Shown: positions 1-64,000 of the stretch, piece by piece
How the letters are laid out: every line of letters begins with the position of its first letter
Position numbering within the stretch: position 1 is the stretch's first letter
Assembly: GCF_001424545.1 (NCBI RefSeq)
Contig: NZ_LMQL01000014.1
Span: 62,001 to 126,000, forward strand
Reading direction: 5' to 3'
Origin: Ramlibacter sp. Leaf400
GTDB lineage: Bacteria > Pseudomonadota > Gammaproteobacteria > Burkholderiales > Burkholderiaceae_C
DNA: 64,000 nucleotides
The notes under the pieces: generated by a model
Seen by the model: only the letters and a program-made list of their open reading frames with translations
Told to the model about the DNA's origin: nothing
The model's database searches: none
Position numbers and translations under genes: made by a program

Positions 1-162
1 TCCTTCGGCATGGCGGGCGGCCAGCCGGGCCAGGTGGGCATCAACCGGGTGGTGCGCCAGGACGGCCGCGTCGAGGCGCTGGACCACATCGGCTCGGCGC
101 AGATGCAGCCGGGCGACGTGTTCGAGGTGCACACGCCGGGCGGCGGCGGGTTCGGCGCCTGA
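1..162 (+). CDS. Hydantoinase B/oxoprolinase family protein, C-terminal end only
   Basis: The reading frame is open from base 1 to a TGA at 160-162 and gives 53 residues, so only the 3' end is present. The tail has the Gly-rich pattern GGQPGQ...NRVVRQDGR, then QMQPGDVFEVHTPGGGGFG. This matches the conserved end of the HyuB/5-oxoprolinase beta family, ATP-dependent amidohydrolases of hydantoins or 5-oxoproline that work with a HyuA partner. The substrate cannot be told from this fragment, and any HyuA gene would lie outside the window. Confidence 0.75.
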   Translation, partial: SFGMAGGQPGQVGINRVVRQDGRVEALDHIGSAQMQPGDVFEVHTPGGGGFGA

Positions 163-236
163 TCCGGGCGGAAAGCTGCGGAACCCGCTGCGGCTAGACT
201 GCCCCGATGACTGTTTCCGCCCACGCGAACTCCCCG

Positions 237-773
237 ATGACCCGACCCCTCCGTGCCGCCGGCGCCCTGCTGGCGCTGGCGCTCAGCCTGCCGGCCCTGG
301 CGCAGCTCAAGCTGCCCTCCTCCGGCGCTCCCGCCACCGGCACCCGGCCCGCCGCGAGCAGCGCCGCTGCGGCGTCCGCCCCCGCGGCCGCCGCCTCGGC
401 CCCGGCAGCGTCTTCCGCCCATGTCGAAAAGGAGAAAGCCGGCCAGCTCGCCGCCGCCGGCTGGCTCACCCTGCTGGACCGCCGCGACTGGGGCACGGCC
501 TGGGAGACGTCGGCGTCGACCTTCCGCAAGGCGGTGCCGCTGCCCAACTGGCTGGAAGGCGCGCCCAAGGCCCGCGCCGATTTCGGCCCGCTGCAGGAAC
601 GCACGCCGGCGGCGGTCAGCTACAAGGACCGTCTCGACCGCCAGCCGCCGGGCGACTACGTCACCGTGGTGTTCGTCAGCAAGTACGAGAAGCGCGGCGA
701 GGTCGAGGAGATGGTGACGACTGTGCGCGAGGCGGATGGGCGGTGGCGGGTGATGGGGTATCTGACGCGGTAA
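237..773 (+). CDS. Secreted DUF4019-domain protein
   Basis: Predicted exported protein of 178 residues. From the ATG at 237 it begins with a short basic stretch, a hydrophobic core and an ALA-Q cleavage site. An in-frame ATG at 207 would add ten polar residues ahead of the signal peptide and is less likely. An Ala/Pro-rich linker at about residues 30-65 precedes a compact C-terminal domain with GWLTLLDRRDWGTAWE and a final R-V-M-GYLTR. That pattern resembles DUF4019, a small periplasmic fold of unknown function. The stop codon lies three bases before repeat copy 1. Function unknown. Confidence 0.7.
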   Translation: MTRPLRAAGALLALALSLPALAQLKLPSSGAPATGTRPAASSAAAASAPAAAASAPAASSAHVEKEKAGQLAAAGWLTLLDRRDWGTAWETSASTFRKAVPLPNWLEGAPKARADFGPLQERTPAAVSYKDRLDRQPPGDYVTVVFVSKYEKRGEVEEMVTTVREADGRWRVMGYLTR

Positions 774-775
774 CC

Positions 776-862
776 CGTCATTCCCGCGAAGGCGGGAATC
801 CAGTGCGTCCGCCTTCAGCGGACTGCCGAAAGCTCTGGGTCCCCGCCTTCACGGGGATGACG
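776..862. repeat. Bipalindromic intergenic repeat, copy 1
   Basis: The left arm (776-803) holds ATTCCCGC-N4-GCGGGAAT followed by CCAG. The right arm (835-862) is its inverted counterpart, CTGG...CCCCGC...GGGGATGACG. The spacer contains a further hairpin, GTCCGC-N5-GCGGAC. The unit follows a stop codon directly and resembles the dRS3/REP-like palindromes of betaproteobacteria. Copy 7 has nearly the same spacer. Confidence 0.9.
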
Positions 863-875
863 CGGGGTCTCTATT

Positions 876-1667
876 TCAGCGCGCAGGCGACTTCCGACCT
901 TCCGACGCCTCGCGCGTCCCCACCGGCCTCGGCCGCGGCGCCTCCCCACGCCGCCCGTCCCACGAACCCAGCCCGGCCGCCGACGACTGCTGCTGCCGCA
1001 AGGTGGGCAGCTGCCGGTCGATCCAGGCCTTGATCACCGGGTCGTCCACGGTGGCCGCGGCCTTTTCGTACTGCTGCACGTCCTCGCGCTGCCGGTCGCG
1101 GCCGACCCGCTCCACGAACTCGCGGTCGAACTTCGAACCACTGAGCCGGCCCAGCCGGTTGAGCGCCTTGCGCTGGACGTTGTCCATCATCGGCGGCGCC
1201 ATGCCGCGTGCGGCCAGCAGCTGCACCAGCTCCGCATCGGCGGCCTCGTGGTCCTGCAGCAGCTCGCTCGCGAAGGTGCGCACGCCGGGGTTGTCGGAGC
1301 GCTTGAGCGCCAGCCGCGCGGCCTCGACCTCGAAGCGGGCATGCAGCGCGGCCGTGCGCAGGAAGTCGCGCGCCTGGCGCTCCTCGGGCGGCAGGCGCGT
1401 GGCGGTGCGGGCGGATTCGGCGGCGTAGCCGGGGTACCTGGGGGTTGCGGGCGCCGCAGTGCGCGCCGGTGCCGAGGCCTTCGCAGCGGGTCTGGCCGCG
1501 GCCTTCGCCGCAGCAGCCGATGCGGGGGACCCCGGGGCCTGCGCCTGCGCCCTGGGCGCGTACGGCCCCTGGAAGTACTCCGCCTCGGTCTCGGCCCGGG
1601 CCGACCGCGCCAGCCACAAGGCGGCGGCCGCGCCGGCCAGCGCCCACATCCAACGTCGCGAAACCAC
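876..1667 (-). CDS. DUF4142 domain-containing secreted protein (1)
   Basis: A 263-residue exported protein. The GTG at 1667 is chosen because GAGGAG precedes it by six bases and the product opens with VVSRRWMWALAG, a good signal peptide; an upstream ATG at 1694 has neither feature. After an Ala/Pro-rich linker, residues of roughly 85-215 form a helical DUF4142 region (FLRTAALHARFEVEAARLAL, then DHEAADAELV), a ferritin-like four-helix fold whose role is unknown but which is often tied to stress. It lies 123 bp downstream of a paralogue on the same strand, with its own candidate promoter motif at 1737-1767. The C-terminus is basic and unstructured. Confidence 0.8.
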   Translation of the reverse strand: MVSRRWMWALAGAAAALWLARSARAETEAEYFQGPYAPRAQAQAPGSPASAAAAKAAARPAAKASAPARTAAPATPRYPGYAAESARTATRLPPEERQARDFLRTAALHARFEVEAARLALKRSDNPGVRTFASELLQDHEAADAELVQLLAARGMAPPMMDNVQRKALNRLGRLSGSKFDREFVERVGRDRQREDVQQYEKAAATVDDPVIKAWIDRQLPTLRQQQSSAAGLGSWDGRRGEAPRPRPVGTREASEGRKSPAR

Positions 1668-1736
1668 TGCTGCTCCTCGCCGCGCGCACTCCACGCGCGG
1701 CCTCGGAGGGAATTGTTCAGCGACGCGCGGGCGCGC

Positions 1737-1767
1737 ACTGTCGGCGCCGTCCCACGCGCGCGTAGGA
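1737..1767 (-). promoter_or_regulatory. Candidate promoter motif GTCCTAC-N-CGACAGT (copy a)
   Basis: Read on the minus strand, TCCTAC (1762-1767) is separated by 18 bases from CGACAGT (1737-1743), 70 bases ahead of the GTG of the first DUF4142 gene. The same two blocks at 17-19 base spacing precede the genes at 3966 and 14702. This could be the -35/-10 pair of an alternative sigma factor; the function is inferred only from recurrence. Confidence 0.4.
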
Positions 1768-1790
1768 CGACGCCAGCGCGGTGGAATGCG

Positions 1791-2561
1791 TCAGCTGCCC
1801 GTCTTGTTGGCGCCACTGGCGCCACCCGTGCCGGTGCTCGCGCCGCCGCCCGTGGTGGTCCCCGGAGTGCCGCCCGCGCCCATGCGGGTCGAGTCGCTGC
1901 CAGCGCCCTTGCCCATCTTCTCGCCGCCTTCCTTGCCGGCCTGCGGCAGCTTCTGCGCCATCGCCAGGTGTTCCTTCAGCGTCGGCAGCGTCTTGTCGAC
2001 GAAGGCCTTGAGCTCGGGGTCCTTGAGGTCCTTGCTGGCCTTCTCGAACAGCTTGATGTCCTTCTCGTGGGCCTTGATGCCCACGTTGCGGACGAACTCG
2101 GTGTCGAACTCCTGCCCCTGCTTGCGGCCCAGCTGTTCGACGTCGCGGCGCATGGCGCGCGGCGGCGCGGCGGGCAGCTCCACCCCCTTGGCATTGGCGA
2201 TCTTGGTGAGTTCGTCGTTGGCCTTGGTGTGGTGGTCGATCAGCGTGCCGGCGAAGCTCTTCACGTTGGGATCGCTGGCCTTGGTCGCGGCCAGCTGCGC
2301 GATCTGCACCTCGAACATGCCGCTGCCCGCGGCCTCCTGGATGAACTTGCGGTCGCCGCGCGCCACCTTGTCGTCTTTCTTGGACTCGGCGTTGCGGGTG
2401 CCGGTGCCGGGCTGTGCCGCCGGGGCCGTGCGGCCGCCGGTGGCCGAGGTGCCGGCACCGCCGGTGCCGGAAGGCTGGGCCGGCGCGGTCGATTGCGCCA
2501 GCGCGCCGCCGAACGAGAACGCCAGGGCCAGCGTGAAAGCGGAAAGCTTGAAGTCCTTCAT
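1791..2561 (-). CDS. DUF4142 domain-containing secreted protein (2)
   Basis: A 256-residue exported protein starting MKDFKLSAFTLALAFSFGG with cleavage near ALAQ. The core at about residues 70-205 is a DUF4142 four-helix region (KFIQEAAGSGMFEVQIAQLA, then LIDHHTKANDELTKIA). It is clearly related to the neighbouring protein at 876-1667, suggesting a tandem duplication. The C-terminal 45 residues are a Gly/Thr/Ser-rich tail, and another low-complexity stretch follows the signal peptide. It lies 55 bp downstream of the Gly/Gln-rich gene on the same strand and may be cotranscribed with it. Biochemical role unknown. Confidence 0.82.
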   Translation of the reverse strand: MKDFKLSAFTLALAFSFGGALAQSTAPAQPSGTGGAGTSATGGRTAPAAQPGTGTRNAESKKDDKVARGDRKFIQEAAGSGMFEVQIAQLAATKASDPNVKSFAGTLIDHHTKANDELTKIANAKGVELPAAPPRAMRRDVEQLGRKQGQEFDTEFVRNVGIKAHEKDIKLFEKASKDLKDPELKAFVDKTLPTLKEHLAMAQKLPQAGKEGGEKMGKGAGSDSTRMGAGGTPGTTTGGGASTGTGGASGANKTGS

Positions 2562-2616
2562 CGTCGATGTTCCTGTGAAGAGAGGCGGGCGCCGCGCACG
2601 GCACCCGCAGTCAACG

Positions 2617-3966
2617 TCATTTCTTGCCGGAGGACCCGGTGGTGGGGGTGCTGGCCGATCCAGACGTGCCGGACGCGCCGCTGCCGGTGCTGCTGGTGTC
2701 GGCCCCGCTCATCGTGCTGCCGCTGGAGCCCATGCCGCTGGAGCCGCGCAGGTCGGAAGCCGAGCCGCCGCCCGAGCCGCCCGCGCCACTGGCGCCGGTG
2801 CCCTGGTGCGAGCCGGTGGCGCCGCCCGCGGCGCCGAAGTTGCCGCCGGTGGAGCTGCTGCCGGATGACGAGGCCATGGTGTTCTGGCCCTGCCCGCCGC
2901 TGCGGCTGGCGCGCCAGCTGTTGAACTCGTCGGAGAACTTCTTGTAGCGGTCCTGGCGCCAGGTCTGGTAGTCGCTGTCCAGGTTGCGGATCTGCTCTTC
3001 GCGCCACTGGTGGTAGTCGGGGTCGTGGTGCTGGCCCTGGCCGGGCTGAGAGTGCTGCATGCCGCCCACGTTCTCGAGCGAGCGGCCGCCTTGCTGCCCA
3101 TGGCCGCCCTGCTGGCCGTACCCCTGCTGCCCGTAGCCCTGCCCGCCATAGCGGGTCTGGCTGCTCTGGCTCTCGACGATGCGGCCCTGGTTGAAGCTTT
3201 GCGGATCGCGCCAGTGGCCCTCCTGCGAGCCGCCGCCGCCGAATTGCTGCGCGCCGTAGCCGGCGCCGTACCCGGGCTGGCCGCCGTAGCCGCCCTGCCC
3301 ATAGCTGCCCTGGCTGCCCTGGCTGCCGCCGGGATAGCCCTGGCCATAGCCGCCGCCCTGCACCGCGCCACCCTGGTGCTGGCCGCCCTGGCCGTAGCCG
3401 CTGGCCATGTTGCCGCCCTGGCCGTAGTTCATGCCCATGCCGCCGTACTGGCTGCCCGGCTGGCCGTGGCCCTGGCTGCTGGGCGCGCTGCCGCCCTGGC
3501 GGCCGCTCCATTGCGTGTCCTGCCCGCCGTGGCCCTGCCAGCCGCCACCCTGGCTGCCCCAGCCGGTGCCGGCCTGGCCGCCCCCGTAGCCGCCCTGCTG
3601 GCCGTAGCCCTGCTGGCCATAGCCGCCCTGGCCCTGCCCGCCATAGCCGCCGCGGCCCCAGTTGCTCTGGTTGCCGTACTCGGTCGGGCCGGAGCCGAAC
3701 TCGCCACCGCGGCCGTAGCCCTGGCCGCCGCCGTACTCCTGGGCGCCGCGGCCCTGGCCGTGCTGTTCGCCGCCATAGCCGCCGTAGCCGCCGGACTGCT
3801 GCGAGCCCATGTCGCCGCCCCAGCTGCGCGAGGCTTCCCAGCCGCCTTCGGAGGCTCGGCCGGGCTCCCGCTGGTGGCGGCCCTGGGCGCGCTCGCGGTC
3901 CTGGTCCTGGTCCTGGTTCCACCGCCCTTGCTGACGGTCGCGATCTTCGTAGTCACGTGAAGCCAT
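2617..3966 (-). CDS. Gly/Gln/Tyr-rich low-complexity protein with C-terminal YxxWR repeats
   Basis: A 449-residue protein. The start at 3966 is set by AAGGAG seven bases upstream and by the polar opening MASRDYEDRDRQQG. There is no signal peptide. Residues of about 50-310 are dominated by GYGQQGYGGQ-type repeats rich in Gly, Gln, Tyr and Ser, resembling prion-like or phase-separating sequences. Near residue 340 come three short repeats of the form DYxxWR or EFxxWR, about 15 residues apart and strongly charged, followed by a Ser/Gly/Thr-rich tail. No enzymatic domain is visible. It neighbours DUF4142 proteins and carries the GTCCTAC motif upstream, so a stress or desiccation role is an inference. 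Family not recognised. Confidence 0.75.
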   Translation of the reverse strand: MASRDYEDRDRQQGRWNQDQDQDRERAQGRHQREPGRASEGGWEASRSWGGDMGSQQSGGYGGYGGEQHGQGRGAQEYGGGQGYGRGGEFGSGPTEYGNQSNWGRGGYGGQGQGGYGQQGYGQQGGYGGGQAGTGWGSQGGGWQGHGGQDTQWSGRQGGSAPSSQGHGQPGSQYGGMGMNYGQGGNMASGYGQGGQHQGGAVQGGGYGQGYPGGSQGSQGSYGQGGYGGQPGYGAGYGAQQFGGGGSQEGHWRDPQSFNQGRIVESQSSQTRYGGQGYGQQGYGQQGGHGQQGGRSLENVGGMQHSQPGQGQHHDPDYHQWREEQIRNLDSDYQTWRQDRYKKFSDEFNSWRASRSGGQGQNTMASSSGSSSTGGNFGAAGGATGSHQGTGASGAGGSGGGSASDLRGSSGMGSSGSTMSGADTSSTGSGASGTSGSASTPTTGSSGKK

Positions 3967-4052
3967 GTGGGTACTCCTTGGATGTCCTTGGTGTGTGCGG
4001 GCGGGCCCTGTGCCGCTCCATCGGGAAACCTTATTGCGCTGCGCGGCCTCAA

Positions 4053-4082
4053 ACTGTCGGAGAAGCCCGCAAGCTTGTAGGA
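4053..4082 (-). promoter_or_regulatory. Candidate promoter motif GTCCTAC-N-CGACAGT (copy c)
   Basis: On the minus strand TCCTAC (4077-4082) is followed after 17 bases by CGACAGT (4053-4059), 87 bases before the ATG of the Gly/Gln-rich gene. It has the same arrangement as the copies at 1737-1767 and 14782-14813. Confidence 0.4.
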
Positions 4083-4125
4083 CTGCTCGGCATTGACGCA
4101 ACGCTGCGTTTCTTCACACACGCTT

Positions 4126-4145
4126 CGCAACGTGTTCGCGTTGCG
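4126..4145. other. Short hairpin in the divergent intergenic region
   Basis: CGCAACG (4126-4132) and CGTTGCG (4139-4145) form a perfect 7-bp stem with a 6-base loop, 51 bases before the ATG of the WxPGHW gene. It could be an operator or a 5' leader stem. No known binding site is recognised. Confidence 0.3.
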
Positions 4146-4196
4146 GACAAGGTCGCGTCGCACCATGCGCGCATGCATCGACCCAAGGAGTACGAC

Positions 4197-4580
4197 ATGG
4201 GCAAGTCCGTGTGGATCGGATCGGGCTGCGCGCTGCTGGCGGCGGCCGCGGCCTTCACCGCGCCCCAGGCCCTGGCGCAGGATGCCTACCGCGGCGTGCG
4301 GCCGGACATCCAGGTGCAGCCGCCGCCGAACGTCGTGATCGTGCAGCCGGGGCCGGTGCGCACCTGGGTGCCGGGCCATTGGGAGCAGCACCACCACGGC
4401 CACGTGTGGGTGGAGGGCCACTGGATCGTCTCGCACCCGGGTGTCGTGCAGCACCATCGGCGCCCTGGCGGCCGCGACCAGGACCGCGACGGCGTGCCCA
4501 ACCGCTCCGACCGCGACATCGACGGCGACGGCGTGCTCAACTGGCGCGACCGCGCGCCGCGCAACTCGCACTTGCGTTGA
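4197..4580 (+). CDS. Exported WxPGHW-repeat protein with Ca-binding-type Asp repeats
   Basis: A 127-residue protein. The ATG at 4197 has AAGGAG six bases upstream and begins a clear signal peptide ending near ALAQ. The mature part holds two motifs of the YXWGXW/WXXGXW type (WVPGHWEQHHHGHVWVEGHW, residues of about 60-80), rich in His and Trp. A C-terminal segment reads DRDGVPNRSDRDIDGDGVLN, the spacing seen in thrombospondin type-3 and dockerin-like calcium loops. It is probably an outer-membrane or periplasmic protein. It is divergent from the Gly/Gln-rich gene across 230 bp. Function unknown; a His-rich metal site is possible. Confidence 0.75.
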   Translation: MGKSVWIGSGCALLAAAAAFTAPQALAQDAYRGVRPDIQVQPPPNVVIVQPGPVRTWVPGHWEQHHHGHVWVEGHWIVSHPGVVQHHRRPGGRDQDRDGVPNRSDRDIDGDGVLNWRDRAPRNSHLR

Positions 4581-4584
4581 TTCC

Positions 4585-4676
4585 CGTCATTCCCGCGGAG
4601 GCGGGAATCCAGCGCAGCGCGCCTGCGGCGCTGGTGAAGGCGGACGCTCTGGATTCCCGCCTTCGCGGGAATGACG
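4585..4676. repeat. Bipalindromic intergenic repeat, copy 2
   Basis: Arms at 4585-4612 and 4649-4676, each with an ATTCCCGC/GCGGGAAT hairpin, inverted relative to each other. The spacer carries its own small stem (AGCGC...GCGCT). The copy sits between two convergent genes, after the stop at 4580 and before the stop at 4685. Confidence 0.9.
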
Positions 4677-4684
4677 AAGAGAGC

Positions 4685-5530
4685 TCAGTGCGCGTGCGCC
4701 AGCGCGCTGACCACGCCGACCAGCGCGATGCCGCCCGCCAGCCACAGCACCTGGGCGATGGTCTCGCGCGCGCCCAGGCGCTTTTGCAGCTGCGGGATCA
4801 GGTCGGCCAGCGCCACGTAGACGAAGCTGCTGCTGGCCACCACCAGCAGGAACGGCAGGAGCGCATCCAGGCGCCCGACCAGCCACCACCCCACCAGCCC
4901 GCCCAGCGGCGTGACCGCGCCGGCCAGCGACACCTTGGCGATGGCCGCGCGGCGGCTCCCGCTGGTCTCCCTCAGCACCGCCAGGTCGCCCACGTGGTGC
5001 GGGATCTCGTGGGCCAGCACGGCCAGCGCGGCCACCACGCCCAGGCGCAGGTCCGCCACGAAGGCCGAGGCGATCAGCACGCCGTCGCCGAAGCAGTGCA
5101 CGCTGTCGCCGGTGAGCACGGCCCAGCCGCCCGAGCGCAGCGGCGCGTGGCCGTGCGCATGGCCGTGGTGGGCATGGCCTTCGTGCGCGGGGTGGTCGTG
5201 CCCATGACCGGGTTCGCTGCCGTGGTGGTGCTCGTGCCCGTGGTGCCACAGCTCCGCCTTGTCCAGCAGGAAGAAGAAGACCACGCTCACCAGCAGCGTG
5301 GCGAACAGCTCCTTGGCGCCGGCCTCGCTCTCGAAGGCCTCGGGCAGCAGGTGCATGAAGGCCGTGGCCAGCAGGGCGCCGGCCGCCAGGCTGAGCAGGT
5401 GCTGGGCGCCGGGGCGCCGCTCGCCGCCGGGCGACTGGCGCAGCACGCCCAGGCCCATCAGGGCGGCGGCCAGCCACACGCTGCCGATGCCGGCGACCAG
5501 GGTGGCGGCGAGGATGGCGATCAGGGTCAT
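4685..5530 (-). CDS. ZIP-family divalent metal transporter
   Basis: A 281-residue inner-membrane transporter with about eight hydrophobic segments. Residues 95-129 form a cytosolic-type loop extremely rich in His (HHGHEHHHG... HGHDH...), typical of ZIP proteins. Helix IV carries DSVHCFGDG (142-150), where the usual HNxxDG Asn is replaced by Cys. Helix V carries HEIPHHVGD (174-182), the signature metal site. Length fits bacterial ZIPs (ZupT class). It probably takes up zinc or another divalent cation. The gene is monocistronic as far as can be seen, and no regulator is adjacent. The Asn-to-Cys change could shift metal preference, which is inference. Confidence 0.88.
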   Translation of the reverse strand: MTLIAILAATLVAGIGSVWLAAALMGLGVLRQSPGGERRPGAQHLLSLAAGALLATAFMHLLPEAFESEAGAKELFATLLVSVVFFFLLDKAELWHHGHEHHHGSEPGHGHDHPAHEGHAHHGHAHGHAPLRSGGWAVLTGDSVHCFGDGVLIASAFVADLRLGVVAALAVLAHEIPHHVGDLAVLRETSGSRRAAIAKVSLAGAVTPLGGLVGWWLVGRLDALLPFLLVVASSSFVYVALADLIPQLQKRLGARETIAQVLWLAGGIALVGVVSALAHAH

Positions 5531-5585
5531 CGTGTCGGGCGCCGTTCCCGCGACAGGCCGGCGATCCAGGTTCCTTCAGGCAAGC

Positions 5586-5613
5586 AAAACGAAAGCCGCC
5601 CCGCGGGCGGCTT
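5586..5613 (-). terminator. Rho-independent terminator of the hydrolase gene
   Basis: On the minus strand a 9-bp stem (AAGCCGCCC at 5593-5601 pairing with GGGCGGCTT at 5605-5613) has a 3-base loop and is followed by TTCGTTTTGC. It lies 22 bases past the stop codon at 5635. Confidence 0.65.
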
Positions 5614-5634
5614 GCTCCAGCGGGGCGGCGGGCT

Positions 5635-6528
5635 TCAGGCCACGCCGTTGGCCTTGAACCAGGCCAGCGCCCGCTTCCAGCCGTCCTCGGCCGGCCCCTG
5701 CCGGAAGCTGGGGCGGTAGTCGGCATGGAAGGCGTGCGGGGCGTCGGGGTAGACCACGAACTGCGAGGCCTTGGCCGCGGGCGAGCCGTTGGCCAGCACA
5801 GCCTTCATCTTATCAACCGTGTCCAGCGGGATGCCGGTGTCGGCCGCGCCGTAGAGACCGAGCACCGGCGCCTTCAGGCTCGCCGCGAGATCAACCGGGT
5901 GCTTCGGCGTCGCCTCCGTGGCGCTGCCCACCAGCCGGCCGTACCAGGCCACGCCGGCCTTGACCGGGCCCTGCGCCGCGTACAGCCACGTGATGCGCCC
6001 GCCCCAGCAAAAGCCCGTGATGGCGGCCTTGCCGGCATCGCCGCCATTGGCCGCCGCCCACTTGAGCGCGCCGTCGAGGTCGGCCATCACCTGCGCGTCG
6101 GGCACCCTGGACACGACCTCGGCCTGCAGCTTCGCGATCTCGCCATAGCCGGCCGGATCGCCCTGGCGCGCGTAGAGCTCCGGCGCGATGGCCAGGTAGC
6201 CCGCCCTGGCGAAGCGGCGCGCGGTGTCGGCGATGTACTCGTGCACGCCGAAGATCTCCTGGATCACCAGCACCACCGGAAGGCCGGTGCGGCCGGCCGG
6301 CGCGGCGCGGTAGGCCGGCACCTTGAAGCCGTTCACCTCGTAGCTGATCTCGCCCACCGTGAGCCCGTCGGCCGGGGTCCTGACGGCTGTCTGCGCCATC
6401 GCGGTCCCGGCCGCCGCGGCGTAGCCCGCGCCCAGCACCTTGAGCGCGGTGCGCCGGCTCGGGCCGGCCTCGCCGGTGGCCCCGGGCAGCAGGGCGTCGA
6501 AGTCTTTCCTCAGGTCGTCATCCAGCAT
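5635..6528 (-). CDS. Dienelactone hydrolase family protein with Tat-like signal
   Basis: A 297-residue alpha/beta hydrolase. The ATG at 6528 has GGAG upstream. The N-terminus carries SRRTALKVLGAGYAAAAG (about 24-41), a Tat-like export signal, so the enzyme may act in the periplasm. Catalytic residues of the DLH family are present: Cys173 in GFCWGG, Asp230 in YGAADTG, His265 in DAPHAFH, with Glu91 in VIQEIFG. DLH enzymes open dienelactones or related esters, but the actual substrate here is not known. A terminator follows the gene, and a tautomerase gene is divergent 98 bp away. Confidence 0.88.
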   Translation of the reverse strand: MLDDDLRKDFDALLPGATGEAGPSRRTALKVLGAGYAAAAGTAMAQTAVRTPADGLTVGEISYEVNGFKVPAYRAAPAGRTGLPVVLVIQEIFGVHEYIADTARRFARAGYLAIAPELYARQGDPAGYGEIAKLQAEVVSRVPDAQVMADLDGALKWAAANGGDAGKAAITGFCWGGRITWLYAAQGPVKAGVAWYGRLVGSATEATPKHPVDLAASLKAPVLGLYGAADTGIPLDTVDKMKAVLANGSPAAKASQFVVYPDAPHAFHADYRPSFRQGPAEDGWKRALAWFKANGVA

Positions 6529-6626
6529 GGTTGTCGTTCTCCGTGGGGGTGGCATGCAAACCGGGAGCGACTATAGGGGCGAACCCATAATCCCGGCTTG
6601 CACTCGCCATTCACGAAGGAGACCCC

Positions 6627-6815
6627 ATGCCCACCCTGCGCGTCGAACTGATGGAGGGCCGCACGCCCGAACAGAAGAAGGAACTGGTCAAGGCCCTCAC
6701 CCAGGCGGTGGTCGACACCCTGGGCAGCAAGCCCGAGTCGGTCGACATCCTGCTTTACGACATCAGGAAGGGGGACTGGGCCACCGGCGGCGTGCTCTGG
6801 TCCGAGCGCTCCTGA
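6627..6815 (+). CDS. 4-oxalocrotonate tautomerase family protein
   Basis: A 62-residue protein, the standard size of a tautomerase subunit. After removal of Met, Pro1 is the expected catalytic base (MPTLRVELMEGRTPEQKK), with the conserved Arg at about residue 12. AAGGAG lies five bases upstream of the ATG. Family members ketonise enols such as 2-hydroxymuconate in aromatic degradation, usually as hexamers. The adjacent divergent dienelactone hydrolase also fits ring-cleavage chemistry, although no other pathway gene is present. The substrate is not known. Confidence 0.85.
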   Translation: MPTLRVELMEGRTPEQKKELVKALTQAVVDTLGSKPESVDILLYDIRKGDWATGGVLWSERS

Positions 6816-6828
6816 CCGCCCCAGCAGC

Positions 6829-7374
6829 CTAGTCGAAGTGGTGCCAGTGCTCTTCGGGGAGCCTGGCCAGGAAGTCGTGCGCGGCCTGCAGGACGCCGGC
6901 CCGGTCGGCCCACTCGATCTGGTCGCGCAGGCGCAGGCGCTTCTGCATGGCCGACGTCGCGGCCCAGCCCTTGCGGTCCACGGGCGGCGGCGGTGACTGC
7001 GTGCGGCCGTCGACCACCCGGGCCGGCAGCAGGTCGTGAAGGGCGGCCCAGGGGGCGGGCAGCGGGCAGGCGCGGTTGTTGCGCCGCGCCAGGTTCATCA
7101 CCTCGTCCAGCGTGACCGCGCGGCGCGACTCGATGGCCCGGGCCTTGAGCACGTGCTCCAGCGGCTGGGTCGGCTCGTAGCCGGGCGCGGGCGGGGGCTG
7201 GTCGTCCGCGGCCGGCGCCTCCACCTTCTCCTGCACCGGGTTGCGCAGCGCCTCGAAGCGCTGCCAGGCCGACTCGCTGTCCTCCTCCAGCCCCATCGGC
7301 GCGGTCGCGCGGCTGGCCGGGAAGAACGGCTCGGGGGACACGCCCGGCTTGGGTGGCTTGCTATCGGTGGACAT
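6829..7374 (-). CDS. Conserved hypothetical protein next to polA
   Basis: A 181-residue soluble protein; the ATG at 7374 (MSTDSKPPKPG) is chosen over an upstream ATG whose extension is not conserved-looking. The first 85 residues are Pro-rich and probably disordered. Residues of about 85-181 are helical and hydrophilic and end LPEEHWHHFD. No membrane segment, signal or catalytic motif is visible. The gene follows polA on the same strand with a 42-bp gap, so it may be cotranscribed. Family not recognised. Confidence 0.6.
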   Translation of the reverse strand: MSTDSKPPKPGVSPEPFFPASRATAPMGLEEDSESAWQRFEALRNPVQEKVEAPAADDQPPPAPGYEPTQPLEHVLKARAIESRRAVTLDEVMNLARRNNRACPLPAPWAALHDLLPARVVDGRTQSPPPPVDRKGWAATSAMQKRLRLRDQIEWADRAGVLQAAHDFLARLPEEHWHHFD

Positions 7375-7416
7375 GGCGCCCCGATTATCGGGGGCGGCCC
7401 CCCGCAGCGCCAAGCT

Positions 7417-10224
7417 TCAATGCGCCTGGTCCCAGTTGGGGCCCACGCCGATCTCCGCCAGCAGCGGCACCTTCAGTTCGGCCACGCCGGCCATCAGGCG
7501 CGGGATCTCGGTGCGCACCCACTCCACCTCCGCCTCGGGCACCTCGAACACCAGTTCGTCGTGCACCTGCATGATCATGCGGGTGGCACGCTGCTGCTCG
7601 TCCAGCACGTCCTGGATCTTCACCATCGACAGCTTGATCAGGTCGGCCGCCGTCCCCTGCATGGGCGCGTTGATGGCGGCCCGCTCGGCGCCGCCGCGCC
7701 GCGGCCCGTTGGGCGAATTGATCTCCGGCAGGTACAGCCGCCGGCCGAACACGGTCTCCACGTAGCCGCGGCTCTTGGCCGACAGGCGGGTCTCGTCCAT
7801 GTAGAGCTTCACGCCCGGGTAGCGCTGGAAGTAGCGGTCGATGTAGCTGGCCGCCGCCTTGGTGTCGATGCCCAGGTTGCGCGCCAGGCCGAAGCTGCTC
7901 ATGCCGTAGATCAGGCCGAAGTTGATCACCTTGGCGTAGCGGCGCTGCTCGCTGGAGACCTCCTCGGGCGGCAGGCCGAACACCTCGGCGGCGGTGGCGC
8001 GGTGCACGTCCATCTTCTCGCGGAAGGCGCGCAGCAGGGCCTCGTCCTCGCTGATGTGGGCCATGATGCGCAGCTCGATCTGGCTGTAGTCGGCGCTGGC
8101 GATCACGTGCCCCGGCGGCGCGATGAAGGCCTCGCGGATGCGCCGTCCCTCGGGCGTGCGGATCGGGATGTTCTGCAGGTTGGGATCGTTGCTCGACAGC
8201 CGGCCCGTGACCGCCACCGCCTGCGCGTAATGCGTGTGCACGCGCCCGGTGCGGGGATGCACCATCTGCGGCAGCTTGTCGACATACGTGCCCTTGAGCT
8301 TGGACAGGCCCCGGTGCTCCAGGATCTTGGCCGGCAGCGGGTAGTCCTCGGCCAGTTTCTCCAGCACCTCCTCGTCGGTGCTGGGCGCGCCGCTCGCCGT
8401 CTTGCGCACCACCGGCAGGCCCTGCTTGGTGAACAGGATCTCGCCGATCTGCTTGGGGCTGCCCAGGTTGAAGGGCTGGCCGGCCAGCTCGTGCGCCTCC
8501 TGCTCCAGCCGCAGGATGCGCTGGCCCAGCTCGTGGCCCTGGCGCGCCAGCGCTTGGCTGTCGATCAGCACGCCGGTGCGCTCGATGCGAAAGAGTGTCT
8601 CGCTGCTGCGGATCTCCAGGTCGTAGATGAAGCGCAGCCGGGCGTCGCGCTCCAGCTTGGGCCACAGGGCCAGGTGCACGTCCAGCGTCTGGTCCGAGTC
8701 CTCGCAGGAGTATTCGGCCGCCTTGTCGATCGGCACCTGCTGGAAGGGGATCTGGTGCTGGCCCTTGCCCGCGATGTTCTCGTAGTCGATGCCGCTGCGC
8801 CCCAGGTGGCGCTCGGCCAGGCTGGCCAGGCCGTGTGGCTTGTGGACCTCCAGCACGTAGCTCTCCAGCATGGTGTCGTGCGCGTAGCCGCGCACCTCGA
8901 TGCCGTGGTTGGCGAACACGTGGCGGTCGTACTTCACGTGCTGGCCCAGCTTGGGACGATCGGGGTTCTCCAGCCAGGGCTTCAGGCGCGCCAGCGCCTC
9001 GTCGCGCGGCAGCTGGTCGCGCACGCCCGCGTAGCTGTGGGCCAGCGGCAGGTAGGCCGCGATGCCGGGCGCGGTGGAGAACGACAGGCCGATGATCTCG
9101 GCCTGCATCTCGTCCAGCGAATTGGTCTCGGTGTCCACCGCCACCAGCGGCGCGGCCTCCAGCTGGGCGAGCAGCGCGTCCAGCTGCGCCCAGGCCAGCA
9201 CGGTCTCGTACTGCAGGTTGGTCGCCTGCGAGCGGCCGGCGAGGTCCGGCTCCTCGAACAGCGAGCCGTTGGGCGAGGCCGCTTCCTTCTTCTTGTGCTC
9301 CTCCAGCAGCTCCGGCGGCACGTCGTGCAGCTCCAGCTGCTTGACCAGGCCCTTGAAGCCGTAGCGGGCGTAGAACGCCTTGAGCTTCTCGGTGTCCTGG
9401 CCGTTGATGACGATGTCCTCCAGCTCCGGAAAGCCCGGGATGTGCTCCTTGAGGTCGCAGTCCTTGCGGATGGTGAGCAGCTCGCGGCCCTTGGGCAGCC
9501 ACTCCAGCGCGTTGCGCAGGTTCTGGCCGACGGCACCCTTGACCTCCCCGGCGCGCGCGATCAGCTGGTCCAGCGAGCCGTACTCCTGCAGCAGCTTGAC
9601 CGCGGTCTTGGGCCCGACCTTGTCGACGCCGGGCACGTTGTCGACCGAGTCGCCCACCAGCGCCTGGTAGTCCACCATCAGCTGCGGCGGCACGCCGAAC
9701 TCGTTCTGCACGCCTGCCACGTCGCGCACCCGGTCGTTCATGGTGTCGATCACCGTCACGTGGTCGTTGACCAGCTGGCTCATGTCCTTGTCGCCCGAGG
9801 AGATGACGGTGCGGACGCCGCGCTCGTGCGCCATGCAGGCCAGCGTGCCGATCACGTCGTCGGCCTCCACGCCCGGCACGTTCAGCACCTTCCAGCCGAG
9901 CAGCCGCACCACCTCGTGGATCGGCTCGATCTGGGTGCGCAGCTCGTCCGGCATGGGCGAGCGGTTGGCCTTGTAGTCGGGGTAGAGGTCGTCGCGGAAG
10001 GTCTTGCCCGGCGCGTCGAAGACGCAGGCCGCATAGTCGGCCCGCACATCCTTGCGCAGCTTCTGCATCATGTTGATCATCCCGCGGATGGCGCCGGTGG
10101 CCGGGCTCGTGGGATCGCCCGGCACGGCGCGCAGGTCGGGCATGGCGTGGAAGGCGCGGTACAGGTAGCTGGAGCCGTCCACCAGCAGCAGGGTCTTACG
10201 GGACGGGGCTTCGGATTCGCTCAT
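7417..10224 (-). CDS. polA: DNA polymerase I
   Basis: A 935-residue enzyme, close to the 928 of E. coli. Start MSESEAPSRKTLLLVDGSSYLYRAFHA at 10224. Domains run in order: 5'-3' exonuclease with helix-hairpin-helix (about 8-300), 3'-5' proofreading exonuclease (about 330-520) and the polymerase (about 530-935). The proofreading site is intact (Asp364 and Glu366 in DTETNSL). Polymerase motifs A (SADYSQIELR), B (RRYAKVINFGLIYG) and C (VHDE, Asp889) are all present. It fills gaps left by RNA-primer removal and excision repair. It is divergent from a small secreted protein gene 54 bp away. Confidence 0.98.
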   Translation of the reverse strand: MSESEAPSRKTLLLVDGSSYLYRAFHAMPDLRAVPGDPTSPATGAIRGMINMMQKLRKDVRADYAACVFDAPGKTFRDDLYPDYKANRSPMPDELRTQIEPIHEVVRLLGWKVLNVPGVEADDVIGTLACMAHERGVRTVISSGDKDMSQLVNDHVTVIDTMNDRVRDVAGVQNEFGVPPQLMVDYQALVGDSVDNVPGVDKVGPKTAVKLLQEYGSLDQLIARAGEVKGAVGQNLRNALEWLPKGRELLTIRKDCDLKEHIPGFPELEDIVINGQDTEKLKAFYARYGFKGLVKQLELHDVPPELLEEHKKKEAASPNGSLFEEPDLAGRSQATNLQYETVLAWAQLDALLAQLEAAPLVAVDTETNSLDEMQAEIIGLSFSTAPGIAAYLPLAHSYAGVRDQLPRDEALARLKPWLENPDRPKLGQHVKYDRHVFANHGIEVRGYAHDTMLESYVLEVHKPHGLASLAERHLGRSGIDYENIAGKGQHQIPFQQVPIDKAAEYSCEDSDQTLDVHLALWPKLERDARLRFIYDLEIRSSETLFRIERTGVLIDSQALARQGHELGQRILRLEQEAHELAGQPFNLGSPKQIGEILFTKQGLPVVRKTASGAPSTDEEVLEKLAEDYPLPAKILEHRGLSKLKGTYVDKLPQMVHPRTGRVHTHYAQAVAVTGRLSSNDPNLQNIPIRTPEGRRIREAFIAPPGHVIASADYSQIELRIMAHISEDEALLRAFREKMDVHRATAAEVFGLPPEEVSSEQRRYAKVINFGLIYGMSSFGLARNLGIDTKAAASYIDRYFQRYPGVKLYMDETRLSAKSRGYVETVFGRRLYLPEINSPNGPRRGGAERAAINAPMQGTAADLIKLSMVKIQDVLDEQQRATRMIMQVHDELVFEVPEAEVEWVRTEIPRLMAGVAELKVPLLAEIGVGPNWDQAH

Positions 10225-10278
10225 GGCGGGCGATTGTGCCCGCGGGGCGGGAGCGACCGCCGCCCTACAATCGCAGGC

Positions 10279-10602
10279 ATGTTCCGCCCCGCCGTTCCCG
10301 CCGCCCTGCTGCTCGCCTGCGCCCCGGCGTGGGCCCAGGCCCCCGCGCCGCAGCCCGAGGCGCCCGCCGACGGCCGGCGCAACCAGCGGGTCGAGCGCAT
10401 CGTCCACGAGGACGCGGGCAACCGCATCGAGGAACTGCGCTACGCCGGGCAGGTGCAGAGCATCACGGTGCAGCCCAAGGGCGAAGTGCCGGCCTACGAG
10501 GTCACGCCCGCCACGCCCACGCGCGGCCGCGTGGCCGACGAGCGCAATGGCAATGGCGGCGCCGGCGGTGGCCAGCGCTTCTGGAACGTCTTCAACTTCT
10601 GA
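10279..10602 (+). CDS. Small exported protein, DUF2782-like
   Basis: A 107-residue protein starting MFRPAVPAALLLACAPAWAQ, a signal peptide with an AWAQ cleavage site. The mature part has the conserved-looking stretch RIVHEDAGNRIEELRYAGQVQSITVQPKG and a Gly/Asn-rich linker before FWNVFNF. Size, sequence and its place between polA and thrB match the DUF2782 family, known in gamma- and betaproteobacteria at this locus. It starts only 54 bp from polA on the opposite strand and is followed 11 bp later by thrB. Function unknown. Confidence 0.75.
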   Translation: MFRPAVPAALLLACAPAWAQAPAPQPEAPADGRRNQRVERIVHEDAGNRIEELRYAGQVQSITVQPKGEVPAYEVTPATPTRGRVADERNGNGGAGGGQRFWNVFNF

Positions 10603-10613
10603 CGCGGGGCGGG

Positions 10614-11576
10614 ATGGCGGTCTTCACCGAGGTGGGGCAGGAGCAGGCGCGCGAGCTCGCGCAACGGCTGGGCCTGGGCGAGCTGCGCGAGCTGCGCGGC
10701 ATCCAGGGCGGCATCGAGAACACCAACTACTTCGTGACCACCGTGCAGGAGGGCCGCGCGGTCGAATGGGTGCTGACGCTGTTCGAGCGGCTCACGGCCG
10801 AACAGCTGCCGTTCTACCTGCACCTGATGAAGCACCTGGCCCAGCGCGGCATCCCGGTGCCCGACCCGCAGGCCGACCGCGACGGCGACATCCTCCACCA
10901 CGTCTGCGGCAAGCCCGCCGCCGTGGTCAACAGGCTGGCCGGCCACAGCGAGCTGGCGCCCACGGCGGCGCACTGCGCCAGCGTGGGCGAGATGCTGGCC
11001 CGCCTGCACCTGGAGGCGCGCGACTTCAACCGGGCCCAGCCCAACCTGCGCGGCCTGGCCTGGTGGAACGAGACGGTGCCCGTGGTCCTGCCCTTCGTCG
11101 GGCCCGAACAGGCCGACCTGCTGCGCAGCGAACTGGCCTTCCAGAACCACGTGGCGGCCTCGTCCGCCTGCGCCGCGCTGCCGCGCGGGCCGATCCATGC
11201 CGACCTGTTCCGCGACAACGTCATGTTCCAGGACGGCGCGCTGACCGGCTTCTTCGACTTCTATTTCGCGGGCGTGGACAGCTGGCTGTTCGACATCGGC
11301 GTGTGCCTGAACGACTGGTGCGTGGACCTGCCGACCGGCGCGCACGACGCGGTGCGCTGCCGGGCCTTCCTGGGCGCCTACCAGCGGGTGCGCCCGCTGG
11401 CCGCGGCCGAACGCCAGCTGCTGCCGGCCATGCTGCGCGCCGGCGCGCTGCGCTTCTGGATCTCGCGGCTGTGGGACTTCCACCTGCCGCGCGAGGCGGC
11501 CCTGCTCAAGCCGCACGATCCCGCCCACTTCGAGCGGGTGCTGCGCCAGCGCGTGGCGAACCCGGTCCACGCCTGA
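10614..11576 (+). CDS. thrB: Homoserine kinase (APH-fold type)
   Basis: A 320-residue cytosolic kinase of the choline-kinase/aminoglycoside-phosphotransferase fold, the ThrB type used by pseudomonads and betaproteobacteria instead of the GHMP type. It begins MAVFTEVGQEQARELAQRLGLG. The ATP-side Gly-rich loop is GGIENTNYFVTT. The catalytic loop is GPIHADLFRDNVMF (His195, Asp197), with the metal-binding FDFYFAG after it. It phosphorylates homoserine in threonine synthesis. It follows the DUF2782-like gene by 11 bp and is probably cotranscribed with it. Confidence 0.95.
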   Translation: MAVFTEVGQEQARELAQRLGLGELRELRGIQGGIENTNYFVTTVQEGRAVEWVLTLFERLTAEQLPFYLHLMKHLAQRGIPVPDPQADRDGDILHHVCGKPAAVVNRLAGHSELAPTAAHCASVGEMLARLHLEARDFNRAQPNLRGLAWWNETVPVVLPFVGPEQADLLRSELAFQNHVAASSACAALPRGPIHADLFRDNVMFQDGALTGFFDFYFAGVDSWLFDIGVCLNDWCVDLPTGAHDAVRCRAFLGAYQRVRPLAAAERQLLPAMLRAGALRFWISRLWDFHLPREAALLKPHDPAHFERVLRQRVANPVHA

Positions 11577-11667
11577 AGCGGCGCGGACCTTGCGTTAAAT
11601 TCATCCGCAACCGCACCGCGGCCCGCCCGGCCGCTGAATCCGGATCGACCTCCCCCACGTATCTGTC

Positions 11668-12429
11668 ATGAAACTCAACGTCGTCCCGCCGCGAACCGGC
11701 CTGTTCTGGGTGAGCCAGGGCATCCGGACCTTCCTGCGGCAGCCGCTGGCGCTGGCGGGGCTTTTCTTCATGTACATGGCGGTGGTACTGGTGGTGACTC
11801 AGATTCCCGTTGTCGGCATCGTCGCCGGCGGCATCCTGGTGCCGGCGGCCACGCTGGGCCTGATGGCCGCCACGGCCGAGGCGTCCAGCGGCCGCTTCCC
11901 CATGCCGACGCTGCTGGTCAGCGCCTTCCGCGCCGGCCGCGACCGGCTGCGCTCCATGCTGGTGCTGGGCGTGGTCTACACCGTCGGCTCGGTCATCGCC
12001 ACCGGCCTGGCCACCCTGCTGACCGGCGCCGGCCCGGCCCCCGTCGCCGGCGAGATGGACAGCACCATGCTGGTCACGCTGCTGATGCACACGCCGCTGT
12101 TCCTGATGTTCTGGCATGCGCCGGCCCTGGTGCACTGGCACGGCGTGACGCCGGCCAAGAGCCTGTTCTTCAGCGTGGTGGCCTGCTGGCGCAACCTGGG
12201 CGCCCTGGTGGTCTACGGGCTGGCCTGGATGGGCGTGTTCCTGGGCGTGGGCACCGTGCTCAGCCTGATCGGCGCGCTGGCCGGCGGCGCCGCCCTCGCC
12301 CGGGCCGTGATGGTGCCCACGGCGCTGCTGATGGCGGCCATGTTCACCAGCTCCATCTATTTCACTTTCCGCGACAGCTTCAGCGCCGACGAAGCGCCCC
12401 CTGCCCCACCCCCTGGAGAGAGCCCATGA
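11668..12429 (+). CDS. BPSS1780-family multi-pass membrane protein
   Basis: A 253-residue inner-membrane protein with about six hydrophobic segments (about 28-52, 54-72, 96-118, 135-155, 180-210 and 215-240). Its opening KLNVVPPRTGLFWVSQGIRTF is the hallmark of the BPSS1780 family, found in Burkholderiales and of unknown function. The stop overlaps the start of the FecR-domain gene as ATGA, indicating translational coupling. A TTAAAT -10-like box lies about 75 bp upstream. No charged transport motif is visible. Confidence 0.8.
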   Translation: MKLNVVPPRTGLFWVSQGIRTFLRQPLALAGLFFMYMAVVLVVTQIPVVGIVAGGILVPAATLGLMAATAEASSGRFPMPTLLVSAFRAGRDRLRSMLVLGVVYTVGSVIATGLATLLTGAGPAPVAGEMDSTMLVTLLMHTPLFLMFWHAPALVHWHGVTPAKSLFFSVVACWRNLGALVVYGLAWMGVFLGVGTVLSLIGALAGGAALARAVMVPTALLMAAMFTSSIYFTFRDSFSADEAPPAPPPGESP

Positions 12430-13178
12430 CCCAGCACCACCTGCAAGGCCGCCGCGAAGACGAGGTCCTCTGGTTCCGGCGCCGCAGCTTCCTGCAGGGC
12501 GCCGCCGCCTGGACGGCCATGGGCGGCTTCGCCGGCGCCTGGGCGCAGCGGCGCGGCAACATCGTCGAACTGCGCGGCGACGCCCTGGTCAATGGCCAGC
12601 GCGCCACGCCCCAGGGCTTCATCCAGACCGGCGACTCGGTGGAGACCGGCCCGGGCGCCAACCTGGTGTTCGTGATCGGCGACTCGGCCTTCCAGGTGCG
12701 GCAGAACAGCCGCCTGGTGGTGGAGCGCGGCGCCAGCCTCAACGCGGTGAGCGTGCTGCGCATGTTGACGGGCGCCGTGGTCAGCGTCTGGGGCAAGGGC
12801 CCCAACCGGCAGATCGTCACGCCCACGCTCACGGCGGGCATCCGGGGCACCGGCGTCTACACCGAAGTCTTTCCCGAGCAGGGCTTCCGCAGCTACTTCT
12901 GCAACTGCTACGGCGAGGTCGCCATGGGCGCCGGCCCCGACCGCACGCTCTCCCGCTCCGACTACCACCAGGCCTTCTGGGGCGAGGCGCAGGCGAAGAA
13001 CGGCCGTTTCCTCACGCCGGCCAAGGCGATCAACCACACCGACGAGGAGCTGGAGCACCTCGCGCAGCTGGTGAACCAGCGCACGGCGTGGCAGGTGGCG
13101 GGCCGCAAGGGCGTGAAGGACGGTCAGGGCTACATGGAGGAACGCCCCGCCGCCAGCCATCCCGCCGCGACGCGGTGA
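12426..13178 (+). CDS. FecR-domain protein with twin-arginine signal
   Basis: A 250-residue protein. RRRSFLQG at residues 18-25 followed by a hydrophobic stretch to AWAQ indicates Tat-dependent export. Residues of about 45-175 form a FecR-like beta domain (LRGDALVNGQ, GDSVETGPGANLVFVIGD, GTGVYTEVFPEQGFRSYFC). In FecR such a domain relays ligand state to a sigma factor, but no anti-sigma or sigma gene is adjacent here. A CNCY cluster at about residue 160 may bind metal or form a disulfide. It overlaps the BPSS1780 gene by four bases, suggesting the two act together at the membrane. Confidence 0.75.
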   Translation: MTQHHLQGRREDEVLWFRRRSFLQGAAAWTAMGGFAGAWAQRRGNIVELRGDALVNGQRATPQGFIQTGDSVETGPGANLVFVIGDSAFQVRQNSRLVVERGASLNAVSVLRMLTGAVVSVWGKGPNRQIVTPTLTAGIRGTGVYTEVFPEQGFRSYFCNCYGEVAMGAGPDRTLSRSDYHQAFWGEAQAKNGRFLTPAKAINHTDEELEHLAQLVNQRTAWQVAGRKGVKDGQGYMEERPAASHPAATR

Positions 13179-13284
13179 GGGCGCTGCGGCCGTGTTGCCG
13201 TTTGTTCACGAGGCGTTCGCTGACATCCACGGATCAGCGCCACGGATGAAATGAAGGCCAAGGACTGACGAAAGGAGAACCGCC

Positions 13285-13494
13285 ATGTCCCAGCAAGCCA
13301 TCATCCGCGGAGAAGTGTCTTTCCGAGTAGGCGACGGCATGCTCATGCCCATCCCTGACGGGCCGGTCGACATCGAGCTGGCCGACGACAGCGTCACGCT
13401 GTCCTGGATGGAAGGCCACGACGCCGGCTCGGCGGCGATCACCCGCGACGAGTACGAGCGCTACGTGCGCGAGGGCAAGATCCGCCTCGGCTGA
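13285..13494 (+). CDS. Small conserved hypothetical protein
   Basis: A 69-residue acidic soluble protein with a good GAAAGGAG ribosome site seven bases before the ATG. The sequence (MSQQAIIRGEVSFRVGDGML, ending YVREGKIRLG) looks like a small all-beta fold plus a C-terminal helix. No signal peptide, membrane segment or catalytic motif is present. It is isolated between the FecR-domain gene (106 bp upstream) and the CDF transporter. Not recognised. Confidence 0.6.
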   Translation: MSQQAIIRGEVSFRVGDGMLMPIPDGPVDIELADDSVTLSWMEGHDAGSAAITRDEYERYVREGKIRLG

Positions 13495-13561
13495 TCCCCC
13501 TGCCCCGTGCGGACCTGCCGCCGGCAGTGTCCAATGCGGGCTCGACCCCTTTTCGAGCCCG

Positions 13562-14188
13562 ATGTCCGCCCACCACGACCACCATCACCACGATCCCCTG
13601 CCGGGCCACGCACCGGCGGGATATGCCCGGGCGCTGTGGATCGCCCTGGCCGTGAACGCGGGCATGTTCCTGCTGGAGATCGCCGCCGGCCTTCGGTCCG
13701 GTTCGGTCTCCCTGCTGGCCGACGCCATCGATTTCTTCGGTGACGCCGCCAACTACGGCGTTTCGCTGGCCGTGCTGACCCTGCACGTGGCCTGGCGCGC
13801 CCGGTCCGCCCTCCTGAAGGCGGTGAGCATGGCCCTGTTCGGCGTCGCCGTGCTGGCGCGCGCCGGCTGGTCGGCCTGGCACGGCATCGTGCCGGAGCCG
13901 GCCACCATGGGCGCCGTGGGCACCCTGGCCCTGGCGGCCAACGTGGGGGTCGCGGTGATGCTCTACCGCTGGCGCGAGGGCGACGCCAACATGCGCAGCG
14001 TCTGGCTGTGCACGCGCAACGACGCCCTGGGCAACCTCGCGGTGCTGGCCGCGGCCCTGGGCGTTTTCGGCAGCGGCACCGCCTGGCCCGACTTGGCGGT
14101 GGCCGCCGGCATGGCCCTGCTCGCGCTCACCTCGGCCTGGTCGGTGACGGCGCAGGCGCGGTTGGAACTGCGCACGGCGCGCCGCTGA
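13562..14188 (+). CDS. CDF-family cation transporter, short form
   Basis: A 208-residue inner-membrane protein with six predicted helices and a His-rich N-terminus (HHDHHHHD). The helix II site reads SLLADAIDFFGDAANY (Asp54, Asp57, Asp61) and helix V reads TRNDALGN, both typical of cation diffusion facilitators that export Zn, Co or Fe in exchange for protons. It lacks the usual C-terminal cytoplasmic domain of about 90 residues; such short CDFs exist and need not be broken. Metal specificity is not known. Confidence 0.85.
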   Translation: MSAHHDHHHHDPLPGHAPAGYARALWIALAVNAGMFLLEIAAGLRSGSVSLLADAIDFFGDAANYGVSLAVLTLHVAWRARSALLKAVSMALFGVAVLARAGWSAWHGIVPEPATMGAVGTLALAANVGVAVMLYRWREGDANMRSVWLCTRNDALGNLAVLAAALGVFGSGTAWPDLAVAAGMALLALTSAWSVTAQARLELRTARR

Positions 14189-14224
14189 CGCACCTTCGGG
14201 CGAACGGGCCCGCATCACTGCTGA

Positions 14225-14313
14225 CGTCATCCCCGCGCAGGCGGGGATCCAGGGCTTCCTCGCGGTCGTTCGGAAAGCGGAAGCACTGGATTCCCGCCTC
14301 CGCGGGAATGACG
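14225..14313. repeat. Bipalindromic intergenic repeat, copy 3
   Basis: Left arm 14225-14252 has the CCCCGC/GCGGGG variant; right arm 14286-14313 has the ATTCCCGC variant. The spacer contains GCTTCC...GGAAGC. It lies between the convergent CDF and DUF883-type genes. Confidence 0.9.
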
Positions 14314-14331
14314 GGACCGGGGGCAGAAATG

Positions 14332-14367
14332 GCAGGGGGCCCGGATCGACCGATCCGGGCCCCCTGC
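14332..14367 (-). terminator. Strong hairpin terminator of the DUF883-type gene
   Basis: A perfect 17-bp stem (GCAGGGGGCCCGGATCG paired with its complement at 14351-14367) has a two-base spacer at the centre and lies 24 bases past the stop codon at 14391. The following T-tract is weak (CATTTCTG), so efficiency is uncertain. Confidence 0.55.
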
Positions 14368-14390
14368 ATCCTTTGCGGATCAGCGCGCGC

Positions 14391-14702
14391 TCAGCGCATG
14401 AAGAGCTTGGAGAAGATGATCCCCACGGCGAAGGCCACGCCCACGGCGGCCAGCGGGTTCGTACGCACCTGCTCGCGCGCCATGTCGCCGTACTCCTGCT
14501 GCCAACCCATCATCCGCTCGCTGCCGGTGCTCACGGTCTGCTCGAGCCGGTCCACGGCCTCGTGGGCGCGCTGGGCGAGCTTCTGCACGGTGCCGCTGTC
14601 CATGGAATTCATGGACGCCATGGAACCGGCATTGCTGCCGCCGGTGCTGCTGGTGGCGCTGGTGGGAAAGGGGGTGGTGGAGGAGGACGTCTCGCTGTTC
14701 AT
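14391..14702 (-). CDS. DUF883/YqjD-like ribosome- or membrane-associated protein
   Basis: A 103-residue protein. The first 35 residues are Ser/Thr-rich. The centre (about 38-80) is an amphipathic helix with AQRAHEAVDRLEQTV. The C-terminus is VRTNPLAAVGVAFAVGIIFSKLF, the single membrane helix characteristic of the YqjD/ElaB/DUF883 family. Those proteins are tail-anchored in the inner membrane and in E. coli are stationary-phase, ribosome-binding proteins. GTCCTAC motifs upstream (14782-14813) are shared with the DUF4142 and Gly/Gln-rich genes. Confidence 0.8.
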   Translation of the reverse strand: MNSETSSSTTPFPTSATSSTGGSNAGSMASMNSMDSGTVQKLAQRAHEAVDRLEQTVSTGSERMMGWQQEYGDMAREQVRTNPLAAVGVAFAVGIIFSKLFMR

Positions 14703-14781
14703 TGGCTACTCCGTTGGGTCGAAAAAATCGCCGGCGGCTCGCCAGCGTCTGCGTCCACTGTAGGAAGCCCAGCGTTGGCGA

Positions 14782-14813
14782 ACTGTCGTCCGGCAGGGGC
14801 GGACCGGGTAGGA
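14782..14813 (-). promoter_or_regulatory. Candidate promoter motif GTCCTAC-N-CGACAGT (copy b)
   Basis: On the minus strand TCCTAC (14808-14813) is followed after 19 bases by CGACAGT (14782-14788), 80 bases before the ATG at 14702. A second TCCTAC lies at 14760-14765. Confidence 0.4.
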
Positions 14814-14900
14814 CGCCGCCGACAGCGGCTCGCCCGCGCGGCGCGGGCCGGACCGGCGCTTATGATGAGTCGCGCCTTTCCCCGCAGTCCCGCAGGCTCC

Positions 14901-15902
14901 ATGACCACCCTTCCGAACCTCGCGCCGCAGGGCGCCATCACCGACGTCGCCGGCATCGAAGTCGGCCACTTCACCGACACCCGGCGCCCCACCGGCTGCA
15001 CCGTCGTGCTGGCGCGCCAGGGGGCCATCGCGGGCGCCGACGTGCGCGGCGCAGCGCCCGGCACGCGCGAGATCGACCTGCTCGCCCCGGCCAACCTGGT
15101 CGAACGCGTGCATGCGGTGATGCTCGCCGGCGGCAGCGCCTGGGGCCTGGACGCCGCCGGCGGCGCGATGCGCTGGCTGGAGGAGCAAGGCATCGGCCTG
15201 GAGGTCGGGCCGGCCCGCATCCCCATCGTGCCGGCCGCCGTCCTCTTCGACCTGTACCTGGGCGACCCGAAGATCCGCCCCGACGTCGCCGCCGGCCATG
15301 CGGCCTGCGCAGCCGCGTCGTCGCTGCGGCCTGAAGAAGGCAGCGTGGGCGCCGGCACCGGCGCCCTGGTCGGCAAGCTGTACGGCGCCGGGCGCGCGAT
15401 GAAGGGCGGCGTGGGCACGGCCAGCCTGCGCGCGGGCGGCTTCACGGTCGGCGCCATCGTGGCCTGCAACGCGATGGGCGACGTGATCGATCCCGCCACC
15501 GGCCAGGTCGTCGCCGGCGCCCGCCGCGAGGACGGGCGCACGCTGCTGGACACCCGCCGCGCGCTGCTGGCGGGCGAGCCGCACCAGCGCCTGGTGCAGG
15601 CAGCCAACACCAGCATCGGCGTGGTCGCCACCGACGCGGTGCTGACCAAGGCGCAGGCGTCGCGGCTGGCCACGGCCGCCCACGACGGCCTGGCGCGCAG
15701 CATCACGCCGGCCCACACCATGCTCGACGGCGACACCCTGTTCGCCCTGGGCACCGGCGCCAGCGGGCGGCCGGCCGAGATGGTGCTGCTGTCCACCCTG
15801 GCCGCCGAAGCCGTGGCGATCGCCACCGTGCGCGCGGTGCGGGCGGCGCGCGGCGTGCGGATCGGCGACATGCACATCCCGGCGGTGGCCGAACTGGCGT
15901 GA
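14901..15902 (+). CDS. P1-family peptidase (DmpA/L-aminopeptidase-D-esterase type)
   Basis: A 333-residue enzyme beginning MTTLPNLAPQGAITDVAGIEVGHFTD, the standard N-terminus of the family; in-frame ATGs at 14862 and 14865 overlap a TATGAT sequence that could be a -10 box. Members are N-terminal-nucleophile hydrolases that cut themselves into two chains. The likely self-processing region is AANTSIGVVATDA (about residues 236-248). GAGTGALVGKLYG and GGVGTASLR are also conserved. It releases N-terminal amino acids or splits amides, but the substrate is unknown. The stop overlaps the next start as GTGA. Confidence 0.85.
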   Translation: MTTLPNLAPQGAITDVAGIEVGHFTDTRRPTGCTVVLARQGAIAGADVRGAAPGTREIDLLAPANLVERVHAVMLAGGSAWGLDAAGGAMRWLEEQGIGLEVGPARIPIVPAAVLFDLYLGDPKIRPDVAAGHAACAAASSLRPEEGSVGAGTGALVGKLYGAGRAMKGGVGTASLRAGGFTVGAIVACNAMGDVIDPATGQVVAGARREDGRTLLDTRRALLAGEPHQRLVQAANTSIGVVATDAVLTKAQASRLATAAHDGLARSITPAHTMLDGDTLFALGTGASGRPAEMVLLSTLAAEAVAIATVRAVRAARGVRIGDMHIPAVAELA

Positions 15903-17263
15903 AGGTCATGCCCAAGGCGATCCGCTACACGCTGTTGTCGGTTCGCGACCTCCTGATCTCCGCCGGCCCGCTGGCGGTGCTGGCCGTGGCGCTGCTCGTG
16001 CTGGCCTACCTCTGGCTGGACCCCGCGCCGCCTAAGCGGGTGCGGCTGGCCACCGGCCCGGCGCAGAGCGCCTACGAGGAATTCGGCAAGCGCTACCAGG
16101 CCGAGCTGGCGAAGAACGGCATCGAGGTCGTGCTGGTGCCCAGCGGCGGCTCCATCTCCAACGCGCGCCTGCTGCGCGAGGGCAAGGCCGACCTGGGCTT
16201 CGTGCAGGGCGGCACGGCCTCCCGGCCCGGCGACGAGGGCGCACAGGCGGCCCGCACCGAGGGCCTGGTGTCGCTGGGAAGCCTGTTCCTCGAGCCGCTC
16301 TGGCTCTTCTACCGCGAGGACGCGGCTCGCAAGAAGACGCGCGACGGCACGCTGCGCGCGCTGACCGACCTGGCCGGGCTGCGCGTGAACGCCGGCTCGC
16401 GTGGGAGCGGCGTGCCGCGGATCACGCGCCAGCTGTTCGAGGCCAACCACATCGACCCGGCCAGCATGACCGTCTCGCAGCTGGAGCAGACGCCGGCCAC
16501 GGTCGCCTTCCTGGACGGCCAGCTCGATGCCATCGTCTTCGCCTCCGCCCCCGAATCGCTGATGGTCCAGATGCTGCTGCAGACGCCAGGGGTTCGGCTG
16601 ATGGACTTCGCGCAGAGCGAGGCGTATTCGCGCCGCTTCGGCTTCCTGTCGCCGGTGGTGCTGCCGCGCGGCATCGTCGACCTGGCGCGCGACCTGCCGC
16701 CGCAGGACGTGCGGCTGGTCGCCACCACCACCGCGCTGCTGGCGCGCGAGCAGACCCATCCCGCGCTGGTGCAGCTGTTCGCGCAGGCGGCGCGCAACCT
16801 GCACGGGCCGGCCGGCTGGTTCAACCGCGCCCGCGCCTTCCCCACCATCGAGCACAGCGAGTACCCGATCTCGCGCGAGGCCGAGCGCGCCATCCAGAGC
16901 GGATCGCCCTTCCTGCAGCGCTACCTGCCGTTCTGGCTGGCCAACCTGGTCGAGCGCATGTGGCTGGCGCTGGGCATCATCATCGCGGTGCTGCTGCCGC
17001 TCTCGCGCATCGTGCCGCCCCTGTACGCTTTCCGCATCCGCTCGCGCGTGTTCCGCTGGTACGGCCAGCTGCGCGCGATCGAGGAGCGCGCGGCGCAGGA
17101 ACCCGAGGCCGTGCCCGAGCTGCTGCAGGAACTGGAGGCGATGGACCGGCGTGTCGCGCAGGTCGCGGTGCCGCTGTCGTACGCCGACGAGCTGTACGCG
17201 CTGCGCGCCAACATCCACCTGGTGCGCGGCCGCATCGTCGCGCCCGTCGCGGCGCCGGCATGA
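15899..17263 (+). CDS. TAXI-type TRAP solute-binding protein, membrane-anchored
   Basis: A 454-residue protein. The GTG at 15899 overlaps the previous stop (GTGA); an ATG at 15908 is an alternative. An N-terminal helix (about 18-42) anchors a periplasmic TAXI-type binding domain (VRLATGPAQSAYEEFGKRYQ, VVLVPSGGSISNARLLREGKADLGFVQGG). A second membrane helix lies at about 355-385, followed by a helical cytoplasmic tail. Ordinary TAXI binding proteins end before this helix, so the protein may signal or scaffold rather than deliver solute to a TRAP permease. No permease gene is adjacent. Confidence 0.8.
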   Translation: MKVMPKAIRYTLLSVRDLLISAGPLAVLAVALLVLAYLWLDPAPPKRVRLATGPAQSAYEEFGKRYQAELAKNGIEVVLVPSGGSISNARLLREGKADLGFVQGGTASRPGDEGAQAARTEGLVSLGSLFLEPLWLFYREDAARKKTRDGTLRALTDLAGLRVNAGSRGSGVPRITRQLFEANHIDPASMTVSQLEQTPATVAFLDGQLDAIVFASAPESLMVQMLLQTPGVRLMDFAQSEAYSRRFGFLSPVVLPRGIVDLARDLPPQDVRLVATTTALLAREQTHPALVQLFAQAARNLHGPAGWFNRARAFPTIEHSEYPISREAERAIQSGSPFLQRYLPFWLANLVERMWLALGIIIAVLLPLSRIVPPLYAFRIRSRVFRWYGQLRAIEERAAQEPEAVPELLQELEAMDRRVAQVAVPLSYADELYALRANIHLVRGRIVAPVAAPA

Positions 17264-18081
17264 AGTCGCTGGCCGGCACGCTGGGGGTGCTGGCCCTCGC
17301 GGCGCTGGCGCTCTACGCCGCGCTGCTGGCCCTGCTGTGGTGGAAGCAGGAGGCGCTGCTGTTCCATCCGCAGCCGCTACCGGCGAATTACCGGCTGGCC
17401 ACCGAGCCCGATGTCCACGAGGAGCAGGTGCAGGTCCCCGGCGCGACGCTGTCGGTGCTGCACCTGCGGCTGCGCGAGCCCCGCGGCGTGGTGTTCTTCC
17501 TGCACGGCAACGCCGGCAACCTGGCCGGCTGGTTCACCGAAACTGCGCTGTACCGGCAGGCCGGCTACGACCTGGTGATGCCGGACTACCGCGGCTACGG
17601 CAAGAGCACCGGCCGCATCGACGGACCCGGACAGCTGCGCCAGGACGTGCGCGCGGCGTGGGACAGCGTGGCGCCGCGCTACGCGGGCAAGCGCGTCGTG
17701 CTGTACGGCCGATCGCTGGGCACCGGGCTGGCGGCCGACTTGGCCGAGCAGCTGACGAACGAGGGCCGGCCGCCCGACCTCACCGTGCTGGCCTCGCCCT
17801 ACTCCAGCCTGCGCGAGCTGGCGGCCGAGGCCTATCCGTGGGTGCCGGGGGGCCTGCTGCGCTACCCGCTGGACACCGGCCGCCACCTGCCCAAACTGCG
17901 CGGCCGCGTGCTGCTCGTGCATGGCGGCCAGGACTCGCTGATCGGCGTGCACCACTCGCAGAGGCTGCTGCGCGCGGCGCCTTCGGCCCGGCTGCTGGTG
18001 GTCGCCGGCGCGGGCCACAACGACCTGCACCTGTTCCCGCAGTACCGCGCGGCCCTGCTGGAGACCCTGGGCTCGCTCTGA
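17260..18081 (+). CDS. Membrane-anchored alpha/beta hydrolase (BEM46/ABHD13-like)
   Basis: A 273-residue protein starting within the stop of the TAXI gene (ATGA overlap). A hydrophobic N-terminal helix (about 5-28) should anchor it in the inner membrane. The hydrolase core has the oxyanion motif LHGNAGN (81-87) and a catalytic triad at Ser152 (YGRSLGTG), Asp225 (GGQDSLIG) and His253 (AGHNDLH). It belongs to the broad serine-hydrolase group that includes BEM46. The substrate is unknown. Coupling with the peptidase and TAXI genes suggests a three-gene operon. Confidence 0.85.
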   Translation: MKSLAGTLGVLALAALALYAALLALLWWKQEALLFHPQPLPANYRLATEPDVHEEQVQVPGATLSVLHLRLREPRGVVFFLHGNAGNLAGWFTETALYRQAGYDLVMPDYRGYGKSTGRIDGPGQLRQDVRAAWDSVAPRYAGKRVVLYGRSLGTGLAADLAEQLTNEGRPPDLTVLASPYSSLRELAAEAYPWVPGGLLRYPLDTGRHLPKLRGRVLLVHGGQDSLIGVHHSQRLLRAAPSARLLVVAGAGHNDLHLFPQYRAALLETLGSL

Positions 18082-18260
18082 CGGCCGAGGCGGGCGCGAC
18101 CGGTAAAAACGTTCGCGCGATGGCCGGGCATGGCGATTGCCGCCCCGACCGCACAACTCGAAAGTCGGCCAGCGAATCTCCCTGCATCGCAAGGGGTGAG
18201 CAAGCCGTCCGCCGTGCGGCCACGTGGGCCGCTCCATGACCAACCTCCAAGGAAACGCAC

Positions 18261-18848
18261 ATGAAGACCAGCATGAAACTCAGCACGTTCGCCGCAGCCG
18301 CCACCCTGGCCACCGCGGCCGGCCTGGCGCTCGCGCAGACGTCAAGCAGTTCGAGCAGCAGCCCGTCGGGCAGCAGCAGCAGCAGCAGCTCGGACAGCAG
18401 CACCAGTTCGTCCCCGGCCACGAGCAGCGGCGGTGCGAGCAGCGGGACAGGCACCCTCGGCGCCAGCCCGAGCACCAGCCCCAGCACCAGCCCGAGCACC
18501 AGCGCGAGCCGGCCGGATTGCGTGAACACGGCGCAGGCGGGCAGCGGGACCGCTGGCGCGGCCAGCAGTGGCGGCAGCGGCAGCAGCAGCAGCAGCGCCT
18601 CGCCATCCAGCACCATGGGGGCGGGCAGCAGTACGCTGGGGTCGGGCTCGGGTGGTAGCACGGCCGGGTCGGGCACGACGGGCTCGAGTGCGTCGTCGAC
18701 GCCGAGCGCCAGCGGCAGCACGGGCAGCTCCAGCGACAGCAGCACTGTGGGCAGCGCCGGCAGCAGCAGCGGCGGCACGGCCGGCTCGACGGGCATGGGC
18801 GCCAGCGGCAGCGGCACCACGACCGGGAGTGCGAAGGCGGATTGCTGA
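18261..18848 (+). CDS. Secreted Ser/Gly/Thr-rich low-complexity protein
   Basis: A 195-residue exported protein. AAGGAA lies six bases before the ATG, and the signal peptide MKTSMKLSTFAAAATLATAAGLALAQ is clear. About 70% of the mature chain is Ser, Gly, Thr or Ala, with STSPSTSPST repeats. Only two Cys are present, at RPDCVNTAQAG (about residue 86) and the last residue, which could form a disulfide. The composition resembles a disordered linker or surface protein. The stop codon overlaps a small CTGAGGGC/GCCCTCAG hairpin. Function unknown. Confidence 0.7.
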   Translation: MKTSMKLSTFAAAATLATAAGLALAQTSSSSSSSPSGSSSSSSSDSSTSSSPATSSGGASSGTGTLGASPSTSPSTSPSTSASRPDCVNTAQAGSGTAGAASSGGSGSSSSSASPSSTMGAGSSTLGSGSGGSTAGSGTTGSSASSTPSASGSTGSSSDSSTVGSAGSSSGGTAGSTGMGASGSGTTTGSAKADC

Positions 18849-18862
18849 GGGCAGGCCCTCAG
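18845..18862 (+). terminator. Possible hairpin terminator at the stop codon
   Basis: CTGAGGGC and GCCCTCAG form a perfect 8-bp stem with a two-base loop, overlapping the TGA of the Ser-rich gene. No T-tract follows, so it may only stabilise the transcript end. Confidence 0.35.
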
Positions 18863-18876
18863 GCCTGGAAAGAACC

Positions 18877-19025
18877 CGTCATCCCCGCGGAGGCGGGGAT
18901 CCAGTGCTTCCATGGCGTCCGCGAAGGGGGGACGCCATGGATTCCCGCCTCCGCGGGAATGACGAGGTACGGACGCCCTGGATTCCCGCCTCCGCGGGAA
19001 TGACGAAACAAGGGCGGGAATGACG
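18877..19025. repeat. Bipalindromic repeat, copy 4, with duplicated right arm
   Basis: Left arm 18877-18904. The spacer forms an 11-bp hairpin (CCATGGCGTCC with its complement). One right arm ends at 18964, a second right arm lies at 18978-19005, and a partial GCGGGAATGACG lies at 19014-19025. The two right arms are about 41 bp apart and look like a tandem duplication. It lies between convergent genes. Confidence 0.88.
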
Positions 19026-19062
19026 GAATGGGCGGCAGCGTCGACAGCCGCGCCCGCGCTGG

Positions 19063-20730
<1,668 letters not shown>

Positions 20731-20742
20731 GGGGGGGATTAT

Positions 20743-20831
20743 CCCTAGGGGCTAGGGGCTAGGGGCTGGGGACTAGGGGAACAGCCGCAAACTCCCCGGT
20801 TTTCTCCCTAGCCCCTAGCCCCTAGCCCCTA
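20743..20831. repeat. CTAG-rich heptad inverted repeat between DUF1631 gene and ettA
   Basis: The left arm (20743-20779) has four CTAGGGG-type heptads and the right arm (20806-20831) three CCCCTAG heptads, facing each other across 26 bases that include a CCCCGG core. It can form a long stem. It begins a few bases before the stop codon of the DUF1631 gene and ends 13 bases from the ettA start. It may act as a terminator or attenuator; no T-tract is present. Confidence 0.8.
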
Positions 20832-23018
20832 CTTGCTCAAACTATTCTTCAGCGCCGCCTTCGCAACCTGGTCGAGCGCGTCGTCCACCACCGGGCGGTC
20901 GGCGATCACGCGTAGGGTGCCCGTCGAGCGCAGGCGCTCCAGCGTGCGGCGCGACATCGAGTGCGCCGTGCCGGCCAGCGCAGTGAACATGAACAGCGTG
21001 CCGTGCGGGCTGGCCCAGGTGAGCTGCACGCGCGTCCACTTGCCTTCCACCATCAGCTCGGCCCAGGTGCCGGTGCGCAGTTCGCCCGCGCCGGCGGCCG
21101 TCGGCTCGGCCGGGGCCGAAGCCGGCGCCACCGTCAGCTCGGAGATCATGAAGTCCTGCGGCATCACGGACTCGTGGTCGACCCAGCCGGACTCCTGCAC
21201 CTCGCTTCCGGCCAGCCAGGGCTCGCCGGCCTCCTCGGCTTGCGCCGCCGGCTCCGACTCGATGTCCTGGGCCTGGCGGCGGGCGTCTTCCTTGGCGCCC
21301 TCCAGGGCGGCCGCGTGCAGCGCCATCAGGCTGTCGAAGAAGCGCTGGGCCAGCTCCGGCGGGTAGTCGATGCGGTCCAGGCCCTCGCGCACCTTGGCCA
21401 GCAGCGTGGGCACCATCTGCTCCAGGCGGTTGGCGCGGCGGCGCTGCGCCGTCGCCTTCTGCACGCTCCACACCAGGTCGTCGACCAGCGCGCGGTAGCC
21501 GAACGGGTCGTCCGAACCGTCGGTGCAGCTGAGCTGCGCCTCGGCCACCACCTGGGCCCAGGATCCCTTGAGGAAGTCGAGCACGAAGGGCGCGACCTCC
21601 AGGCCGGCGGTGGCGGTCTCGAAATCGGCGGCCAGCTTCTGCGCGAGCAGGTTGCGCTGCTCGGCATGCTGCAGCGCCCGCGCGGCTTCCTCGCGGCGGT
21701 GCCGCAACGTCTGGTCGTGGTCGGTCCAGCCCTTCTGGATGTGGTCGAGCATCTCGCCGAAGGTGTCGGCCTCCACGACCTTGCTCTCGGTGAGCCAGCG
21801 CGATGCGTACTGCACCGTCGCCAGGAAGCGCGGCCAGCCCTCGTCCCTGTCGCTCTTGAACGCCAGGCTGCGCTGCGTCACCCGGTCGAGGAACTGGCGC
21901 GCCGGATGCGTGCGGTCGCTGAAGAAGCGCGAGTCCTGTTGGGCCAGGCGCTGCACGGCCGGCTGCAGCTTGCGCAGCTCGTCCTTGTAGGCGGGCACGA
22001 GGCGGTCGTCCTGCGACAGCGTCTCGAACATCAGGCGCAGCACCTCGTCGCCCAGCTGGGCGCCGATGCGCGGCAGCTGGGGCGATTCATGCGCGGCGGC
22101 CGGCTGGGCCGGCGCGGCGACGGGCGGGGCCTTGGGCCGCTGCTCCAGCCGCTTGATCAGGGCGTCGGCCTGCTTGAGCTCCTGCAGCAGCGACATGGAG
22201 GCCGGCACGGTGTGCAGGAACTCCTGCTTGCCGGCGGGCACGTCGAAATCGCCGGCCAGCAGCTTGCGCAGGCGGTCCAGCGTCAGCAGCGTCTTGGCCA
22301 TGGTGCCGGCCGCCGGGGCGCCGGTGGCGCCGCCGCCCTGCTGCAGCTTGCCGCCGATGGGCACGGCCGGCTCGACGCCGGTGGACAGCAGCCAGTCGGA
22401 CAGCTCGCGGTACAGGCGCCGCAGCTTGGCGCCCAGCAGGCCGCCGGCCGGGGCCATCAGCACTTCGCGCGAGTGGGTGTCGGGCACGTGGCGGGCCAGC
22501 GTGCTCTGCAGCGCTCGCACGAAGACGTCGGGCCGGATCGGGTTGAGGCCGGGCTGGATGGTGCGCCAGCCCAGCAGCGTGCTCACCACCGAGTCCAGGT
22601 GGGGCAGCACATCGTCGACGGCGAACGAAACCTCCTGCTGGGCGCGCGCCACCTCGATGCTCTGGTCGAGCTCGTCGTCGCCGAACAGCTGCAGGTCTTC
22701 GTAGCGCAGCACCTCGGTGGCGACCTGCTCCTTGCCGCCGCCCTCGTAGACCAGGCGCGACAGCTCTTCCGCGAAGGTGGCCGACACGGCGATTCCGTCG
22801 CCCTCGAGCGTCGCGATCACCTCCTTGATGCCGGCGTGCTGGAAGGCGGCCACGCTCTGCGGCCCGACCGGCGCGGCCCCGCGCACCAGCCCTTCCACGA
22901 TCGAGCCCATCAGCGGCGCCGCCTGCTGCAGCGTGGCCGACAGGCAGTCGTTGAGGGTCGGCTGCAGCGCGGTGGGGTCATCCGCTACACCGAGCCGCAT
23001 TGGGAGCATCTTCGCCAT
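20829..23018 (-). CDS. DUF1631 family protein
   Basis: A 729-residue cytosolic protein. The ATG at 23018 (MAKMLPMRLGVADDP) is chosen; the reading frame continues upstream but with unrelated composition. The chain is mostly helical and acidic. The N-terminal half contains the family's LNDCLSATLQQAAPLMGSIVEGL and WRTIQPGLNPIRPDVFVRALQ. A Pro/Ala linker lies at about 270-330. The C-terminal 150 residues include a PilZ-like beta segment (GTWAELMVEGKWTRVQLTWASPHGTLFMFT). DUF1631 proteins occur in proteobacteria and their role is not established; the tail hints at cyclic-di-GMP-related function, an inference. The stop overlaps the CTAG-rich repeat. Confidence 0.8.
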   Translation of the reverse strand: MAKMLPMRLGVADDPTALQPTLNDCLSATLQQAAPLMGSIVEGLVRGAAPVGPQSVAAFQHAGIKEVIATLEGDGIAVSATFAEELSRLVYEGGGKEQVATEVLRYEDLQLFGDDELDQSIEVARAQQEVSFAVDDVLPHLDSVVSTLLGWRTIQPGLNPIRPDVFVRALQSTLARHVPDTHSREVLMAPAGGLLGAKLRRLYRELSDWLLSTGVEPAVPIGGKLQQGGGATGAPAAGTMAKTLLTLDRLRKLLAGDFDVPAGKQEFLHTVPASMSLLQELKQADALIKRLEQRPKAPPVAAPAQPAAAHESPQLPRIGAQLGDEVLRLMFETLSQDDRLVPAYKDELRKLQPAVQRLAQQDSRFFSDRTHPARQFLDRVTQRSLAFKSDRDEGWPRFLATVQYASRWLTESKVVEADTFGEMLDHIQKGWTDHDQTLRHRREEAARALQHAEQRNLLAQKLAADFETATAGLEVAPFVLDFLKGSWAQVVAEAQLSCTDGSDDPFGYRALVDDLVWSVQKATAQRRRANRLEQMVPTLLAKVREGLDRIDYPPELAQRFFDSLMALHAAALEGAKEDARRQAQDIESEPAAQAEEAGEPWLAGSEVQESGWVDHESVMPQDFMISELTVAPASAPAEPTAAGAGELRTGTWAELMVEGKWTRVQLTWASPHGTLFMFTALAGTAHSMSRRTLERLRSTGTLRVIADRPVVDDALDQVAKAALKNSLSK

Positions 23019-23273
23019 GGTCCGGCTGATTATGGCGACGCAGCTCAGCTTTGCGAAGCGGGTTGCGCCTCTGCGTTGGGAAGCATGAGACAATGCAGGC
23101 CTCCCGCGGAAAACAGCAGTCGTTTTCGCGGGCTCAGCGCTTCGCTGGGGATGCCGCCGGCCCCGCTGCCGCCGCCTCCCGACCTCAACCCCATCTGCCT
23201 TTGACTTGCTACTCGGCGCGCCCGCGCCGTAACAGGCCGATACCTGCGCCACGGTGTGGCGCTGATGTGTTCA

Positions 23274-25052
23274 ATGACTTTTGAAGAACTGAATCTGGCA
23301 CCCGCCATCCTCAAGGCCGTGCGCGAGCAGGGTTACGAGATCCCCACCCCCATCCAGGCCCAGGCCATCCCGGCCGTGCTCGAAGGCCACGACCTCCTCG
23401 GCGGCGCCCAGACCGGCACCGGCAAGACCGCCGCCTTCACCCTCCCGATGCTGCACAAGCTCACCATGAGCCGCAGCGCCAAGAGCCGCTTCGGCGGCTA
23501 CGGTGTCCGGGCCCTGGTGCTCACCCCCACGCGGGAGCTGGCGGCCCAGGTCGAGGAATCGATCCGCACCTACGGCAAGTACCTGCAACTGACCTCGGCC
23601 GTCATCTTCGGCGGCGTGGGCATGAACCCGCAGATCGAAGCCATGAAGCGTGGCGTCGACATCGTGGTGGCCACCCCGGGCCGCCTGCTCGACCTGCAGC
23701 AGCAGGGCTTCCTGGACCTGTCCAGCGTGCAGATGCTGGTGCTCGACGAAGCCGACCGCATGCTGGACATGGGGTTCATCCACGACGTGAAGAAGGTGCT
23801 GGCCCTGCTGCCGCGCGAGAAGCAGAGCCTGCTGTTCTCGGCCACCTTCAGCGATGAGATTCGTGACCTCGCAAACGCATTGTTACGCGAGCCCCGTAGC
23901 ATCCAGGTCACACCGCGCAACACCACGGTGCAGCGCATCACCCAGGTCGTGCACCCGGTCGGCCGCTCGAAGAAGAAGCAGCTGCTGGCCCACATCATCC
24001 AGGAGCACGACTGGAGCCAGGTGCTGGTCTTCACCCGCACCAAGTTCGGCGCCAACCACGTGGCCGAATTCCTGAACAAGCAGGGCATCACCGCGATGGC
24101 TCTGCACGGCAACAAGAGCCAGGGTGCCCGCACCCAGGCGCTCGCCGGCTTCAAGAGCGGCGACATCCGCGCCCTGGTGGCCACCGACATCGCCGCCCGC
24201 GGCATCGACATCGACGACCTGCCGCACGTGGTGAACTTCGAGGTGCCCAACGTGCCCGAGGACTACGTCCACCGCATCGGCCGCACCGGCCGCGCGGGCC
24301 GCGAAGGCCAGGCCGTCAGCCTGGTCTGCCTGGACGAGGAAGGCTTCATGCAGGAGATCGAGCGCTTCACCAAGCAGGAGATCAAGGCCCAGTCGTACGA
24401 GGGCTTCGGCCCCGAGCCCGGCGAGCGCGCCGAGCCCATCGCCATGGGCCGCCAGACCCTGTGGGGCGGCGCCGGCAAGCCGCCCAGCCGCGAGGTGATG
24501 AGCGCCGCGGCCAAGGCCGCGCGCCAGGAGATGATGCAGCGCATGCGCGAGAACAAGGCCGGCAACGGCGCGCGCAAGCCCGCCGAAGGCGAAGGCCGCG
24601 GCGCCCGCAACGGCTCCAACGGCAACGGCAATGGCCAGCGCGCCAAGCCGGCCGGCGGCCCGCGTCCCGCGAATGGCCACAACGGTCACAACGCCGGCCA
24701 CAACGGCCAGCCCCGTCCGCCGCAGCAGCCTCGTCCGCCGCGCGCCGAGCGCCCGCTCGACGACGACCGCGATGACTCGGACGATCGCATGCCGCGCAAC
24801 GTCGATCCGCTGCGCACCAACCTGCCCAGCCGCCGTGACATGACCGGCGTGCGCCGTGCCACCACGAACGGCCAGCCCGATCCCACCCGCACCAGCATCG
24901 ACAGCATGGGCGCCGGCACCGGCGGCAATCGTCGCGGCGGCGGTGGTGGTGGTGGCGGTGGCAACCGCAACCGTGGCGGTGGTGGTGGTGGTGGTGGTGG
25001 TGGTGGCGGCTACGGCGGCCAGCGCAGCGGCCAGAACCGCCGCTACGGCTGA
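23274..25052 (+). CDS. rhlE: DEAD-box ATP-dependent RNA helicase, RhlE group
   Basis: A 592-residue helicase. [33 protein letters not shown] matches the RhlE start; upstream GTG (23256) and ATG (23265) are in frame but less likely. Motifs are complete: Q motif, AQTGTGKT (I), PTRELAAQ (Ia), DEAD in VLDEADRML (II), SATFS (III), ARGIDI (V) and [11 protein letters not shown] (VI). Residues of about 400-592 form a basic, disordered tail ending in a poly-Gly/Arg/Asn tract, encoded partly by a GGT run. It unwinds structured RNA in ribosome assembly or decay. A bidirectional terminator follows. Confidence 0.94.
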
Positions 25053-25092
25053 CGCCGGCACGCCCTGGGCGGACCCACTCCGCCCTTTCCAA

Positions 25093-25120
25093 AAAAATGC
25101 GGCCCGAGGGCCGCATTTTT
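25093..25120. terminator. Bidirectional Rho-independent terminator
   Basis: AAAAATGCGGCC and GGCCGCATTTTT form a perfect 12-bp stem with a CGAG loop. It has an A-tract on the left and a T-tract on the right, so it can serve both the helicase gene (stop 25052) and the convergent aminotransferase gene (stop 25134). Confidence 0.9.
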
Positions 25121-25133
25121 CTTGCCGCTGCTT

Positions 25134-26339
25134 TCAGTCCGCCAGCGCGGTGCAGGCGGCGGCCAGGCGCGCCAGGCCTTCTTCCAGTTTCTCGCGCGAT
25201 GCGGCGAACGAGATGCGGAAGAACGGCGACATCCCATAGGCCGACCCCTGCAGCAGCGCCAGGTTGTGCGCGTCCAGCAGGTACATCACGAAGTCCTCGT
25301 CGCTCTGGATCCTGTGCCCCGAAGGCGTGACCCTTCCGACCAGCTTGCGGCACGAGGGGTACAGGTAGAAAGCGCCGTCGGGCCGGTGGCATTCCACGCC
25401 CGGCAGCCGGTTCAGTGCGTCCACCATGAAATCGCGCCGCTCCTGGAACACGCGCTTGCGCTCCTCGATGAAGTCCTGCGGCCCCATGAGCGCCTCCACC
25501 GTCGCGGCCTGCGTGATGGACGAAGGGTTGCTGGTGCTCTGCGACTGCAGCTTCACCATGGCCTTGATGAGGTCGGCCGGGCCGGCGCCGTAGCCGAGCC
25601 GCCAGCCCGTCATCGCGTAGGCCTTGGACACGCCGTTGACCGTGAGCGTGCGGTCCTTGAGCGCGGGCTCGGCCTGCGCGATGGTCGCGAACCGCCGGCC
25701 GTCGTACAGCACGTGCTCGTACATGTCGTCGGTCAACACCCACACCTGCGGGTGCCGCAGCAGCACCTGCGCCAGCGCCTGCAGTTCCTCCATCGTGTAC
25801 GTGGCCCCGCTCGGGTTGTTCGGCGCATTGAGCACCAGCCACTTGGTGCGCGGCGTGATCGCCGCTTCCAGGTCCTGCGGGCGCAGCTTGAAGCCGTTCT
25901 CCGGCGGGCAGTCGACGAACACCGGCCTGCCGTCGGCCAGCAGCACGATGTCGGGATAGGACACCCAGTACGGCGCGGGCACGATGACTTCGTCGCCCTG
26001 CTCCACCGTGCACATGAAGGCGTTGAAGATGACCTGCTTGCCGCCGGTGCCGGCGATGATCTCCTGCGGCCGGTACACCAGGCCGTTGTCGCGCCGGAAC
26101 TTCCCGGCGATCGCCTCCTTCAGCTCGGGCGTGCCGCCGACGTCGGTGTACTTGGTCTTGGACGACTTCATCGCCCGGGCCGCGGCCTCGCAGATGTTGT
26201 CCGGCGTGTCGAAATCCGGCTCGCCCGCCGTCAGGCCGACGATGTCCCGCCCCTGCGCCTTCAGCTCACGGGCGCGCTGGCCCGCCATCGAGCTGGGCGA
26301 AGGTTTGATCCGGTTCAGTCTTGCCGCGATTCGCGTCAT
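25134..26339 (-). CDS. Class I pyridoxal-phosphate aminotransferase (aspartate aminotransferase-like)
   Basis: A 401-residue fold-type I enzyme. The PLP lysine is Lys239 in NGVSKAYAMTGWRLGY. The cofactor Asn/Asp/Tyr sites are in NAPNNPSGATY and DDMYEHVLY, and the substrate Arg is in RISFAAS near residue 376. It begins MTRIAARLNRIKPSPSSMAGQRARELKAQG, typical of the AspC/AATase subgroup Ib. It is the last gene of an operon after the isopropylmalate-dehydratase-like pair (18-bp gap). It may process an amino acid linked to that pathway; the exact substrate is not known. Confidence 0.88.
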   Translation of the reverse strand: MTRIAARLNRIKPSPSSMAGQRARELKAQGRDIVGLTAGEPDFDTPDNICEAAARAMKSSKTKYTDVGGTPELKEAIAGKFRRDNGLVYRPQEIIAGTGGKQVIFNAFMCTVEQGDEVIVPAPYWVSYPDIVLLADGRPVFVDCPPENGFKLRPQDLEAAITPRTKWLVLNAPNNPSGATYTMEELQALAQVLLRHPQVWVLTDDMYEHVLYDGRRFATIAQAEPALKDRTLTVNGVSKAYAMTGWRLGYGAGPADLIKAMVKLQSQSTSNPSSITQAATVEALMGPQDFIEERKRVFQERRDFMVDALNRLPGVECHRPDGAFYLYPSCRKLVGRVTPSGHRIQSDEDFVMYLLDAHNLALLQGSAYGMSPFFRISFAASREKLEEGLARLAAACTALAD

Positions 26340-26357
26340 GGTGCTTTCTTTCTCCAG

Positions 26358-26870
26358 TCACTTGAGGCGGCCCTGCGTGCGCAGGTAGGGCAGCAGCCCC
26401 CCTGCCTCGCGCAGGGCCAGGACGAATTCGGGCAGCGGTTCGGCGTCGATGAGCCGGCCGTCTTCCAGCCGGATGCGGACGCCCTGCCCGTCGATCTCGA
26501 TCTCCAGCCGCTCGCCTTCGGCGATGCCGCGCGTGTCGGCCACCAGCGCGAGCAGCCCGTTGTTGACCGCGTTGCGCCAGTAGGTCCGCGCGAAGCTGCG
26601 CGCCACCACGGCCTGGATGCCGGCGCCGCGAACCACCGTCACCGCGACCTCCATGGCCGACCCGCAGCCGAAGTTGCTGCCAGCCACCAGGATGTCGCCC
26701 GGTTGCACGCTGGCCGCGAACCCGGGGACCAGGTCTTCCAGAAGGTGGTGCTTCAGCACCTGGGGGTCGAGGCTGTCCTTCTTGCGGCGCGAAGGGATGA
26801 TGTAGTCCGTGTTGACGTCGTCGCCCAGCACGCGGGCGCGGCCGCCCAGGTGGGCCGGCGCCGCGCTCAC
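26358..26870 (-). CDS. 3-isopropylmalate dehydratase-like small subunit
   Basis: A 170-residue swivel-domain subunit. The GTG at 26870 overlaps the stop of the large subunit (GTGA), showing translational coupling. The family motifs are VLGDDVNTDYIIPSR (about 14-28) and AGSNFGCGSAMEVAV (about 61-75). It pairs with the large subunit to form an aconitase-family hydro-lyase. The divergent operon context (Bug binding protein, LysR, aminotransferase) suggests a catabolic relative, such as a methylmalate or homoaconitate-type enzyme, rather than leucine LeuD; this is inference. Confidence 0.85.
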   Translation of the reverse strand: MSAAPAHLGGRARVLGDDVNTDYIIPSRRKKDSLDPQVLKHHLLEDLVPGFAASVQPGDILVAGSNFGCGSAMEVAVTVVRGAGIQAVVARSFARTYWRNAVNNGLLALVADTRGIAEGERLEIEIDGQGVRIRLEDGRLIDAEPLPEFVLALREAGGLLPYLRTQGRLK

Positions 26871-28159
26871 GCCGGCTCCCCGTCGCCCAGCGTGCCGCGC
26901 ACCGCCGCCTGCGCGCACGAGCGCGGCGACGCCAGGTAGATCTGAGCGTCCGAGCTGCCCATGCGGCCCTTGAAGTTGCGGTTGGCGGTGGAGGCGACCC
27001 GCACGCCGCCGGCGGGCACGCTGCCGCAGGTGCCGCAGCACGCACCGCAGCCCGGCGCCTGCACGCTGGCGCCGAACGCGCGGAACTCCGCCAGCACGCC
27101 CTGCGCTTCCAGCTCGGCGCGGATGCTTTCGGAAGCGGGCGTCACGACCAGCTTCACGCCCGGCGCCAGCTGGCCGGCGCCTCGCAGCACTTCGAGCGCC
27201 TCGTGGTAGTCCTTGGCGCGGCCGCCCGTGCAAGTGCCCAGGTAGACCAGGTCGATCGGCGTCCCGCGTGCGGCGGACACGGGCTGCACGTTGTCCACGC
27301 GATGCGGCAGCGCGACCTGGGGCTCGACGTCGCCGAGGTCCAGCAGCACGCGGCCGGCGTAGTCGGCGCCTGGATCGGCCGACACCGCCTCGAAAGCGGC
27401 GGCGGTGCGCGGCGCGAGCCAGTCCCGCGTGCAGTGGTCGAACGGGAACAGCCCCGCCTTCGCGCCCATCTCCACCGACATGTTGGCCAGCACGATCCGG
27501 TCGTCCATGTCGAGCGCCGCCACACCCGCCCCGCCGAACTCCAGCGCCAGGTAGCCGGCGCCGTCGGCGCCCAGCCGGCCGGCCAGCGTGAGCGCGACGT
27601 CCTTGGCGGAGACGCCGGGCCGCAGCCGGCCCTTGAGTTCGATGTGCAGCGAGGCCGGCACCTTCAGCCACAGCTGGCCGCAGGCCAGCACGCCGGCCAG
27701 GTCGGACGAGCCGATGCCGGTGCCGAAAGCGTTCAGCGCGCCGTACGACACCGCATGCGAGTCCGCGCCGACCACCAGCTGCCCCGGCAGCACGTGGCCG
27801 CGCTCCATCATGAGCTGGTGCCCGATGCCTTCACCCGCCTCGAACAGCGCGATGCCGTGGTCGCGGGCGTAGCCGCGGGCGATCTGCTGCAAGGCCAGCG
27901 CGCGCTCGCCGGAGGGGGCCCCGTAGTGGTCCAGGGCGAAGAACAGCTTCTGCGGCCGCGCGGGTGCGCGCAGCGCGCCATCGGCGTCGACCTGGCGCAG
28001 GTAGTCGAGCGCCATCGGGATCGAGCCGTCGGTGCCCATGGCGGCGTCGGGCTCGCACACGACCAGGTCGCCGGACCGCACCGGCCGCCCCGCCGCGCGC
28101 GACAACAGCTTCTCGGCCAGGGTCGAGGACCGGGCCGCGTCGGAGGAATGGAAAGGCAT
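26867..28159 (-). CDS. 3-isopropylmalate dehydratase-like large subunit (aconitase family)
   Basis: A 430-residue subunit, slightly shorter than LeuC. The [4Fe-4S] ligands are Cys310 (YLGTCTGG), Cys371 and Cys374 (APGCGACCG). Substrate-side motifs GADSHAVSYGALNAFGTGIGSSD (about 131-153) and ANRNFKGRMGS (about 392-402) are intact. It forms a heterodimer with the adjacent small subunit. Likely it dehydrates or isomerises a branched or tricarboxylic hydroxyacid imported with help of the neighbouring Bug protein; the actual substrate is unknown. A full leuABCD operon is not present here. Confidence 0.87.
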   Translation of the reverse strand: MPFHSSDAARSSTLAEKLLSRAAGRPVRSGDLVVCEPDAAMGTDGSIPMALDYLRQVDADGALRAPARPQKLFFALDHYGAPSGERALALQQIARGYARDHGIALFEAGEGIGHQLMMERGHVLPGQLVVGADSHAVSYGALNAFGTGIGSSDLAGVLACGQLWLKVPASLHIELKGRLRPGVSAKDVALTLAGRLGADGAGYLALEFGGAGVAALDMDDRIVLANMSVEMGAKAGLFPFDHCTRDWLAPRTAAAFEAVSADPGADYAGRVLLDLGDVEPQVALPHRVDNVQPVSAARGTPIDLVYLGTCTGGRAKDYHEALEVLRGAGQLAPGVKLVVTPASESIRAELEAQGVLAEFRAFGASVQAPGCGACCGTCGSVPAGGVRVASTANRNFKGRMGSSDAQIYLASPRSCAQAAVRGTLGDGEPA

Positions 28160-28218
28160 TTGTCTGCCGGCGCCCGCTCAACGGGACGCGCCGGAAGTTC
28201 GGGAAAGGATCGTCCGGT

Positions 28219-29211
28219 TCAGTTCAGCGAGATGCCGGCCGCCTTCACGACCTTGCCCCACTTCTCGTTCTCGACGCGGATGTGCCGCGAGAAGGCTTCG
28301 GGCGCGCCGCCCACCGGCTCCACGCCCATGGCGGCGAGCTTCTGGCGCACGTCGTCCATCTTCAGCACGCGGTCGATGGCGCGGTTGAGCTTCGTGACGA
28401 CCGGGCGCGGCGTGGCGGCCGGCGCGACGATGCCGCTCCAGGACAGCGACTCGTAGCCCTTGACGCCCGCCTCGTCCAGGGTGGGCACGTCGGGCAGCAT
28501 CGGCAGCCGCTTGGTGCTGGTCACGGCCAGGGCGCGCAGCTTGCCCTGCTGCACGAAGCCCAGCGAGGACGGCGCGTTGTCGAACAGCATCGTGACCTGC
28601 CCGGCCACCACGTCGGTCAGGGCCTGCGAGCTGCCCTTGTAGGGCACGTGCAGGATGTCCACGCCCGCCATCGCCTTGAACAGCTCCGCCGAAAGGTGCG
28701 TGGAACTGCCGGCGCCGGAGGAAGCGAAGCTCAGGTGCCCGGGCTTGCTCCTGGCCATGGCGATCAGTTCCTCGACGTTGCGTGCGGGCATGGCCTGCGG
28801 CACCACCAGGATGTTGGTGATCAGCGAGGTGTAGCTGACCGGCGTGAAATCCTTGCCCGCGTCGTAGCTCATGCTCTTGTACAGGTGCTGGTTGATCGCC
28901 AGCACGCCGGTGGTGCCCATGAGCAGCGTGTAGCCGTCGGCGGGCGCCTTGGCCACGGCATCGGCGCCGATGTTGCCGCCGGCGCCGCCGCGGTTGTCCA
29001 CCACGAAGGGCTGCTTGAGCTCCGTCGAGAGCTTGTCCGCCAGCAGGCGCGCCACCAGGTCGGTCGAGCCGCCGGCCGCGAAGGGCACGACGATGCGCAC
29101 CGGCTTGCTCGGGTAGCTGTCGGCATCGGCGCCCTGGGCCGACGCAGCGGCGGGAAACAGGCTGGCCAGCGCGGCTACGGTGATGGCGGCGGCGCGGAAG
29201 AGGGCTTTCAC
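28219..29211 (-). CDS. Bug/TctC-family tripartite tricarboxylate binding protein
   Basis: A 330-residue periplasmic binding protein. The GTG at 29211 has AAGGA upstream and opens a signal peptide ending AAASAQ. The mature chain starts DSYPSKPVRIVVPFAAGGSTDLVARLLADKL, the Bug signature, with NRGGAGGNIGADAVAKAPADGYTLLMG following. Bug proteins capture carboxylic acids, and Burkholderiales have very many. No TctAB permease is adjacent, so it may use a remote one or act as a sensor. It is the first gene of the operon with the LeuCD-like pair and the aminotransferase, divergent from LysR. Confidence 0.92.
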   Translation of the reverse strand: MKALFRAAAITVAALASLFPAAASAQGADADSYPSKPVRIVVPFAAGGSTDLVARLLADKLSTELKQPFVVDNRGGAGGNIGADAVAKAPADGYTLLMGTTGVLAINQHLYKSMSYDAGKDFTPVSYTSLITNILVVPQAMPARNVEELIAMARSKPGHLSFASSGAGSSTHLSAELFKAMAGVDILHVPYKGSSQALTDVVAGQVTMLFDNAPSSLGFVQQGKLRALAVTSTKRLPMLPDVPTLDEAGVKGYESLSWSGIVAPAATPRPVVTKLNRAIDRVLKMDDVRQKLAAMGVEPVGGAPEAFSRHIRVENEKWGKVVKAAGISLN

Positions 29212-29310
29212 GTGTGCGTCCTTCGATGGGGGTACGGGGCCGGGCGGCTGCCACGGGTGCGCAGCATTCTGGAGCGCGTCCCCGGCACCAACAATCAAAA
29301 AGAACCGGCC

Positions 29311-29333
29311 TATTATTCAGGGATCAAGATAAA
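29311..29333. promoter_or_regulatory. Candidate LysR operator/promoter in the divergent region
   Basis: An AT-rich stretch in a GC-rich intergenic region contains T-N11-A (29317-29329) inside TTAT...ATAA, plus a TATTAT -10-like box at 29311-29316. It lies between the divergent Bug operon and the LysR gene, where a LysR activator would bind. Confidence 0.4.
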
Positions 29334-29343
29334 TCCAACTTCT

Positions 29344-30288
29344 GTGAACCACCGGGTCACCCTCAAGCACCTGCGCTCCTTCGTGGCGGTGGCCGAGACG
29401 GGCTCGTTCACCCTGGCCTCGGCCCGCCTGTGCGTCACCCAGTCGGCGCTGACGGCCGCGATCCAGCAGTTCGAGGACGCCGTCGGCCAGAAGATGTTCG
29501 ACCGCTCCACGCGCCGCGTGGAGCTCACCCGGGATGCCCAGCGCTTCCTGCCCGAAGCGCTGCGGGTGCTGCGGGCGTTCGACAACGCGGTGGGCGACCT
29601 GATCGCCCTGTCCAGCGGCGGCAGCGGCCAGATCCGCATCGCGGCGGCCGCCTCGGTGATCCGGCAGTTCCTCGCGCGGTCGATCGAGGAGTTCCGGCAG
29701 GGCTACCCCGACGTCAGCGTCACCCTGCGCGACGCCGGGGCGCGGGAGATCGAAAGGCTGGTGCTGGAGGGCGAGGTGGATTTCGGCATCGAGAGCAGCT
29801 ACCAGCGCTCGGAGAACCTGGAGTACGTGCCCCTGGTGAACGACCGATACGGCGTGGTCTGCCGGACGGACATGCCGCTGGCGGCGGAGCGGGGGCCGCT
29901 GCGCTGGCCGGACCTGCCGGCCACGGGCTACGTCTCGTTCAGCGCCGACACCGGCATCGGCCACTTCCTGCGGCAGCACGCCCCGCACTGGCCCGCGCTG
30001 CGCGATCCGCACGACGAGGTGACGAGCACGACCTCCCTCTTCGCGCTGCTGTGCGCCGGGCCGCGCTACTCGGTGGTGCCGGCGATGGCGTTCCGGCCGA
30101 CGGAGTTTCCACAGCTGGTGTTCCGTGAGCTCGAGGCTCCCACGCTGTCGCGCGAGATATGCCTCATCACGCGCCGGCTGCGGTCGCTGTCCTCGAATGC
30201 GCAGCGCCTGCTGGGCGTGGTGGTGGCGAACCTGCGCAACGCGCAGCTGCCGGCCGGCGCACAGGTGGTGGCGCGGGCTCCGGACTAG
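29344..30288 (+). CDS. LysR-family transcriptional regulator
   Basis: A 314-residue regulator. The start is a GTG (VNHRVTLKHLRSFVAVAETGSF); no ATG lies in a suitable place. The N-terminal winged helix-turn-helix spans about 6-65 (SARLCVTQSALTAAIQQFEDAVGQKMFDR). The effector-binding domain starts near residue 93 (GQIRIAAAASVIRQFLARSIEEFRQGYPDV). It is divergent from the Bug-LeuCD-aminotransferase operon by 132 bp and is its likely regulator. The stop TAG shares the palindromic CTAG at 30285-30288 with the stop of the convergent enolase-family gene. Confidence 0.92.
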   Translation: MNHRVTLKHLRSFVAVAETGSFTLASARLCVTQSALTAAIQQFEDAVGQKMFDRSTRRVELTRDAQRFLPEALRVLRAFDNAVGDLIALSSGGSGQIRIAAAASVIRQFLARSIEEFRQGYPDVSVTLRDAGAREIERLVLEGEVDFGIESSYQRSENLEYVPLVNDRYGVVCRTDMPLAAERGPLRWPDLPATGYVSFSADTGIGHFLRQHAPHWPALRDPHDEVTSTTSLFALLCAGPRYSVVPAMAFRPTEFPQLVFRELEAPTLSREICLITRRLRSLSSNAQRLLGVVVANLRNAQLPAGAQVVARAPD

Positions 30289-31481
30289 GCCTTGGACACC
30301 CGCACGATCGCGTCGGCGCGCTTGTGCAGGTCGGGCAGCAGCTCCAGCCCCAGCCCGGGCTTGTCGCCCAGGGTGATCATTCCGTCCTGGACGACGGGCA
30401 GTTCGGTGACGAGCTCGCGGTACCAGCCGCTGTAGAAGGCCCGCACGCTCTCCTGAACCAGCGCATTGGGCGCGTGCAGCGACAGGTGCGTGGAAGCGGT
30501 CCAGACGACGGGCCCGGTGCAGTCGTGCGGCGCCACCGGCAGCTGCCAGGCGTCGGCCATGCCGGCGATCTTGCGCGCCTCGGTCAGGCCGCCGCACCAC
30601 GACAGGTCCAGCATCACCACGCCGGCCACGCCGGTCTCCAGGTAGTCCTTGAAGCCCCACTTGTAGCTGAGCGTCTCGCTCGCGCAGACCAGGGCCTCGC
30701 AGTCCTTCGCGTACTGCTTCAGGAGGTCCAGCGAGTCCATGCGGATCGCGTCCTCGTGCCAGAAGGTGTCGAACTCCCTGAGCGCGCGGGCGATCCGGCG
30801 GGCCATCGGCAGGCGCCACAGGCTGTGGAACTCCACCATGATGTCCATGCGGTCGCCCACGGCCTTGCGGATCTTGCGGAAAGGCTCCAGCGCGGTGTCG
30901 AGGTCTCCCGGACTGATGTACTGGCCGTGGCTGGCCTCGGCGGCGGTGTCGAAAGGCCAGATCTTCATCGCCGTGATGCCCTCGTCCAGCAGCGACTGGG
31001 CGAGTTCGTCGGCGTGGTGCAGGAAGCCCTGCAGGTCTTCATAGGGTCCGCTGGCGTTGCCGAGGCCCCAGTTGGAAGAGGTCTGGTTGGCGTCGCTGCG
31101 GATGTACTGGTAGCCGGCGCAGGTGTTGTAGACGCGGATGGCGTCGCGGCTGCGGCCGCCCAGCGCGGTGTGCACCGGCATGTTGGCGGCCTTGCCGAAC
31201 AGGTCCCACAGGGCGATGTCGACCGCGGAGTTGCCGCGCGTCTCCACGCCCGAGCCGCGCCAGCCCAGGTAGCCGGTGAGGTCGCGCGCGCGCGCCTCGA
31301 TGGCCAGCGGGTCGGTGCCCAAGAGGCGCTGCGCGGCCCACTCGTGCAGGTAGGCCTCCACGGCGCCCGCGCCCATGAAGGTCTCGCCCAGCCCGACCAG
31401 GCCCTCGTCCGTGTGGACCCGCACCCAGAGGATGTTGGGGAACTCGCCGAGGCGGAGGGTTTCGAGCTGGGTGATCTTCAT
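30285..31481 (-). CDS. Mandelate racemase/enolase-superfamily acid-sugar dehydratase
   Basis: A 398-residue protein of the enolase superfamily. Probable Mg ligands are Glu217 (MVEFHS), Glu243 (WHEDAIR) and Glu269 (CASETLS). His219, positioned as in galactonate dehydratase, and His319 (APHDCTGP) are likely acid/base residues; Lys173 lies in KIWPF in place of the KxK of mandelate racemase. The first ligand being Glu rather than Asp is unusual. It is the last gene of a minus-strand operon with a TRAP transporter. It probably dehydrates an aldonic or uronic acid; galactonate is plausible but unproven. Confidence 0.85.
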   Translation of the reverse strand: MKITQLETLRLGEFPNILWVRVHTDEGLVGLGETFMGAGAVEAYLHEWAAQRLLGTDPLAIEARARDLTGYLGWRGSGVETRGNSAVDIALWDLFGKAANMPVHTALGGRSRDAIRVYNTCAGYQYIRSDANQTSSNWGLGNASGPYEDLQGFLHHADELAQSLLDEGITAMKIWPFDTAAEASHGQYISPGDLDTALEPFRKIRKAVGDRMDIMVEFHSLWRLPMARRIARALREFDTFWHEDAIRMDSLDLLKQYAKDCEALVCASETLSYKWGFKDYLETGVAGVVMLDLSWCGGLTEARKIAGMADAWQLPVAPHDCTGPVVWTASTHLSLHAPNALVQESVRAFYSGWYRELVTELPVVQDGMITLGDKPGLGLELLPDLHKRADAIVRVSKA

Positions 31482-31506
31482 CGATGGACAACGGATCGGG
31501 AAAGGC

Positions 31507-31626
31507 CGTCATCCCCGCGAAGGCGGGGATCCAGTGCTTCCACGGGCGGGCGATTCGGACGCTCTGGATTCCCGCCTCCGCGGGAATGACGGTGGTTGCG
31601 CAAGTACGGTGGTCGCGGGAATGACG
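31507..31626. repeat. Bipalindromic repeat, copy 5, with extra partial arm
   Basis: Left arm 31507-31534 (CCCCGC variant), right arm 31564-31591 (ATTCCCGC variant), and an extra GCGGGAATGACG at 31615-31626. It lies inside an operon, between dctP and the enolase-family gene, so it would be transcribed and could affect mRNA processing. Confidence 0.88.
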
Positions 31627-31633
31627 GTGGCGA

Positions 31634-32641
31634 TCAGCCCCCACGCGCCTTCTTCAGGCCATCCAGCACCACGTTCACCGCGTCCGGCCCGATGGTCGGC
31701 ACGTTCTTGTCGTACACCGGCTTGACCTTCTCAAACATGCGGCGCTGCTCGGCCGGGTTGATCTCGTTGACCTGCATGCCCTTGGTCTTGAGGCTGGCCA
31801 GCGACTTCTCGTTCAGCTGGCGGTTGGCGGCGCGCTGGACCTTCTGGCCTTCGACGGCGGCCTCGCGCAGCACCGACTGCTCCTGCGGGGTCAGCTGGTC
31901 CCACAGCTTCTTGCTGTACAGCACCAGGAACGGCGTGTAGGCATGGCGCGTGACCGACAGGTACTTCTGCACCTCGTTGAACTTCGAGGTTTCGATGGTC
32001 ACGAAGGGGTTCTCCTGGCCGTCGATGGTGCGGGTCTCCAGCGCGGTGAACACCTCGCCGAAGGCCATCGGCACCGCGTTCGTGCCCAGGGTCTTGAAGG
32101 TGTCCAGGAAGATGTTGTTCTGCATCACCCGCACCTTCACGCCCTCGAAGTCCTCGACCTTGGCCACCGGGCGCTTGCTGTTGGTGAGGTTGCGGAAACC
32201 GTTCTCCCAGTAGGCCAGGTTCACCAGGCCCGCGTCTTCCAGCTTCTTGTTGAAGTACTGGCCGGCGGCGCCGTCGAGCACCGCGTCGGCTTCCTTCTCG
32301 TTGGCGAAGAGGAAGGGCAGGTCGAACACGCCCAGCTCCTTGACGATGCCCACCAGCGGCGACGAGGAGGTGCACACCATCTCCTGCGTGCCCGCGCGCA
32401 GCGCCTGCGTGGCCTGCAGGTCGCCGCCGGCGGCGCCGCCCCAGAAGGCCTGGATCTTCAGCTTGCCGCCGGTCTTGGCGGCTAGCACTTCCTGCATCTT
32501 CTTGACGCCGACGCCGACCGGGTGGTCCTCGTTCACGCCGTTGGTGAACTTGATCGTGCGGTCCTGGAACTGCGCGAAGGCGGGGGCGGCGGCCAGCAGC
32601 GCGCCGGCGGCCAGGGTCACGAGAGTGCGCCGTTGGATCAT
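31634..32641 (-). CDS. dctP: TRAP transporter substrate-binding protein (DctP type)
   Basis: A 335-residue periplasmic protein. AGGAG lies eight bases before the ATG, and the signal peptide ends APAFAQ. The mature chain shows the DctP pattern, with IKFTNGVNEDHPVGVGVKKM, GGAAGGDLQATQALRAGT and VRVMQNNIFLDTFKTLGTNAVPMAFGEVFTAL. The Arg in VKVRVMQN normally salt-bridges the substrate carboxylate, so the ligand is probably a sugar acid. It works with the DctM and DctQ subunits encoded directly upstream in the same operon. Confidence 0.94.
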   Translation of the reverse strand: MIQRRTLVTLAAGALLAAAPAFAQFQDRTIKFTNGVNEDHPVGVGVKKMQEVLAAKTGGKLKIQAFWGGAAGGDLQATQALRAGTQEMVCTSSSPLVGIVKELGVFDLPFLFANEKEADAVLDGAAGQYFNKKLEDAGLVNLAYWENGFRNLTNSKRPVAKVEDFEGVKVRVMQNNIFLDTFKTLGTNAVPMAFGEVFTALETRTIDGQENPFVTIETSKFNEVQKYLSVTRHAYTPFLVLYSKKLWDQLTPQEQSVLREAAVEGQKVQRAANRQLNEKSLASLKTKGMQVNEINPAEQRRMFEKVKPVYDKNVPTIGPDAVNVVLDGLKKARGG

Positions 32642-32685
32642 GGTTTTGTCTCCTAGGTTGGAACGGTGGAAAAAAGGAAAAGTCG

Positions 32686-33984
32686 TCAGCGCAGGAGCCA
32701 CTTGAGCGGCACCATCACGATGTCGGGGAAGAGCACCAGCGTGAACAGCACGATCAGCTCGGCGATGAAGAACGGCATCACGCCCTTGAAGGCGTCGTCC
32801 AGCGTGATGCGGGCCACGCCCGACACCACGTTGAGCACCGTGCCCACCGGCGGCGTGATCAGGCCGATGGCGTTGTTCATGATGAAGAGCACGCCGAAGT
32901 ACACCGGGTCGATGCCGGCCTTCAGCACCACCGGCATCAGCACCGGCGTGAGGATCAGCACCGTGGGAGTGAAGTCCAGCGCGGTGCCCACCAGCACCAC
33001 GATGACCATGATGACGAGCATCAGCAGGATGCGGTTGCCCATGAAGGGCGACAGCATGTTCGCCACCTCGGTCGGGATGTTGGCCACCGTGATCAGCCAG
33101 GCGCTCACCATGGCGGCGGCCACCAGGAACATCACGACGGCGGTGGTCTTGCCCGCCGAGAGGATCAGGCCGTACAGGTGGGCCGGCTTGAGCTCGCGGT
33201 AGATGAACATGCCCACCACGAAGCTGTAGACGGCGGCGACCACGGCGGCTTCGGTGGGCGTGAACACGCCGAACTTCATGCCGCCCAGGATCACCACCGG
33301 CAGCGCGATGGCCAGGCTGCCCTGCCCGGTCAGGCGCAGGCGCTCGGCCATGCTCACCCGCGGCGCCGGCTGCACGTTCTCGCGCCGCGCCACGATCCAC
33401 CAGGCGATGCCGATGGCCACGCCCATCAGGATGCCGGGCACGATGCCGGCGAGGAACAGCTTGGTGATCGAGACGTTGCCCGCGACGCCGAAGATGATCA
33501 GCCCGATGGAGGGCGGGATCACCGGCGCGATGATGCCGCCGGCGGCGATCAGGCCGGCCGAGCGGTTCACCTGGTAGCCGGCCTGCCGCATCATCGGGAT
33601 CAGCAGCGCCGAGAGCGCCGCGGTGTCGGCCACCGCCGACCCCGACAGCGAGGCCATGATCACCGCCGCCAGCACCGCCACGTAGCCCAGTCCGCCGCGG
33701 AAGTGCCCGACCCAGGCCATGGCCAGGTTGACGATGCGGCGCGACAGCCCGCCCGCGTTCATGAACTCGCCCGCCAGCAGGAAGAAGGGCACGGCCAGCA
33801 GCGGGAAGTTGTCGGCGCCGTCGACGAAGCGCTGCGCCAGGATCTGGCTGTCGAAGGCCGCCAGCGCGCCGGTGGCGGCCATGAAGGCCATCAGCGACAG
33901 CCCGCAGATCAGGAGCGCATAGGCGATCGGCATGCCGATGGCCATCGCGCCCAGCAGGCTGAAGAGGAAGACGCCGACGGTCAT
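32686..33984 (-). CDS. dctM: TRAP transporter large permease subunit
   Basis: A 432-residue inner-membrane protein with about 12 hydrophobic segments. The ATG at 33984 has GAGGAGG upstream. Typical DctM stretches are MPIAYALLICGLSLM, NFPLLAVPFFLLAGEFMNAGG, SLSGSAVADTAALS and TPTEAAVVAAVY. It forms the sodium-driven transport channel with DctQ and accepts solute from DctP. A repeat copy (34014-34105) separates it from dctQ, and dctP follows 44 bp later. Confidence 0.95.
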   Translation of the reverse strand: MTVGVFLFSLLGAMAIGMPIAYALLICGLSLMAFMAATGALAAFDSQILAQRFVDGADNFPLLAVPFFLLAGEFMNAGGLSRRIVNLAMAWVGHFRGGLGYVAVLAAVIMASLSGSAVADTAALSALLIPMMRQAGYQVNRSAGLIAAGGIIAPVIPPSIGLIIFGVAGNVSITKLFLAGIVPGILMGVAIGIAWWIVARRENVQPAPRVSMAERLRLTGQGSLAIALPVVILGGMKFGVFTPTEAAVVAAVYSFVVGMFIYRELKPAHLYGLILSAGKTTAVVMFLVAAAMVSAWLITVANIPTEVANMLSPFMGNRILLMLVIMVIVVLVGTALDFTPTVLILTPVLMPVVLKAGIDPVYFGVLFIMNNAIGLITPPVGTVLNVVSGVARITLDDAFKGVMPFFIAELIVLFTLVLFPDIVMVPLKWLLR

Positions 33985-34013
33985 GGCCTGTCCTCCTCGG
34001 GGCGGGAGATTGC

Positions 34014-34105
34014 CGTCGTCCCCGCGGAGGCGGGGACCCAGCGCAGCGCGCCCCGGACCTCGCAAAACACGGAAGCTCTGGATTCCCGCCTGCGCGGGAA
34101 TGACG
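34014..34105. repeat. Bipalindromic repeat, copy 6, within the TRAP operon
   Basis: Left arm 34014-34041 (diverged, GTCGTCCCCGC...GGGGACCCAG), right arm 34078-34105 (ATTCCCGC variant). It is inserted in the 130-bp gap between dctQ and dctM, which are adjacent and usually tightly coupled in TRAP operons. Confidence 0.88.
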
Positions 34106-34114
34106 AATATCCGG

Positions 34115-34672
34115 TCATGGGCGCACCCTCCCCGCCTCGACCGGCTGCGCGGGCATCTCGTGCACCACGTCCTCGGATTCGACCACCTGCACCAGCTCGT
34201 CCTCCGCGATGCGGCCGGTCACCAGCCGGAACAGCACGTTGATGTTGAACATCGCCATCACCGCGGCCACCACGTAGCCGATGCCGTAGATCCAGATCAT
34301 GGAGATGCCCACCACCGGCGAGACGTTGGTGACCTGCAGGTCGTGCATCTTCCAGGTGCCGATGAAGAACAGCGCGTTGCACCAGAGCATCAGCGACTCG
34401 GACAGGAACAGGCAGAACTTCCTGCCGCCCACCGGCAGGTGCTTGACCAGGGTGTCCACGCCCAGGTGGCCCTTCTCGCGCATGGCGATCATGGCGCCGA
34501 TGTAGGTGAGCCAGATGAAGCAGTAGCGCGACATCTCCTCGGACACCTGGATCCCCGAGTTGAAGGCGTAGCGCAGCACCACGTTGCCGAACACCATGAA
34601 CACCATGGCCACCAGCGCGGCGACCACCAGGAATTCGAGTCCCTTGAAGAACCAGTCGATCGCTCTTTTCAT
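34115..34672 (-). CDS. dctQ: TRAP transporter small permease subunit
   Basis: A 185-residue protein with four membrane helices (about 12-34, 50-66, 88-106 and 125-148). The DctQ motif EEMSRYCFIWLTYIGAMIAMREKGHLGVD at about 45-73 is intact. The C-terminal 35 residues are acidic and cytoplasmic. It partners DctM. It starts 13 bp after the GntR gene stop, in the same operon. Confidence 0.93.
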   Translation of the reverse strand: MKRAIDWFFKGLEFLVVAALVAMVFMVFGNVVLRYAFNSGIQVSEEMSRYCFIWLTYIGAMIAMREKGHLGVDTLVKHLPVGGRKFCLFLSESLMLWCNALFFIGTWKMHDLQVTNVSPVVGISMIWIYGIGYVVAAVMAMFNINVLFRLVTGRIAEDELVQVVESEDVVHEMPAQPVEAGRVRP

Positions 34673-34685
34673 TCCGTCGTCGGCC

Positions 34686-35438
34686 TCACACGGTGGCGCG
34701 CAGATGCGGCGCGGGCGCGTCCAGCTTGGGCAGGCGGCGGCGCGAGGCCAGCACCTGGTCGATGTCTTCGCGCGCCCCGTCGATCAGCACCAGGATGGCC
34801 TCCTCGGCCTGGTCGGGCCGGCGCGCGATCACCGCGTCCAGCACCGCGCGGTGCAGCGGCAGCGACAGGCGCGGTCCGTCCTTGCGGCTGGTGGAGATCT
34901 CGAAGCTTGTGCGCAGCAGCGCGGCCAGTGCCTTGCTCATCTGCGCCAGCATGCGGTTGTGGCAGGCGCGCAGCAGGCCCTGGTGGAACAGCAGGTCGTG
35001 CGTGACGTAGTCGCCGCCCTCCTCCACCGCCCGCCGCATGCCCTGGTAGGCCGCCTCGATGCCGGCGATGTCGTCGGCCGTGGCGCGCTCGGCGGCCATG
35101 CGCACGGCGGCCGGTTCCACCACGCGGCGCAGCTCCTGCAGGTCGCGCAGGAACTCGCGCGTCAGGCCCACCTGGGACTGCCAGACCACCACGTCCGGGT
35201 CGAACCAGTTCCACTGGTCGGCCGGCATCACGCGGGTGCCCACCTTGGGCCCGGTGCTCACCAGGCCCTTGGCCACCAGCGACTTGACCGCTTCGCGCAC
35301 CACGGTGCGGCTGACGCCGAGCTCCTCGCCCAGCAAGGGCTCCGGCGGCATGGACGCGCCCGGCGCATAGCGGCCGGACATGATGGTCACGCCCAGGCGG
35401 TCGAGCGTGTTGCCATGGACGTTCTTGATGGCCCCCAT
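34686..35438 (-). CDS. GntR-family (FadR/FCD) transcriptional regulator
   Basis: A 250-residue regulator. Residues of about 8-72 form the GntR winged helix (PPEPLLGEELGVSRTVVREAVKSLVAKGLVSTGPKVGTRV). Residues of about 95-225 form the FCD ligand domain, with metal-site-like residues in HDLLFHQGLLRACHN and LPLHRAVLDAV. Such regulators usually repress sugar-acid operons and release DNA on binding the acid. The gene lies inside the operon between the cupin and the TRAP genes. The inverted repeat at 36831-36853 is its likely operator. MGAIKNVHGN at 35438 is the chosen start. Confidence 0.9.
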   Translation of the reverse strand: MGAIKNVHGNTLDRLGVTIMSGRYAPGASMPPEPLLGEELGVSRTVVREAVKSLVAKGLVSTGPKVGTRVMPADQWNWFDPDVVVWQSQVGLTREFLRDLQELRRVVEPAAVRMAAERATADDIAGIEAAYQGMRRAVEEGGDYVTHDLLFHQGLLRACHNRMLAQMSKALAALLRTSFEISTSRKDGPRLSLPLHRAVLDAVIARRPDQAEEAILVLIDGAREDIDQVLASRRRLPKLDAPAPHLRATV

Positions 35439-35446
35439 GCCGTCGT

Positions 35447-35848
35447 TCAGCCGCGCACGAAGACGGTGACCAGCGGGTCGGGGCCGACCTGCGCGCTGCG
35501 GTGGCCATGCACGGCCGGATCGAACGTGGCGCCTTCGGGCAGCAGGTCCGCCGAATAGAAGTGCTCGCCGGCGCGGAACACGCGCGAGGTGCCGTCCTGC
35601 AGGCCGATCTCCATCGCGCCGCCGAGGATGAACACCCACTGCGTGTTCGTCGAACAGTGGAACTCGCTGCGGAAGCCCACCGGGCTGTGGCGCAGCTGCA
35701 GGCCCTCGGCCGGCAGCAGCGCGGAAAGCATGGCCTGCGGCTTGCCCTGGTCGAGCGGCAGCACGTCCTCGCGGAAACGTGCGCGGCCGTCGGAATCGGT
35801 GAAGAGGATGACCTTCGTGAAATGCACGGCGGGTTCCTTCAGCGGCAT
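35447..35848 (-). CDS. Cupin-domain protein
   Basis: A 133-residue small beta-barrel protein. The ATG at 35848 overlaps the last ten bases of the dehydrogenase gene. GFRSEFHCSTNTQWVFILGGAMEIGLQDG and RVFRAGEHFYSADLLP give the two cupin motifs, although the usual second His of motif 1 is replaced (HCSTN). It may bind a sugar acid or act as an isomerase; catalytic activity is doubtful without a full metal triad. It is part of the sugar-acid operon. Confidence 0.8.
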   Translation of the reverse strand: MPLKEPAVHFTKVILFTDSDGRARFREDVLPLDQGKPQAMLSALLPAEGLQLRHSPVGFRSEFHCSTNTQWVFILGGAMEIGLQDGTSRVFRAGEHFYSADLLPEGATFDPAVHGHRSAQVGPDPLVTVFVRG

Positions 35849-36807
35849 TCGGGCACCGGCGTCAGCAGCGGCTGGCCGGCGAAGTGCGCGGCCAGGTTGT
35901 CGAACGCCAGCGCCGCCATCGCGTGCCGGGTCTGCACCGTGGCGCTGCCGATGTGCGGGGCCAGCACCACGTTGTCGAGTTCGCGCAGCGCCTGCGGCAC
36001 GCGCGGCTCGTTCTCGAACACATCGAGCGCCGCACCGGCGATGACGCCCTTCTGCAGCGCATCGATCAGGGCGGCCTCGTCCACCACCGACCCGCGCGCC
36101 ACGTTGACCAGGTAGCCCTGCGGCCCCAACGCGCGCAGCACCTCGGCGTTGATCATGTGGCGCGTGGCGGCGCCGCCGGGCGTGATGACCACCAGGAAAT
36201 CGACCTGCGCGGCCAGCTCCGCCGCCGAGGGGAAGTACGCGTGCTTCACGTCCTTTCGGTTGCGGCTGGTGTAGGCGATCGACATGCCGAAGGCCTCGGC
36301 TCTCTTGGCGATGGCCTGGCCGATGCGGCCCAGCCCGACGATGCCCAGCCGCGCGCCCGACATCTTGCGGGACAGCGGCATCGCGCCCTGCGTCTCCCAG
36401 CGGCCGTCGCGCACGTAGCGGTCGGCCTGCGGCAGCTTCTTGGCCACGGACAGCATCAGCCCGATGGCCGTGTCGGCCACCTCGTCGTTGAGCACGTCCG
36501 GCGTGTGCGTGACCGGGATGCGGCGCTCCAGCGCGGCCGCCACGTCGACCTTGTCGTAGCCCACGCCCATGATGGAGACCATCTCCAGCGCCGGCAGCTG
36601 CGCCAGCAGCGCACGGTCGACCAGCGACTCGCCGCCACCCGTGACGGCACGGATGCGCGGCGCGGCCTGCGCGAAGGCCTGCGGATCGGTCTGGTGCAGA
36701 CGGTCCAGCAGCTCGAAGGATTGCTGCAGCTTTTCGATGTAGAAAGGCGGCAGCTTCATCACCGCCAGCACGGCGGGCTTGCTCGTCGAGGTTGGTGCGG
36801 CGCTCAT
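35839..36807 (-). CDS. D-isomer-specific 2-hydroxyacid dehydrogenase
   Basis: A 322-residue NAD(P)-dependent oxidoreductase. The ATG at 36807 is preferred to a GTG at 36816. The Rossmann motif is GLGRIGQAIAKR (near 162), and catalytic residues are Arg in VARGSVVDE, Glu in FENEP and His in LAPHIGSAT. The protein resembles hydroxypyruvate/glyoxylate reductases and 2-ketogluconate reductases. It heads the minus-strand operon. It may reduce a keto-sugar acid or tartronate-type product. The substrate is not certain. Confidence 0.88.
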   Translation of the reverse strand: MSAAPTSTSKPAVLAVMKLPPFYIEKLQQSFELLDRLHQTDPQAFAQAAPRIRAVTGGGESLVDRALLAQLPALEMVSIMGVGYDKVDVAAALERRIPVTHTPDVLNDEVADTAIGLMLSVAKKLPQADRYVRDGRWETQGAMPLSRKMSGARLGIVGLGRIGQAIAKRAEAFGMSIAYTSRNRKDVKHAYFPSAAELAAQVDFLVVITPGGAATRHMINAEVLRALGPQGYLVNVARGSVVDEAALIDALQKGVIAGAALDVFENEPRVPQALRELDNVVLAPHIGSATVQTRHAMAALAFDNLAAHFAGQPLLTPVPECR

Positions 36808-36830
36808 GGTTTTCACCGGGAAAGGGCCGC

Positions 36831-36853
36831 AATGGTATGAACATAATACGATT
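36831..36853. promoter_or_regulatory. Candidate GntR operator in the divergent promoter
   Basis: AATGGTAT (36831-36838) and ATACGATT (36846-36853) form an inverted repeat with one mismatch around a 7-base centre. It lies in the 68-bp gap between two divergent sugar-acid operons, 22 bases before the plus-strand ATG and 23 bases from the minus-strand ATG. An AT-rich CATAAT at 36842-36847 could be a -10 box. Size and symmetry fit a FadR-type GntR dimer. Confidence 0.5.
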
Positions 36854-36875
36854 GCCTCTACCCCGGACGAACCCT

Positions 36876-38618
36876 ATGACCGACCCGAACAAGCCCCGCA
36901 AGAAGCCCGAAGAACTCCGCAGCCAGCAGTGGTTCGGCCGCCAGGACCGCGACGGCTTCGCCTACCGCAGCTGGGTCAAGGGCAAGGGCGTGCCGCACGA
37001 CCAGTTCGACGGCCGGCCCGTCATCGGCATCTGCAACACCTTCAGCGAGCTCACGCCCTGCAACTCGCATTTCCGCACGCTGGCCGAGCAGGTCAAGATC
37101 GGCGTGTACGAGGCGGGCGGCTTCCCGCTCGAGTTCCCCGTGATGTCGCTGGGCGAGACGCTGCTGCGCCCCACCGCCATGCTGTACCGCAATCTCGCCA
37201 GCATGGACGTGGAGGAGTCGATCCGCGGCAACCCCATCGACGGCGTCGTGCTCCTCTTCGGTTGCGACAAGACCACGCCTTCGCTGCTGATGGGCGCTTC
37301 GTCGGTAGACCTGCCGGCCATCGGCGTCTCGGGCGGGCCCATGCTGTCGGGCAAGTGGCGCGGCCAGGAGCTGGGCTCGGGCACCGGCGTGTGGAGCATG
37401 AGCGAGCAGGTGCGCGCCGGCACGCTCATGCTGCAGGATTTCTTCGAGGCCGAGTCGTGCATGCACCGCAGCCACGGCCACTGCATGACGATGGGGACGG
37501 CCTCCACCATGGCCAGCATGGTGGAAGCGCTGGGCGTGGGCCTGCCCGGCAACGCGGCCTACCCGGCCGTGGACGGCCGCCGCAACGTGATCGCGCGCAA
37601 CGCCGGCCGCCGCATCGTGGACATGGTCCACGAGGACCTCAAGCTGTCGAAGATCCTCACCCGCCAGGCCTTCGAGAACGCCATCAAGACCCTGGCCGCC
37701 ATCGGCGGCTCCACCAACGCGGTGATCCACCTGATCGCCATCGCGCGCCGCATCGGCGTAGAGCTGAAGGTGGAGGACTTCGACCGGCTGGGCAGCGAGA
37801 TGCCCTGCCTGGTGAACCTTCAGCCCTCGGGCAAGTTCCTGATGGAGGACTTCTGCTACGCCGGCGGCCTGCCGGCGGTGATGAAGGAGATCCGCGGCCA
37901 CCTGCACCTGGACGCCATCACCGCCAACGGCAGCACGGTCGGCCAGAACATCGAAGGCGCGCAGAACTACAACGCCGAGGTGATCCAGCCGCTGGACAAG
38001 CCGTTCAAGGACAAGGCCGGCATCGCGGTGCTGCGCGGCAACCTGGCGCCGCGCGGCGCGGTCATCAAGCCCAGCGCGGCCACGCCCGCGCTGATGGTGC
38101 ACAAGGGCCGCGCCGTGGTGTTCGAGGACATCGAGGACTTCCACAAGCGCATCGACGACGAGAGCCTGGACATCGACGAGACCTGCGTGATGGTGCTCAA
38201 GAACTGCGGTCCCAAGGGCTACCCCGGCATGGCCGAGGTCGGCAACATGCCGCTGCCGCCCAAGGTGCTGCGCAAGGGCATCACCGACATGGTCCGCATC
38301 AGCGACGCGCGCATGAGCGGCACGGCCTACGGCACCGTCGTCCTGCACACCGCGCCCGAGGCGGCCGCCGGCGGACCGCTGGCGGTGGTGCGCAACGGCG
38401 ACATGATCGAGCTGGACGTGCCCAACCGGCGCCTGCACCTGCACATCCCGGACGAGGAGTTGCAGGCGCGCCTGAAGGCCTGGACGGCGCCGAAGCCGCC
38501 GCTGTCCTCGGGCTACTGGAAGCTGTACGTGGACCACGTGCTGCAGGCCGACGAGGGCGCCGACCTGGACTTCCTGCAGGGCAAGCGCGGGGCGTTCGTG
38601 CCGCGGGACAACCATTGA
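36876..38618 (+). CDS. IlvD/EDD-family aldonate dehydratase (L-arabinonate/D-galactonate type)
   Basis: A 580-residue Fe-S dehydratase. The cluster ligands are Cys62 (SELTPCNSHF), Cys130 (LFGCDKTTPS) and Cys203 (GHCMTMGTAS), three residues offset from the Cys59/127/200 set of the Rhizobium L-arabinonate dehydratase. The catalytic Ser region is MSGTAYGTVV. Enzymes of this subgroup dehydrate L-arabinonate, D-fuconate or D-galactonate to the 2-keto-3-deoxy acid. Followed by DgoK- and DgoA-like genes, D-galactonate is the best guess. It heads the plus-strand operon. Confidence 0.9.
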   Translation: MTDPNKPRKKPEELRSQQWFGRQDRDGFAYRSWVKGKGVPHDQFDGRPVIGICNTFSELTPCNSHFRTLAEQVKIGVYEAGGFPLEFPVMSLGETLLRPTAMLYRNLASMDVEESIRGNPIDGVVLLFGCDKTTPSLLMGASSVDLPAIGVSGGPMLSGKWRGQELGSGTGVWSMSEQVRAGTLMLQDFFEAESCMHRSHGHCMTMGTASTMASMVEALGVGLPGNAAYPAVDGRRNVIARNAGRRIVDMVHEDLKLSKILTRQAFENAIKTLAAIGGSTNAVIHLIAIARRIGVELKVEDFDRLGSEMPCLVNLQPSGKFLMEDFCYAGGLPAVMKEIRGHLHLDAITANGSTVGQNIEGAQNYNAEVIQPLDKPFKDKAGIAVLRGNLAPRGAVIKPSAATPALMVHKGRAVVFEDIEDFHKRIDDESLDIDETCVMVLKNCGPKGYPGMAEVGNMPLPPKVLRKGITDMVRISDARMSGTAYGTVVLHTAPEAAAGGPLAVVRNGDMIELDVPNRRLHLHIPDEELQARLKAWTAPKPPLSSGYWKLYVDHVLQADEGADLDFLQGKRGAFVPRDNH

Positions 38619-38644
38619 GCGGGCTCCCTAGCGCTCCTGCCCAG

Positions 38645-39547
38645 ATGCTCATCGCGCTCGACTGGGGCACGTCGTCGCTGCGCGCCGCGCGGCTCGATGC
38701 GGACGGCAACGTGATCGAGGAACGGCACAGCGGCGACGGCATCCTCAACGTGCCGGCCGATGGCTTTCCCGCCGCCTTCCAGCGCGCCGTGAAAGGCTGG
38801 CGGCCCGGCGCCAGCACGCTGGTCCTGGCCAGCGGCATGGTGGGCAGCCGGCAAGGCTGGCTGGAGGCGCCCTACTGCCCCTGCCCCGCCGGTCCCGAGG
38901 AACTCGCCGCGCGCATCGCCTGGCTGCCCGATGCGCCTTCGCACGTGCGCCTGGGGCTGGTGCCCGGCCTGTGCGACCTGCAGGCCGGCGTGCACGACGT
39001 GATGCGTGGCGAGGAGGTGCAGGTCTTCGGCGCGCTCGAACTCCTGGGCCGCGACGCCGGCACCTTCGTGCTGCCCGGCACGCACAGCAAGTGGGTGCGC
39101 GTGCGCCAGGGCCGCATCGACTCGTTCTCCACCTTCATGACCGGCGAGGTGTACGCGCTGCTGCGCAAGCATTCGATCCTGGCGCGCACCATGGCCGAGG
39201 AGGACGGGCCGCTGGACGAACCGGCGTTCCTGCGCGGCGTCCTGCACGCCCGGCACGCCGGCAGCCTGCTGCACGGCGCCTTCTCGGCGCGCACCTCGTC
39301 GCTGTTCGGCCAGCTGTCGGCGCAGGTGCTGCCGAGTTACCTGTCCGGACTGGTGATCGGCGAGGAACTGCGCGCGCAGCAGCTGGAGAACAGCGGCGAC
39401 CACCTGGTGCTGGTCGGCGCGCCAGCCTTGACGCACCGCTACCAGCTGGCGCTCGGGGCGCTAGGGGTCCATGCTTCGTGCCTGGGCGCCGAAGCCACCT
39501 GGCGCGGCCTGTGGTCGCTCGCCCGCACCCTGCAAACCTCCGCATGA
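38645..39547 (+). CDS. dgoK: 2-dehydro-3-deoxygalactonokinase
   Basis: A 300-residue sugar-acid kinase. MLIALDWGTSSLRAARLD carries the phosphate-1 loop of the DgoK family; FVLPGTHSKWVRV (about 141-153) and FMTGEVYALLRKHS (about 164-177) are conserved. It phosphorylates 2-keto-3-deoxygalactonate at C6 with ATP. The gene begins 26 bp after the dehydratase and overlaps the aldolase start as ATGA. This position in the De Ley-Doudoroff-type galactonate route is standard. Confidence 0.92.
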   Translation: MLIALDWGTSSLRAARLDADGNVIEERHSGDGILNVPADGFPAAFQRAVKGWRPGASTLVLASGMVGSRQGWLEAPYCPCPAGPEELAARIAWLPDAPSHVRLGLVPGLCDLQAGVHDVMRGEEVQVFGALELLGRDAGTFVLPGTHSKWVRVRQGRIDSFSTFMTGEVYALLRKHSILARTMAEEDGPLDEPAFLRGVLHARHAGSLLHGAFSARTSSLFGQLSAQVLPSYLSGLVIGEELRAQQLENSGDHLVLVGAPALTHRYQLALGALGVHASCLGAEATWRGLWSLARTLQTSA

Positions 39548-40188
39548 AGCAAGACGAAGACACCGTTTTCGACCGGGCCGTGACCGCGCTGCCGCTGGTG
39601 GCCATCCTGCGCGGCATCACGCCCGCCGAAGCCCTGCCCGTGGGCCAGGCCCTGGTGGACGCGGGCTTTCGCCTCATCGAGGTGCCGCTCAATTCACCCG
39701 AGCCGCTGCGCAGCATCTCCGCGCTGGCCCATGCCTTCCCCCAGGCCGTCGTGGGCGCCGGCACCGTGCTGCGCCGCGCCGACGTCGGGTCGGTGCAGGC
39801 CGCCGGCGGTCAGCTGGTGGTCGCGCCCAACTTCGATGCCGGCGTGGTGCAGGAAGCGCGCGAACTCGGCATGGCGTGCCTGCCCGGCGTGGCCACCCCC
39901 ACCGAGGCCTTCGCCGCGCTGGACGCCGGCGCCACCGGCCTGAAGCTGTTCCCCGCCGAGGCGATCCCGCCCGCCGCCGTGAAGGCGCTGCGGGCCGTGC
40001 TGCCGCCCGGCACCCTGTTGCTGCCCGTGGGCGGCGTCACGCCGGACAACACCGCGGCCTGGCGCGCCGCCGGCGCGGACGGGCTGGGCATCGGTTCCGC
40101 GCTCTACAAACCGGGCCGGCCGGCGCACGAAGTGGCGGTGCTGGCGCGCGCTTTCGCCGATGCATGGAGGGGTACGATGCGCGCATGA
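39544..40188 (+). CDS. dgoA: 2-dehydro-3-deoxy-6-phosphogalactonate aldolase
   Basis: A 214-residue class I aldolase of the KDPG/KDPGal family. The Schiff-base lysine is Lys134 in GATGLKLFPAE, and the catalytic Glu is Glu46 in IEVPLN. It splits KDPGal to pyruvate and glyceraldehyde 3-phosphate, usually as a trimer. The start overlaps the kinase stop and its own stop overlaps the SDR start (both ATGA), so three proteins are translationally coupled. KDPG as a substrate cannot be excluded by sequence. Confidence 0.92.
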   Translation: MKQDEDTVFDRAVTALPLVAILRGITPAEALPVGQALVDAGFRLIEVPLNSPEPLRSISALAHAFPQAVVGAGTVLRRADVGSVQAAGGQLVVAPNFDAGVVQEARELGMACLPGVATPTEAFAALDAGATGLKLFPAEAIPPAAVKALRAVLPPGTLLLPVGGVTPDNTAAWRAAGADGLGIGSALYKPGRPAHEVAVLARAFADAWRGTMRA

Positions 40189-40982
40189 CAGCGCCCTCGT
40201 CTCCTTCTTCCTCCCCGGATATCCGCTTCGGCCTGCAAGGCCGCATCTGCATCGTCACCGGCGGTGCTCAGGGCATCGGCGAAGCCTGTGCCCGCCGCTT
40301 CGCGCAGGACGGCGCGGTGCCGGTCATCGCCGACCTCGACGCCGCTCGCGGCCAGGCGCTGGCCGCCGAACTCGGTGGCCTGTTCGTCGCCTGCGACGTG
40401 GGCGACAAGGCCCAGGTCGACACGCTGGTCGCGCAGACGATGCTGAAGTTCGGCCGCATCAACGTGCTGGTGAACAACGCCGGCATCTTCAAGGCCTCGG
40501 ACTTCCTGGAGGTCAGCGAAGCCGACTTCGACGCCGTGCTGCGCGTCAACCTCAAGGGCTCTTTCCTGGTGGGCCAGGCGGTCGCGCGCGAGATGGCCAA
40601 GGCCGGCAAGGGCGCGATCGTCAACATGAGCTCGGTCAACGCCGTGCTGACCATCCCCACGATCGCCAGCTACAACGTGAGCAAGGGCGGCGTCAACCAG
40701 CTCACCCGCGTGATGGCCCTTGCGTTGGCCGACAAGGGCATCCGCGTCAACGCCGTCGCGCCGGGAACGATCGCGACCGAACTCGCGGCCAAGGCGGTGC
40801 TGACCAGCGAGGAGGCCAAGCAGCGCATCATGAGCCGCACGCCGATGAAGCGCCTGGGCGAACCTTCCGAGATCGCCGACGTCGTCGCGTGGCTGGCCAG
40901 CGATGCGGCGAGCTACGTCACCGGGGAGATCGTGGTGGTGGATGGGGGGAGGATGACGTTGAACTACACCGTGCCGGTGTAG
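40185..40982 (+). CDS. SDR-family dehydrogenase (aldose/sugar-acid type)
   Basis: A 265-residue short-chain dehydrogenase. The NAD(P) site is TGGAQGIG (25-32), the NNAG motif is at 97-100, and the catalytic set is Ser150, Tyr163 and Lys167 (SYNVSKGG). It ends YVTGEIVVVDGGRMTLNYTVPV. As the last gene of the galactonate-type operon it probably oxidises the aldose, for example galactose, to the lactone, or acts on a sugar acid. The cofactor preference is not clear: Asp50 after beta-2 favours NAD. Confidence 0.88.
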   Translation: MTAPSSPSSSPDIRFGLQGRICIVTGGAQGIGEACARRFAQDGAVPVIADLDAARGQALAAELGGLFVACDVGDKAQVDTLVAQTMLKFGRINVLVNNAGIFKASDFLEVSEADFDAVLRVNLKGSFLVGQAVAREMAKAGKGAIVNMSSVNAVLTIPTIASYNVSKGGVNQLTRVMALALADKGIRVNAVAPGTIATELAAKAVLTSEEAKQRIMSRTPMKRLGEPSEIADVVAWLASDAASYVTGEIVVVDGGRMTLNYTVPV

Positions 40983-41069
40983 TGCAGCGCGGGCCCCTCA
41001 GGCCCGTCCCGTCAGCGCCTCCCTCTCCCCGACATTCCCGTCCCCACGCTGTCATTCCCGCCCCTACCC

Positions 41070-41156
41070 CGTCATTCCCGCGGAGGCGGGAATCCAGTGC
41101 GTCCGCCTTCAGCGGACTGCCGGAAGCCCTGGATCCCCGCCTTCGCGGGGATGACG
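41070..41156. repeat. Bipalindromic repeat, copy 7, with degenerate flanking arms
   Basis: Left arm 41070-41097, right arm 41129-41156. The spacer is nearly identical to that of copy 1 (GTCCGC-N5-GCGGAC). Partial arms flank it: GTCATTCCCG at about 41051-41060 and a decayed CCCCGC...GGATGACG at about 41194-41212. It lies just upstream of the GIY-YIG gene. Confidence 0.9.
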
Positions 41157-41243
41157 AAGGTTTTTTTCCGGGCGCATGACGGGCGGGCTTTCCCCGCTTT
41201 CGCAGGATGACGACCGCGGCGAGGCCTTCCTAGAGTCGACGGG

Positions 41244-41566
41244 ATGCCCACCAGCACCCGGCCATCTACATCCTCGCCAGCGCCCGCAACGGCACGCTCT
41301 ACGTCGGCGTCACCTCGGACTTGATCCAGCGGGTCTGGCAGCACAAGACGCACCACTTCGACGGCTTCACCGACCGCTACCAGATCGCCTTGCTCGTCCA
41401 CTACGAGTTATTCGGCGACATGGAGCGCGCCATCTCGCGCGAGAAGCGGCTGAAGAAATGGAACCGCCAGTGGAAGCTGCGTCTGATTGAAGAGCGCAAC
41501 CCCGACTGGCGGGACTTGTGGGAGGACGTGCTGGGAAGCACTGGATCCCCGCCTTCGCGGGGATGA
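41244..41566 (+). pseudogene. GIY-YIG nuclease gene, apparently frameshifted near its start
   Basis: The reading frame ending at the TGA of 41564-41566 encodes a GIY-YIG domain (HPAIYILASARNGTLYVGVT, then DLIQRVWQHK and ISREKRLKKW). No ATG, GTG or TTG lies in that frame before the domain: going back from it the frame meets TAG at 41231. The evident ATG at 41244 reads MPTST in another frame, so one base is missing (or two added) at about 41250-41257. The last residues (GSPPSRG) and the stop codon are provided by half a repeat arm at 41541-41567. Small GIY-YIG proteins of this type have no established role. A rare non-ATG start cannot be fully excluded. Confidence 0.65.
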
Positions 41567-41567
41567 C
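41541..41567. repeat. Half repeat: right arm overlapping the GIY-YIG 3' end
   Basis: CTGGATCCCCGCC...GGGGATGAC matches the right arm of the full repeats, with no left arm nearby. It supplies the last codons and stop of the nuclease gene and ends 13 bases before the stop codon of the convergent aldehyde dehydrogenase gene. Confidence 0.88.
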
Positions 41568-41579
41568 TGCCCTAGCCGC

Positions 41580-43019
41580 TCAGACGTTCATCACGGACAC
41601 GGCGCGCGCGTTCAGGTAGGCCTCGATCGCCTCCGGCCCGCCTTCCGAGCCGTAGCCCGAATCCTTCACGCCACCGAAAGGCATCTCGGCCGAGGGCATG
41701 GCCGGCATGTTGATCCACAGCATGCCCACTTCCACCTTGCGCGACAGCAGGTCGGCGTTCTTCAGGGACTTGGTGAACGCATAGCCCGCCAGCCCGTACG
41801 GCAGGCGGTTGGATTCGGCGATCGCGTCTTCCAGCTTGCCGAACGAGCGGATCGCGGCCATCGGGCCGAACGGCTCGTCGTTGAACACCTTGGCCTCCAG
41901 CGACACGTCGTCCAGGATGGTGGGCTGCCAGAAGTTGCCCGAGTCGCCGATGCGCTCGCCGCCGGCCAGCACCTTGGCGCCCTTGGCCACGGCGTCCTTG
42001 GTGAACTCCGCCATCGCGGTCACGCGGCGCGGGTTGGCCAGGGGCCCCATCTGCGTGCCCTCGGCCAGGCCGTCGCCGACCTTCAGGCCCTGGGCGTGCT
42101 TGGTGAGCGCGGCCGCGAACTCGCCGCGGATGCTCTCGTGCACCAGGAAGCGCGTGGGCGAGATGCAGACCTGGCCCGCGTTGCGGAACTTGGCGGCGCC
42201 GGCCGACTTGACGGCCAGCGCGATGTCCGCGTCCTCGCACACGATCACCGGCGCGTGCCCGCCCAGCTCCATCGTCACCCGCTTCATGTGCTGGCCCGCC
42301 AGCGCGGTCAGCTGCTTGCCCACCGGCGTGGAGCCGGTGAAGGTGATCTTGCGGATCACCGGATGCGGGATCAGGTAGCTGGAGATCTCGGCCGGGTTGC
42401 CGTACACCAGGCCCAGCACGCCGGGCGGCAGGCCCGCGTCCTGGAAGGCGCGCACGAGTTCGGCGGGGCCGGCGGGCGTCTCTTCCGGGGCCTTGACCAG
42501 CATGGAGCAGCCGGCGGCCAGCGCGGCGCCGACCTTGCGCACCACCTGGTTGATCGGGAAGTTCCAGGGCGTGAACGCGGCCACCGGACCCACCGGGTCC
42601 TTGAGCACCATCTGCCGCACGGCCAGGTTCCAGCGCGAAGGCACGATGCGGCCGTAGATGCGGAAGCCCTCTTCGGCGAACCACTCGATGATGTCGGCGG
42701 CCGCCAGGGCCTCGCCCTTGGCTTCCACCAGCGGCTTGCCCTGCTCCTGCGTGAGCAGGCGGCCGATCGCCTCGGCGCGCTCGCGCATCAGGCCGGCGGC
42801 CTTGCGCATGATCTTGCTGCGGTCCGCCGCGGTCATGTCGCGCCAGGTCTCGAAGCCCTTCTGCGCCGCGGCCAGGGCCTTGTCCAGGTCGGCCTTGCCG
42901 GCGTGGGCCACGCGGCCGATCTCCCGGCCGGTGGCGGGATTGAAGACCGCCAGGGTGCGGCCATCGGCCGAGTCCTGCCAGTTGCCGTCGATGAAGAGCT
43001 GGGTGTTCGGATAGGTCAT
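41580..43019 (-). CDS. NAD(P)-dependent succinate/2-oxoglutarate semialdehyde dehydrogenase
   Basis: A 479-residue aldehyde dehydrogenase. Catalytic Cys285 ([12 protein letters not shown]), Glu251 ([11 protein letters not shown]) and Asn153 (TPWNFPINQ) are present. Length and the opening [28 protein letters not shown] place it with GabD/SSADH and alpha-ketoglutarate semialdehyde dehydrogenases. The latter finish pentonate pathways, which would fit the nearby arabinonate-type dehydratase if that enzyme also took pentonates. It is transcribed toward the GIY-YIG gene and lies outside the sugar-acid operon. Confidence 0.9.
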
Positions 43020-43137
43020 GGGCTGCTTCAGGTGCAAGAAAGGAAAAAGAAGGGGGATTGTCGGGCAATCGCGATCCCCGCCCGCCCGCCGGGACCGGCG
43101 CCCCCGCGCGGCGTGGGGACGCGTGGCGCGGCCGCGG

Positions 43138-43467
43138 TCAGCTGCCGCCGCGCAGCCAGGGCAGCAGGCTGCGCGCGCCCTCGCCGCTGGCCCCGCCCGA
43201 GCCGCCTGAAACGCCCGCCGGCGGCAGCGCATCGACCAGCAGCTCGTTGACGACGTCGAGGTCGTGTGCCGCCTGGCGCACCTCTTCCTCGGCCACCACC
43301 GTCCGCTCGGCCGCCTGCGCGATCGCGTCGACGTCGCGGCGCGGCAGCGCGGCCTTCAGGGCGGCGTTGGCGGCGACCAGGTCCTCCTCGGCCGCCTTGA
43401 CGTTGTCGTGGGCGCTGCGCGCCTTGCGGCGCACGGTGCCGGCGATGGAGTCGGGGGTCAGGGCCAT
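43138..43467 (-). CDS. Small helical hypothetical protein
   Basis: A 109-residue protein. Residues 1-80 form a charged coiled-coil-like helix pair ([23 protein letters not shown], then [29 protein letters not shown]). A Gly/Ser linker and a basic C-terminus follow. There is no signal or membrane segment. A TATAAA sequence lies about 14 bp upstream of the ATG on this strand. The gene is isolated between two plus/minus neighbours. Not recognised. Confidence 0.5.
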
Positions 43468-43664
43468 GGTGCGCGTTTATATGGCAGAGACTTCGCCGGG
43501 CTGCCTCAGCCGCCGCCACTTCATGCGTTTGCGTGCGGAACTCGACACCTGCGCCAGCCCATGGAAAAAAAACAGACTCAGCCGCGCCCCCGCGCAGACC
43601 CCAAGGCCGAGCAACGCGCCGCTATAAACATCGACCGCTGCCCAATCAAGGAAGAAGTCCGACC

Positions 43665-43700
43665 ATGCGCGACAACCGAGCCCGCCGCCAAGTCGGCTGA
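43665..43700 (+). CDS. Possible 11-codon leader peptide upstream of the Nudix gene
   Basis: ATG CGC GAC opens MRDNRARRQVG and stops at 43698-43700, nine bases before the GTG of the next gene, whose GAGGA site overlaps the stop. AAGGAAGAAG lies upstream of the ATG. It may couple translation or be a chance reading frame. No known attenuator is recognised. Confidence 0.2.
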   Translation: MRDNRARRQVG

Positions 43701-43708
43701 GGAACGCC

Positions 43709-44740
43709 GTGCCTGCCGAAAGCTCCGGGATCGCGGCCTGCGTCGCCCACTTCCTGCTGCCCGACGAGGTGCAGCTGGGCCTGCTGCGGTCGGCGCTGGC
43801 CCGGGTCGATCGCGTGCTGGTGTTCGTCACCCGCGCGTACCAGGCGCCTTCGGCACGGCATCCGTTCGGCTGGCGCGAGCGCGCCGACATGCTGGCCGCG
43901 TCGCTGGACGCCACCGAGCGCGCGCGGATCGACTTCGAGCCGGTGCGGGAACACTGGAGCGAGCTGCGCACCCTGCGGGCGGTGCAGGCGATCGTGGCCC
44001 GCCACGGCCAGGCGGCGCGGGTGGCCTGCCTGTGGTCCGGCCCCGCGCCCGCGCCGGAGGACAGGCCGCGCGGCTGGGCCTTCGAGCCGGCCGGCGACAC
44101 CGATGCCCGCAGCGGCCCGCGCCTGGATGCGCTCTACGCGGCCCACGATCCGCTGGCGGCCTGGCGCGGGATGGAGGGCGAACTCGCGCCGGGCGCGCGC
44201 GAGCCGGTGCGCGCCTGGCTGGACACGCCGGCCTTCTCGCGGCTGCGCGAGGAGTGGCGGCTGGTCGACCGCGAGAAGAAGGTCTGGTCGGCGGTGCCCT
44301 ATCCCGTGACGCTGGTGACCGTCGATGCCGTGGTGCGCGCCGGCGGCCAGGTGCTGCTGGTCGAGCGCGGCCGCCCGCCCGGGCGCGGGCTGTGGGCGCT
44401 GCCCGGCGGCTTCCTCGAAGGCGGCGACACGGTGCTGCAGTCGGCGCTGCGCGAGCTGCTGGAGGAAACCGGCCTGCCCGTCGCCGAGCGCCGGATGCGC
44501 GAGCACCTGCGCGAGGTGAAGGTGTTCGACCATCCGGCCCGCAGCCAGCGCGGTCGCATCGTCACGCACGCCCACTTCTTCGACCTCGGCGAGGACCCGC
44601 CGCCGCCGGTGCGCGGTGGCGACGACGCGGCGGCGGCGCGGTGGTTTCCGATCGCGCAGCTCGCATCCTTGGAGACGAAGCTGCATGACGACCACTTCCA
44701 TGTCCTTGACGAGTTCCTGCGCCTGACCGCCGATCCCTGA
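43709..44740 (+). CDS. NMNAT-Nudix two-domain protein with degenerate NMNAT site
   Basis: A 343-residue protein with a GTG start preceded by GAGGA. The C-terminal half (about 200-335) is a Nudix hydrolase with a complete box: GGFLEGG at 233-239 and RELLEETGL at 248-256. The N-terminal half aligns in layout with NadM/NMN adenylyltransferase (ARVDRVLVFVTRAYQAPSARHPFGWRERADML), but the phosphate-binding GRFxPxHxGH motif is replaced by AHFLLPDEVQLG, lacking both His. Transferase activity is therefore unlikely. The Nudix half probably hydrolyses ADP-ribose or a related nucleotide; the N-terminal half may now only bind ligand. Confidence 0.85.
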   Translation: MPAESSGIAACVAHFLLPDEVQLGLLRSALARVDRVLVFVTRAYQAPSARHPFGWRERADMLAASLDATERARIDFEPVREHWSELRTLRAVQAIVARHGQAARVACLWSGPAPAPEDRPRGWAFEPAGDTDARSGPRLDALYAAHDPLAAWRGMEGELAPGAREPVRAWLDTPAFSRLREEWRLVDREKKVWSAVPYPVTLVTVDAVVRAGGQVLLVERGRPPGRGLWALPGGFLEGGDTVLQSALRELLEETGLPVAERRMREHLREVKVFDHPARSQRGRIVTHAHFFDLGEDPPPPVRGGDDAAAARWFPIAQLASLETKLHDDHFHVLDEFLRLTADP

Positions 44741-44801
44741 GTGCATTCGGGCACTGGCGCGGGTGCCGGACTCATCAGCGATGCATCGCTTCGCACATCG
44801 C

Positions 44802-44830
44802 TTGAAACGCCGCGCCTTCAGGTGTAGAAC
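44802..44830 (+). promoter_or_regulatory. Probable sigma-70 promoter for the oxidase cluster
   Basis: TTGAAA (44802-44807) and TAGAAC (44825-44830) are separated by 17 bases, 63 bases before the ATG of the first gene. The -35 matches consensus at five of six positions and the -10 at four. Confidence 0.5.
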
Positions 44831-44892
44831 CAATCTGGCCGCGCTCTGCTTTTGGAGTGCGGCGTGCCGCGAAGCACAAAGGGAGGCCCCGC

Positions 44893-45408
44893 ATGGACAC
44901 ACTCCTCGGAACACGCAGCCGGCACTGGCGGGCCACGGACTGGACCGCGGCTGCGGTCTCCGGTTTCGCGGCCGGCGCAGTGCTGATGGTGCTGGACCTG
45001 ATCTGGTCCGCCCTCTTCCATCCCGAGGGGCCCTGGCGGATATCGCACATGGTCGCGCCGATCTTCACCGGCACGCCGCCGCCCGCCGCGCCCACGGGCT
45101 ATGAGTTCAGCGTGGGCGTGGTCGCGGTCGCGCTGGCCACGCACTACGTGCTGGGCATCGTCTTCGGGGTGGTGATGGCCTTCCTGATGGCCCAGCTGCG
45201 GATGGACGCGTCGCCCGAGCGGGCGGCGGCCGCGGGCGCCGTCCTCGGCCTCGTGCTCTACCTCTTCAACTTCGAACTGATGGCCCGCGCCTTCTTCCCG
45301 TGGCTGGCCGCGCTGCGCGGCTGGGAGACGCTCGCCGCGCACGTCCTGTTCGGGATCGTGGCCGCCCTGCTCTACTGGAAGTTCAACAGAACGCCCGCGG
45401 AGCCCTAG
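44893..45408 (+). CDS. Four-helix membrane protein at the head of the oxidase cluster
   Basis: A 171-residue protein with GGGAGG before the ATG. Four hydrophobic segments are seen (about 18-40, 72-98, 108-125 and 140-162). The loop after helix 1 is HPEGPWRISHMVAPIFTG. No heme or metal ligand pattern is certain. It stops one base before the CoxB start region (gap of one base), so it is cotranscribed with the cytochrome oxidase genes and may assist assembly. Not recognised. Confidence 0.7.
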   Translation: MDTLLGTRSRHWRATDWTAAAVSGFAAGAVLMVLDLIWSALFHPEGPWRISHMVAPIFTGTPPPAAPTGYEFSVGVVAVALATHYVLGIVFGVVMAFLMAQLRMDASPERAAAAGAVLGLVLYLFNFELMARAFFPWLAALRGWETLAAHVLFGIVAALLYWKFNRTPAEP

Positions 45409-45409
45409 C

Positions 45410-46768
45410 ATGGGCATCGCCGTCGCGTTGATCGTCCTCGCCCTCGGCTCGGTGCTGTTCCACTTCTTCAGCCCCTGGTACTTCACGCCGATCGCGTCCA
45501 ACTGGAGCACCATCGACACGACCATCACCATCACCTTCTGGGTGACGGGCCTGGTGTTCGTCGCCATCAGCCTCTTCATGGCCTGGGCGGTGATCCGCTA
45601 CCGCCACCGACCCGAGCGGCGGGCGGACTACCAGCCGGAGAATCGCCGGCTCGAGTCCTGGCTGCTGGTGCTCACCGGCATGGGCGTGGCCGCCATGCTG
45701 GCGCCCGGCCTGGTGGTCTGGGCCGACATCATCAAGGTGCCGCAGAACGCGCAGGTGGTGGAGGTGATGGCCCAGCAGTGGCACTGGGCCTACCGCCTCC
45801 CGGGGCAGGACGGCCAGCTGGGCACGGTGCATTCGCGCTTCGTCAGCGACACCAACCCCTTTGGCATGAACCCGGCCGACCCGCACGGTCGCGACGACAT
45901 CCTGCTGGCCAGCCCCGAGCTGCACGTGCCGCTGGGCCAGCCGATCAAGCTGCTGCTGCGCTCCAAGGACGTGCTGCACAACTTCGCCGTGGCGCAGCTG
46001 CGGGTGAAGATGGACCTGGTGCCCGGCCTGGTCACCTACTCCTGGTTCACGCCCACGCGCACCGGCGGCTTCGACCTGCTGTGCGAGGAGCTCTGCGGCG
46101 TCGGCCACTTCGCCATGCGAGGCCGCATCGTGGTGGACGAGCCCGCTGCTTACCAAGCCTGGCTGGGGCAACAGCGCACCTTCGCGCAGGGGCAGGACCG
46201 GCCCAAGGGCGACGTGGCCGCGGGCAAGGCGCTCTACGCCGCCTGCGCCGCCTGCCACGGCGCCAACGGCGAGGGCAACCTCGCGCTCAATGCGCCCAAG
46301 CTCAGCGGCCACGGCGCCTGGTACCTGGAGCGGCAGCTGCGGCTGTTCAAGGACGGCGCGCGCGGCACGCACGAGAAGGATGTGTTCGGCAAGATGATGG
46401 CGCCCATGGCCGCCATGATGGCGGACGACGCGGCCCTGGCCAGCGTGGTGGGCTACATCGCCACCCTGCCCGACGCCCCGGCCGCCGCCACGCTCAAGGG
46501 CGACGTGGAGAAGGGCCAACAGCGCTATGCCACCTGCGCGGCCTGCCACGGCGCCGACGCGAAGGGCATCGCCGCCACCAACGCGCCGCGCCTGGCCGGC
46601 ATGAGCGACTGGTACATGGCCCGGCAGCTGAAGAACTTCCGCGACGGCGTGCGCGGCGCGCATGCGCAGGACCACCATGGCGCGCAGATGGCGCTGGTGG
46701 CCGGCATGCTGGCCGACGACGCGGCGGTCGGCGACATCCTGGCGTACATCAACTCGAACCCGCGCTGA
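45410..46768 (+). CDS. coxB: Cytochrome c oxidase subunit II with two cytochrome c domains
   Basis: A 452-residue protein. Two membrane helices (about 38-62 and 83-106) are followed by the CuA cupredoxin domain with QWHW (123-126), His190, Cys225, Glu227, Cys229, His233 and Met236. Two fused class I cytochrome c domains follow, with CAACH at 279-283 and 376-380. Ordinary caa3 subunit II carries one heme c, so this is a di-heme form. The second and first c domains are alike (KLSGHGAWYLERQLRLFKDGARG versus RLAGMSDWYMARQLKNFRDGVRG), indicating internal duplication. There is no obvious lipobox or signal peptidase site. Confidence 0.92.
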   Translation: MGIAVALIVLALGSVLFHFFSPWYFTPIASNWSTIDTTITITFWVTGLVFVAISLFMAWAVIRYRHRPERRADYQPENRRLESWLLVLTGMGVAAMLAPGLVVWADIIKVPQNAQVVEVMAQQWHWAYRLPGQDGQLGTVHSRFVSDTNPFGMNPADPHGRDDILLASPELHVPLGQPIKLLLRSKDVLHNFAVAQLRVKMDLVPGLVTYSWFTPTRTGGFDLLCEELCGVGHFAMRGRIVVDEPAAYQAWLGQQRTFAQGQDRPKGDVAAGKALYAACAACHGANGEGNLALNAPKLSGHGAWYLERQLRLFKDGARGTHEKDVFGKMMAPMAAMMADDAALASVVGYIATLPDAPAAATLKGDVEKGQQRYATCAACHGADAKGIAATNAPRLAGMSDWYMARQLKNFRDGVRGAHAQDHHGAQMALVAGMLADDAAVGDILAYINSNPR

Positions 46769-46785
46769 CCCGAGGAGCTTTGCCC

Positions 46786-48594
46786 ATGGCGACCCACGTT
46801 GCGCACGACGAAACCGATTTCGCCCCGCCCGCGGAGGTGGCGGAGGTCCACCTCTACCACCCCAAGACCTTCATCGGGAAATACGTCTGGAGCCAGGACG
46901 CCAAGGTCATCGCCATCCAGTACGCGGTGACGGCCATCGGCATCGGCCTGGTGGCGCTGGTGTTCTCCTGGCTGATGCGGCTGCAGCTGGGCTTTCCCAA
47001 CAGCGTCGGCTTCATCACGCCGACCACCTACCTGCAGCTGGTGAGCATGCACGGGATGATCATGGTGATCTACCTGCTCACCGCGCTCTTCCTGGGCGGC
47101 TTCGGCAACTACCTGATCCCGCTGATGGTCGGCGCGCGGGACATGGTGTTCCCCTACGTCAACATGCTCAGCTACTGGCTCTACCTGCTGGCGGTGCTGC
47201 TGCTGGTGGCGAGCTTCTTCGTGCCCGGCGGTCCCACCGGGGCGGGCTGGACGCTCTATCCCCCGCAGGCCATCCTGGACGGCACGCCGGGGTCGCATGC
47301 CGGCATCCTGCTGATGCTGGTGTCGCTCGCGGTCTTCGTGATCGGCTTCACGATGGGCGGCCTCAACTACGTGGTGACGGTGCTGCAGGCCCGCACGCGC
47401 GGCATGACCATGATGCGGCTGCCGCTGACGGTGTGGGGCATCTTCATGGCCACCGTGCTGGCGCTGCTGGCCTTCCCGGCCCTGTTCGTCAGCGCGATCA
47501 TGATGTTCCTGGACCTGACGCTGGGCACCAGCTTCTTCATGCCGGCGCTGGTCAACAAGGGGCAGCAGACGGGCTACTCGGGCGGCAACCCGCTGCTGTT
47601 CCAGCACCTGTTCTGGTTCTTCGGCCACCCCGAGGTCTACATCGTGGCGCTGCCGGCCTTCGGCATCGTGTCGGACCTCATCTCCACCCACGCGCGCAAG
47701 AACATCTTCGGCTACCGGATGATGGTCTGGGCCATCCTGATCATCGGCGGGCTGAGCTTCGTGGTGTGGGCCCACCACATGTACGTGAGCGGCATGCACC
47801 CGTACTTCGGCTTCTTCTTCGCCACCACCACGCTGATCATCGCGATCCCGACCGCCATCAAGGTCTACAACTGGGTGCTGACGCTGTGGCGGGGCAACAT
47901 CCACCTGACGGTGCCGATGCTGTTCGCCATCGCCTTCGTCTTCACCTTCGTCAACGGCGGCCTGTCGGGCCTGTTCCTGGGCAACGTGGTGGTCGACCTG
48001 CCGCTGTCGGACACCATGTTCGTGGTGGCCCACTTCCACATGGTGATGGGCATCGCGCCGGTGCTGGTGGTCTTCGGCGCCATCTACCACTGGTACCCCA
48101 AGATCACCGGGCGGATGCTGGACGACACGCTGGGCAAGCTGCACTTCTGGGTCACCTTCGTCGGCACCTACGCGATCTTCTACCCCATGCACTACCTGGG
48201 GTTCATGGGCATCCCGCGGCGGTACTTCGCGATCGGCGGCACCGGATTCATCCCCGACTCGGCCCACCTGCTCAACGCCTGGATCTCGATCGCGGCCTTC
48301 GTGGTGGGCGCGGCGCAGATCACCTTCCTCTACAACCTGGTGCTCAGCTACTACCGCGGCCAGCCCTCCGGCGGCAACCCCTGGCACGCCACCACGCTGG
48401 AGTGGCAGACGGCGCAGACGCCGCCGGCGCACGGCAACTTCGGCAAGGAGCTGCCGGCCGTCTACCGCTGGGCCTACGACTACGGCGTGCCCGGCCTGAA
48501 GACCGACTACATCCCGCAGACCGTGCCGCCCTCGGAAGTGGCGGCCGAAGCCTGGGTGCGCCAGCAGCCGCAGCCCAAGGGAGTCGAGGAATGA
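46786..48594 (+). CDS. coxA: Cytochrome c oxidase subunit I
   Basis: A 602-residue heme-copper oxidase with about 12 helices. FFGHPEVYI has His281 (CuB), Glu283 (D-channel end) and Tyr285 (cross-linked), placing it in the A1 type. AHHMYVSG and HFHMVMG supply the CuB and heme ligands, and HGMIMVI the low-spin heme His. GAGGAGC precedes the ATG. It reduces oxygen to water and pumps protons. The stop overlaps the start of the next gene as ATGA. Confidence 0.97.
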   Translation: MATHVAHDETDFAPPAEVAEVHLYHPKTFIGKYVWSQDAKVIAIQYAVTAIGIGLVALVFSWLMRLQLGFPNSVGFITPTTYLQLVSMHGMIMVIYLLTALFLGGFGNYLIPLMVGARDMVFPYVNMLSYWLYLLAVLLLVASFFVPGGPTGAGWTLYPPQAILDGTPGSHAGILLMLVSLAVFVIGFTMGGLNYVVTVLQARTRGMTMMRLPLTVWGIFMATVLALLAFPALFVSAIMMFLDLTLGTSFFMPALVNKGQQTGYSGGNPLLFQHLFWFFGHPEVYIVALPAFGIVSDLISTHARKNIFGYRMMVWAILIIGGLSFVVWAHHMYVSGMHPYFGFFFATTTLIIAIPTAIKVYNWVLTLWRGNIHLTVPMLFAIAFVFTFVNGGLSGLFLGNVVVDLPLSDTMFVVAHFHMVMGIAPVLVVFGAIYHWYPKITGRMLDDTLGKLHFWVTFVGTYAIFYPMHYLGFMGIPRRYFAIGGTGFIPDSAHLLNAWISIAAFVVGAAQITFLYNLVLSYYRGQPSGGNPWHATTLEWQTAQTPPAHGNFGKELPAVYRWAYDYGVPGLKTDYIPQTVPPSEVAAEAWVRQQPQPKGVEE

Positions 48595-49289
48595 CGATCG
48601 CGCTGGTCTTCCTCTCGGTGATGATGGCCGTCATCGTCGGCTGGCTGCTGCGCCAGACGTTCAACGTGCAGCCCTGGCAGGCCCAGGCCGCGGGCCCGGA
48701 GTTGCCGGCCCTGCAGGCGGGGCGGCCGCCGATCACCACGGCCCTGTGGGTGTTCCTGGGCGTCGCCACCTCGCTGTTCGTGCTCTTCGTCAGCGCCTAT
48801 GCGATGCGGCTGGGCCTGGCCGACTGGACGCCGTTGCCGCGCCCGCGCCTGCTCATGCTGAACACCGCGCTGCTGGTGGGCGCCAGCCTGGCGATGCAGT
48901 GGACGGTGCTGGCCGCGCGACGCGGGGCAGCAGCCCACGTGCGCAAGGGCCTCGCGGCCTCGGGCGTGCTGACGGTGGGATTCCTCGCCGGCCAGCTGGT
49001 CGTGTGGCAGCAGCTGCGGGGCGCCGGCTTCTTCGTCTCCACCAGCGCCGCCACCGCCTTCTTCTACCTCTTCACCGCGGTGCACGGCCTGCACGTGCTC
49101 GGCGGGCTGGTGGCCTGGGCGCGCGCGTCGGCGCGGGCCTGGCGCGGCGCGGACACCGAGCGCACGCGGCTGGCGATCGGCCTGTGCGCGACCTACTGGC
49201 ACTACCTGCTGGCCGTGTGGGTGGTGCTGTACGCGCTGATCGTCTCCGATGCCGTCGGGCTGGCGATCTGCTCGTCTGCCCCCTTGTGA
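48591..49289 (+). CDS. Cytochrome c oxidase subunit III-like protein (1)
   Basis: A 232-residue membrane protein with about six helices. The ATG overlaps the CoxA stop. FFYLFTAVHGLHVLGGLVAWAR (about 155-176) and ATYWHYLLAVWVVLYALI near the end are the subunit III signature. An N-terminal helix of about 20 residues precedes the PPITTALWVFLGVATSLF segment. It is one of two subunit III-type genes in the cluster. The two are divergent, so they are not a recent duplication. Confidence 0.85.
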   Translation: MTIALVFLSVMMAVIVGWLLRQTFNVQPWQAQAAGPELPALQAGRPPITTALWVFLGVATSLFVLFVSAYAMRLGLADWTPLPRPRLLMLNTALLVGASLAMQWTVLAARRGAAAHVRKGLAASGVLTVGFLAGQLVVWQQLRGAGFFVSTSAATAFFYLFTAVHGLHVLGGLVAWARASARAWRGADTERTRLAIGLCATYWHYLLAVWVVLYALIVSDAVGLAICSSAPL

Positions 49290-49305
49290 CACGCGTGAGG
49301 GAACC

Positions 49306-50067
49306 ATGACGCCCCCCCCCGAAGCCACCGCAAGCGCCGCCACCCTCGACGCGCCTGCCACCCTGGAGCCGCCGGGTGTCGCGCCCGGCCGCGCGGGCTG
49401 GCAGAGCGTGGTGCGCGACGCGGCTTCGGACCAGCGGCTGTTCAAGGACGTGCCCTGGGGCAAGCCGATGATGTGGATCTTCCTGCTGAGCGACACCTTC
49501 ATCTTCGGCAGCTTCCTCATCTCGTACATGACGGTGAGGGCCTCCACCACCGTGCCGTGGCCCAACCCGAGCGAGGTGTTCTCGCTCACGATGTTCGGCC
49601 AGAACGTCCCGCTGCTGCTGATCGCGATCATGACGTTCGTGCTGATCACCAGCAGCGGCACCATGGCCCTGGCCGTGAACTTCGGCTACCGGCGCGACCG
49701 CCGGCGCACCTTCGCGCTGCTGCTGGCGACGGCGGTCCTGGGCGCCACGTTCGTGGGCATGCAGGCCTTCGAATGGACCAAGCTGATCCACGAGGGCGTG
49801 CGGCCCTGGGGCAACCCGTGGGGCGCGGCCCAGTTCGGCTCGTCGTTCTTCATGATCACGGGCTTCCACGGCACGCACGTCACCATCGGCGTGATCTTCC
49901 TGGTCATCGTGGCGGTGAAGGTGCTGCGCGGCGACCTCGACCACGAGCGGGCCGGCTTCCTCACCGGCCGCAGCGGCAACTACGAGATCGTGGAGATCAT
50001 GGGCCTGTACTGGCACTTCGTGGACCTGGTGTGGGTCTTCATCTTCGCGTTCTTCTACCTCTGGTAG
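49306..50067 (+). CDS. coxC: Cytochrome c oxidase subunit III-like protein (2)
   Basis: A 253-residue membrane protein with five to six helices. MMWIFLLSDTFIFGSFLISYMTVR (about 55-78), ITGFHGTHVTIGVIFLVIV and IMGLYWHFVDLVWVFIFAFFYLW are canonical. Codons 3-5 are a run of nine C bases (49312-49320), prone to slippage. The first 45 residues are Ala/Pro-rich. It follows the first subunit III gene by 16 bp and precedes subunit IV. Confidence 0.92.
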   Translation: MTPPPEATASAATLDAPATLEPPGVAPGRAGWQSVVRDAASDQRLFKDVPWGKPMMWIFLLSDTFIFGSFLISYMTVRASTTVPWPNPSEVFSLTMFGQNVPLLLIAIMTFVLITSSGTMALAVNFGYRRDRRRTFALLLATAVLGATFVGMQAFEWTKLIHEGVRPWGNPWGAAQFGSSFFMITGFHGTHVTIGVIFLVIVAVKVLRGDLDHERAGFLTGRSGNYEIVEIMGLYWHFVDLVWVFIFAFFYLW

Positions 50068-50080
50068 CAGGAGCCCCGGC

Positions 50081-50476
50081 ATGGACCAGACCGACCACCC
50101 CCACCCCCACGCGCCGCCCGCCGGCGGCACGACCGGCTCGCACGCCCATGGGCAGCAGCACCCGCTGGGCATCTATTTCAAGATCTGGGCCCTGCTGTTC
50201 GTGCTCAGCATCGCCTCGTACATGGTCGACTGGTTCCAGGTGCAGGGGCTGCTGAGGTGGACGCTGATCGTCGCCTTCATGCTGCTCAAGGCCGGCTTGA
50301 TCGTCGCCGTCTTCATGCACATGCTGTGGGAGCGGCTGGCGCTGCTCTACGCCATCGTCGTGCCGCCGCTGCTGCTCATCACGCTGCTGGGCATCGGTGC
50401 CCTCGAAGCCGACTACACCTTCCTGACCCGGGGCACGTTCTTCGCGCCCGCGGCCGAGAATTCAACTGGGAGATGA
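50081..50476 (+). CDS. Cytochrome c oxidase subunit IV family protein
   Basis: A 131-residue membrane protein. A His/Pro-rich N-terminus (HPHPHAPPAGG, SHAHGQQH) precedes three helices (about 33-50, 58-82 and 88-108). This matches the CyoD/CtaF-type subunit IV that stabilises bacterial heme-copper oxidases. It follows the second subunit III gene by 13 bp. The His-rich tail may bind copper, which is inference. Confidence 0.85.
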   Translation: MDQTDHPHPHAPPAGGTTGSHAHGQQHPLGIYFKIWALLFVLSIASYMVDWFQVQGLLRWTLIVAFMLLKAGLIVAVFMHMLWERLALLYAIVVPPLLLITLLGIGALEADYTFLTRGTFFAPAAENSTGR

Positions 50477-50480
50477 CACC

Positions 50481-50996
50481 ATGACCACTCGCATCTACTG
50501 GCTCCTGCCCGACGTGGAGAGCGCACAGGACACGATGGACGACCTGCTGCTGGCGCACGTGGAGTACCGCCACATGCACTTCGTCGGCCGCGAGGACCTG
50601 GACATGAAGGACCTGAACCGGGCCAACGTGATGCAGACCTCGGACGTGGTGCGCTCGGCCGAGATGGGCCTGATCCTGGGTGCCTCGCTGGGCGCGCTGA
50701 TCGGCGGCCTGGTCGCGGTGTTCTACCCCATCGTCGGCGACAAGCCGCAGTGGGGCGTGGCCGTCGGCCTGGCCATCGCCGGCGCGCTGTTCGGCGTGTG
50801 GACCTCGACCATGATCGGCGTGTCCACGCCGAGCAAGCGGCTCAAGCGCTTCGCGCCGCAGATCGAGCAGGGGCAGGTGCTGCTGATGCTCGACCTGCCG
50901 CGGCTGCGAGTGGACGAGATCACGGCGCGCCTGCAGAAGCGGCATCCGGAGGCGCACTTCGAGGGCCGCGAGGCGGAGACGCCCGCTTTCCCGTAG
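50481..50996 (+). CDS. DUF1269-like membrane protein
   Basis: A 171-residue protein. The N-terminal soluble part (TTRIYWLLPDVESAQDTMDDLLLAHVEYRHMHFVG) resembles the general-stress-protein-like fold at the start of DUF1269 proteins. Two membrane helices (about 65-86 and 93-112) form a helical hairpin with Gly zippers (LGASLGALIGGL). The C-terminal part (VLLMLDLPRLRVDEITARLQKRHPEAHFEG) is soluble. It begins four bases after subunit IV and may be cotranscribed, but its relation to the oxidase is unknown. Confidence 0.7.
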   Translation: MTTRIYWLLPDVESAQDTMDDLLLAHVEYRHMHFVGREDLDMKDLNRANVMQTSDVVRSAEMGLILGASLGALIGGLVAVFYPIVGDKPQWGVAVGLAIAGALFGVWTSTMIGVSTPSKRLKRFAPQIEQGQVLLMLDLPRLRVDEITARLQKRHPEAHFEGREAETPAFP

Positions 50997-51014
50997 CGAC
51001 GCGCGGGAGACCCC

Positions 51015-51242
51015 ATGGACGACGAAGCCCTGAACATCAGCATCCGCAAGTTCCTCAAGACCGTGGGCGTGAGCTCGCAACGGGAGATCGAGCGCGCCGT
51101 CGCCCGGGCCCTGGAGGAGCGCACCATCGCCGGTAACGAGAGCTTCCCGGCCCGCATGACGCTGGAGATCGCAGGCCTGAAGCTGAAGGCGCAGTTCGAT
51201 GGCGAGATCCGCCTGGCCGAGGGCGCCGCCGGCCCGATTTGA
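51015..51242 (+). CDS. DUF6494 family small protein
   Basis: A 75-residue soluble protein: MDDEALNISIRKFLKTVGVSSQREIERAVARALEERTIAG, then a short beta region ending LKLKAQFDGEIRLAEGAAGPI. This matches the DUF6494 family of unknown function. A GGAGA ribosome site is upstream. It lies 18 bp after the DUF1269-like gene, and a small acidic protein gene follows after 15 bp. Confidence 0.75.
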   Translation: MDDEALNISIRKFLKTVGVSSQREIERAVARALEERTIAGNESFPARMTLEIAGLKLKAQFDGEIRLAEGAAGPI

Positions 51243-51257
51243 CAAGGAGATCCCACC

Positions 51258-51431
51258 ATGGCGAACACCGGCAGGCAGCCCACGCCCGACGACATCGAGG
51301 CCGCACGCGGCGAGGAGCCGATCCCGCCCGCCTCCGAGGACGAGGTCCTGGAAGAAACCGCGCGCCTGGCGCGCGAGGGCAAGAAGGAGCTGGAGTCCGA
51401 CCCCAAGGAACCGAAGCCGGCCGCGCCGTGA
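51258..51431 (+). CDS. Small acidic hypothetical protein (57 aa)
   Basis: ATG at 51258 with AAGGAGA eight bases upstream. The 57-residue product is strongly charged and Pro-rich (MANTGRQPTPDDIEAARGEE... DPKEPKPAAP), without signal or membrane segment, and is probably disordered. The strong ribosome site and tight spacing after the DUF6494 gene support it as real. The stop codon is adjacent to the convergent MFS gene. Not recognised. Confidence 0.6.
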   Translation: MANTGRQPTPDDIEAARGEEPIPPASEDEVLEETARLAREGKKELESDPKEPKPAAP

Positions 51432-52649
51432 TCAGGCCGCGGCAGCCGCCACCCGCGGCTTGAGCCTGGCCTCGCGGATCGGCAGGTGCACCAGCGCCGC
51501 GCCGACGGCCAGCACGATGTCCACGTACCAGACCCAGTCGTAGCTGCCGGTGGCCTGGAACACGGTGCCGCCCATCCAGGCGCCCAGGAAGCCGCCGACC
51601 TGGTGCGACAGCATGACGATGCCGAACAGCGTGGCCATGTTCGCCGGGCCGAAGAACTTGGCCACCAGGCCGGCGGTGGGCGGCACGGTCGACAGGAAGG
51701 TGACGCCCATCACGGCCGAGAACACCAGCACCACCGGGCCGGTCTTGGGCGCCAGCAGGAACAGCAGCACGGCCAGCCCGCGCACGGCGTACACCAGCGA
51801 CAGCAGCGACTTCATGCGCCAGCGGCCCACGGCCCAGCCCATGGCGATGCTGCCCACGATGTTGAACAGGCCCAGCAGCGCCAGCGCCCAGCCGGCCCAT
51901 TCGGTGCTCAGGCCGCAGGCCGCCACCACGCCCGGCAGGTGCGTGGCCAGGAAGGCCACGTGGAAGCCGCAGACGAAGAAGCCGGCGGCCAGCATCAAGT
52001 AGCTGGGGTTGCGCAGCGCCTGGCCGATGGCCTCTCGCGTGCCCAGCGGCCTGGGGCCGGTGGCGCCCGCGGCCTGCAGCGAATTGCCCTTGAGGATCCA
52101 CGCGGCCGGCAGCGCCAGCAGCACCAGCACCGCCAGCACCTGCATGGCGCCCACCCAGCCGATGCCCACCATCAGCGTGGCGGCCAGCGGCGCCAGCAGG
52201 AACTGGCCGGTGGAGCCGCCGGCGTTGACGATGCCGGTGGCCAGGCCGCGCTTGTCCAGCGGGATCAGCCGCATGGTGGCCGACATCAGCACGGCCGGCC
52301 CGGCCATGCCGGCGCCCCCGGCGGCCAGCACGCCGATGACCAGGATCAGCCCGAGCGTGGTGTCCATGTAGGGCGTGAGGAAGGTGCCCAGCGCGACCAG
52401 CAGCGCGCCCGTGAACAACACCCGGCCGGTGCCGATCTTGTCGGCGATGGCCCCGGCGAAAGGTTGCGTGAGGCCCCACCACAGCTGGCCGAAGGCGAAT
52501 GCCAGGCTGATGCTGGCCAGGCCCAGGCCGGTGGCCGTGTTCAGCGGCGACAGGAACAGGCCCATGGTCTGGCGTACGCCCATGGTGAGGGCGAAGGTGC
52601 CGGCGGCGGCCAGCAGCACGGCCCAGAGGGCGAATCGGCGTTCACTCAT
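51432..52649 (-). CDS. Major facilitator superfamily transporter
   Basis: A 405-residue protein with 12 predicted helices. The ATG at 52649 has GGGAGA upstream; longer frames upstream start inside the MarR gene. MFS motif A-like GAIADKIGTGRVLF lies between helices 2 and 3, and RGLATGIVNAGGSTGQFLLAPLAATLM is in helix 5. It resembles oxalate/formate-antiporter-like and CynX-type MFS proteins. It overlaps the MarR gene by eight bases and is probably controlled by it. The substrate is unknown; efflux of a small acid or drug is plausible. Confidence 0.87.
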   Translation of the reverse strand: MSERRFALWAVLLAAAGTFALTMGVRQTMGLFLSPLNTATGLGLASISLAFAFGQLWWGLTQPFAGAIADKIGTGRVLFTGALLVALGTFLTPYMDTTLGLILVIGVLAAGGAGMAGPAVLMSATMRLIPLDKRGLATGIVNAGGSTGQFLLAPLAATLMVGIGWVGAMQVLAVLVLLALPAAWILKGNSLQAAGATGPRPLGTREAIGQALRNPSYLMLAAGFFVCGFHVAFLATHLPGVVAACGLSTEWAGWALALLGLFNIVGSIAMGWAVGRWRMKSLLSLVYAVRGLAVLLFLLAPKTGPVVLVFSAVMGVTFLSTVPPTAGLVAKFFGPANMATLFGIVMLSHQVGGFLGAWMGGTVFQATGSYDWVWYVDIVLAVGAALVHLPIREARLKPRVAAAAA

Positions 52650-53097
52650 CTTCGTCTCCCGGGCCGGCCGGGGCCAGCAGTTCGGTGCATTCGTCCAGCA
52701 GCGCATGCAGCGCCAGCACGCGGCGGACCCCCAGTTGCGCGTTCAGGTTCTCCTGCGCCACGCGCCAGCGCCGCTGGGCCTCGTGCCGCTTGTCGCGCCC
52801 GGCGTCGGTGGCCAGCACCCGGTGGCTGCGGGCGTCGTCGCCCGCCTCCAGGGCCAGCAACCCCGCGGCCAGCAGCGGCTGCAGGTTGCGGCTGAGCGTG
52901 GAGGCGTTCACCTTCATCTCGCGCGCCAGGTCGACCGGGCGGATGGGGCCCAGCTTGCAGACGTAGGAGAGCAGCGAGTACTGCGTGCCCCTCAGCCCGG
53001 TCTTGCCGACCTCGGCGTCGTAGTGCTGCGCCACCCGGCGCATCAGCTGGCGCAGCTTCAGGTTGGTGCAGCCCTGCGGCTTGACAACGGTGTCCAT
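52642..53097 (-). CDS. MarR-family transcriptional regulator
   Basis: A 151-residue winged-helix dimer. The DNA-binding part is LRGTQYSLLSYVCKLGPIRPVDLAREMKVNASTLSRNLQPLLAAGLL (about 35-81). Flanking helices form the dimer interface. It is the first gene of an operon with the MFS transporter and is divergent from a PaaI-like gene, with palindromes at 53107-53133 in the gap. Such proteins usually repress both sides until a phenolic or other small ligand binds. Confidence 0.92.
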   Translation of the reverse strand: MDTVVKPQGCTNLKLRQLMRRVAQHYDAEVGKTGLRGTQYSLLSYVCKLGPIRPVDLAREMKVNASTLSRNLQPLLAAGLLALEAGDDARSHRVLATDAGRDKRHEAQRRWRVAQENLNAQLGVRRVLALHALLDECTELLAPAGPGDEDE

Positions 53098-53106
53098 GGG
53101 CGATTA

Positions 53107-53133
53107 TTGTAGATGCAACCGTTGCATATGCAA
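53107..53133. promoter_or_regulatory. Candidate MarR operator (overlapping palindromes)
   Basis: TTGCATATGCAA (53122-53133) is a perfect 12-bp palindrome, a diverged copy TTGTAGATGCAA lies at 53107-53118, and ATGCAAC-C-GTTGCAT (53113-53127) links them. The site lies 10 bp from the MarR start and 34 bp from the thioesterase ATG. Confidence 0.65.
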
Positions 53134-53166
53134 GTACCAGATGCGAAAAGGACCAGGAGTCGACCG

Positions 53167-53712
53167 ATGACGCAGCACGACATGCTCGAACAATGGCTGG
53201 CGCAGGAGCGCGAGCAGACCGCCCGCTTCGAAGGGGGCGCCGGCTGCGGCGTCGCGCGGCCGGACCAGGTGGCCGGCCTGAGCGGGCTGGAGATGCTGCA
53301 TGCCATGCTGGCCGGCCGGCTGCCCTACCCGCCCATCGCCCGCACGCTGGACTTCCTGCTGGTCGAGGCCGAGGACGGCCGCGCCGTGTTCCAGGGCACG
53401 CCCGGCCCGGCCCACCTCAACCCCATGGGCGGCATCCACGGCGGCTGGTACGCGACGCTGCTCGATTCGGCGCTGGGCTGCGCCGTGCACACCAGGATGC
53501 CGCCCGGCCGCGGCTACACCACGGCCGAACTGAGCGTGAACATCGTGCGCGCCCTGGGCAGCAAGGCGCAGCGCGTGCGCGCCGAGGGCAAGGTGCTGCA
53601 CGCGGGGCGGCAGCTAGCCACCGCCGAAGGCCGGCTTTATGGCCCCGACGGCACGCTGTACGCGCACGCGACGACGACCTGCCTGGTGTTCGAGTTGCCG
53701 GCCGCGCGCTAG
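53167..53712 (+). CDS. PaaI-family hotdog thioesterase
   Basis: A 181-residue protein. The ATG at 53167 has AGGAG upstream; the frame also runs upstream from 53113 but through the operator. The hotdog core shows NPMGGIHGGWYATLLDSALGCAV (about 79-101), the PaaI active-site region with the HGG loop and an Asp on the helix, and TTAELSVNIVRAL. It is expected to hydrolyse acyl-CoA thioesters, often of aromatic acids. It is divergent from the MarR/MFS pair and possibly coregulated. Confidence 0.88.
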   Translation: MTQHDMLEQWLAQEREQTARFEGGAGCGVARPDQVAGLSGLEMLHAMLAGRLPYPPIARTLDFLLVEAEDGRAVFQGTPGPAHLNPMGGIHGGWYATLLDSALGCAVHTRMPPGRGYTTAELSVNIVRALGSKAQRVRAEGKVLHAGRQLATAEGRLYGPDGTLYAHATTTCLVFELPAAR

Positions 53713-53848
53713 CTGTTCCAGGCGGGTCGCCCCCGCCGGTCGCACGCTGCGCCGAAAGTCGACAAACTCGAGCAGCTCGGCCTGACCTTCTACCTCTTCC
53801 GTCCGGCAACCATCCTTCCCAATCACCCCCCGACAAATCGGAGGAGTG

Positions 53849-54550
53849 ATGAAGAAACTGTGCTGCCTGATGGCGCTGGCCGTTCTCGCCGGCATCGGTC
53901 CTGGAGAGGCATCCGCTCAGCCTGCGCCGGGGGAGATCGTCGAGTACCCAGATACCAGCCTCACGGCCTGCCCGACCCAGCATGAAGTCCTGTCCCACTT
54001 CTACTACGTGGTCGATTCCCCTTTCTACCGTGGAGCAACGTGGTGCGGTGCGGCGCAAGCCGTGACCAACTACTGGAGCGAGACCGGTCCCTTGCGGCCC
54101 TACATCCTGGAGGAGTGCACCGCGGGGCATCACTGGAGGTTTTCAACTGCCTGCAGCACCACCACTTTCTGCGACGGTTCGGGCCGGGACCACCACTGGC
54201 CTCCCATGCGCGGCATCACCATGGTGTGCATCGGTGTGGCCCCGCCGCCGGAGCCGCCACTGGATCCGGGGAATCCACCCCTCGGCTGCATCACAGGTTC
54301 GGGCGGTTTCTCCCGATGCCTTCGCGACGAGGGCGTCCTCCCCTCCGGCACGCCCCCGGGCACTCCCGCGGTCGGCGGCCTCAATCCGAATGCCGGTTCC
54401 CCTGGCAACGACGACTCGCACGCCGAAGCCCCGCCCCAGGTGCTGCCTGACGCCGGCGCCAACCAGGGTTCCTGCACGCGCGCCGAGGCGGTAGGCAACC
54501 CGATCTTCGCTGGCACCGGCAACAAGTTCCAGGAAGAGGTGGTCGCCTAG
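53849..54550 (+). pseudogene. N-terminal fragment of an RHS-repeat (YD-repeat) protein
   Basis: A 233-residue reading frame with a signal peptide (MKKLCCLMALAVLAG...ASAQ) and GGAGG before the start. The middle is Cys/Trp-rich and includes CGAAQAVTNYWSETGP and a Pro-rich linker. The last residues, AVGNPIFAGTGNKFQEEV, are the start of an RHS core (GNPI...TGNK), and the frame then stops after VA. RHS proteins normally continue for a thousand residues or more. The tetraspan gene starts right after the stop codon. It is most likely a truncated RHS toxin carrier; a secreted short protein is the alternative. Confidence 0.65.
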
Positions 54551-55003
54551 ATGATTCGCAACACACGCCATGCACGTACGCTGCCCGGATGGATGCGGCT
54601 GCTCTTTTCGCTGTTCGCGGGCCTGCTCTGGTTAGGTGTCCTTGAGAGCATGCTCGTGCTCCGGTCGCTGTGGGTGAATTCAGGGCCGTCAGAGTACGTG
54701 GCAGTTCAGCTGGTCATGGCCGCAGCAGTATCAGGCTGCATGCTTATTGCTACGTCACTAGGAGCACTTGCACTTTCTTCACTTGCCTTCACGCCGACGT
54801 TGTTCCGGAAGGTCAACATTGGCTTGATCGGCGGCGGTTTGACGATCTTCACGGCGCTCCTGTTTATGGACCTGACCACGTCACGAGCGGTGATGCACGG
54901 AGAACTCTTGGAAGGAAAGAGAGCCAGCTTGGTCGTATATGGCCTTGTACTAACTCTGACAGCTGGACTGCTGCATCTGCTGCACCGACGCCGGTCTTCG
55001 TAG
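54551..55003 (+). CDS. Four-helix membrane protein, candidate RHS immunity protein (1)
   Basis: A 150-residue protein starting directly after the stop of the RHS fragment. Helices are at about 15-38, 48-72, 85-106 and 125-144. A charged loop RAVMHGELLEGKRASL lies between helices 3 and 4. The gene at 55467 has the same length, layout and an ELLxGKR loop, so the two are probably paralogues. Position behind an RHS fragment and small membrane topology fit immunity proteins to membrane-acting toxins; this is inference. The 3' end overlaps the start of the second RHS fragment. Family not recognised. Confidence 0.6.
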   Translation: MIRNTRHARTLPGWMRLLFSLFAGLLWLGVLESMLVLRSLWVNSGPSEYVAVQLVMAAAVSGCMLIATSLGALALSSLAFTPTLFRKVNIGLIGGGLTIFTALLFMDLTTSRAVMHGELLEGKRASLVVYGLVLTLTAGLLHLLHRRRSS

Positions 55004-55367
55004 CCGAGTTCGCAACGGCTCAGACGGCAAGAGGCGACCGGTGTGGCAATGGCCGTACAGCGCGTTCGGGGATAACAAGCCGAGAGGGGCGTTGGTGCGA
55101 ACGCTGCCGCGCGGCAACGAGCCGGCGCAGCTGATAGCTACGGAGCCGATCGAATTCGGCCTGAGGTTTCCTGGACAGCAGGAGGATGCCGAGGCTGGCT
55201 TGTCGGATAACTTGTTCCGGTGGCATCACTCCAAAGGCGGGCGCCAACTCCAAAAGCTCGACCTAGGCGAAATGTTGACCGTTGCCTACGTGAAGTCTGG
55301 CACAGACAACTGGGCGACAGTAGTTGGCGAGCCAGTCATGATCGGGATCCACGGCGCAGAACTCTAA
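54996..55367 (+). pseudogene. C-terminal RHS core fragment
   Basis: The frame from about 54996 reads RNGSDGKRRPVWQWPYSAFGDNKP, then IEFGLRFPGQQEDAEAGLSDNLFRWHHSKGGR, the hallmark end of an RHS core (WQWPYSAFG... FPGQ-YDxETGL-YNYFR). Usual Tyr residues are replaced, for example HYN to SDN. After this the sequence diverges into a short unrelated tip (LGEMLTVAYVKSGTDNWATVVGE). A GTG at 55041 could open a 108-residue frame, but the fragment lacks the preceding core and the signal region. It is most likely the remnant of the same protein as 53849-54550. Confidence 0.6.
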
Positions 55368-55466
55368 GACCTCGCCGGCTTCCGAGTCGTCACGTGCAAT
55401 TGACACCGACCAGATGCCGGGCCTTCGGCAACATGATTCCGTCCAACATTTCCGAGCAGATCATCT

Positions 55467-55913
55467 ATGCTTAGTTCGCTCAGATCAGTGCTGGCCAGCA
55501 TCATCCGTGGGCTCTTGTGCGCCATATTCGCCCTCGAGATGTTTGGAGCAGCGCTTGCAACAGAAGGCTTGTGGGCTTACCGAGATGGTGTCGATGCTTC
55601 GCCAGCAGACGCTGTGACGCTCTGCGCCGTGTTGCTCGTCATGATGATTGCTTCCGTTCTTTCCGTCTTCTCGCTGTTCGGCCCGCAGTTGAAACTGCAA
55701 ACACGGGCTCTGGGCTCCTTGTCTGCCTCAGTCTCACTCCTGCTTCGAACTGCTTTGCTTCTCGCTCCAGCAAGCGTGGCGATGCCGTGGACGAGCGAGC
55801 TTCTCTCGGGCAAGAGGTTCGATGTGATCTTTGGAACTCTCGCCACCTGCGTGGCACTTGTCTTCGCGGCAGCGGACGACGTGCACGCTGCGCGCCCCGA
55901 GGCTCGCTCCTGA
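55467..55913 (+). CDS. Four-helix membrane protein, candidate RHS immunity protein (2)
   Basis: A 148-residue protein with helices at about 8-32, 48-70, 82-104 and 116-136. The loop PWTSELLSGKRFDVIF between helices 3 and 4 matches ELLEGKR in the protein at 54551-55003, and the overall layout is the same. It lies 99 bp downstream of the second RHS fragment. The region is visibly less GC-rich than the rest of the window, suggesting transfer. Not recognised; immunity to an RHS tip is inferred from context. Confidence 0.6.
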   Translation: MLSSLRSVLASIIRGLLCAIFALEMFGAALATEGLWAYRDGVDASPADAVTLCAVLLVMMIASVLSVFSLFGPQLKLQTRALGSLSASVSLLLRTALLLAPASVAMPWTSELLSGKRFDVIFGTLATCVALVFAAADDVHAARPEARS

Positions 55914-56073
55914 AGGGCGCCGGTACTGCACCCACCCTGCCCTCGCGGCTCGTGGGCTACGACAGCCGGGACCGCGCCATCCGGTTGGCGGCACTCCACC
56001 GGCGACAATGCCCCGGCCGCGCGCGCTCCTCCGTGCGGGCCCCTGCAACCTCCCGAGCCTCGCGCCCACCGAC

Positions 56074-56730
56074 ATGAACCTGGATTCGCCCCGCACCGGG
56101 ACCGCCCTGCCGCTGTCCGTCCCACGCCGCCTCGGCTTGCGCAGCGAGTCCGGCCGCATCGCCTTCACCCTGTGCCTGCTCGCGGCCAGCGCCGCGGCCC
56201 ACGCGCACACCGAGGAAGTCACCGCCGGCGGCTTCGTCTCGGGCCTGCTGCATCCGGTGACCGGCATCGACCACCTGCTGGCCATGGTGGCCGTGGGCAT
56301 CTGGGGCGCGGTGCTGGGCGCCCCGCTGCTGTGGGCGCTGCCCATCGTGTTCCCGCTGCTGATGGTGGGCGGCGGCATGCTGGGCATCGCGGGCATGCCG
56401 CTGCCCTTCGTCGAGGGCGGCATCGCGCTGTCGGTGCTGCTGCTGGGCCTGGCCATCCTGGCGGCCTGGCGGGCGCCGGTGGCCGTCGCGGTCGCGCTGG
56501 TCGCCGCGTTCGGCGTGCTGCACGGCCATGCGCACGGCACCGAGTTGCCCGCTTCGGCCTCGCCGGCCGCCTATTCCACCGGCTTCGTGCTGGCCACCGG
56601 CGCGCTGCACCTGGCCGGCATCGGCCTGGGCGAGTTGCGGCGGCTGCCGCGCGGCGCGGCGGTGATCCGGGCGATCGGCGCGGCCATGGCGGTGGCCGGC
56701 TCCTGGATGCTGGTGACCAAGCTGGCCTGA
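56074..56730 (+). CDS. HupE/UreJ-family membrane protein
   Basis: A 218-residue protein. A signal-like N-terminus ends ASAAAHAHTEE. The HupE hallmark GFVSGLLHPVTGIDHLLAMVAVGIWGA (about 52-76) follows, with His60 and the IDHLL site, and a second His motif LHGHAHGTELP (about 149-159). Six or seven helices are expected. HupE/UreJ proteins are thought to import nickel or cobalt for hydrogenase or urease. Neither enzyme is here. It precedes a DUF4331 gene by 105 bp and may form a metal-related cluster with it. Confidence 0.85.
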   Translation: MNLDSPRTGTALPLSVPRRLGLRSESGRIAFTLCLLAASAAAHAHTEEVTAGGFVSGLLHPVTGIDHLLAMVAVGIWGAVLGAPLLWALPIVFPLLMVGGGMLGIAGMPLPFVEGGIALSVLLLGLAILAAWRAPVAVAVALVAAFGVLHGHAHGTELPASASPAAYSTGFVLATGALHLAGIGLGELRRLPRGAAVIRAIGAAMAVAGSWMLVTKLA

Positions 56731-56835
56731 ACAAGGAAAGCCCGAGCGCCACGCCGGGAGATTCGGCCGCCCACATCGGGGACGCCGCCCGCTGCGTATT
56801 GAGGTCCTGCCGCGTCGGCAGCGAAGGAGCACCTC

Positions 56836-58422
56836 ATGCGCAACTCATTCCCGTTCCGGGCCTCGGCCGTCGCGGCCGCGCTGGCCCTGGCCAGCGGCAT
56901 AGTCTCGGCCGCCAGCCACCGCGAAGCCCCGTTCATCACCACCGTGCCCAAGGTGGACTCGAGCGACTTCTACCTCTTCCGCAGCTATGAAGGCGTGGCC
57001 CCCGACGGCAGCGGCGGACGCAGCGACTTCGTGACGCTGATCGCCAACTACCTGCCGCTGCAGGACGCGTACGGCGGCCCCAACTACTTCTCGCTGGACC
57101 CGAACGCGCTCTACGAGATCCACATCGACAACAACGGCGACGCGGCCGAGGACATCACCTTCCAGTTCCGCTTCAACAACAAGCTGAACGACGTCGCGCT
57201 GCCCATCGGCAGCAAGAGCGTGGCGATTCCGCTCATCCAGGCCGGGCCGGTGGCCAACGTGGGCGACGCCAACCTCAACCTCAGCGAGACCTACACGCTG
57301 ACTGTGGTGCGGGGCGACCGCCGCCGCGGCACCGCCCAGCAGGCCACCAAGGCCGGCGGCGGCGCCACCTTCGAGAAGCCGGTCGACTACATCGGCACCA
57401 AGACGCTGGGCAACGCCGCGGCCTATGCGGCCTACGCCAACCGGCACGTGCACGCCGTCAACCTCCCCGGCTGCGCCACGCCCGCCCGCGTCTTCGTCGG
57501 CCAGCGCCAGGAGGGTTTCGCGGTCAACCTCGGGCCGATCTTCGACCTGGTGAACGCGCCGCTGTCCACCATCACCGACCCGTCCCAGATCAATGCCGCG
57601 GCCGCCAACTCCATCCAGGGCAAGAACGTCACCTCGCTCGCACTGGAAGTTCACCGCAGCTGCCTGACCCAGGGCAGCGAGCCGGTGATCGGCGGCTGGA
57701 CCACCGCCAGCCTGCGCCAGGCCCGCCTGCTCAACCCGACGCCGGCCGCGGGCCACCAGGCCACCGAACGCGCCGGCGGGGCCTGGTCGCAGGTTTCGCG
57801 CCTGGGCCAGCCGCTGGTGAACGAGGTGGTGATCGGCGTCAAGGACAAGGACCGCTTCGGCGCCTCGCGGCCGCGCGACGACGCGCAGTTCCTGGACTAC
57901 GTGACCAACCCCACGCTGCCCGCGCTGCTGGGCACGGTGCTGCAGGCCAACCTCGCGCCCACCAACCTGCCGCGCACCGACCTGGCCACCGTGTTCCTGA
58001 CCGGCATCACCGGCGTGAACAAGCCGGCCACCGTCACGCCGTCGGAGATGCTGCGGCTGAACACCGCGACGCCGCCGGTGCCCTTCGCCAGCCAGAACCG
58101 CCTGGCCATCGTGGGCAGCCTCAAGGCCTCGCCGGCGGGCACCGACTTCGCCGGCTTCCCGAACGGCCGCCGTCCCAAGGACGACGTGGTGGACATCGCC
58201 CTGGTCGCGATGCTCGGGGGCCTGTGCGTGGCCAACGGCGATGCCAACACGCTGGGCCTGAACACCATCCCCGGCGTCGCGGGCGTGAGTTCCGCCTGCC
58301 GGCCGGCCAGCGTCCCCACGGGCGCCACTTCGCTGGACGTGCACGACGCGGTCGACCAGGCCGCCGTTCCCTTCCTCGCCGGCTTCCCCTACCTGAACAC
58401 GCCCAACCCTGGCGCACAATGA
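56836..58422 (+). CDS. DUF4331 family secreted protein
   Basis: A 528-residue exported protein. MRNSFPFRASAVAAALALASGIVSAASHREAPFI is a signal peptide followed by the SHREAP opening typical of DUF4331, then DSSDFYLFRSYE. ALYEIHIDNNGDAAEDITFQFRF and the terminal LDVHDAVDQAAVPFLAGFPYLNTPNPG are also conserved. The role of the family is not established. It has EAPFITTVPKVDSSDFY and several Asp/Asn-rich loops that could bind calcium. It lies 8 bp upstream of a lipoprotein gene. Confidence 0.85.
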   Translation: MRNSFPFRASAVAAALALASGIVSAASHREAPFITTVPKVDSSDFYLFRSYEGVAPDGSGGRSDFVTLIANYLPLQDAYGGPNYFSLDPNALYEIHIDNNGDAAEDITFQFRFNNKLNDVALPIGSKSVAIPLIQAGPVANVGDANLNLSETYTLTVVRGDRRRGTAQQATKAGGGATFEKPVDYIGTKTLGNAAAYAAYANRHVHAVNLPGCATPARVFVGQRQEGFAVNLGPIFDLVNAPLSTITDPSQINAAAANSIQGKNVTSLALEVHRSCLTQGSEPVIGGWTTASLRQARLLNPTPAAGHQATERAGGAWSQVSRLGQPLVNEVVIGVKDKDRFGASRPRDDAQFLDYVTNPTLPALLGTVLQANLAPTNLPRTDLATVFLTGITGVNKPATVTPSEMLRLNTATPPVPFASQNRLAIVGSLKASPAGTDFAGFPNGRRPKDDVVDIALVAMLGGLCVANGDANTLGLNTIPGVAGVSSACRPASVPTGATSLDVHDAVDQAAVPFLAGFPYLNTPNPGAQ

Positions 58423-58430
58423 GGCCCGCC

Positions 58431-58727
58431 ATGACCAACCGAATCCTGATGAAGACCCTGGCGGCCGGCCTGGCCGGCGCATCCCTGCTGCTCGCCGCCT
58501 GCGGCGGCGGTGGCGGTGGCGGCAGCGGTGGGGGTGGCGACGCTGCGCCCACGGTGCAGTTCGTGCCCGGCACCGACGTGCCGGCTTCGGCCACCGCGTC
58601 GGCTGGCGGCGCCTTCGAGTTCGTGCTGGGGCTGCTGGCCACGACCAGCGAGACGTCCGACCCGATCACGGTCGGCAACGCCACGCTGGGCACCAGCGAA
58701 ACCGAAGACTCGCGCGCGCTCCAGTGA
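58431..58727 (+). CDS. Small predicted lipoprotein
   Basis: A 98-residue protein with a lipobox LLAAC (about residues 20-24) followed by a Gly run. The mature part (VQFVPGTDVPASATASAGGAFEFVLGLLATTSETSDPI, ending TEDSRALQ) has no recognised domain. The in-frame ATG at 58431 is chosen; an alternative ATG lies at 58449. Eight bases separate it from the DUF4331 stop and its stop overlaps the next start (GTGA), so it is part of an operon. Confidence 0.7.
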   Translation: MTNRILMKTLAAGLAGASLLLAACGGGGGGGSGGGGDAAPTVQFVPGTDVPASATASAGGAFEFVLGLLATTSETSDPITVGNATLGTSETEDSRALQ

Positions 58728-59545
58728 GCCGCCCCGTCCTGCGACGGCTTGCCGCCGCCAGCGCCCTGCTGGCGGCGTGCGCGGCCGCCTTGGCCCATGA
58801 CAGCTGGCTCAGTCCCGGCGCGGAGCCCGCGGGGCCGGGCCTCCTGCGCGTGGAGCTGGCCGTGGGCGCGCACTTCCCGGTGCGCGACCCGGCGGTGGCC
58901 GCCGCGAGCATCACGCGCGCCGCCTGCGTCGAGCCCCAGGACCGCGAACCGCGCGCCCTGCTGCCGCGCGAAGAACACGATCGCCACGTCGAACTGCGCG
59001 CGCGGGCCGATGCCGCGCGCGGGGTCGCCTGCTGGGCGGAGCTGCGGGCGCACGAGGTGACGCTGACGCCCGAGGTGGTGCAGGGCTACTTCGCCGAGAT
59101 CCGTCCCCCCGAGGCCGCCAGGCAGCTCTGGGCGCAGCAGCTCGCGCGCGGCGTCGCCTGGCGCGAGAGCTACCGCAAGTTCCTGCGCATGGAAACGGTG
59201 CCGGCCGCGGCCGCCGTGGACGGCGCGGGGCTCGAGGTGCTGCGGCGCCCGCGCGGCCTGGCGATGGAGATCCTGCCGGTCGGCACCGAAATCCTGCAGG
59301 CCGGCCGCCCCGCCGCGTTCCAGGTGCTGCTGGACGGCCGCACGCTCGCCGGCCAGTGGGTGCAGATGGTCAGCGAGCGCCACACCCAGGGCGTGTGGCG
59401 CCAGACCGATGCGCAGGGCACGGTCCGCGAAGCCCTGCCGTTCGGCGGCCAGTGGCTGCTGCGCGCCACCCACCTGGAGCCGCCGGTCCAGGACAGCCAG
59501 CCCTGGCGCAGCCGCTTCGCCACCCTCGTGGTGAATGTCCGGTGA
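58724..59545 (+). CDS. DUF4198-type periplasmic protein
   Basis: A 273-residue exported protein starting with a GTG that overlaps the lipoprotein stop. The signal peptide ends AAALAHDSWLSPG, where HDSWL is the usual mature start of DUF4198 proteins (NikM-like, associated with Ni/Co uptake). Beta-rich segments end with TQGVWRQTDAQGTVREALPFGGQWLLRATHLEPP, the conserved end. It is thought to bind metal or another ligand in the periplasm. It follows the DUF4331-lipoprotein pair. Confidence 0.8.
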   Translation: MSRPVLRRLAAASALLAACAAALAHDSWLSPGAEPAGPGLLRVELAVGAHFPVRDPAVAAASITRAACVEPQDREPRALLPREEHDRHVELRARADAARGVACWAELRAHEVTLTPEVVQGYFAEIRPPEAARQLWAQQLARGVAWRESYRKFLRMETVPAAAAVDGAGLEVLRRPRGLAMEILPVGTEILQAGRPAAFQVLLDGRTLAGQWVQMVSERHTQGVWRQTDAQGTVREALPFGGQWLLRATHLEPPVQDSQPWRSRFATLVVNVR

Positions 59546-60050
59546 AGGCGCGGCCGTGACGGCCGGCGCCCTCTTCTTCCTGCAGCAACCGCTGGCCTGG
59601 CTGCCCGTGGTGGCGGTGCTGCTGCTGGTGCGCGATTGCAGCGGGCGCACCGCGCTGTCGGCCGCCGCCGTGCTGCTGGCCGCCGCCGCGGCGACCCACT
59701 GGCTGCCGCCGCAGGGTCTGCTGCGCCTGGGCGCCGCGGGCTTCGTCGCGGCAGCCGGGATCGGCGTCGCCGCGTCGCTGCGACTGCGGGGCGCCCCCGC
59801 GGTCCTGGTGGCGGGGCTGGGCGGCGTGGCCCTGGCGCTGGGCGCGGACTTCGCCATCGCCACGCCCGCCGAGGCGGCGGGTGCGCTGCTGGTCGCCACC
59901 CTGCTGATGGCCGCGCTGGCCGCGGCCTGGCGGTTGGTGCCGCCCCGCTGGCGCGAGGCTCCCGTGGCGCGGGTCGGCGTGCGCGTCGCCGGCGCCTGGA
60001 TGGGCGCCATCGGCCTGCTGCTGCTGTCGCTGCAGGTCGCGCGCGGCTGA
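59535..60050 (+). CDS. Hypothetical multi-pass membrane protein
   Basis: A 171-residue protein with five to six hydrophobic segments and an Ala/Leu-rich composition. It overlaps the DUF4198 gene by 11 bases (ATG at 59535), so it is probably translated from the same transcript. WLPVVAVLLLVRDCSGRTAL and RVGVRVAGAWMGAIGLLLLSLQVARG flank a central Ala-rich region. The end resembles HupE/UreJ last helices only weakly. Not recognised. Confidence 0.6.
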   Translation: MSGEGAAVTAGALFFLQQPLAWLPVVAVLLLVRDCSGRTALSAAAVLLAAAAATHWLPPQGLLRLGAAGFVAAAGIGVAASLRLRGAPAVLVAGLGGVALALGADFAIATPAEAAGALLVATLLMAALAAAWRLVPPRWREAPVARVGVRVAGAWMGAIGLLLLSLQVARG

Positions 60051-60095
60051 CGTCGTCGCCGGCCGCGCGTCGCAGCGCGACTCGATAATCCGGCC

Positions 60096-60482
60096 ATGCG
60101 ACTCCTCCACACCATGCTCCGCGTCGGCGACCTGCAGCGGTCGATCGACTTCTACACCCGCGTGCTCGGCATGAAGCTGCTGCGCACCACCGAACGGCCC
60201 GAGCAGAAGTACTCGCTGGCCTTCGTGGGCTACGGCACCAACCCGGACCACGCGGAGATCGAGCTCACCTACAACCACGGCGTCTCCAGCTACGAGCTGG
60301 GCAGCGCGTACGGCCACATCGCGCTGGGCATGGCCGACGTGTACGCGGCCTGCGACAGGATCCGCGCGGCCGGCGGGGCCATCACGCGCGAACCCGGGCC
60401 GGTCCAGGGCGGCACGACGGTGATCGCCTTCGTCACCGATCCCGACGGCTACAAGATCGAACTGATCCAGCGCGACGCCTGA
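60096..60482 (+). CDS. gloA: Lactoylglutathione lyase (glyoxalase I)
   Basis: A 128-residue enzyme of the bacterial Ni/Co-type glyoxalase I. The metal ligands are His5 (LLHTMLRV), Glu56 (AEIELTYN), His74 (YGHIALG) and Glu122 (YKIELI). It isomerises the methylglyoxal-glutathione hemithioacetal to S-lactoylglutathione. The length matches E. coli GloA. The gene appears monocistronic. Confidence 0.96.
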
Positions 60483-60531
60483 GCCGGCCTGGCTGAGCGG
60501 CTGATCCGCTGAGCCGGGACGGGCCGGACCC

Positions 60532-60585
60532 GTCCTACCGTCCAGGGGACCCCGCGGCCATGCCGCTGATGGCCCGCTCCGACAG
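60532..60585 (+). promoter_or_regulatory. GTCCTAC / CGACAG motif with longer spacing (copy d)
   Basis: GTCCTAC at 60532-60538 and CGACAG at 60580-60585 lie ahead of the ATG at 60640, but 41 bases apart rather than 17-19. The shared words suggest the same control; the spacing argues against a simple -35/-10 pair. Confidence 0.25.
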
Positions 60586-60639
60586 GAACGGCCGCCTGGG
60601 GTGCCTACGGTGGAGACTTCCCTCACACAGGAGTCTTCC

Positions 60640-61215
60640 ATGGACACTGAGATGTTGGTCGTGGGATTGGTGATCCTTGCGCTGATCGCCATCGCCCTCG
60701 TGCTCTACCAGCGCAAGACGCGGTCAAAGAACCTGCAGCATCACTTCGGCGCCGAGTACGGCCGCGCCGTCGAGACCACCGGCAGCCGCGACAAGGCCGA
60801 GGCGGAACTGCTGGCCCGCCGCAAGCGCGTGGACCAGCTGCACATCGCGCCGCTGTCGCCCGCCGACGCGCAACGCTTCACCCAGGCCTGGCGCTCGCTG
60901 CAGGCCCGCTTCGTAGACAACCCGCAGGACGCTCTCGCCCAGGCCGACGCGCTGGTGCAGGACCTGATGCGCACGCGCGGCTACCCCATGGGCGACTTCG
61001 AGCGCAGCGCGGCGGACATCTCCGTCAACCACCCCGGCGTGGTCGAGCACTATCGCGCCGGGCACGCCATCGCCGAACGCCAGGGCCGCGGCGAGGTGGA
61101 CACCGAAGGCATGCGCCAGGCGGTCATCCACTACCGGGCCCTGTTCGCCGAGCTGCTCGAAGTCGACCAGCCCGAGCACCACGACCACCACCCCGACATG
61201 AGGACGCAATCATGA
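60640..61215 (+). CDS. Membrane-anchored protein with FVDxP domain (1)
   Basis: A 191-residue protein with one N-terminal membrane helix (about 5-24). The soluble part includes AQRFTQAWRSLQARFVDNPQDALAQADALVQDLMRTRGYP (about 85-124) and then MRQAVIHYRALFAELLEV. The FVDxP...QADxLVxDxM pattern recurs in the next gene, so this is a tandem pair. The tail is His/Asp-rich (EHHDHHPD). CAGGAG precedes the ATG. The domain is unnamed to my knowledge; similar sequences are annotated hypothetical. Its stop overlaps the next start. Confidence 0.7.
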   Translation: MDTEMLVVGLVILALIAIALVLYQRKTRSKNLQHHFGAEYGRAVETTGSRDKAEAELLARRKRVDQLHIAPLSPADAQRFTQAWRSLQARFVDNPQDALAQADALVQDLMRTRGYPMGDFERSAADISVNHPGVVEHYRAGHAIAERQGRGEVDTEGMRQAVIHYRALFAELLEVDQPEHHDHHPDMRTQS

Positions 61216-61769
61216 GCCGCGAAGACCGAGACCATCTGGGCACCGCCGACCTCGTCGCCGGTGCGGAACACCGCGAGAGGCACGCGGACGCCGAGCGGGC
61301 CCCTGTGCAGGAAAACGCGCAGGGCCAGGACTGGCAGCAGACGCTGGGGGGCATGCAGCCCCAGCCCACGGCGCAGGATCCCACCCGGCCGGCGCAGATA
61401 CAGGGGCAGGAGCAGCGGCAATCCAGCGAGCCGGCACGCGACGTCCAGGCCGACCGCATGCCCCCGAGCGGCATGGGCGCCGGCGCCGCAGCCGAGCAGT
61501 TGGCGGCGCTGTTCCCGCCGCAGGTGGCTTCGGACTTCCGCGGCCGCTGGGACCAGGTGCAGATCGGCTTCGTGGACGACCCGCGGCGCGCGGTGCAACA
61601 GGCCGACGAACTGGTGGCCGACGTGATGAAGAGCCTGGCCTCCAGCTTCGCCGAACAGCGGGCGCGGTTGGAGGCGGGGCTGGGGCAGGACAAGGAGGCC
61701 AACACCGAGGACCTGCGGATGGCACTGCGGGGGTATCGGTCGTTCTTCCAGCGGTTGTTGTCACTCTGA
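61212..61769 (+). CDS. Soluble protein with FVDxP domain (2)
   Basis: A 185-residue protein, ATG overlapping the previous stop (ATGA). Residues of about 1-85 are Gln/Glu/Pro-rich and disordered. The C-terminal domain (SDFRGRWDQVQIGFVDDPRRAVQQADELVADVMKSLASSF, then LRMALRGYRSFFQRLLSL) is homologous to that of the preceding protein, but the membrane helix is missing. The two may pair at the membrane. Function unknown. Confidence 0.7.
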   Translation: MSREDRDHLGTADLVAGAEHRERHADAERAPVQENAQGQDWQQTLGGMQPQPTAQDPTRPAQIQGQEQRQSSEPARDVQADRMPPSGMGAGAAAEQLAALFPPQVASDFRGRWDQVQIGFVDDPRRAVQQADELVADVMKSLASSFAEQRARLEAGLGQDKEANTEDLRMALRGYRSFFQRLLSL

Positions 61770-61972
61770 GCGCACCGGTCTCGGCGCCGTATGGGCAGGG
61801 CGCGGGAGGTACGCAGGGGCGCATTGCTGTCCGTTGCCTGCGGCACCGGGTCCCCCCGGCGGGGGGCTCATGCTGTGCCTCTCCGCCTGCTTCGCTGCGC
61901 CCGCTTGCCGCGGGCTCGCAGGGCCCGCACCACTGCGCGACGCTCGCCACGCCGTTCCCGCTCGCCCTGTTC

Positions 61973-62060
61973 CGTCATTCCCGCGAAGGCGGGAATCCAG
62001 AGCGTCCACCTTCAGCGGACTTCAAGGAAGCACTGGATCCCCGCCTTCGCGGGGATGACG
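61973..62060. repeat. Bipalindromic repeat, copy 9
   Basis: Left arm 61973-62000 (ATTCCCGC variant), right arm 62033-62060 (CCCCGC variant). The spacer shares CTTCAGCGGAC with copies 1 and 7. It lies in the only gene-free stretch over 300 bases (61770-62169), between convergent genes; nothing else is recognised there. Confidence 0.9.
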
Positions 62061-62169
62061 GTGGCGAAGACAGCGAACGGCGGTGACGAGGCGAGAGGCG
62101 GGACGCTGACGGTTTTCCGGCCCGCCCCCGAACCCTGCCGCGCGGGCGGCACGGCCCGAGCAACACGCC

Positions 62170-62970
62170 TCAAGAAGCCGCGGTCACCTCCACACCCCCC
62201 ACCGTCGCCGGAGCAACAGATCCCTCCTCCCGCGGCATCTCAAACAACCAGAACGGCGCCACGTCCGGCCGCTTGCGCATCAGCAACGGCTTGGCCACGT
62301 TGTAGACCGGCACGCCATTGATCGTGCGCCCCTCCGGCGTGCCCCGGTGCGCGTGCCCATGGAACACCGCGTCCACCGGATACCGCAGCAACGGATCCTC
62401 CAGCCGGCTGCTCCCCAGGAACGGGAAGATCTCCAGCGGTTCGCCCTGGATGGTGCTGGCCACCGGCGAGTAGTGCAGCAGCGCGATGCGCCGTTGCGTG
62501 CGCAGCTTGGCGAGCGCGGCCTCCAGCTTCATCGCCTCGTTCAGCGCCTCCTTCACGAACAGCTTGATCGCCGGCTCGCCCCAGGCGCCCAGCGAGCCGC
62601 GGCCGAAGCCGCCCGCGAAGCCCTTGGTGCCGGCGATGCCCACGCCCAGGATCTCGCAGGCCTCGCCATCGAGGACGCGCACGCCGGCGTGGGTGAGAAC
62701 CTCCGTCACCTTCTCCGGCGTGCCGCTCTCGTAGTCGTGGTTGCCCAGCACCGCGATGATCGGCACCGAGACGCCACCGAGTTCCTCGGCGAGCACGTGC
62801 GCCTCCTCGGCGGTGCCGTAGTCGGTGAGGTCACCGCAAAGCAGCAGCGCGTCGGCCGCGTCCGAGGCCTGGGAGAAGAAGTCCCGCAGGCTGCCGGCGG
62901 AATCCTTGGTGACGTGGATGTCGCCGACGGCGGCGAAGCGGATGCAGCTGGCGGATTTGGGCTTGGGCAT
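62170..62970 (-). CDS. Metallophosphoesterase
   Basis: A 266-residue calcineurin-like phosphoesterase. Motifs are GDIH (Asp17, His19), GDLTDYG (Asp47), GNHDY (Asn77, His78), LLHYSP and HGHAHRG, all intact. Two metals, often Mn or Fe, are expected. It probably hydrolyses a phosphodiester or nucleotide; the substrate is unknown. The gene is divergent from a nucleotidyltransferase gene across 260 bp. Confidence 0.9.
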   Translation of the reverse strand: MPKPKSASCIRFAAVGDIHVTKDSAGSLRDFFSQASDAADALLLCGDLTDYGTAEEAHVLAEELGGVSVPIIAVLGNHDYESGTPEKVTEVLTHAGVRVLDGEACEILGVGIAGTKGFAGGFGRGSLGAWGEPAIKLFVKEALNEAMKLEAALAKLRTQRRIALLHYSPVASTIQGEPLEIFPFLGSSRLEDPLLRYPVDAVFHGHAHRGTPEGRTINGVPVYNVAKPLLMRKRPDVAPFWLFEMPREEGSVAPATVGGVEVTAAS

Positions 62971-63230
62971 GAAGGGTCGGCGGTCGAGGCAGGAGGGAAG
63001 ACCCGGTCATGCTGCCGTGCCACGCCGGCGGGGGCCATGTCCATCCGCCGTCGCGATCTGTAGGCGCAGGCCGACGCTTGCTGGAGCCTGCGCGCCAGTG
63101 GCGCAGCCGGGCGCCGCGATTACGCTGACTTGACTCTTTCGGCGAGCCCGCCGCAACCCTGGAGTCGCATGAGCCGAGGCCGGCCGCCCGAAGCGGCTCG
63201 TACCGCAGTGCGCAGCACGGAGGTTATCGA

Positions 63231-64000
63231 ATGTCCGCCACCCCGCTCGCACCTTCCCTGGAGGAAGAGGTTCTGCCCGAGACCGCCGCGTTCTACCGCC
63301 GCGCCTTGACAGTGCTGGCGGACGCCGGCGTGCCCTTCCTCGTGGGCGGCGCCTTCGCGCACGCCTGCTACACCGGCATCCGCCGATCCACCAAGGACCT
63401 GGACCTGTTCATCCGGCGGGAGGACTACGAGCGCGTGGCCGGGCTGATGCAGGCCGAGGGCTGGCGCCCCGAGCTGACCTACCCGCACTGGCTGGCCAAG
63501 GTCTACGCGGGCTCGGACTTCATCGACCTCATCTTCAACTCGGGCAACGGCGTCACGCCGGTGGACGGGCGCTGGTTCCACGACAACCCCGAGGCGGACG
63601 TGCTGGGCGTGCCGGTGCGCGTGGCCAACATGGAGGACAGCCTGCTGTCCAAGGCCTTCATCATGGAACGCGAGCGCTACGACGGCGCCGACATCGCGCA
63701 CCTGCTGCAGGTCAACGCCGAGCGGCTGGACTGGGCGGCCATGATCGACCGCTTCGGCCCCAACTGGCGCGTGCTGCTGGCCCACCTGACGCTGTTCGGC
63801 TTCATCTACCCCGGCGAGCGCCACCGCATCCCCGCCTGGGTGATGGACCAGCTGCTGACCCGGCTGGCCGTCGAGAGCCGGCAGGTGCCCGAGCAGGACC
63901 CGCACATCTGCGCCGGCACGCTGCTGTCGCGCGAGCAGTACCTGCACGACGTCGAACAGCTCGGCTACGTCGATGGGCGGCTCACGCCGGCCAGCACGAT
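63231..64000 (+). CDS. Nucleotidyltransferase-fold protein (partial at window end)
   Basis: The ATG at 63231 has GGAGG upstream and the frame is open to the end of the window (256 codons). FLVGGAFAHACYTGIRRSTKDLDLFIR (about 36-62) is the MNT/NTP-transferase motif, with Asp56 and Asp58 as metal ligands. A third acidic residue is probably in SDFIDLIFNSG. The downstream half is helical. It resembles proteins annotated as nucleotidyltransferase with an AbiEii-like fold; no antitoxin partner is visible on the upstream side. The gene is incomplete here. Confidence 0.8.
   Translation, partial: MSATPLAPSLEEEVLPETAAFYRRALTVLADAGVPFLVGGAFAHACYTGIRRSTKDLDLFIRREDYERVAGLMQAEGWRPELTYPHWLAKVYAGSDFIDLIFNSGNGVTPVDGRWFHDNPEADVLGVPVRVANMEDSLLSKAFIMERERYDGADIAHLLQVNAERLDWAAMIDRFGPNWRVLLAHLTLFGFIYPGERHRIPAWVMDQLLTRLAVESRQVPEQDPHICAGTLLSREQYLHDVEQLGYVDGRLTPAST

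Follow-up and report, generated by a model that had tools for sequence, protein, structure and literature searches.

Does a stretch of DNA in which pieces of an RHS gene alternate with genes for small membrane proteins represent a toxin locus that has lost its toxins? Such a stretch is present in the window (the whole 64,000-nucleotide sequence analysed), and a preliminary description had read it as an RHS carrier gene collapsed by recombination while its candidate immunity genes, here called m1 and m2, were kept. From the analysis below we consider, with a probability of about 0.7, that it is a collapsed RHS polymorphic-toxin locus and that m1 and m2 have been kept as the immunity genes of lost tips. 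The features are listed in Table 1.

Table 1. Features of the collapsed locus and its neighbours (positions in the window).
Feature	Position	Strand	Remarks
Thioesterase gene, PF03061	53167-53712		5' neighbour of the RHS scraps
RHS N-terminal fragment, signal-peptide-like start to TGNKFQEEV	53849-54550	+	TAG at 54548-54550; homology to ~54540
m1, 150-aa four-helix membrane protein, candidate orphan immunity gene	54551-55003	+	Four hydrophobic segments
RHS core-end fragment, VWQWPYSAFG...RFPGQ...SKGGR	55011-55243	+	Stops just 5' of the DPxGL position
Tail of ~40 codons unrelated to the RHS core	55244-55367	+	Stop at 55365-55367; GC3 0.68
m2, 148-aa four-helix membrane protein, second candidate orphan immunity gene	55467-55913	+	Four hydrophobic segments
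Third RHS core scrap	55947-55986	+	In intact genes this core region precedes the core end
HupE/UreJ gene, PF04955	from 56074		3' neighbour of the RHS scraps

The N-terminal frame (233 aa, ending in ...NPIFAGTGNKFQEEVVA*) is, to judge from its sequence, the N-terminus of a secreted-looking RHS protein, with a start that is signal-peptide-like by eye and contains one hydrophobic segment. Over its whole length it shares 60-66% identity with the first 237 residues of a paralogue situated ~54-60 kb away on the same contig (C14, ~171902-176524, minus strand; L009:5903-10525). The paralogue is a 1540-aa frame with 19 RHS-repeat stretches, DUF6531 and RHS domains and a C-terminal SAA domain (PF00277, E 2e-32), in which Pfam detected no PAAR domain. 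The core-end frame (54996-55367) matches the same protein from residue 1310 on, its residues 9-88 aligning to the RHS core at 65% identity (55% over a longer stretch), and its DNA is 77% identical to the paralogue (55030-55223) and 75% identical to the RHS gene of a congener, G013. Since both fragments match one gene in the same order, they are pieces of a single RHS architecture, with ~3.2 kb of core missing between 54540 and 55011. The alignments to full-length genes thus bear out that two separate RHS fragments flank a missing core, and the spacing of 450 bp given in the preliminary description corresponds to 470 bp between the homologous stretches, of which 453 bp are m1. No full YD-repeat core in a single frame was found at the locus; the 23 RHS_repeat matches in the genome are confined to C12 and the C14 paralogue, and none lies in the window. 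Pfam gave no match in either fragment and TIGR03696 (Rhs_assc_core) scored the core end below its cut-off (18.2 bits, E 0.0026; cut-off 32.5), so that the proof of RHS ancestry lies in the alignments to full-length genes. In plasmid searches the N fragment had no match, and the core-end fragment matched 29 records, all at less than 60% identity (32-33% among the 20 matches listed), some annotated as RHS and others hypothetical or without a listed gene.

Matches to the N fragment (E <= 0.001) were found in 6 of 61 genomes (its own and 60 relatives), at 8 places. The 7 besides the window all sit in open frames of 1446-1845 aa, one of which (L025) is cut by a contig end. That homologues of the frames beginning at 53849 and 54996 always occur as separate short genes without an RHS core, the alternative that the preliminary description had set against itself, was therefore rejected. 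The best match is the RHS gene of G013 (1450 aa from the first start codon; L021:5989-10341), with 68% amino acid identity at the N-terminus and DNA homology from 53780 to 54540 (71%). On one side of it lie homologues of the MFS (88%), MarR (91%) and thioesterase (90%) genes of the window, and on the opposite side those of the glyoxalase gene (93%), two unnamed frames (60634, 80%; 61212, 63%) and the metallophosphoesterase gene (89%), indicating that this RHS gene is at the syntenic place. The kind of intact homologue asked for in the preliminary description, sharing both N-terminus and core end, therefore exists twice, as the paralogue and as the syntenic G013 gene, and an RHS gene of a type that is full-length in a congener at the same site has lost ~3.2 kb of core here. 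In the 16-kb surroundings of the paralogue, none of 18 tested window genes was found in common, the two RHS fragments apart.

The G013 RHS protein itself has a very short tip, which measures ~64 residues between DPIGL and the stop and in which Pfam detected nothing. Nor was an obvious immunity gene seen downstream, and this RHS gene too may be disarmed. A HupE/UreJ and DUF4331 block (56074-60050) separates the RHS scraps from the glyoxalase gene in the window and not in G013. Since the HupE homologue of G013 is on a different contig, the locus has been rearranged at its downstream edge as well.

The assembly of RHS arrays can go wrong, and another RHS locus of this genome, on C12, carries two single N bases and a repeated core piece. 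Nevertheless, it is very improbable that misassembly or sequencing errors in a repetitive RHS array have produced the apparent collapse, as there is no N in 53001-57000 and the fragments, being just 67-77% identical at the DNA level to the paralogue, are not a product of misassembly with it.

The locus proved to hold two features beyond the preliminary description, namely a second truncation at 55243 and the third core scrap. PxxxxDPxGL is a conserved motif preceding the RHS tip, as described in PMC3150448. In the core-end fragment homology ends at GGR (55243), followed by QLQKLDLGEM, and the motif is not found. This second break took the DPxGL position and most of the second tip. The tail that follows is probably a remnant of that tip; Pfam detected no toxin-tip domain in its ~40 aa and it had no match in 398 other family genomes. 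The third scrap is 90% identical over 40 nt to the paralogue core near residue 1056. In a search of 41 genomes, with up to 20 candidates scored per genome, this match in its own genome reached 55.4 bits (E 1.5e-8), and other non-self matches reached at most 41 bits among the matches listed. No DNA match to the scrap was seen in the G013 gene, although the G013 protein contains the comparable sequence GYDSRDR at the corresponding position. Since the scrap lies downstream of the core end here but upstream of it in intact genes, the locus cannot have arisen by a single deletion within one gene. The two larger fragments are collinear with a full-length RHS gene at the same site and the third is out of order. 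The carrier-gene collapse first proposed is supported, but the out-of-order scrap shows that more took place than the loss of the middle of one gene. An array consisting of a main gene and displaced cassettes, thinned later by deletions, can explain the locus. Until the collapse, the core-end piece may have been one such cassette, an ordinary displaced tip.

The lower GC content noted earlier for this segment was confirmed (0.56-0.60 across 54500-55750 versus ~0.63-0.80 in the rest of 40-64 kb), and the comparison of codon use with the flanks that had been suggested pointed the same way. GC3 is 0.64 in m1 and 0.66 in m2, close to the tip tail and well below the 0.92-0.97 of 11 flanking genes; it is 0.83 in both long RHS cores (paralogue and G013), and the values of m1 and m2 resemble those of the paralogue tip and the gene next to it (0.65 and 0.69). 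As first described, each RHS fragment is followed by a gene for a membrane protein with four hydrophobic segments, the third segment of m2 being marginal (1.64 versus a threshold of 1.6). At least four such segments were found in only 3 of the 44 window ORFs of 130-175 aa, namely m1, m2 and the frame at 59535. Single-sequence AF2 models gave four helices for m1 (mean pLDDT 63) and a helical m2 (mean pLDDT 59), both with low confidence; a Foldseek search with the low-confidence m1 model gave a best E of 0.71 and was not used. By codon usage the m1 and m2 frames are the best of six, yet weak as coding support, and the score of m2 is level with that of a reverse frame (-0.466 versus -0.467). m1 and m2 appear from their sequences to resemble each other weakly, with 29% identity in a two-row alignment and the motif ELLxGKR common to both. 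In tests with 500 shuffles of each type, their global score was attained by none of the plain and 6 of the block shuffles, and their local score by 3 and 12, respectively (6 and 19 of 1000 in a repeat run).

Searches for relatives of these proteins gave little. For m1, the 61 genomes (own included) contained one 26% match over 68 aa and the 399 family genomes (own included) none; for m2, the 61 genomes (own included) held no convincing relative and the 399 (own included) two weak partial matches. A two-row m1/m2 profile run against 60 genus genomes found m1 and m2 themselves and nothing else. Short peptide patterns of the two, run against genome_contigs, detected no convincing relative, and plasmid searches with m1 and m2 gave no match. 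Around the weak partial matches in G032, G136 and G248 there was no RHS match within the 3.2-kb loci, and in the collections searched no m1/m2 homologue adjoined an intact RHS gene. Pfam/NCBIfam matches to m1/m2 (Flavi_NS4A, E 0.11; DUF4233, E 0.99) were below cut-off and were read as noise, as were the matches in PDB sequence searches, which gave either none or four triosephosphate isomerase chains at E 0.15-0.43.

Other genes lying behind RHS tips were compared as well. The paralogue is followed by a 148-aa gene (L009:5452-5898, minus strand) that is lipoprotein-like by eye, has no Pfam match and is a candidate SAA-tip immunity gene. In G028 and G006, the RHS tips (L022:5156-6102 and L023:244-1250) are phospholipase A2-like (PF00068, E ~0.003, below cut-off). 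Overlapping or abutting the RHS end in each case is a small hydrophobic gene, which in G028 has three segments by the threshold used, not four. Kinship of m1/m2 with the gene following the paralogue was rejected, no resemblance being seen, and so was kinship with the 108-aa hydrophobic gene by the G028 RHS gene, as 163 and 379 of 1000 plain shuffles reached the scores.

Position, topology, composition and precedent together lead us to infer that m1 and m2 are orphan immunity genes. It is quite improbable that one or both are unrelated small membrane cargo, inserted into a dead RHS gene and never concerned with immunity. It is true that m1 occupies almost precisely the place of the core (54541-55010), the pattern expected of an insertion-deletion, and that the searches placed no homologue of m1 or m2 beside any RHS gene, but a repeat search detected none bracketing m1 or the deletion. 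Moreover, both genes lie where immunity genes do, 3' of RHS fragments, they have a tip-like composition, and the weak resemblance between them also speaks against cargo.

The ratios dN/dS were calculated for the three pairs window-G013, window-paralogue and G013-paralogue, and the NG86 values are quoted, YN00 having returned a result in only 2 of the 10 region pairs. They are 0.34, 0.30 and 0.31, respectively, for the N region, 0.14, 0.16 and 0.22 for its conserved second half, and 0.16, 0.20 and 0.15 for the core end. By this measure these two RHS scraps are still coding-like, without any trace of prolonged neutral drift, suggesting that the collapse is recent. Open frames that were under purifying constraint until recently would also be expected of a minimal RHS design still at work, in which the secreted N-domain and the short orphan tip are encoded by separate genes. 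This seems far-fetched, since the core and the DPxGL position are absent, the other homologues of the N fragment are long in 7 of 7 cases, and the first listed start codon of the core-end frame (GTG, 55041) lies inside the homologous part.

A further alternative, which shares the collapse with our reading and so overlaps with it in origin without the odds being exclusive, is that m1 and m2 are now passive debris drifting without present function. The locus is clearly decaying, the ribosome-binding sites of both genes are weak-looking by eye, a scan for sigma-70-like promoters found 0 versus 0.2 expected, and the absence of homologues and the weak coding scores described above point in the same direction. 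We regard this as unlikely, because m1 and m2 remain full length with four hydrophobic segments each although the toxin parts are gone, and because among the 44 ORFs of that size four segments are otherwise seen just in the frame at 59535. Scans for terminators (3 found versus 1.7 expected, no excess) and for tRNAs (50-62 kb) gave no lead.

On the reading that m1 and m2 were kept as immunity genes, the ancestral array may have been RHS(N-core-tip1)-m1-[displaced core end+tip2]-m2-[older displaced core scrap], from which deletions would then have taken the toxin parts, leaving m1, m2 and the core scraps. m1 and m2 would have conferred immunity to those lost tips, and since these protectors are integral membrane proteins, the tips probably attacked the envelope or membrane lipids. 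The context in the genus, with a hydrophobic gene behind PLA2-like tips and a lipoprotein-like gene behind the SAA tip, fits a membrane-protector role in part. The ATG of m1 lies immediately 3' of the TAG of the N fragment (TAGATG), and from this junction alone it is possible that m1 translation is coupled to the leader fragment. Being directly behind the leader-fragment stop, m1 could also be expressed from the old RHS promoter, in which case the cell, with no toxin of its own, may now be protected against competitors still carrying the tip. We hold it doubtful that m1 and m2 are the founders of an undescribed four-helix immunity family against membrane- or lipid-acting RHS tips and that the deletion was selected, fusing m1 to the RHS promoter and leader to give a toxin-free, expressed immunity operon.

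As a piece of evolutionary wreckage, the locus is clear but of an ordinary type. It belongs to a known kind, RHS remnants with orphan immunity genes, of which the SAIDI-1 islet of Salmonella Typhi, as presented in PMC7400221, is an example. Both keep putative orphan immunity genes beside degraded Rhs remnants with the toxins gone. SAIDI-1 is described there as containing eight immunity genes with recognised relatives in a T6SS/CDI context, whereas the window locus has two membrane proteins without convincing relatives and its intact paralogue shows no PAAR by Pfam. It is also established that a main rhs gene can be followed by orphan rhs-CT/rhsI fragments (PMC3967940, PMC3150448), and the window shares with these modules a displaced core end without a good start signal, then a small gene. 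As those accounts have it, the orphan tip is complete and toxic, whereas here the core end is present but the tip is cut to ~40 codons, m2 begins 99 bp past the stop and the main gene has likewise disappeared. For Serratia marcescens Db10, PMC10539506 reports a standalone orphan Rhs immunity gene that was shown to protect. Standalone immunity genes at an Rhs locus are thus common to both, those of the window being candidates, but the main Rhs-RhsI pair described in Db10 is intact and that of the window destroyed. The window locus departs from the polyimmunity locus, defined in PMC3482391 as tandem immunity genes uninterrupted by toxin cassettes, in that m1 and m2 are separated by a core-end/tip scrap. 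The SAA (Lipocone)-tip paralogue has its N-terminus and core in common with the window fragments, but it is intact and followed by a lipoprotein-like gene unlike m1/m2, whereas the RHS gene of the window is fragmented. In the description of lipid-targeting Lipocone tips in PMC12419801, the immunity proteins are membrane or lipoproteins, one of them having a 4-TM core and being reported with Min-Wnt, not SAA, tips. Three features are particular to the window locus: the main gene is gone from a site at which a congener has retained it, m1 stands behind the leader, and the immunity candidates lack recognised relatives.

One and the same site, occupied by a full-length RHS gene in one congener and by the collapsed version in the other, provides a before/after pair, with breakpoints placed within tens of bases. 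This pair can be used to ask whether disarming cells keep protection, and also whether deletions placing an immunity gene behind the leader of the weapon are favoured. The third RHS locus of the genome, on C12 (L010:4321-9816), has its single N bases at 7267 and 9371 and its core piece repeated downstream, possibly as a displaced cassette or through an assembly problem.
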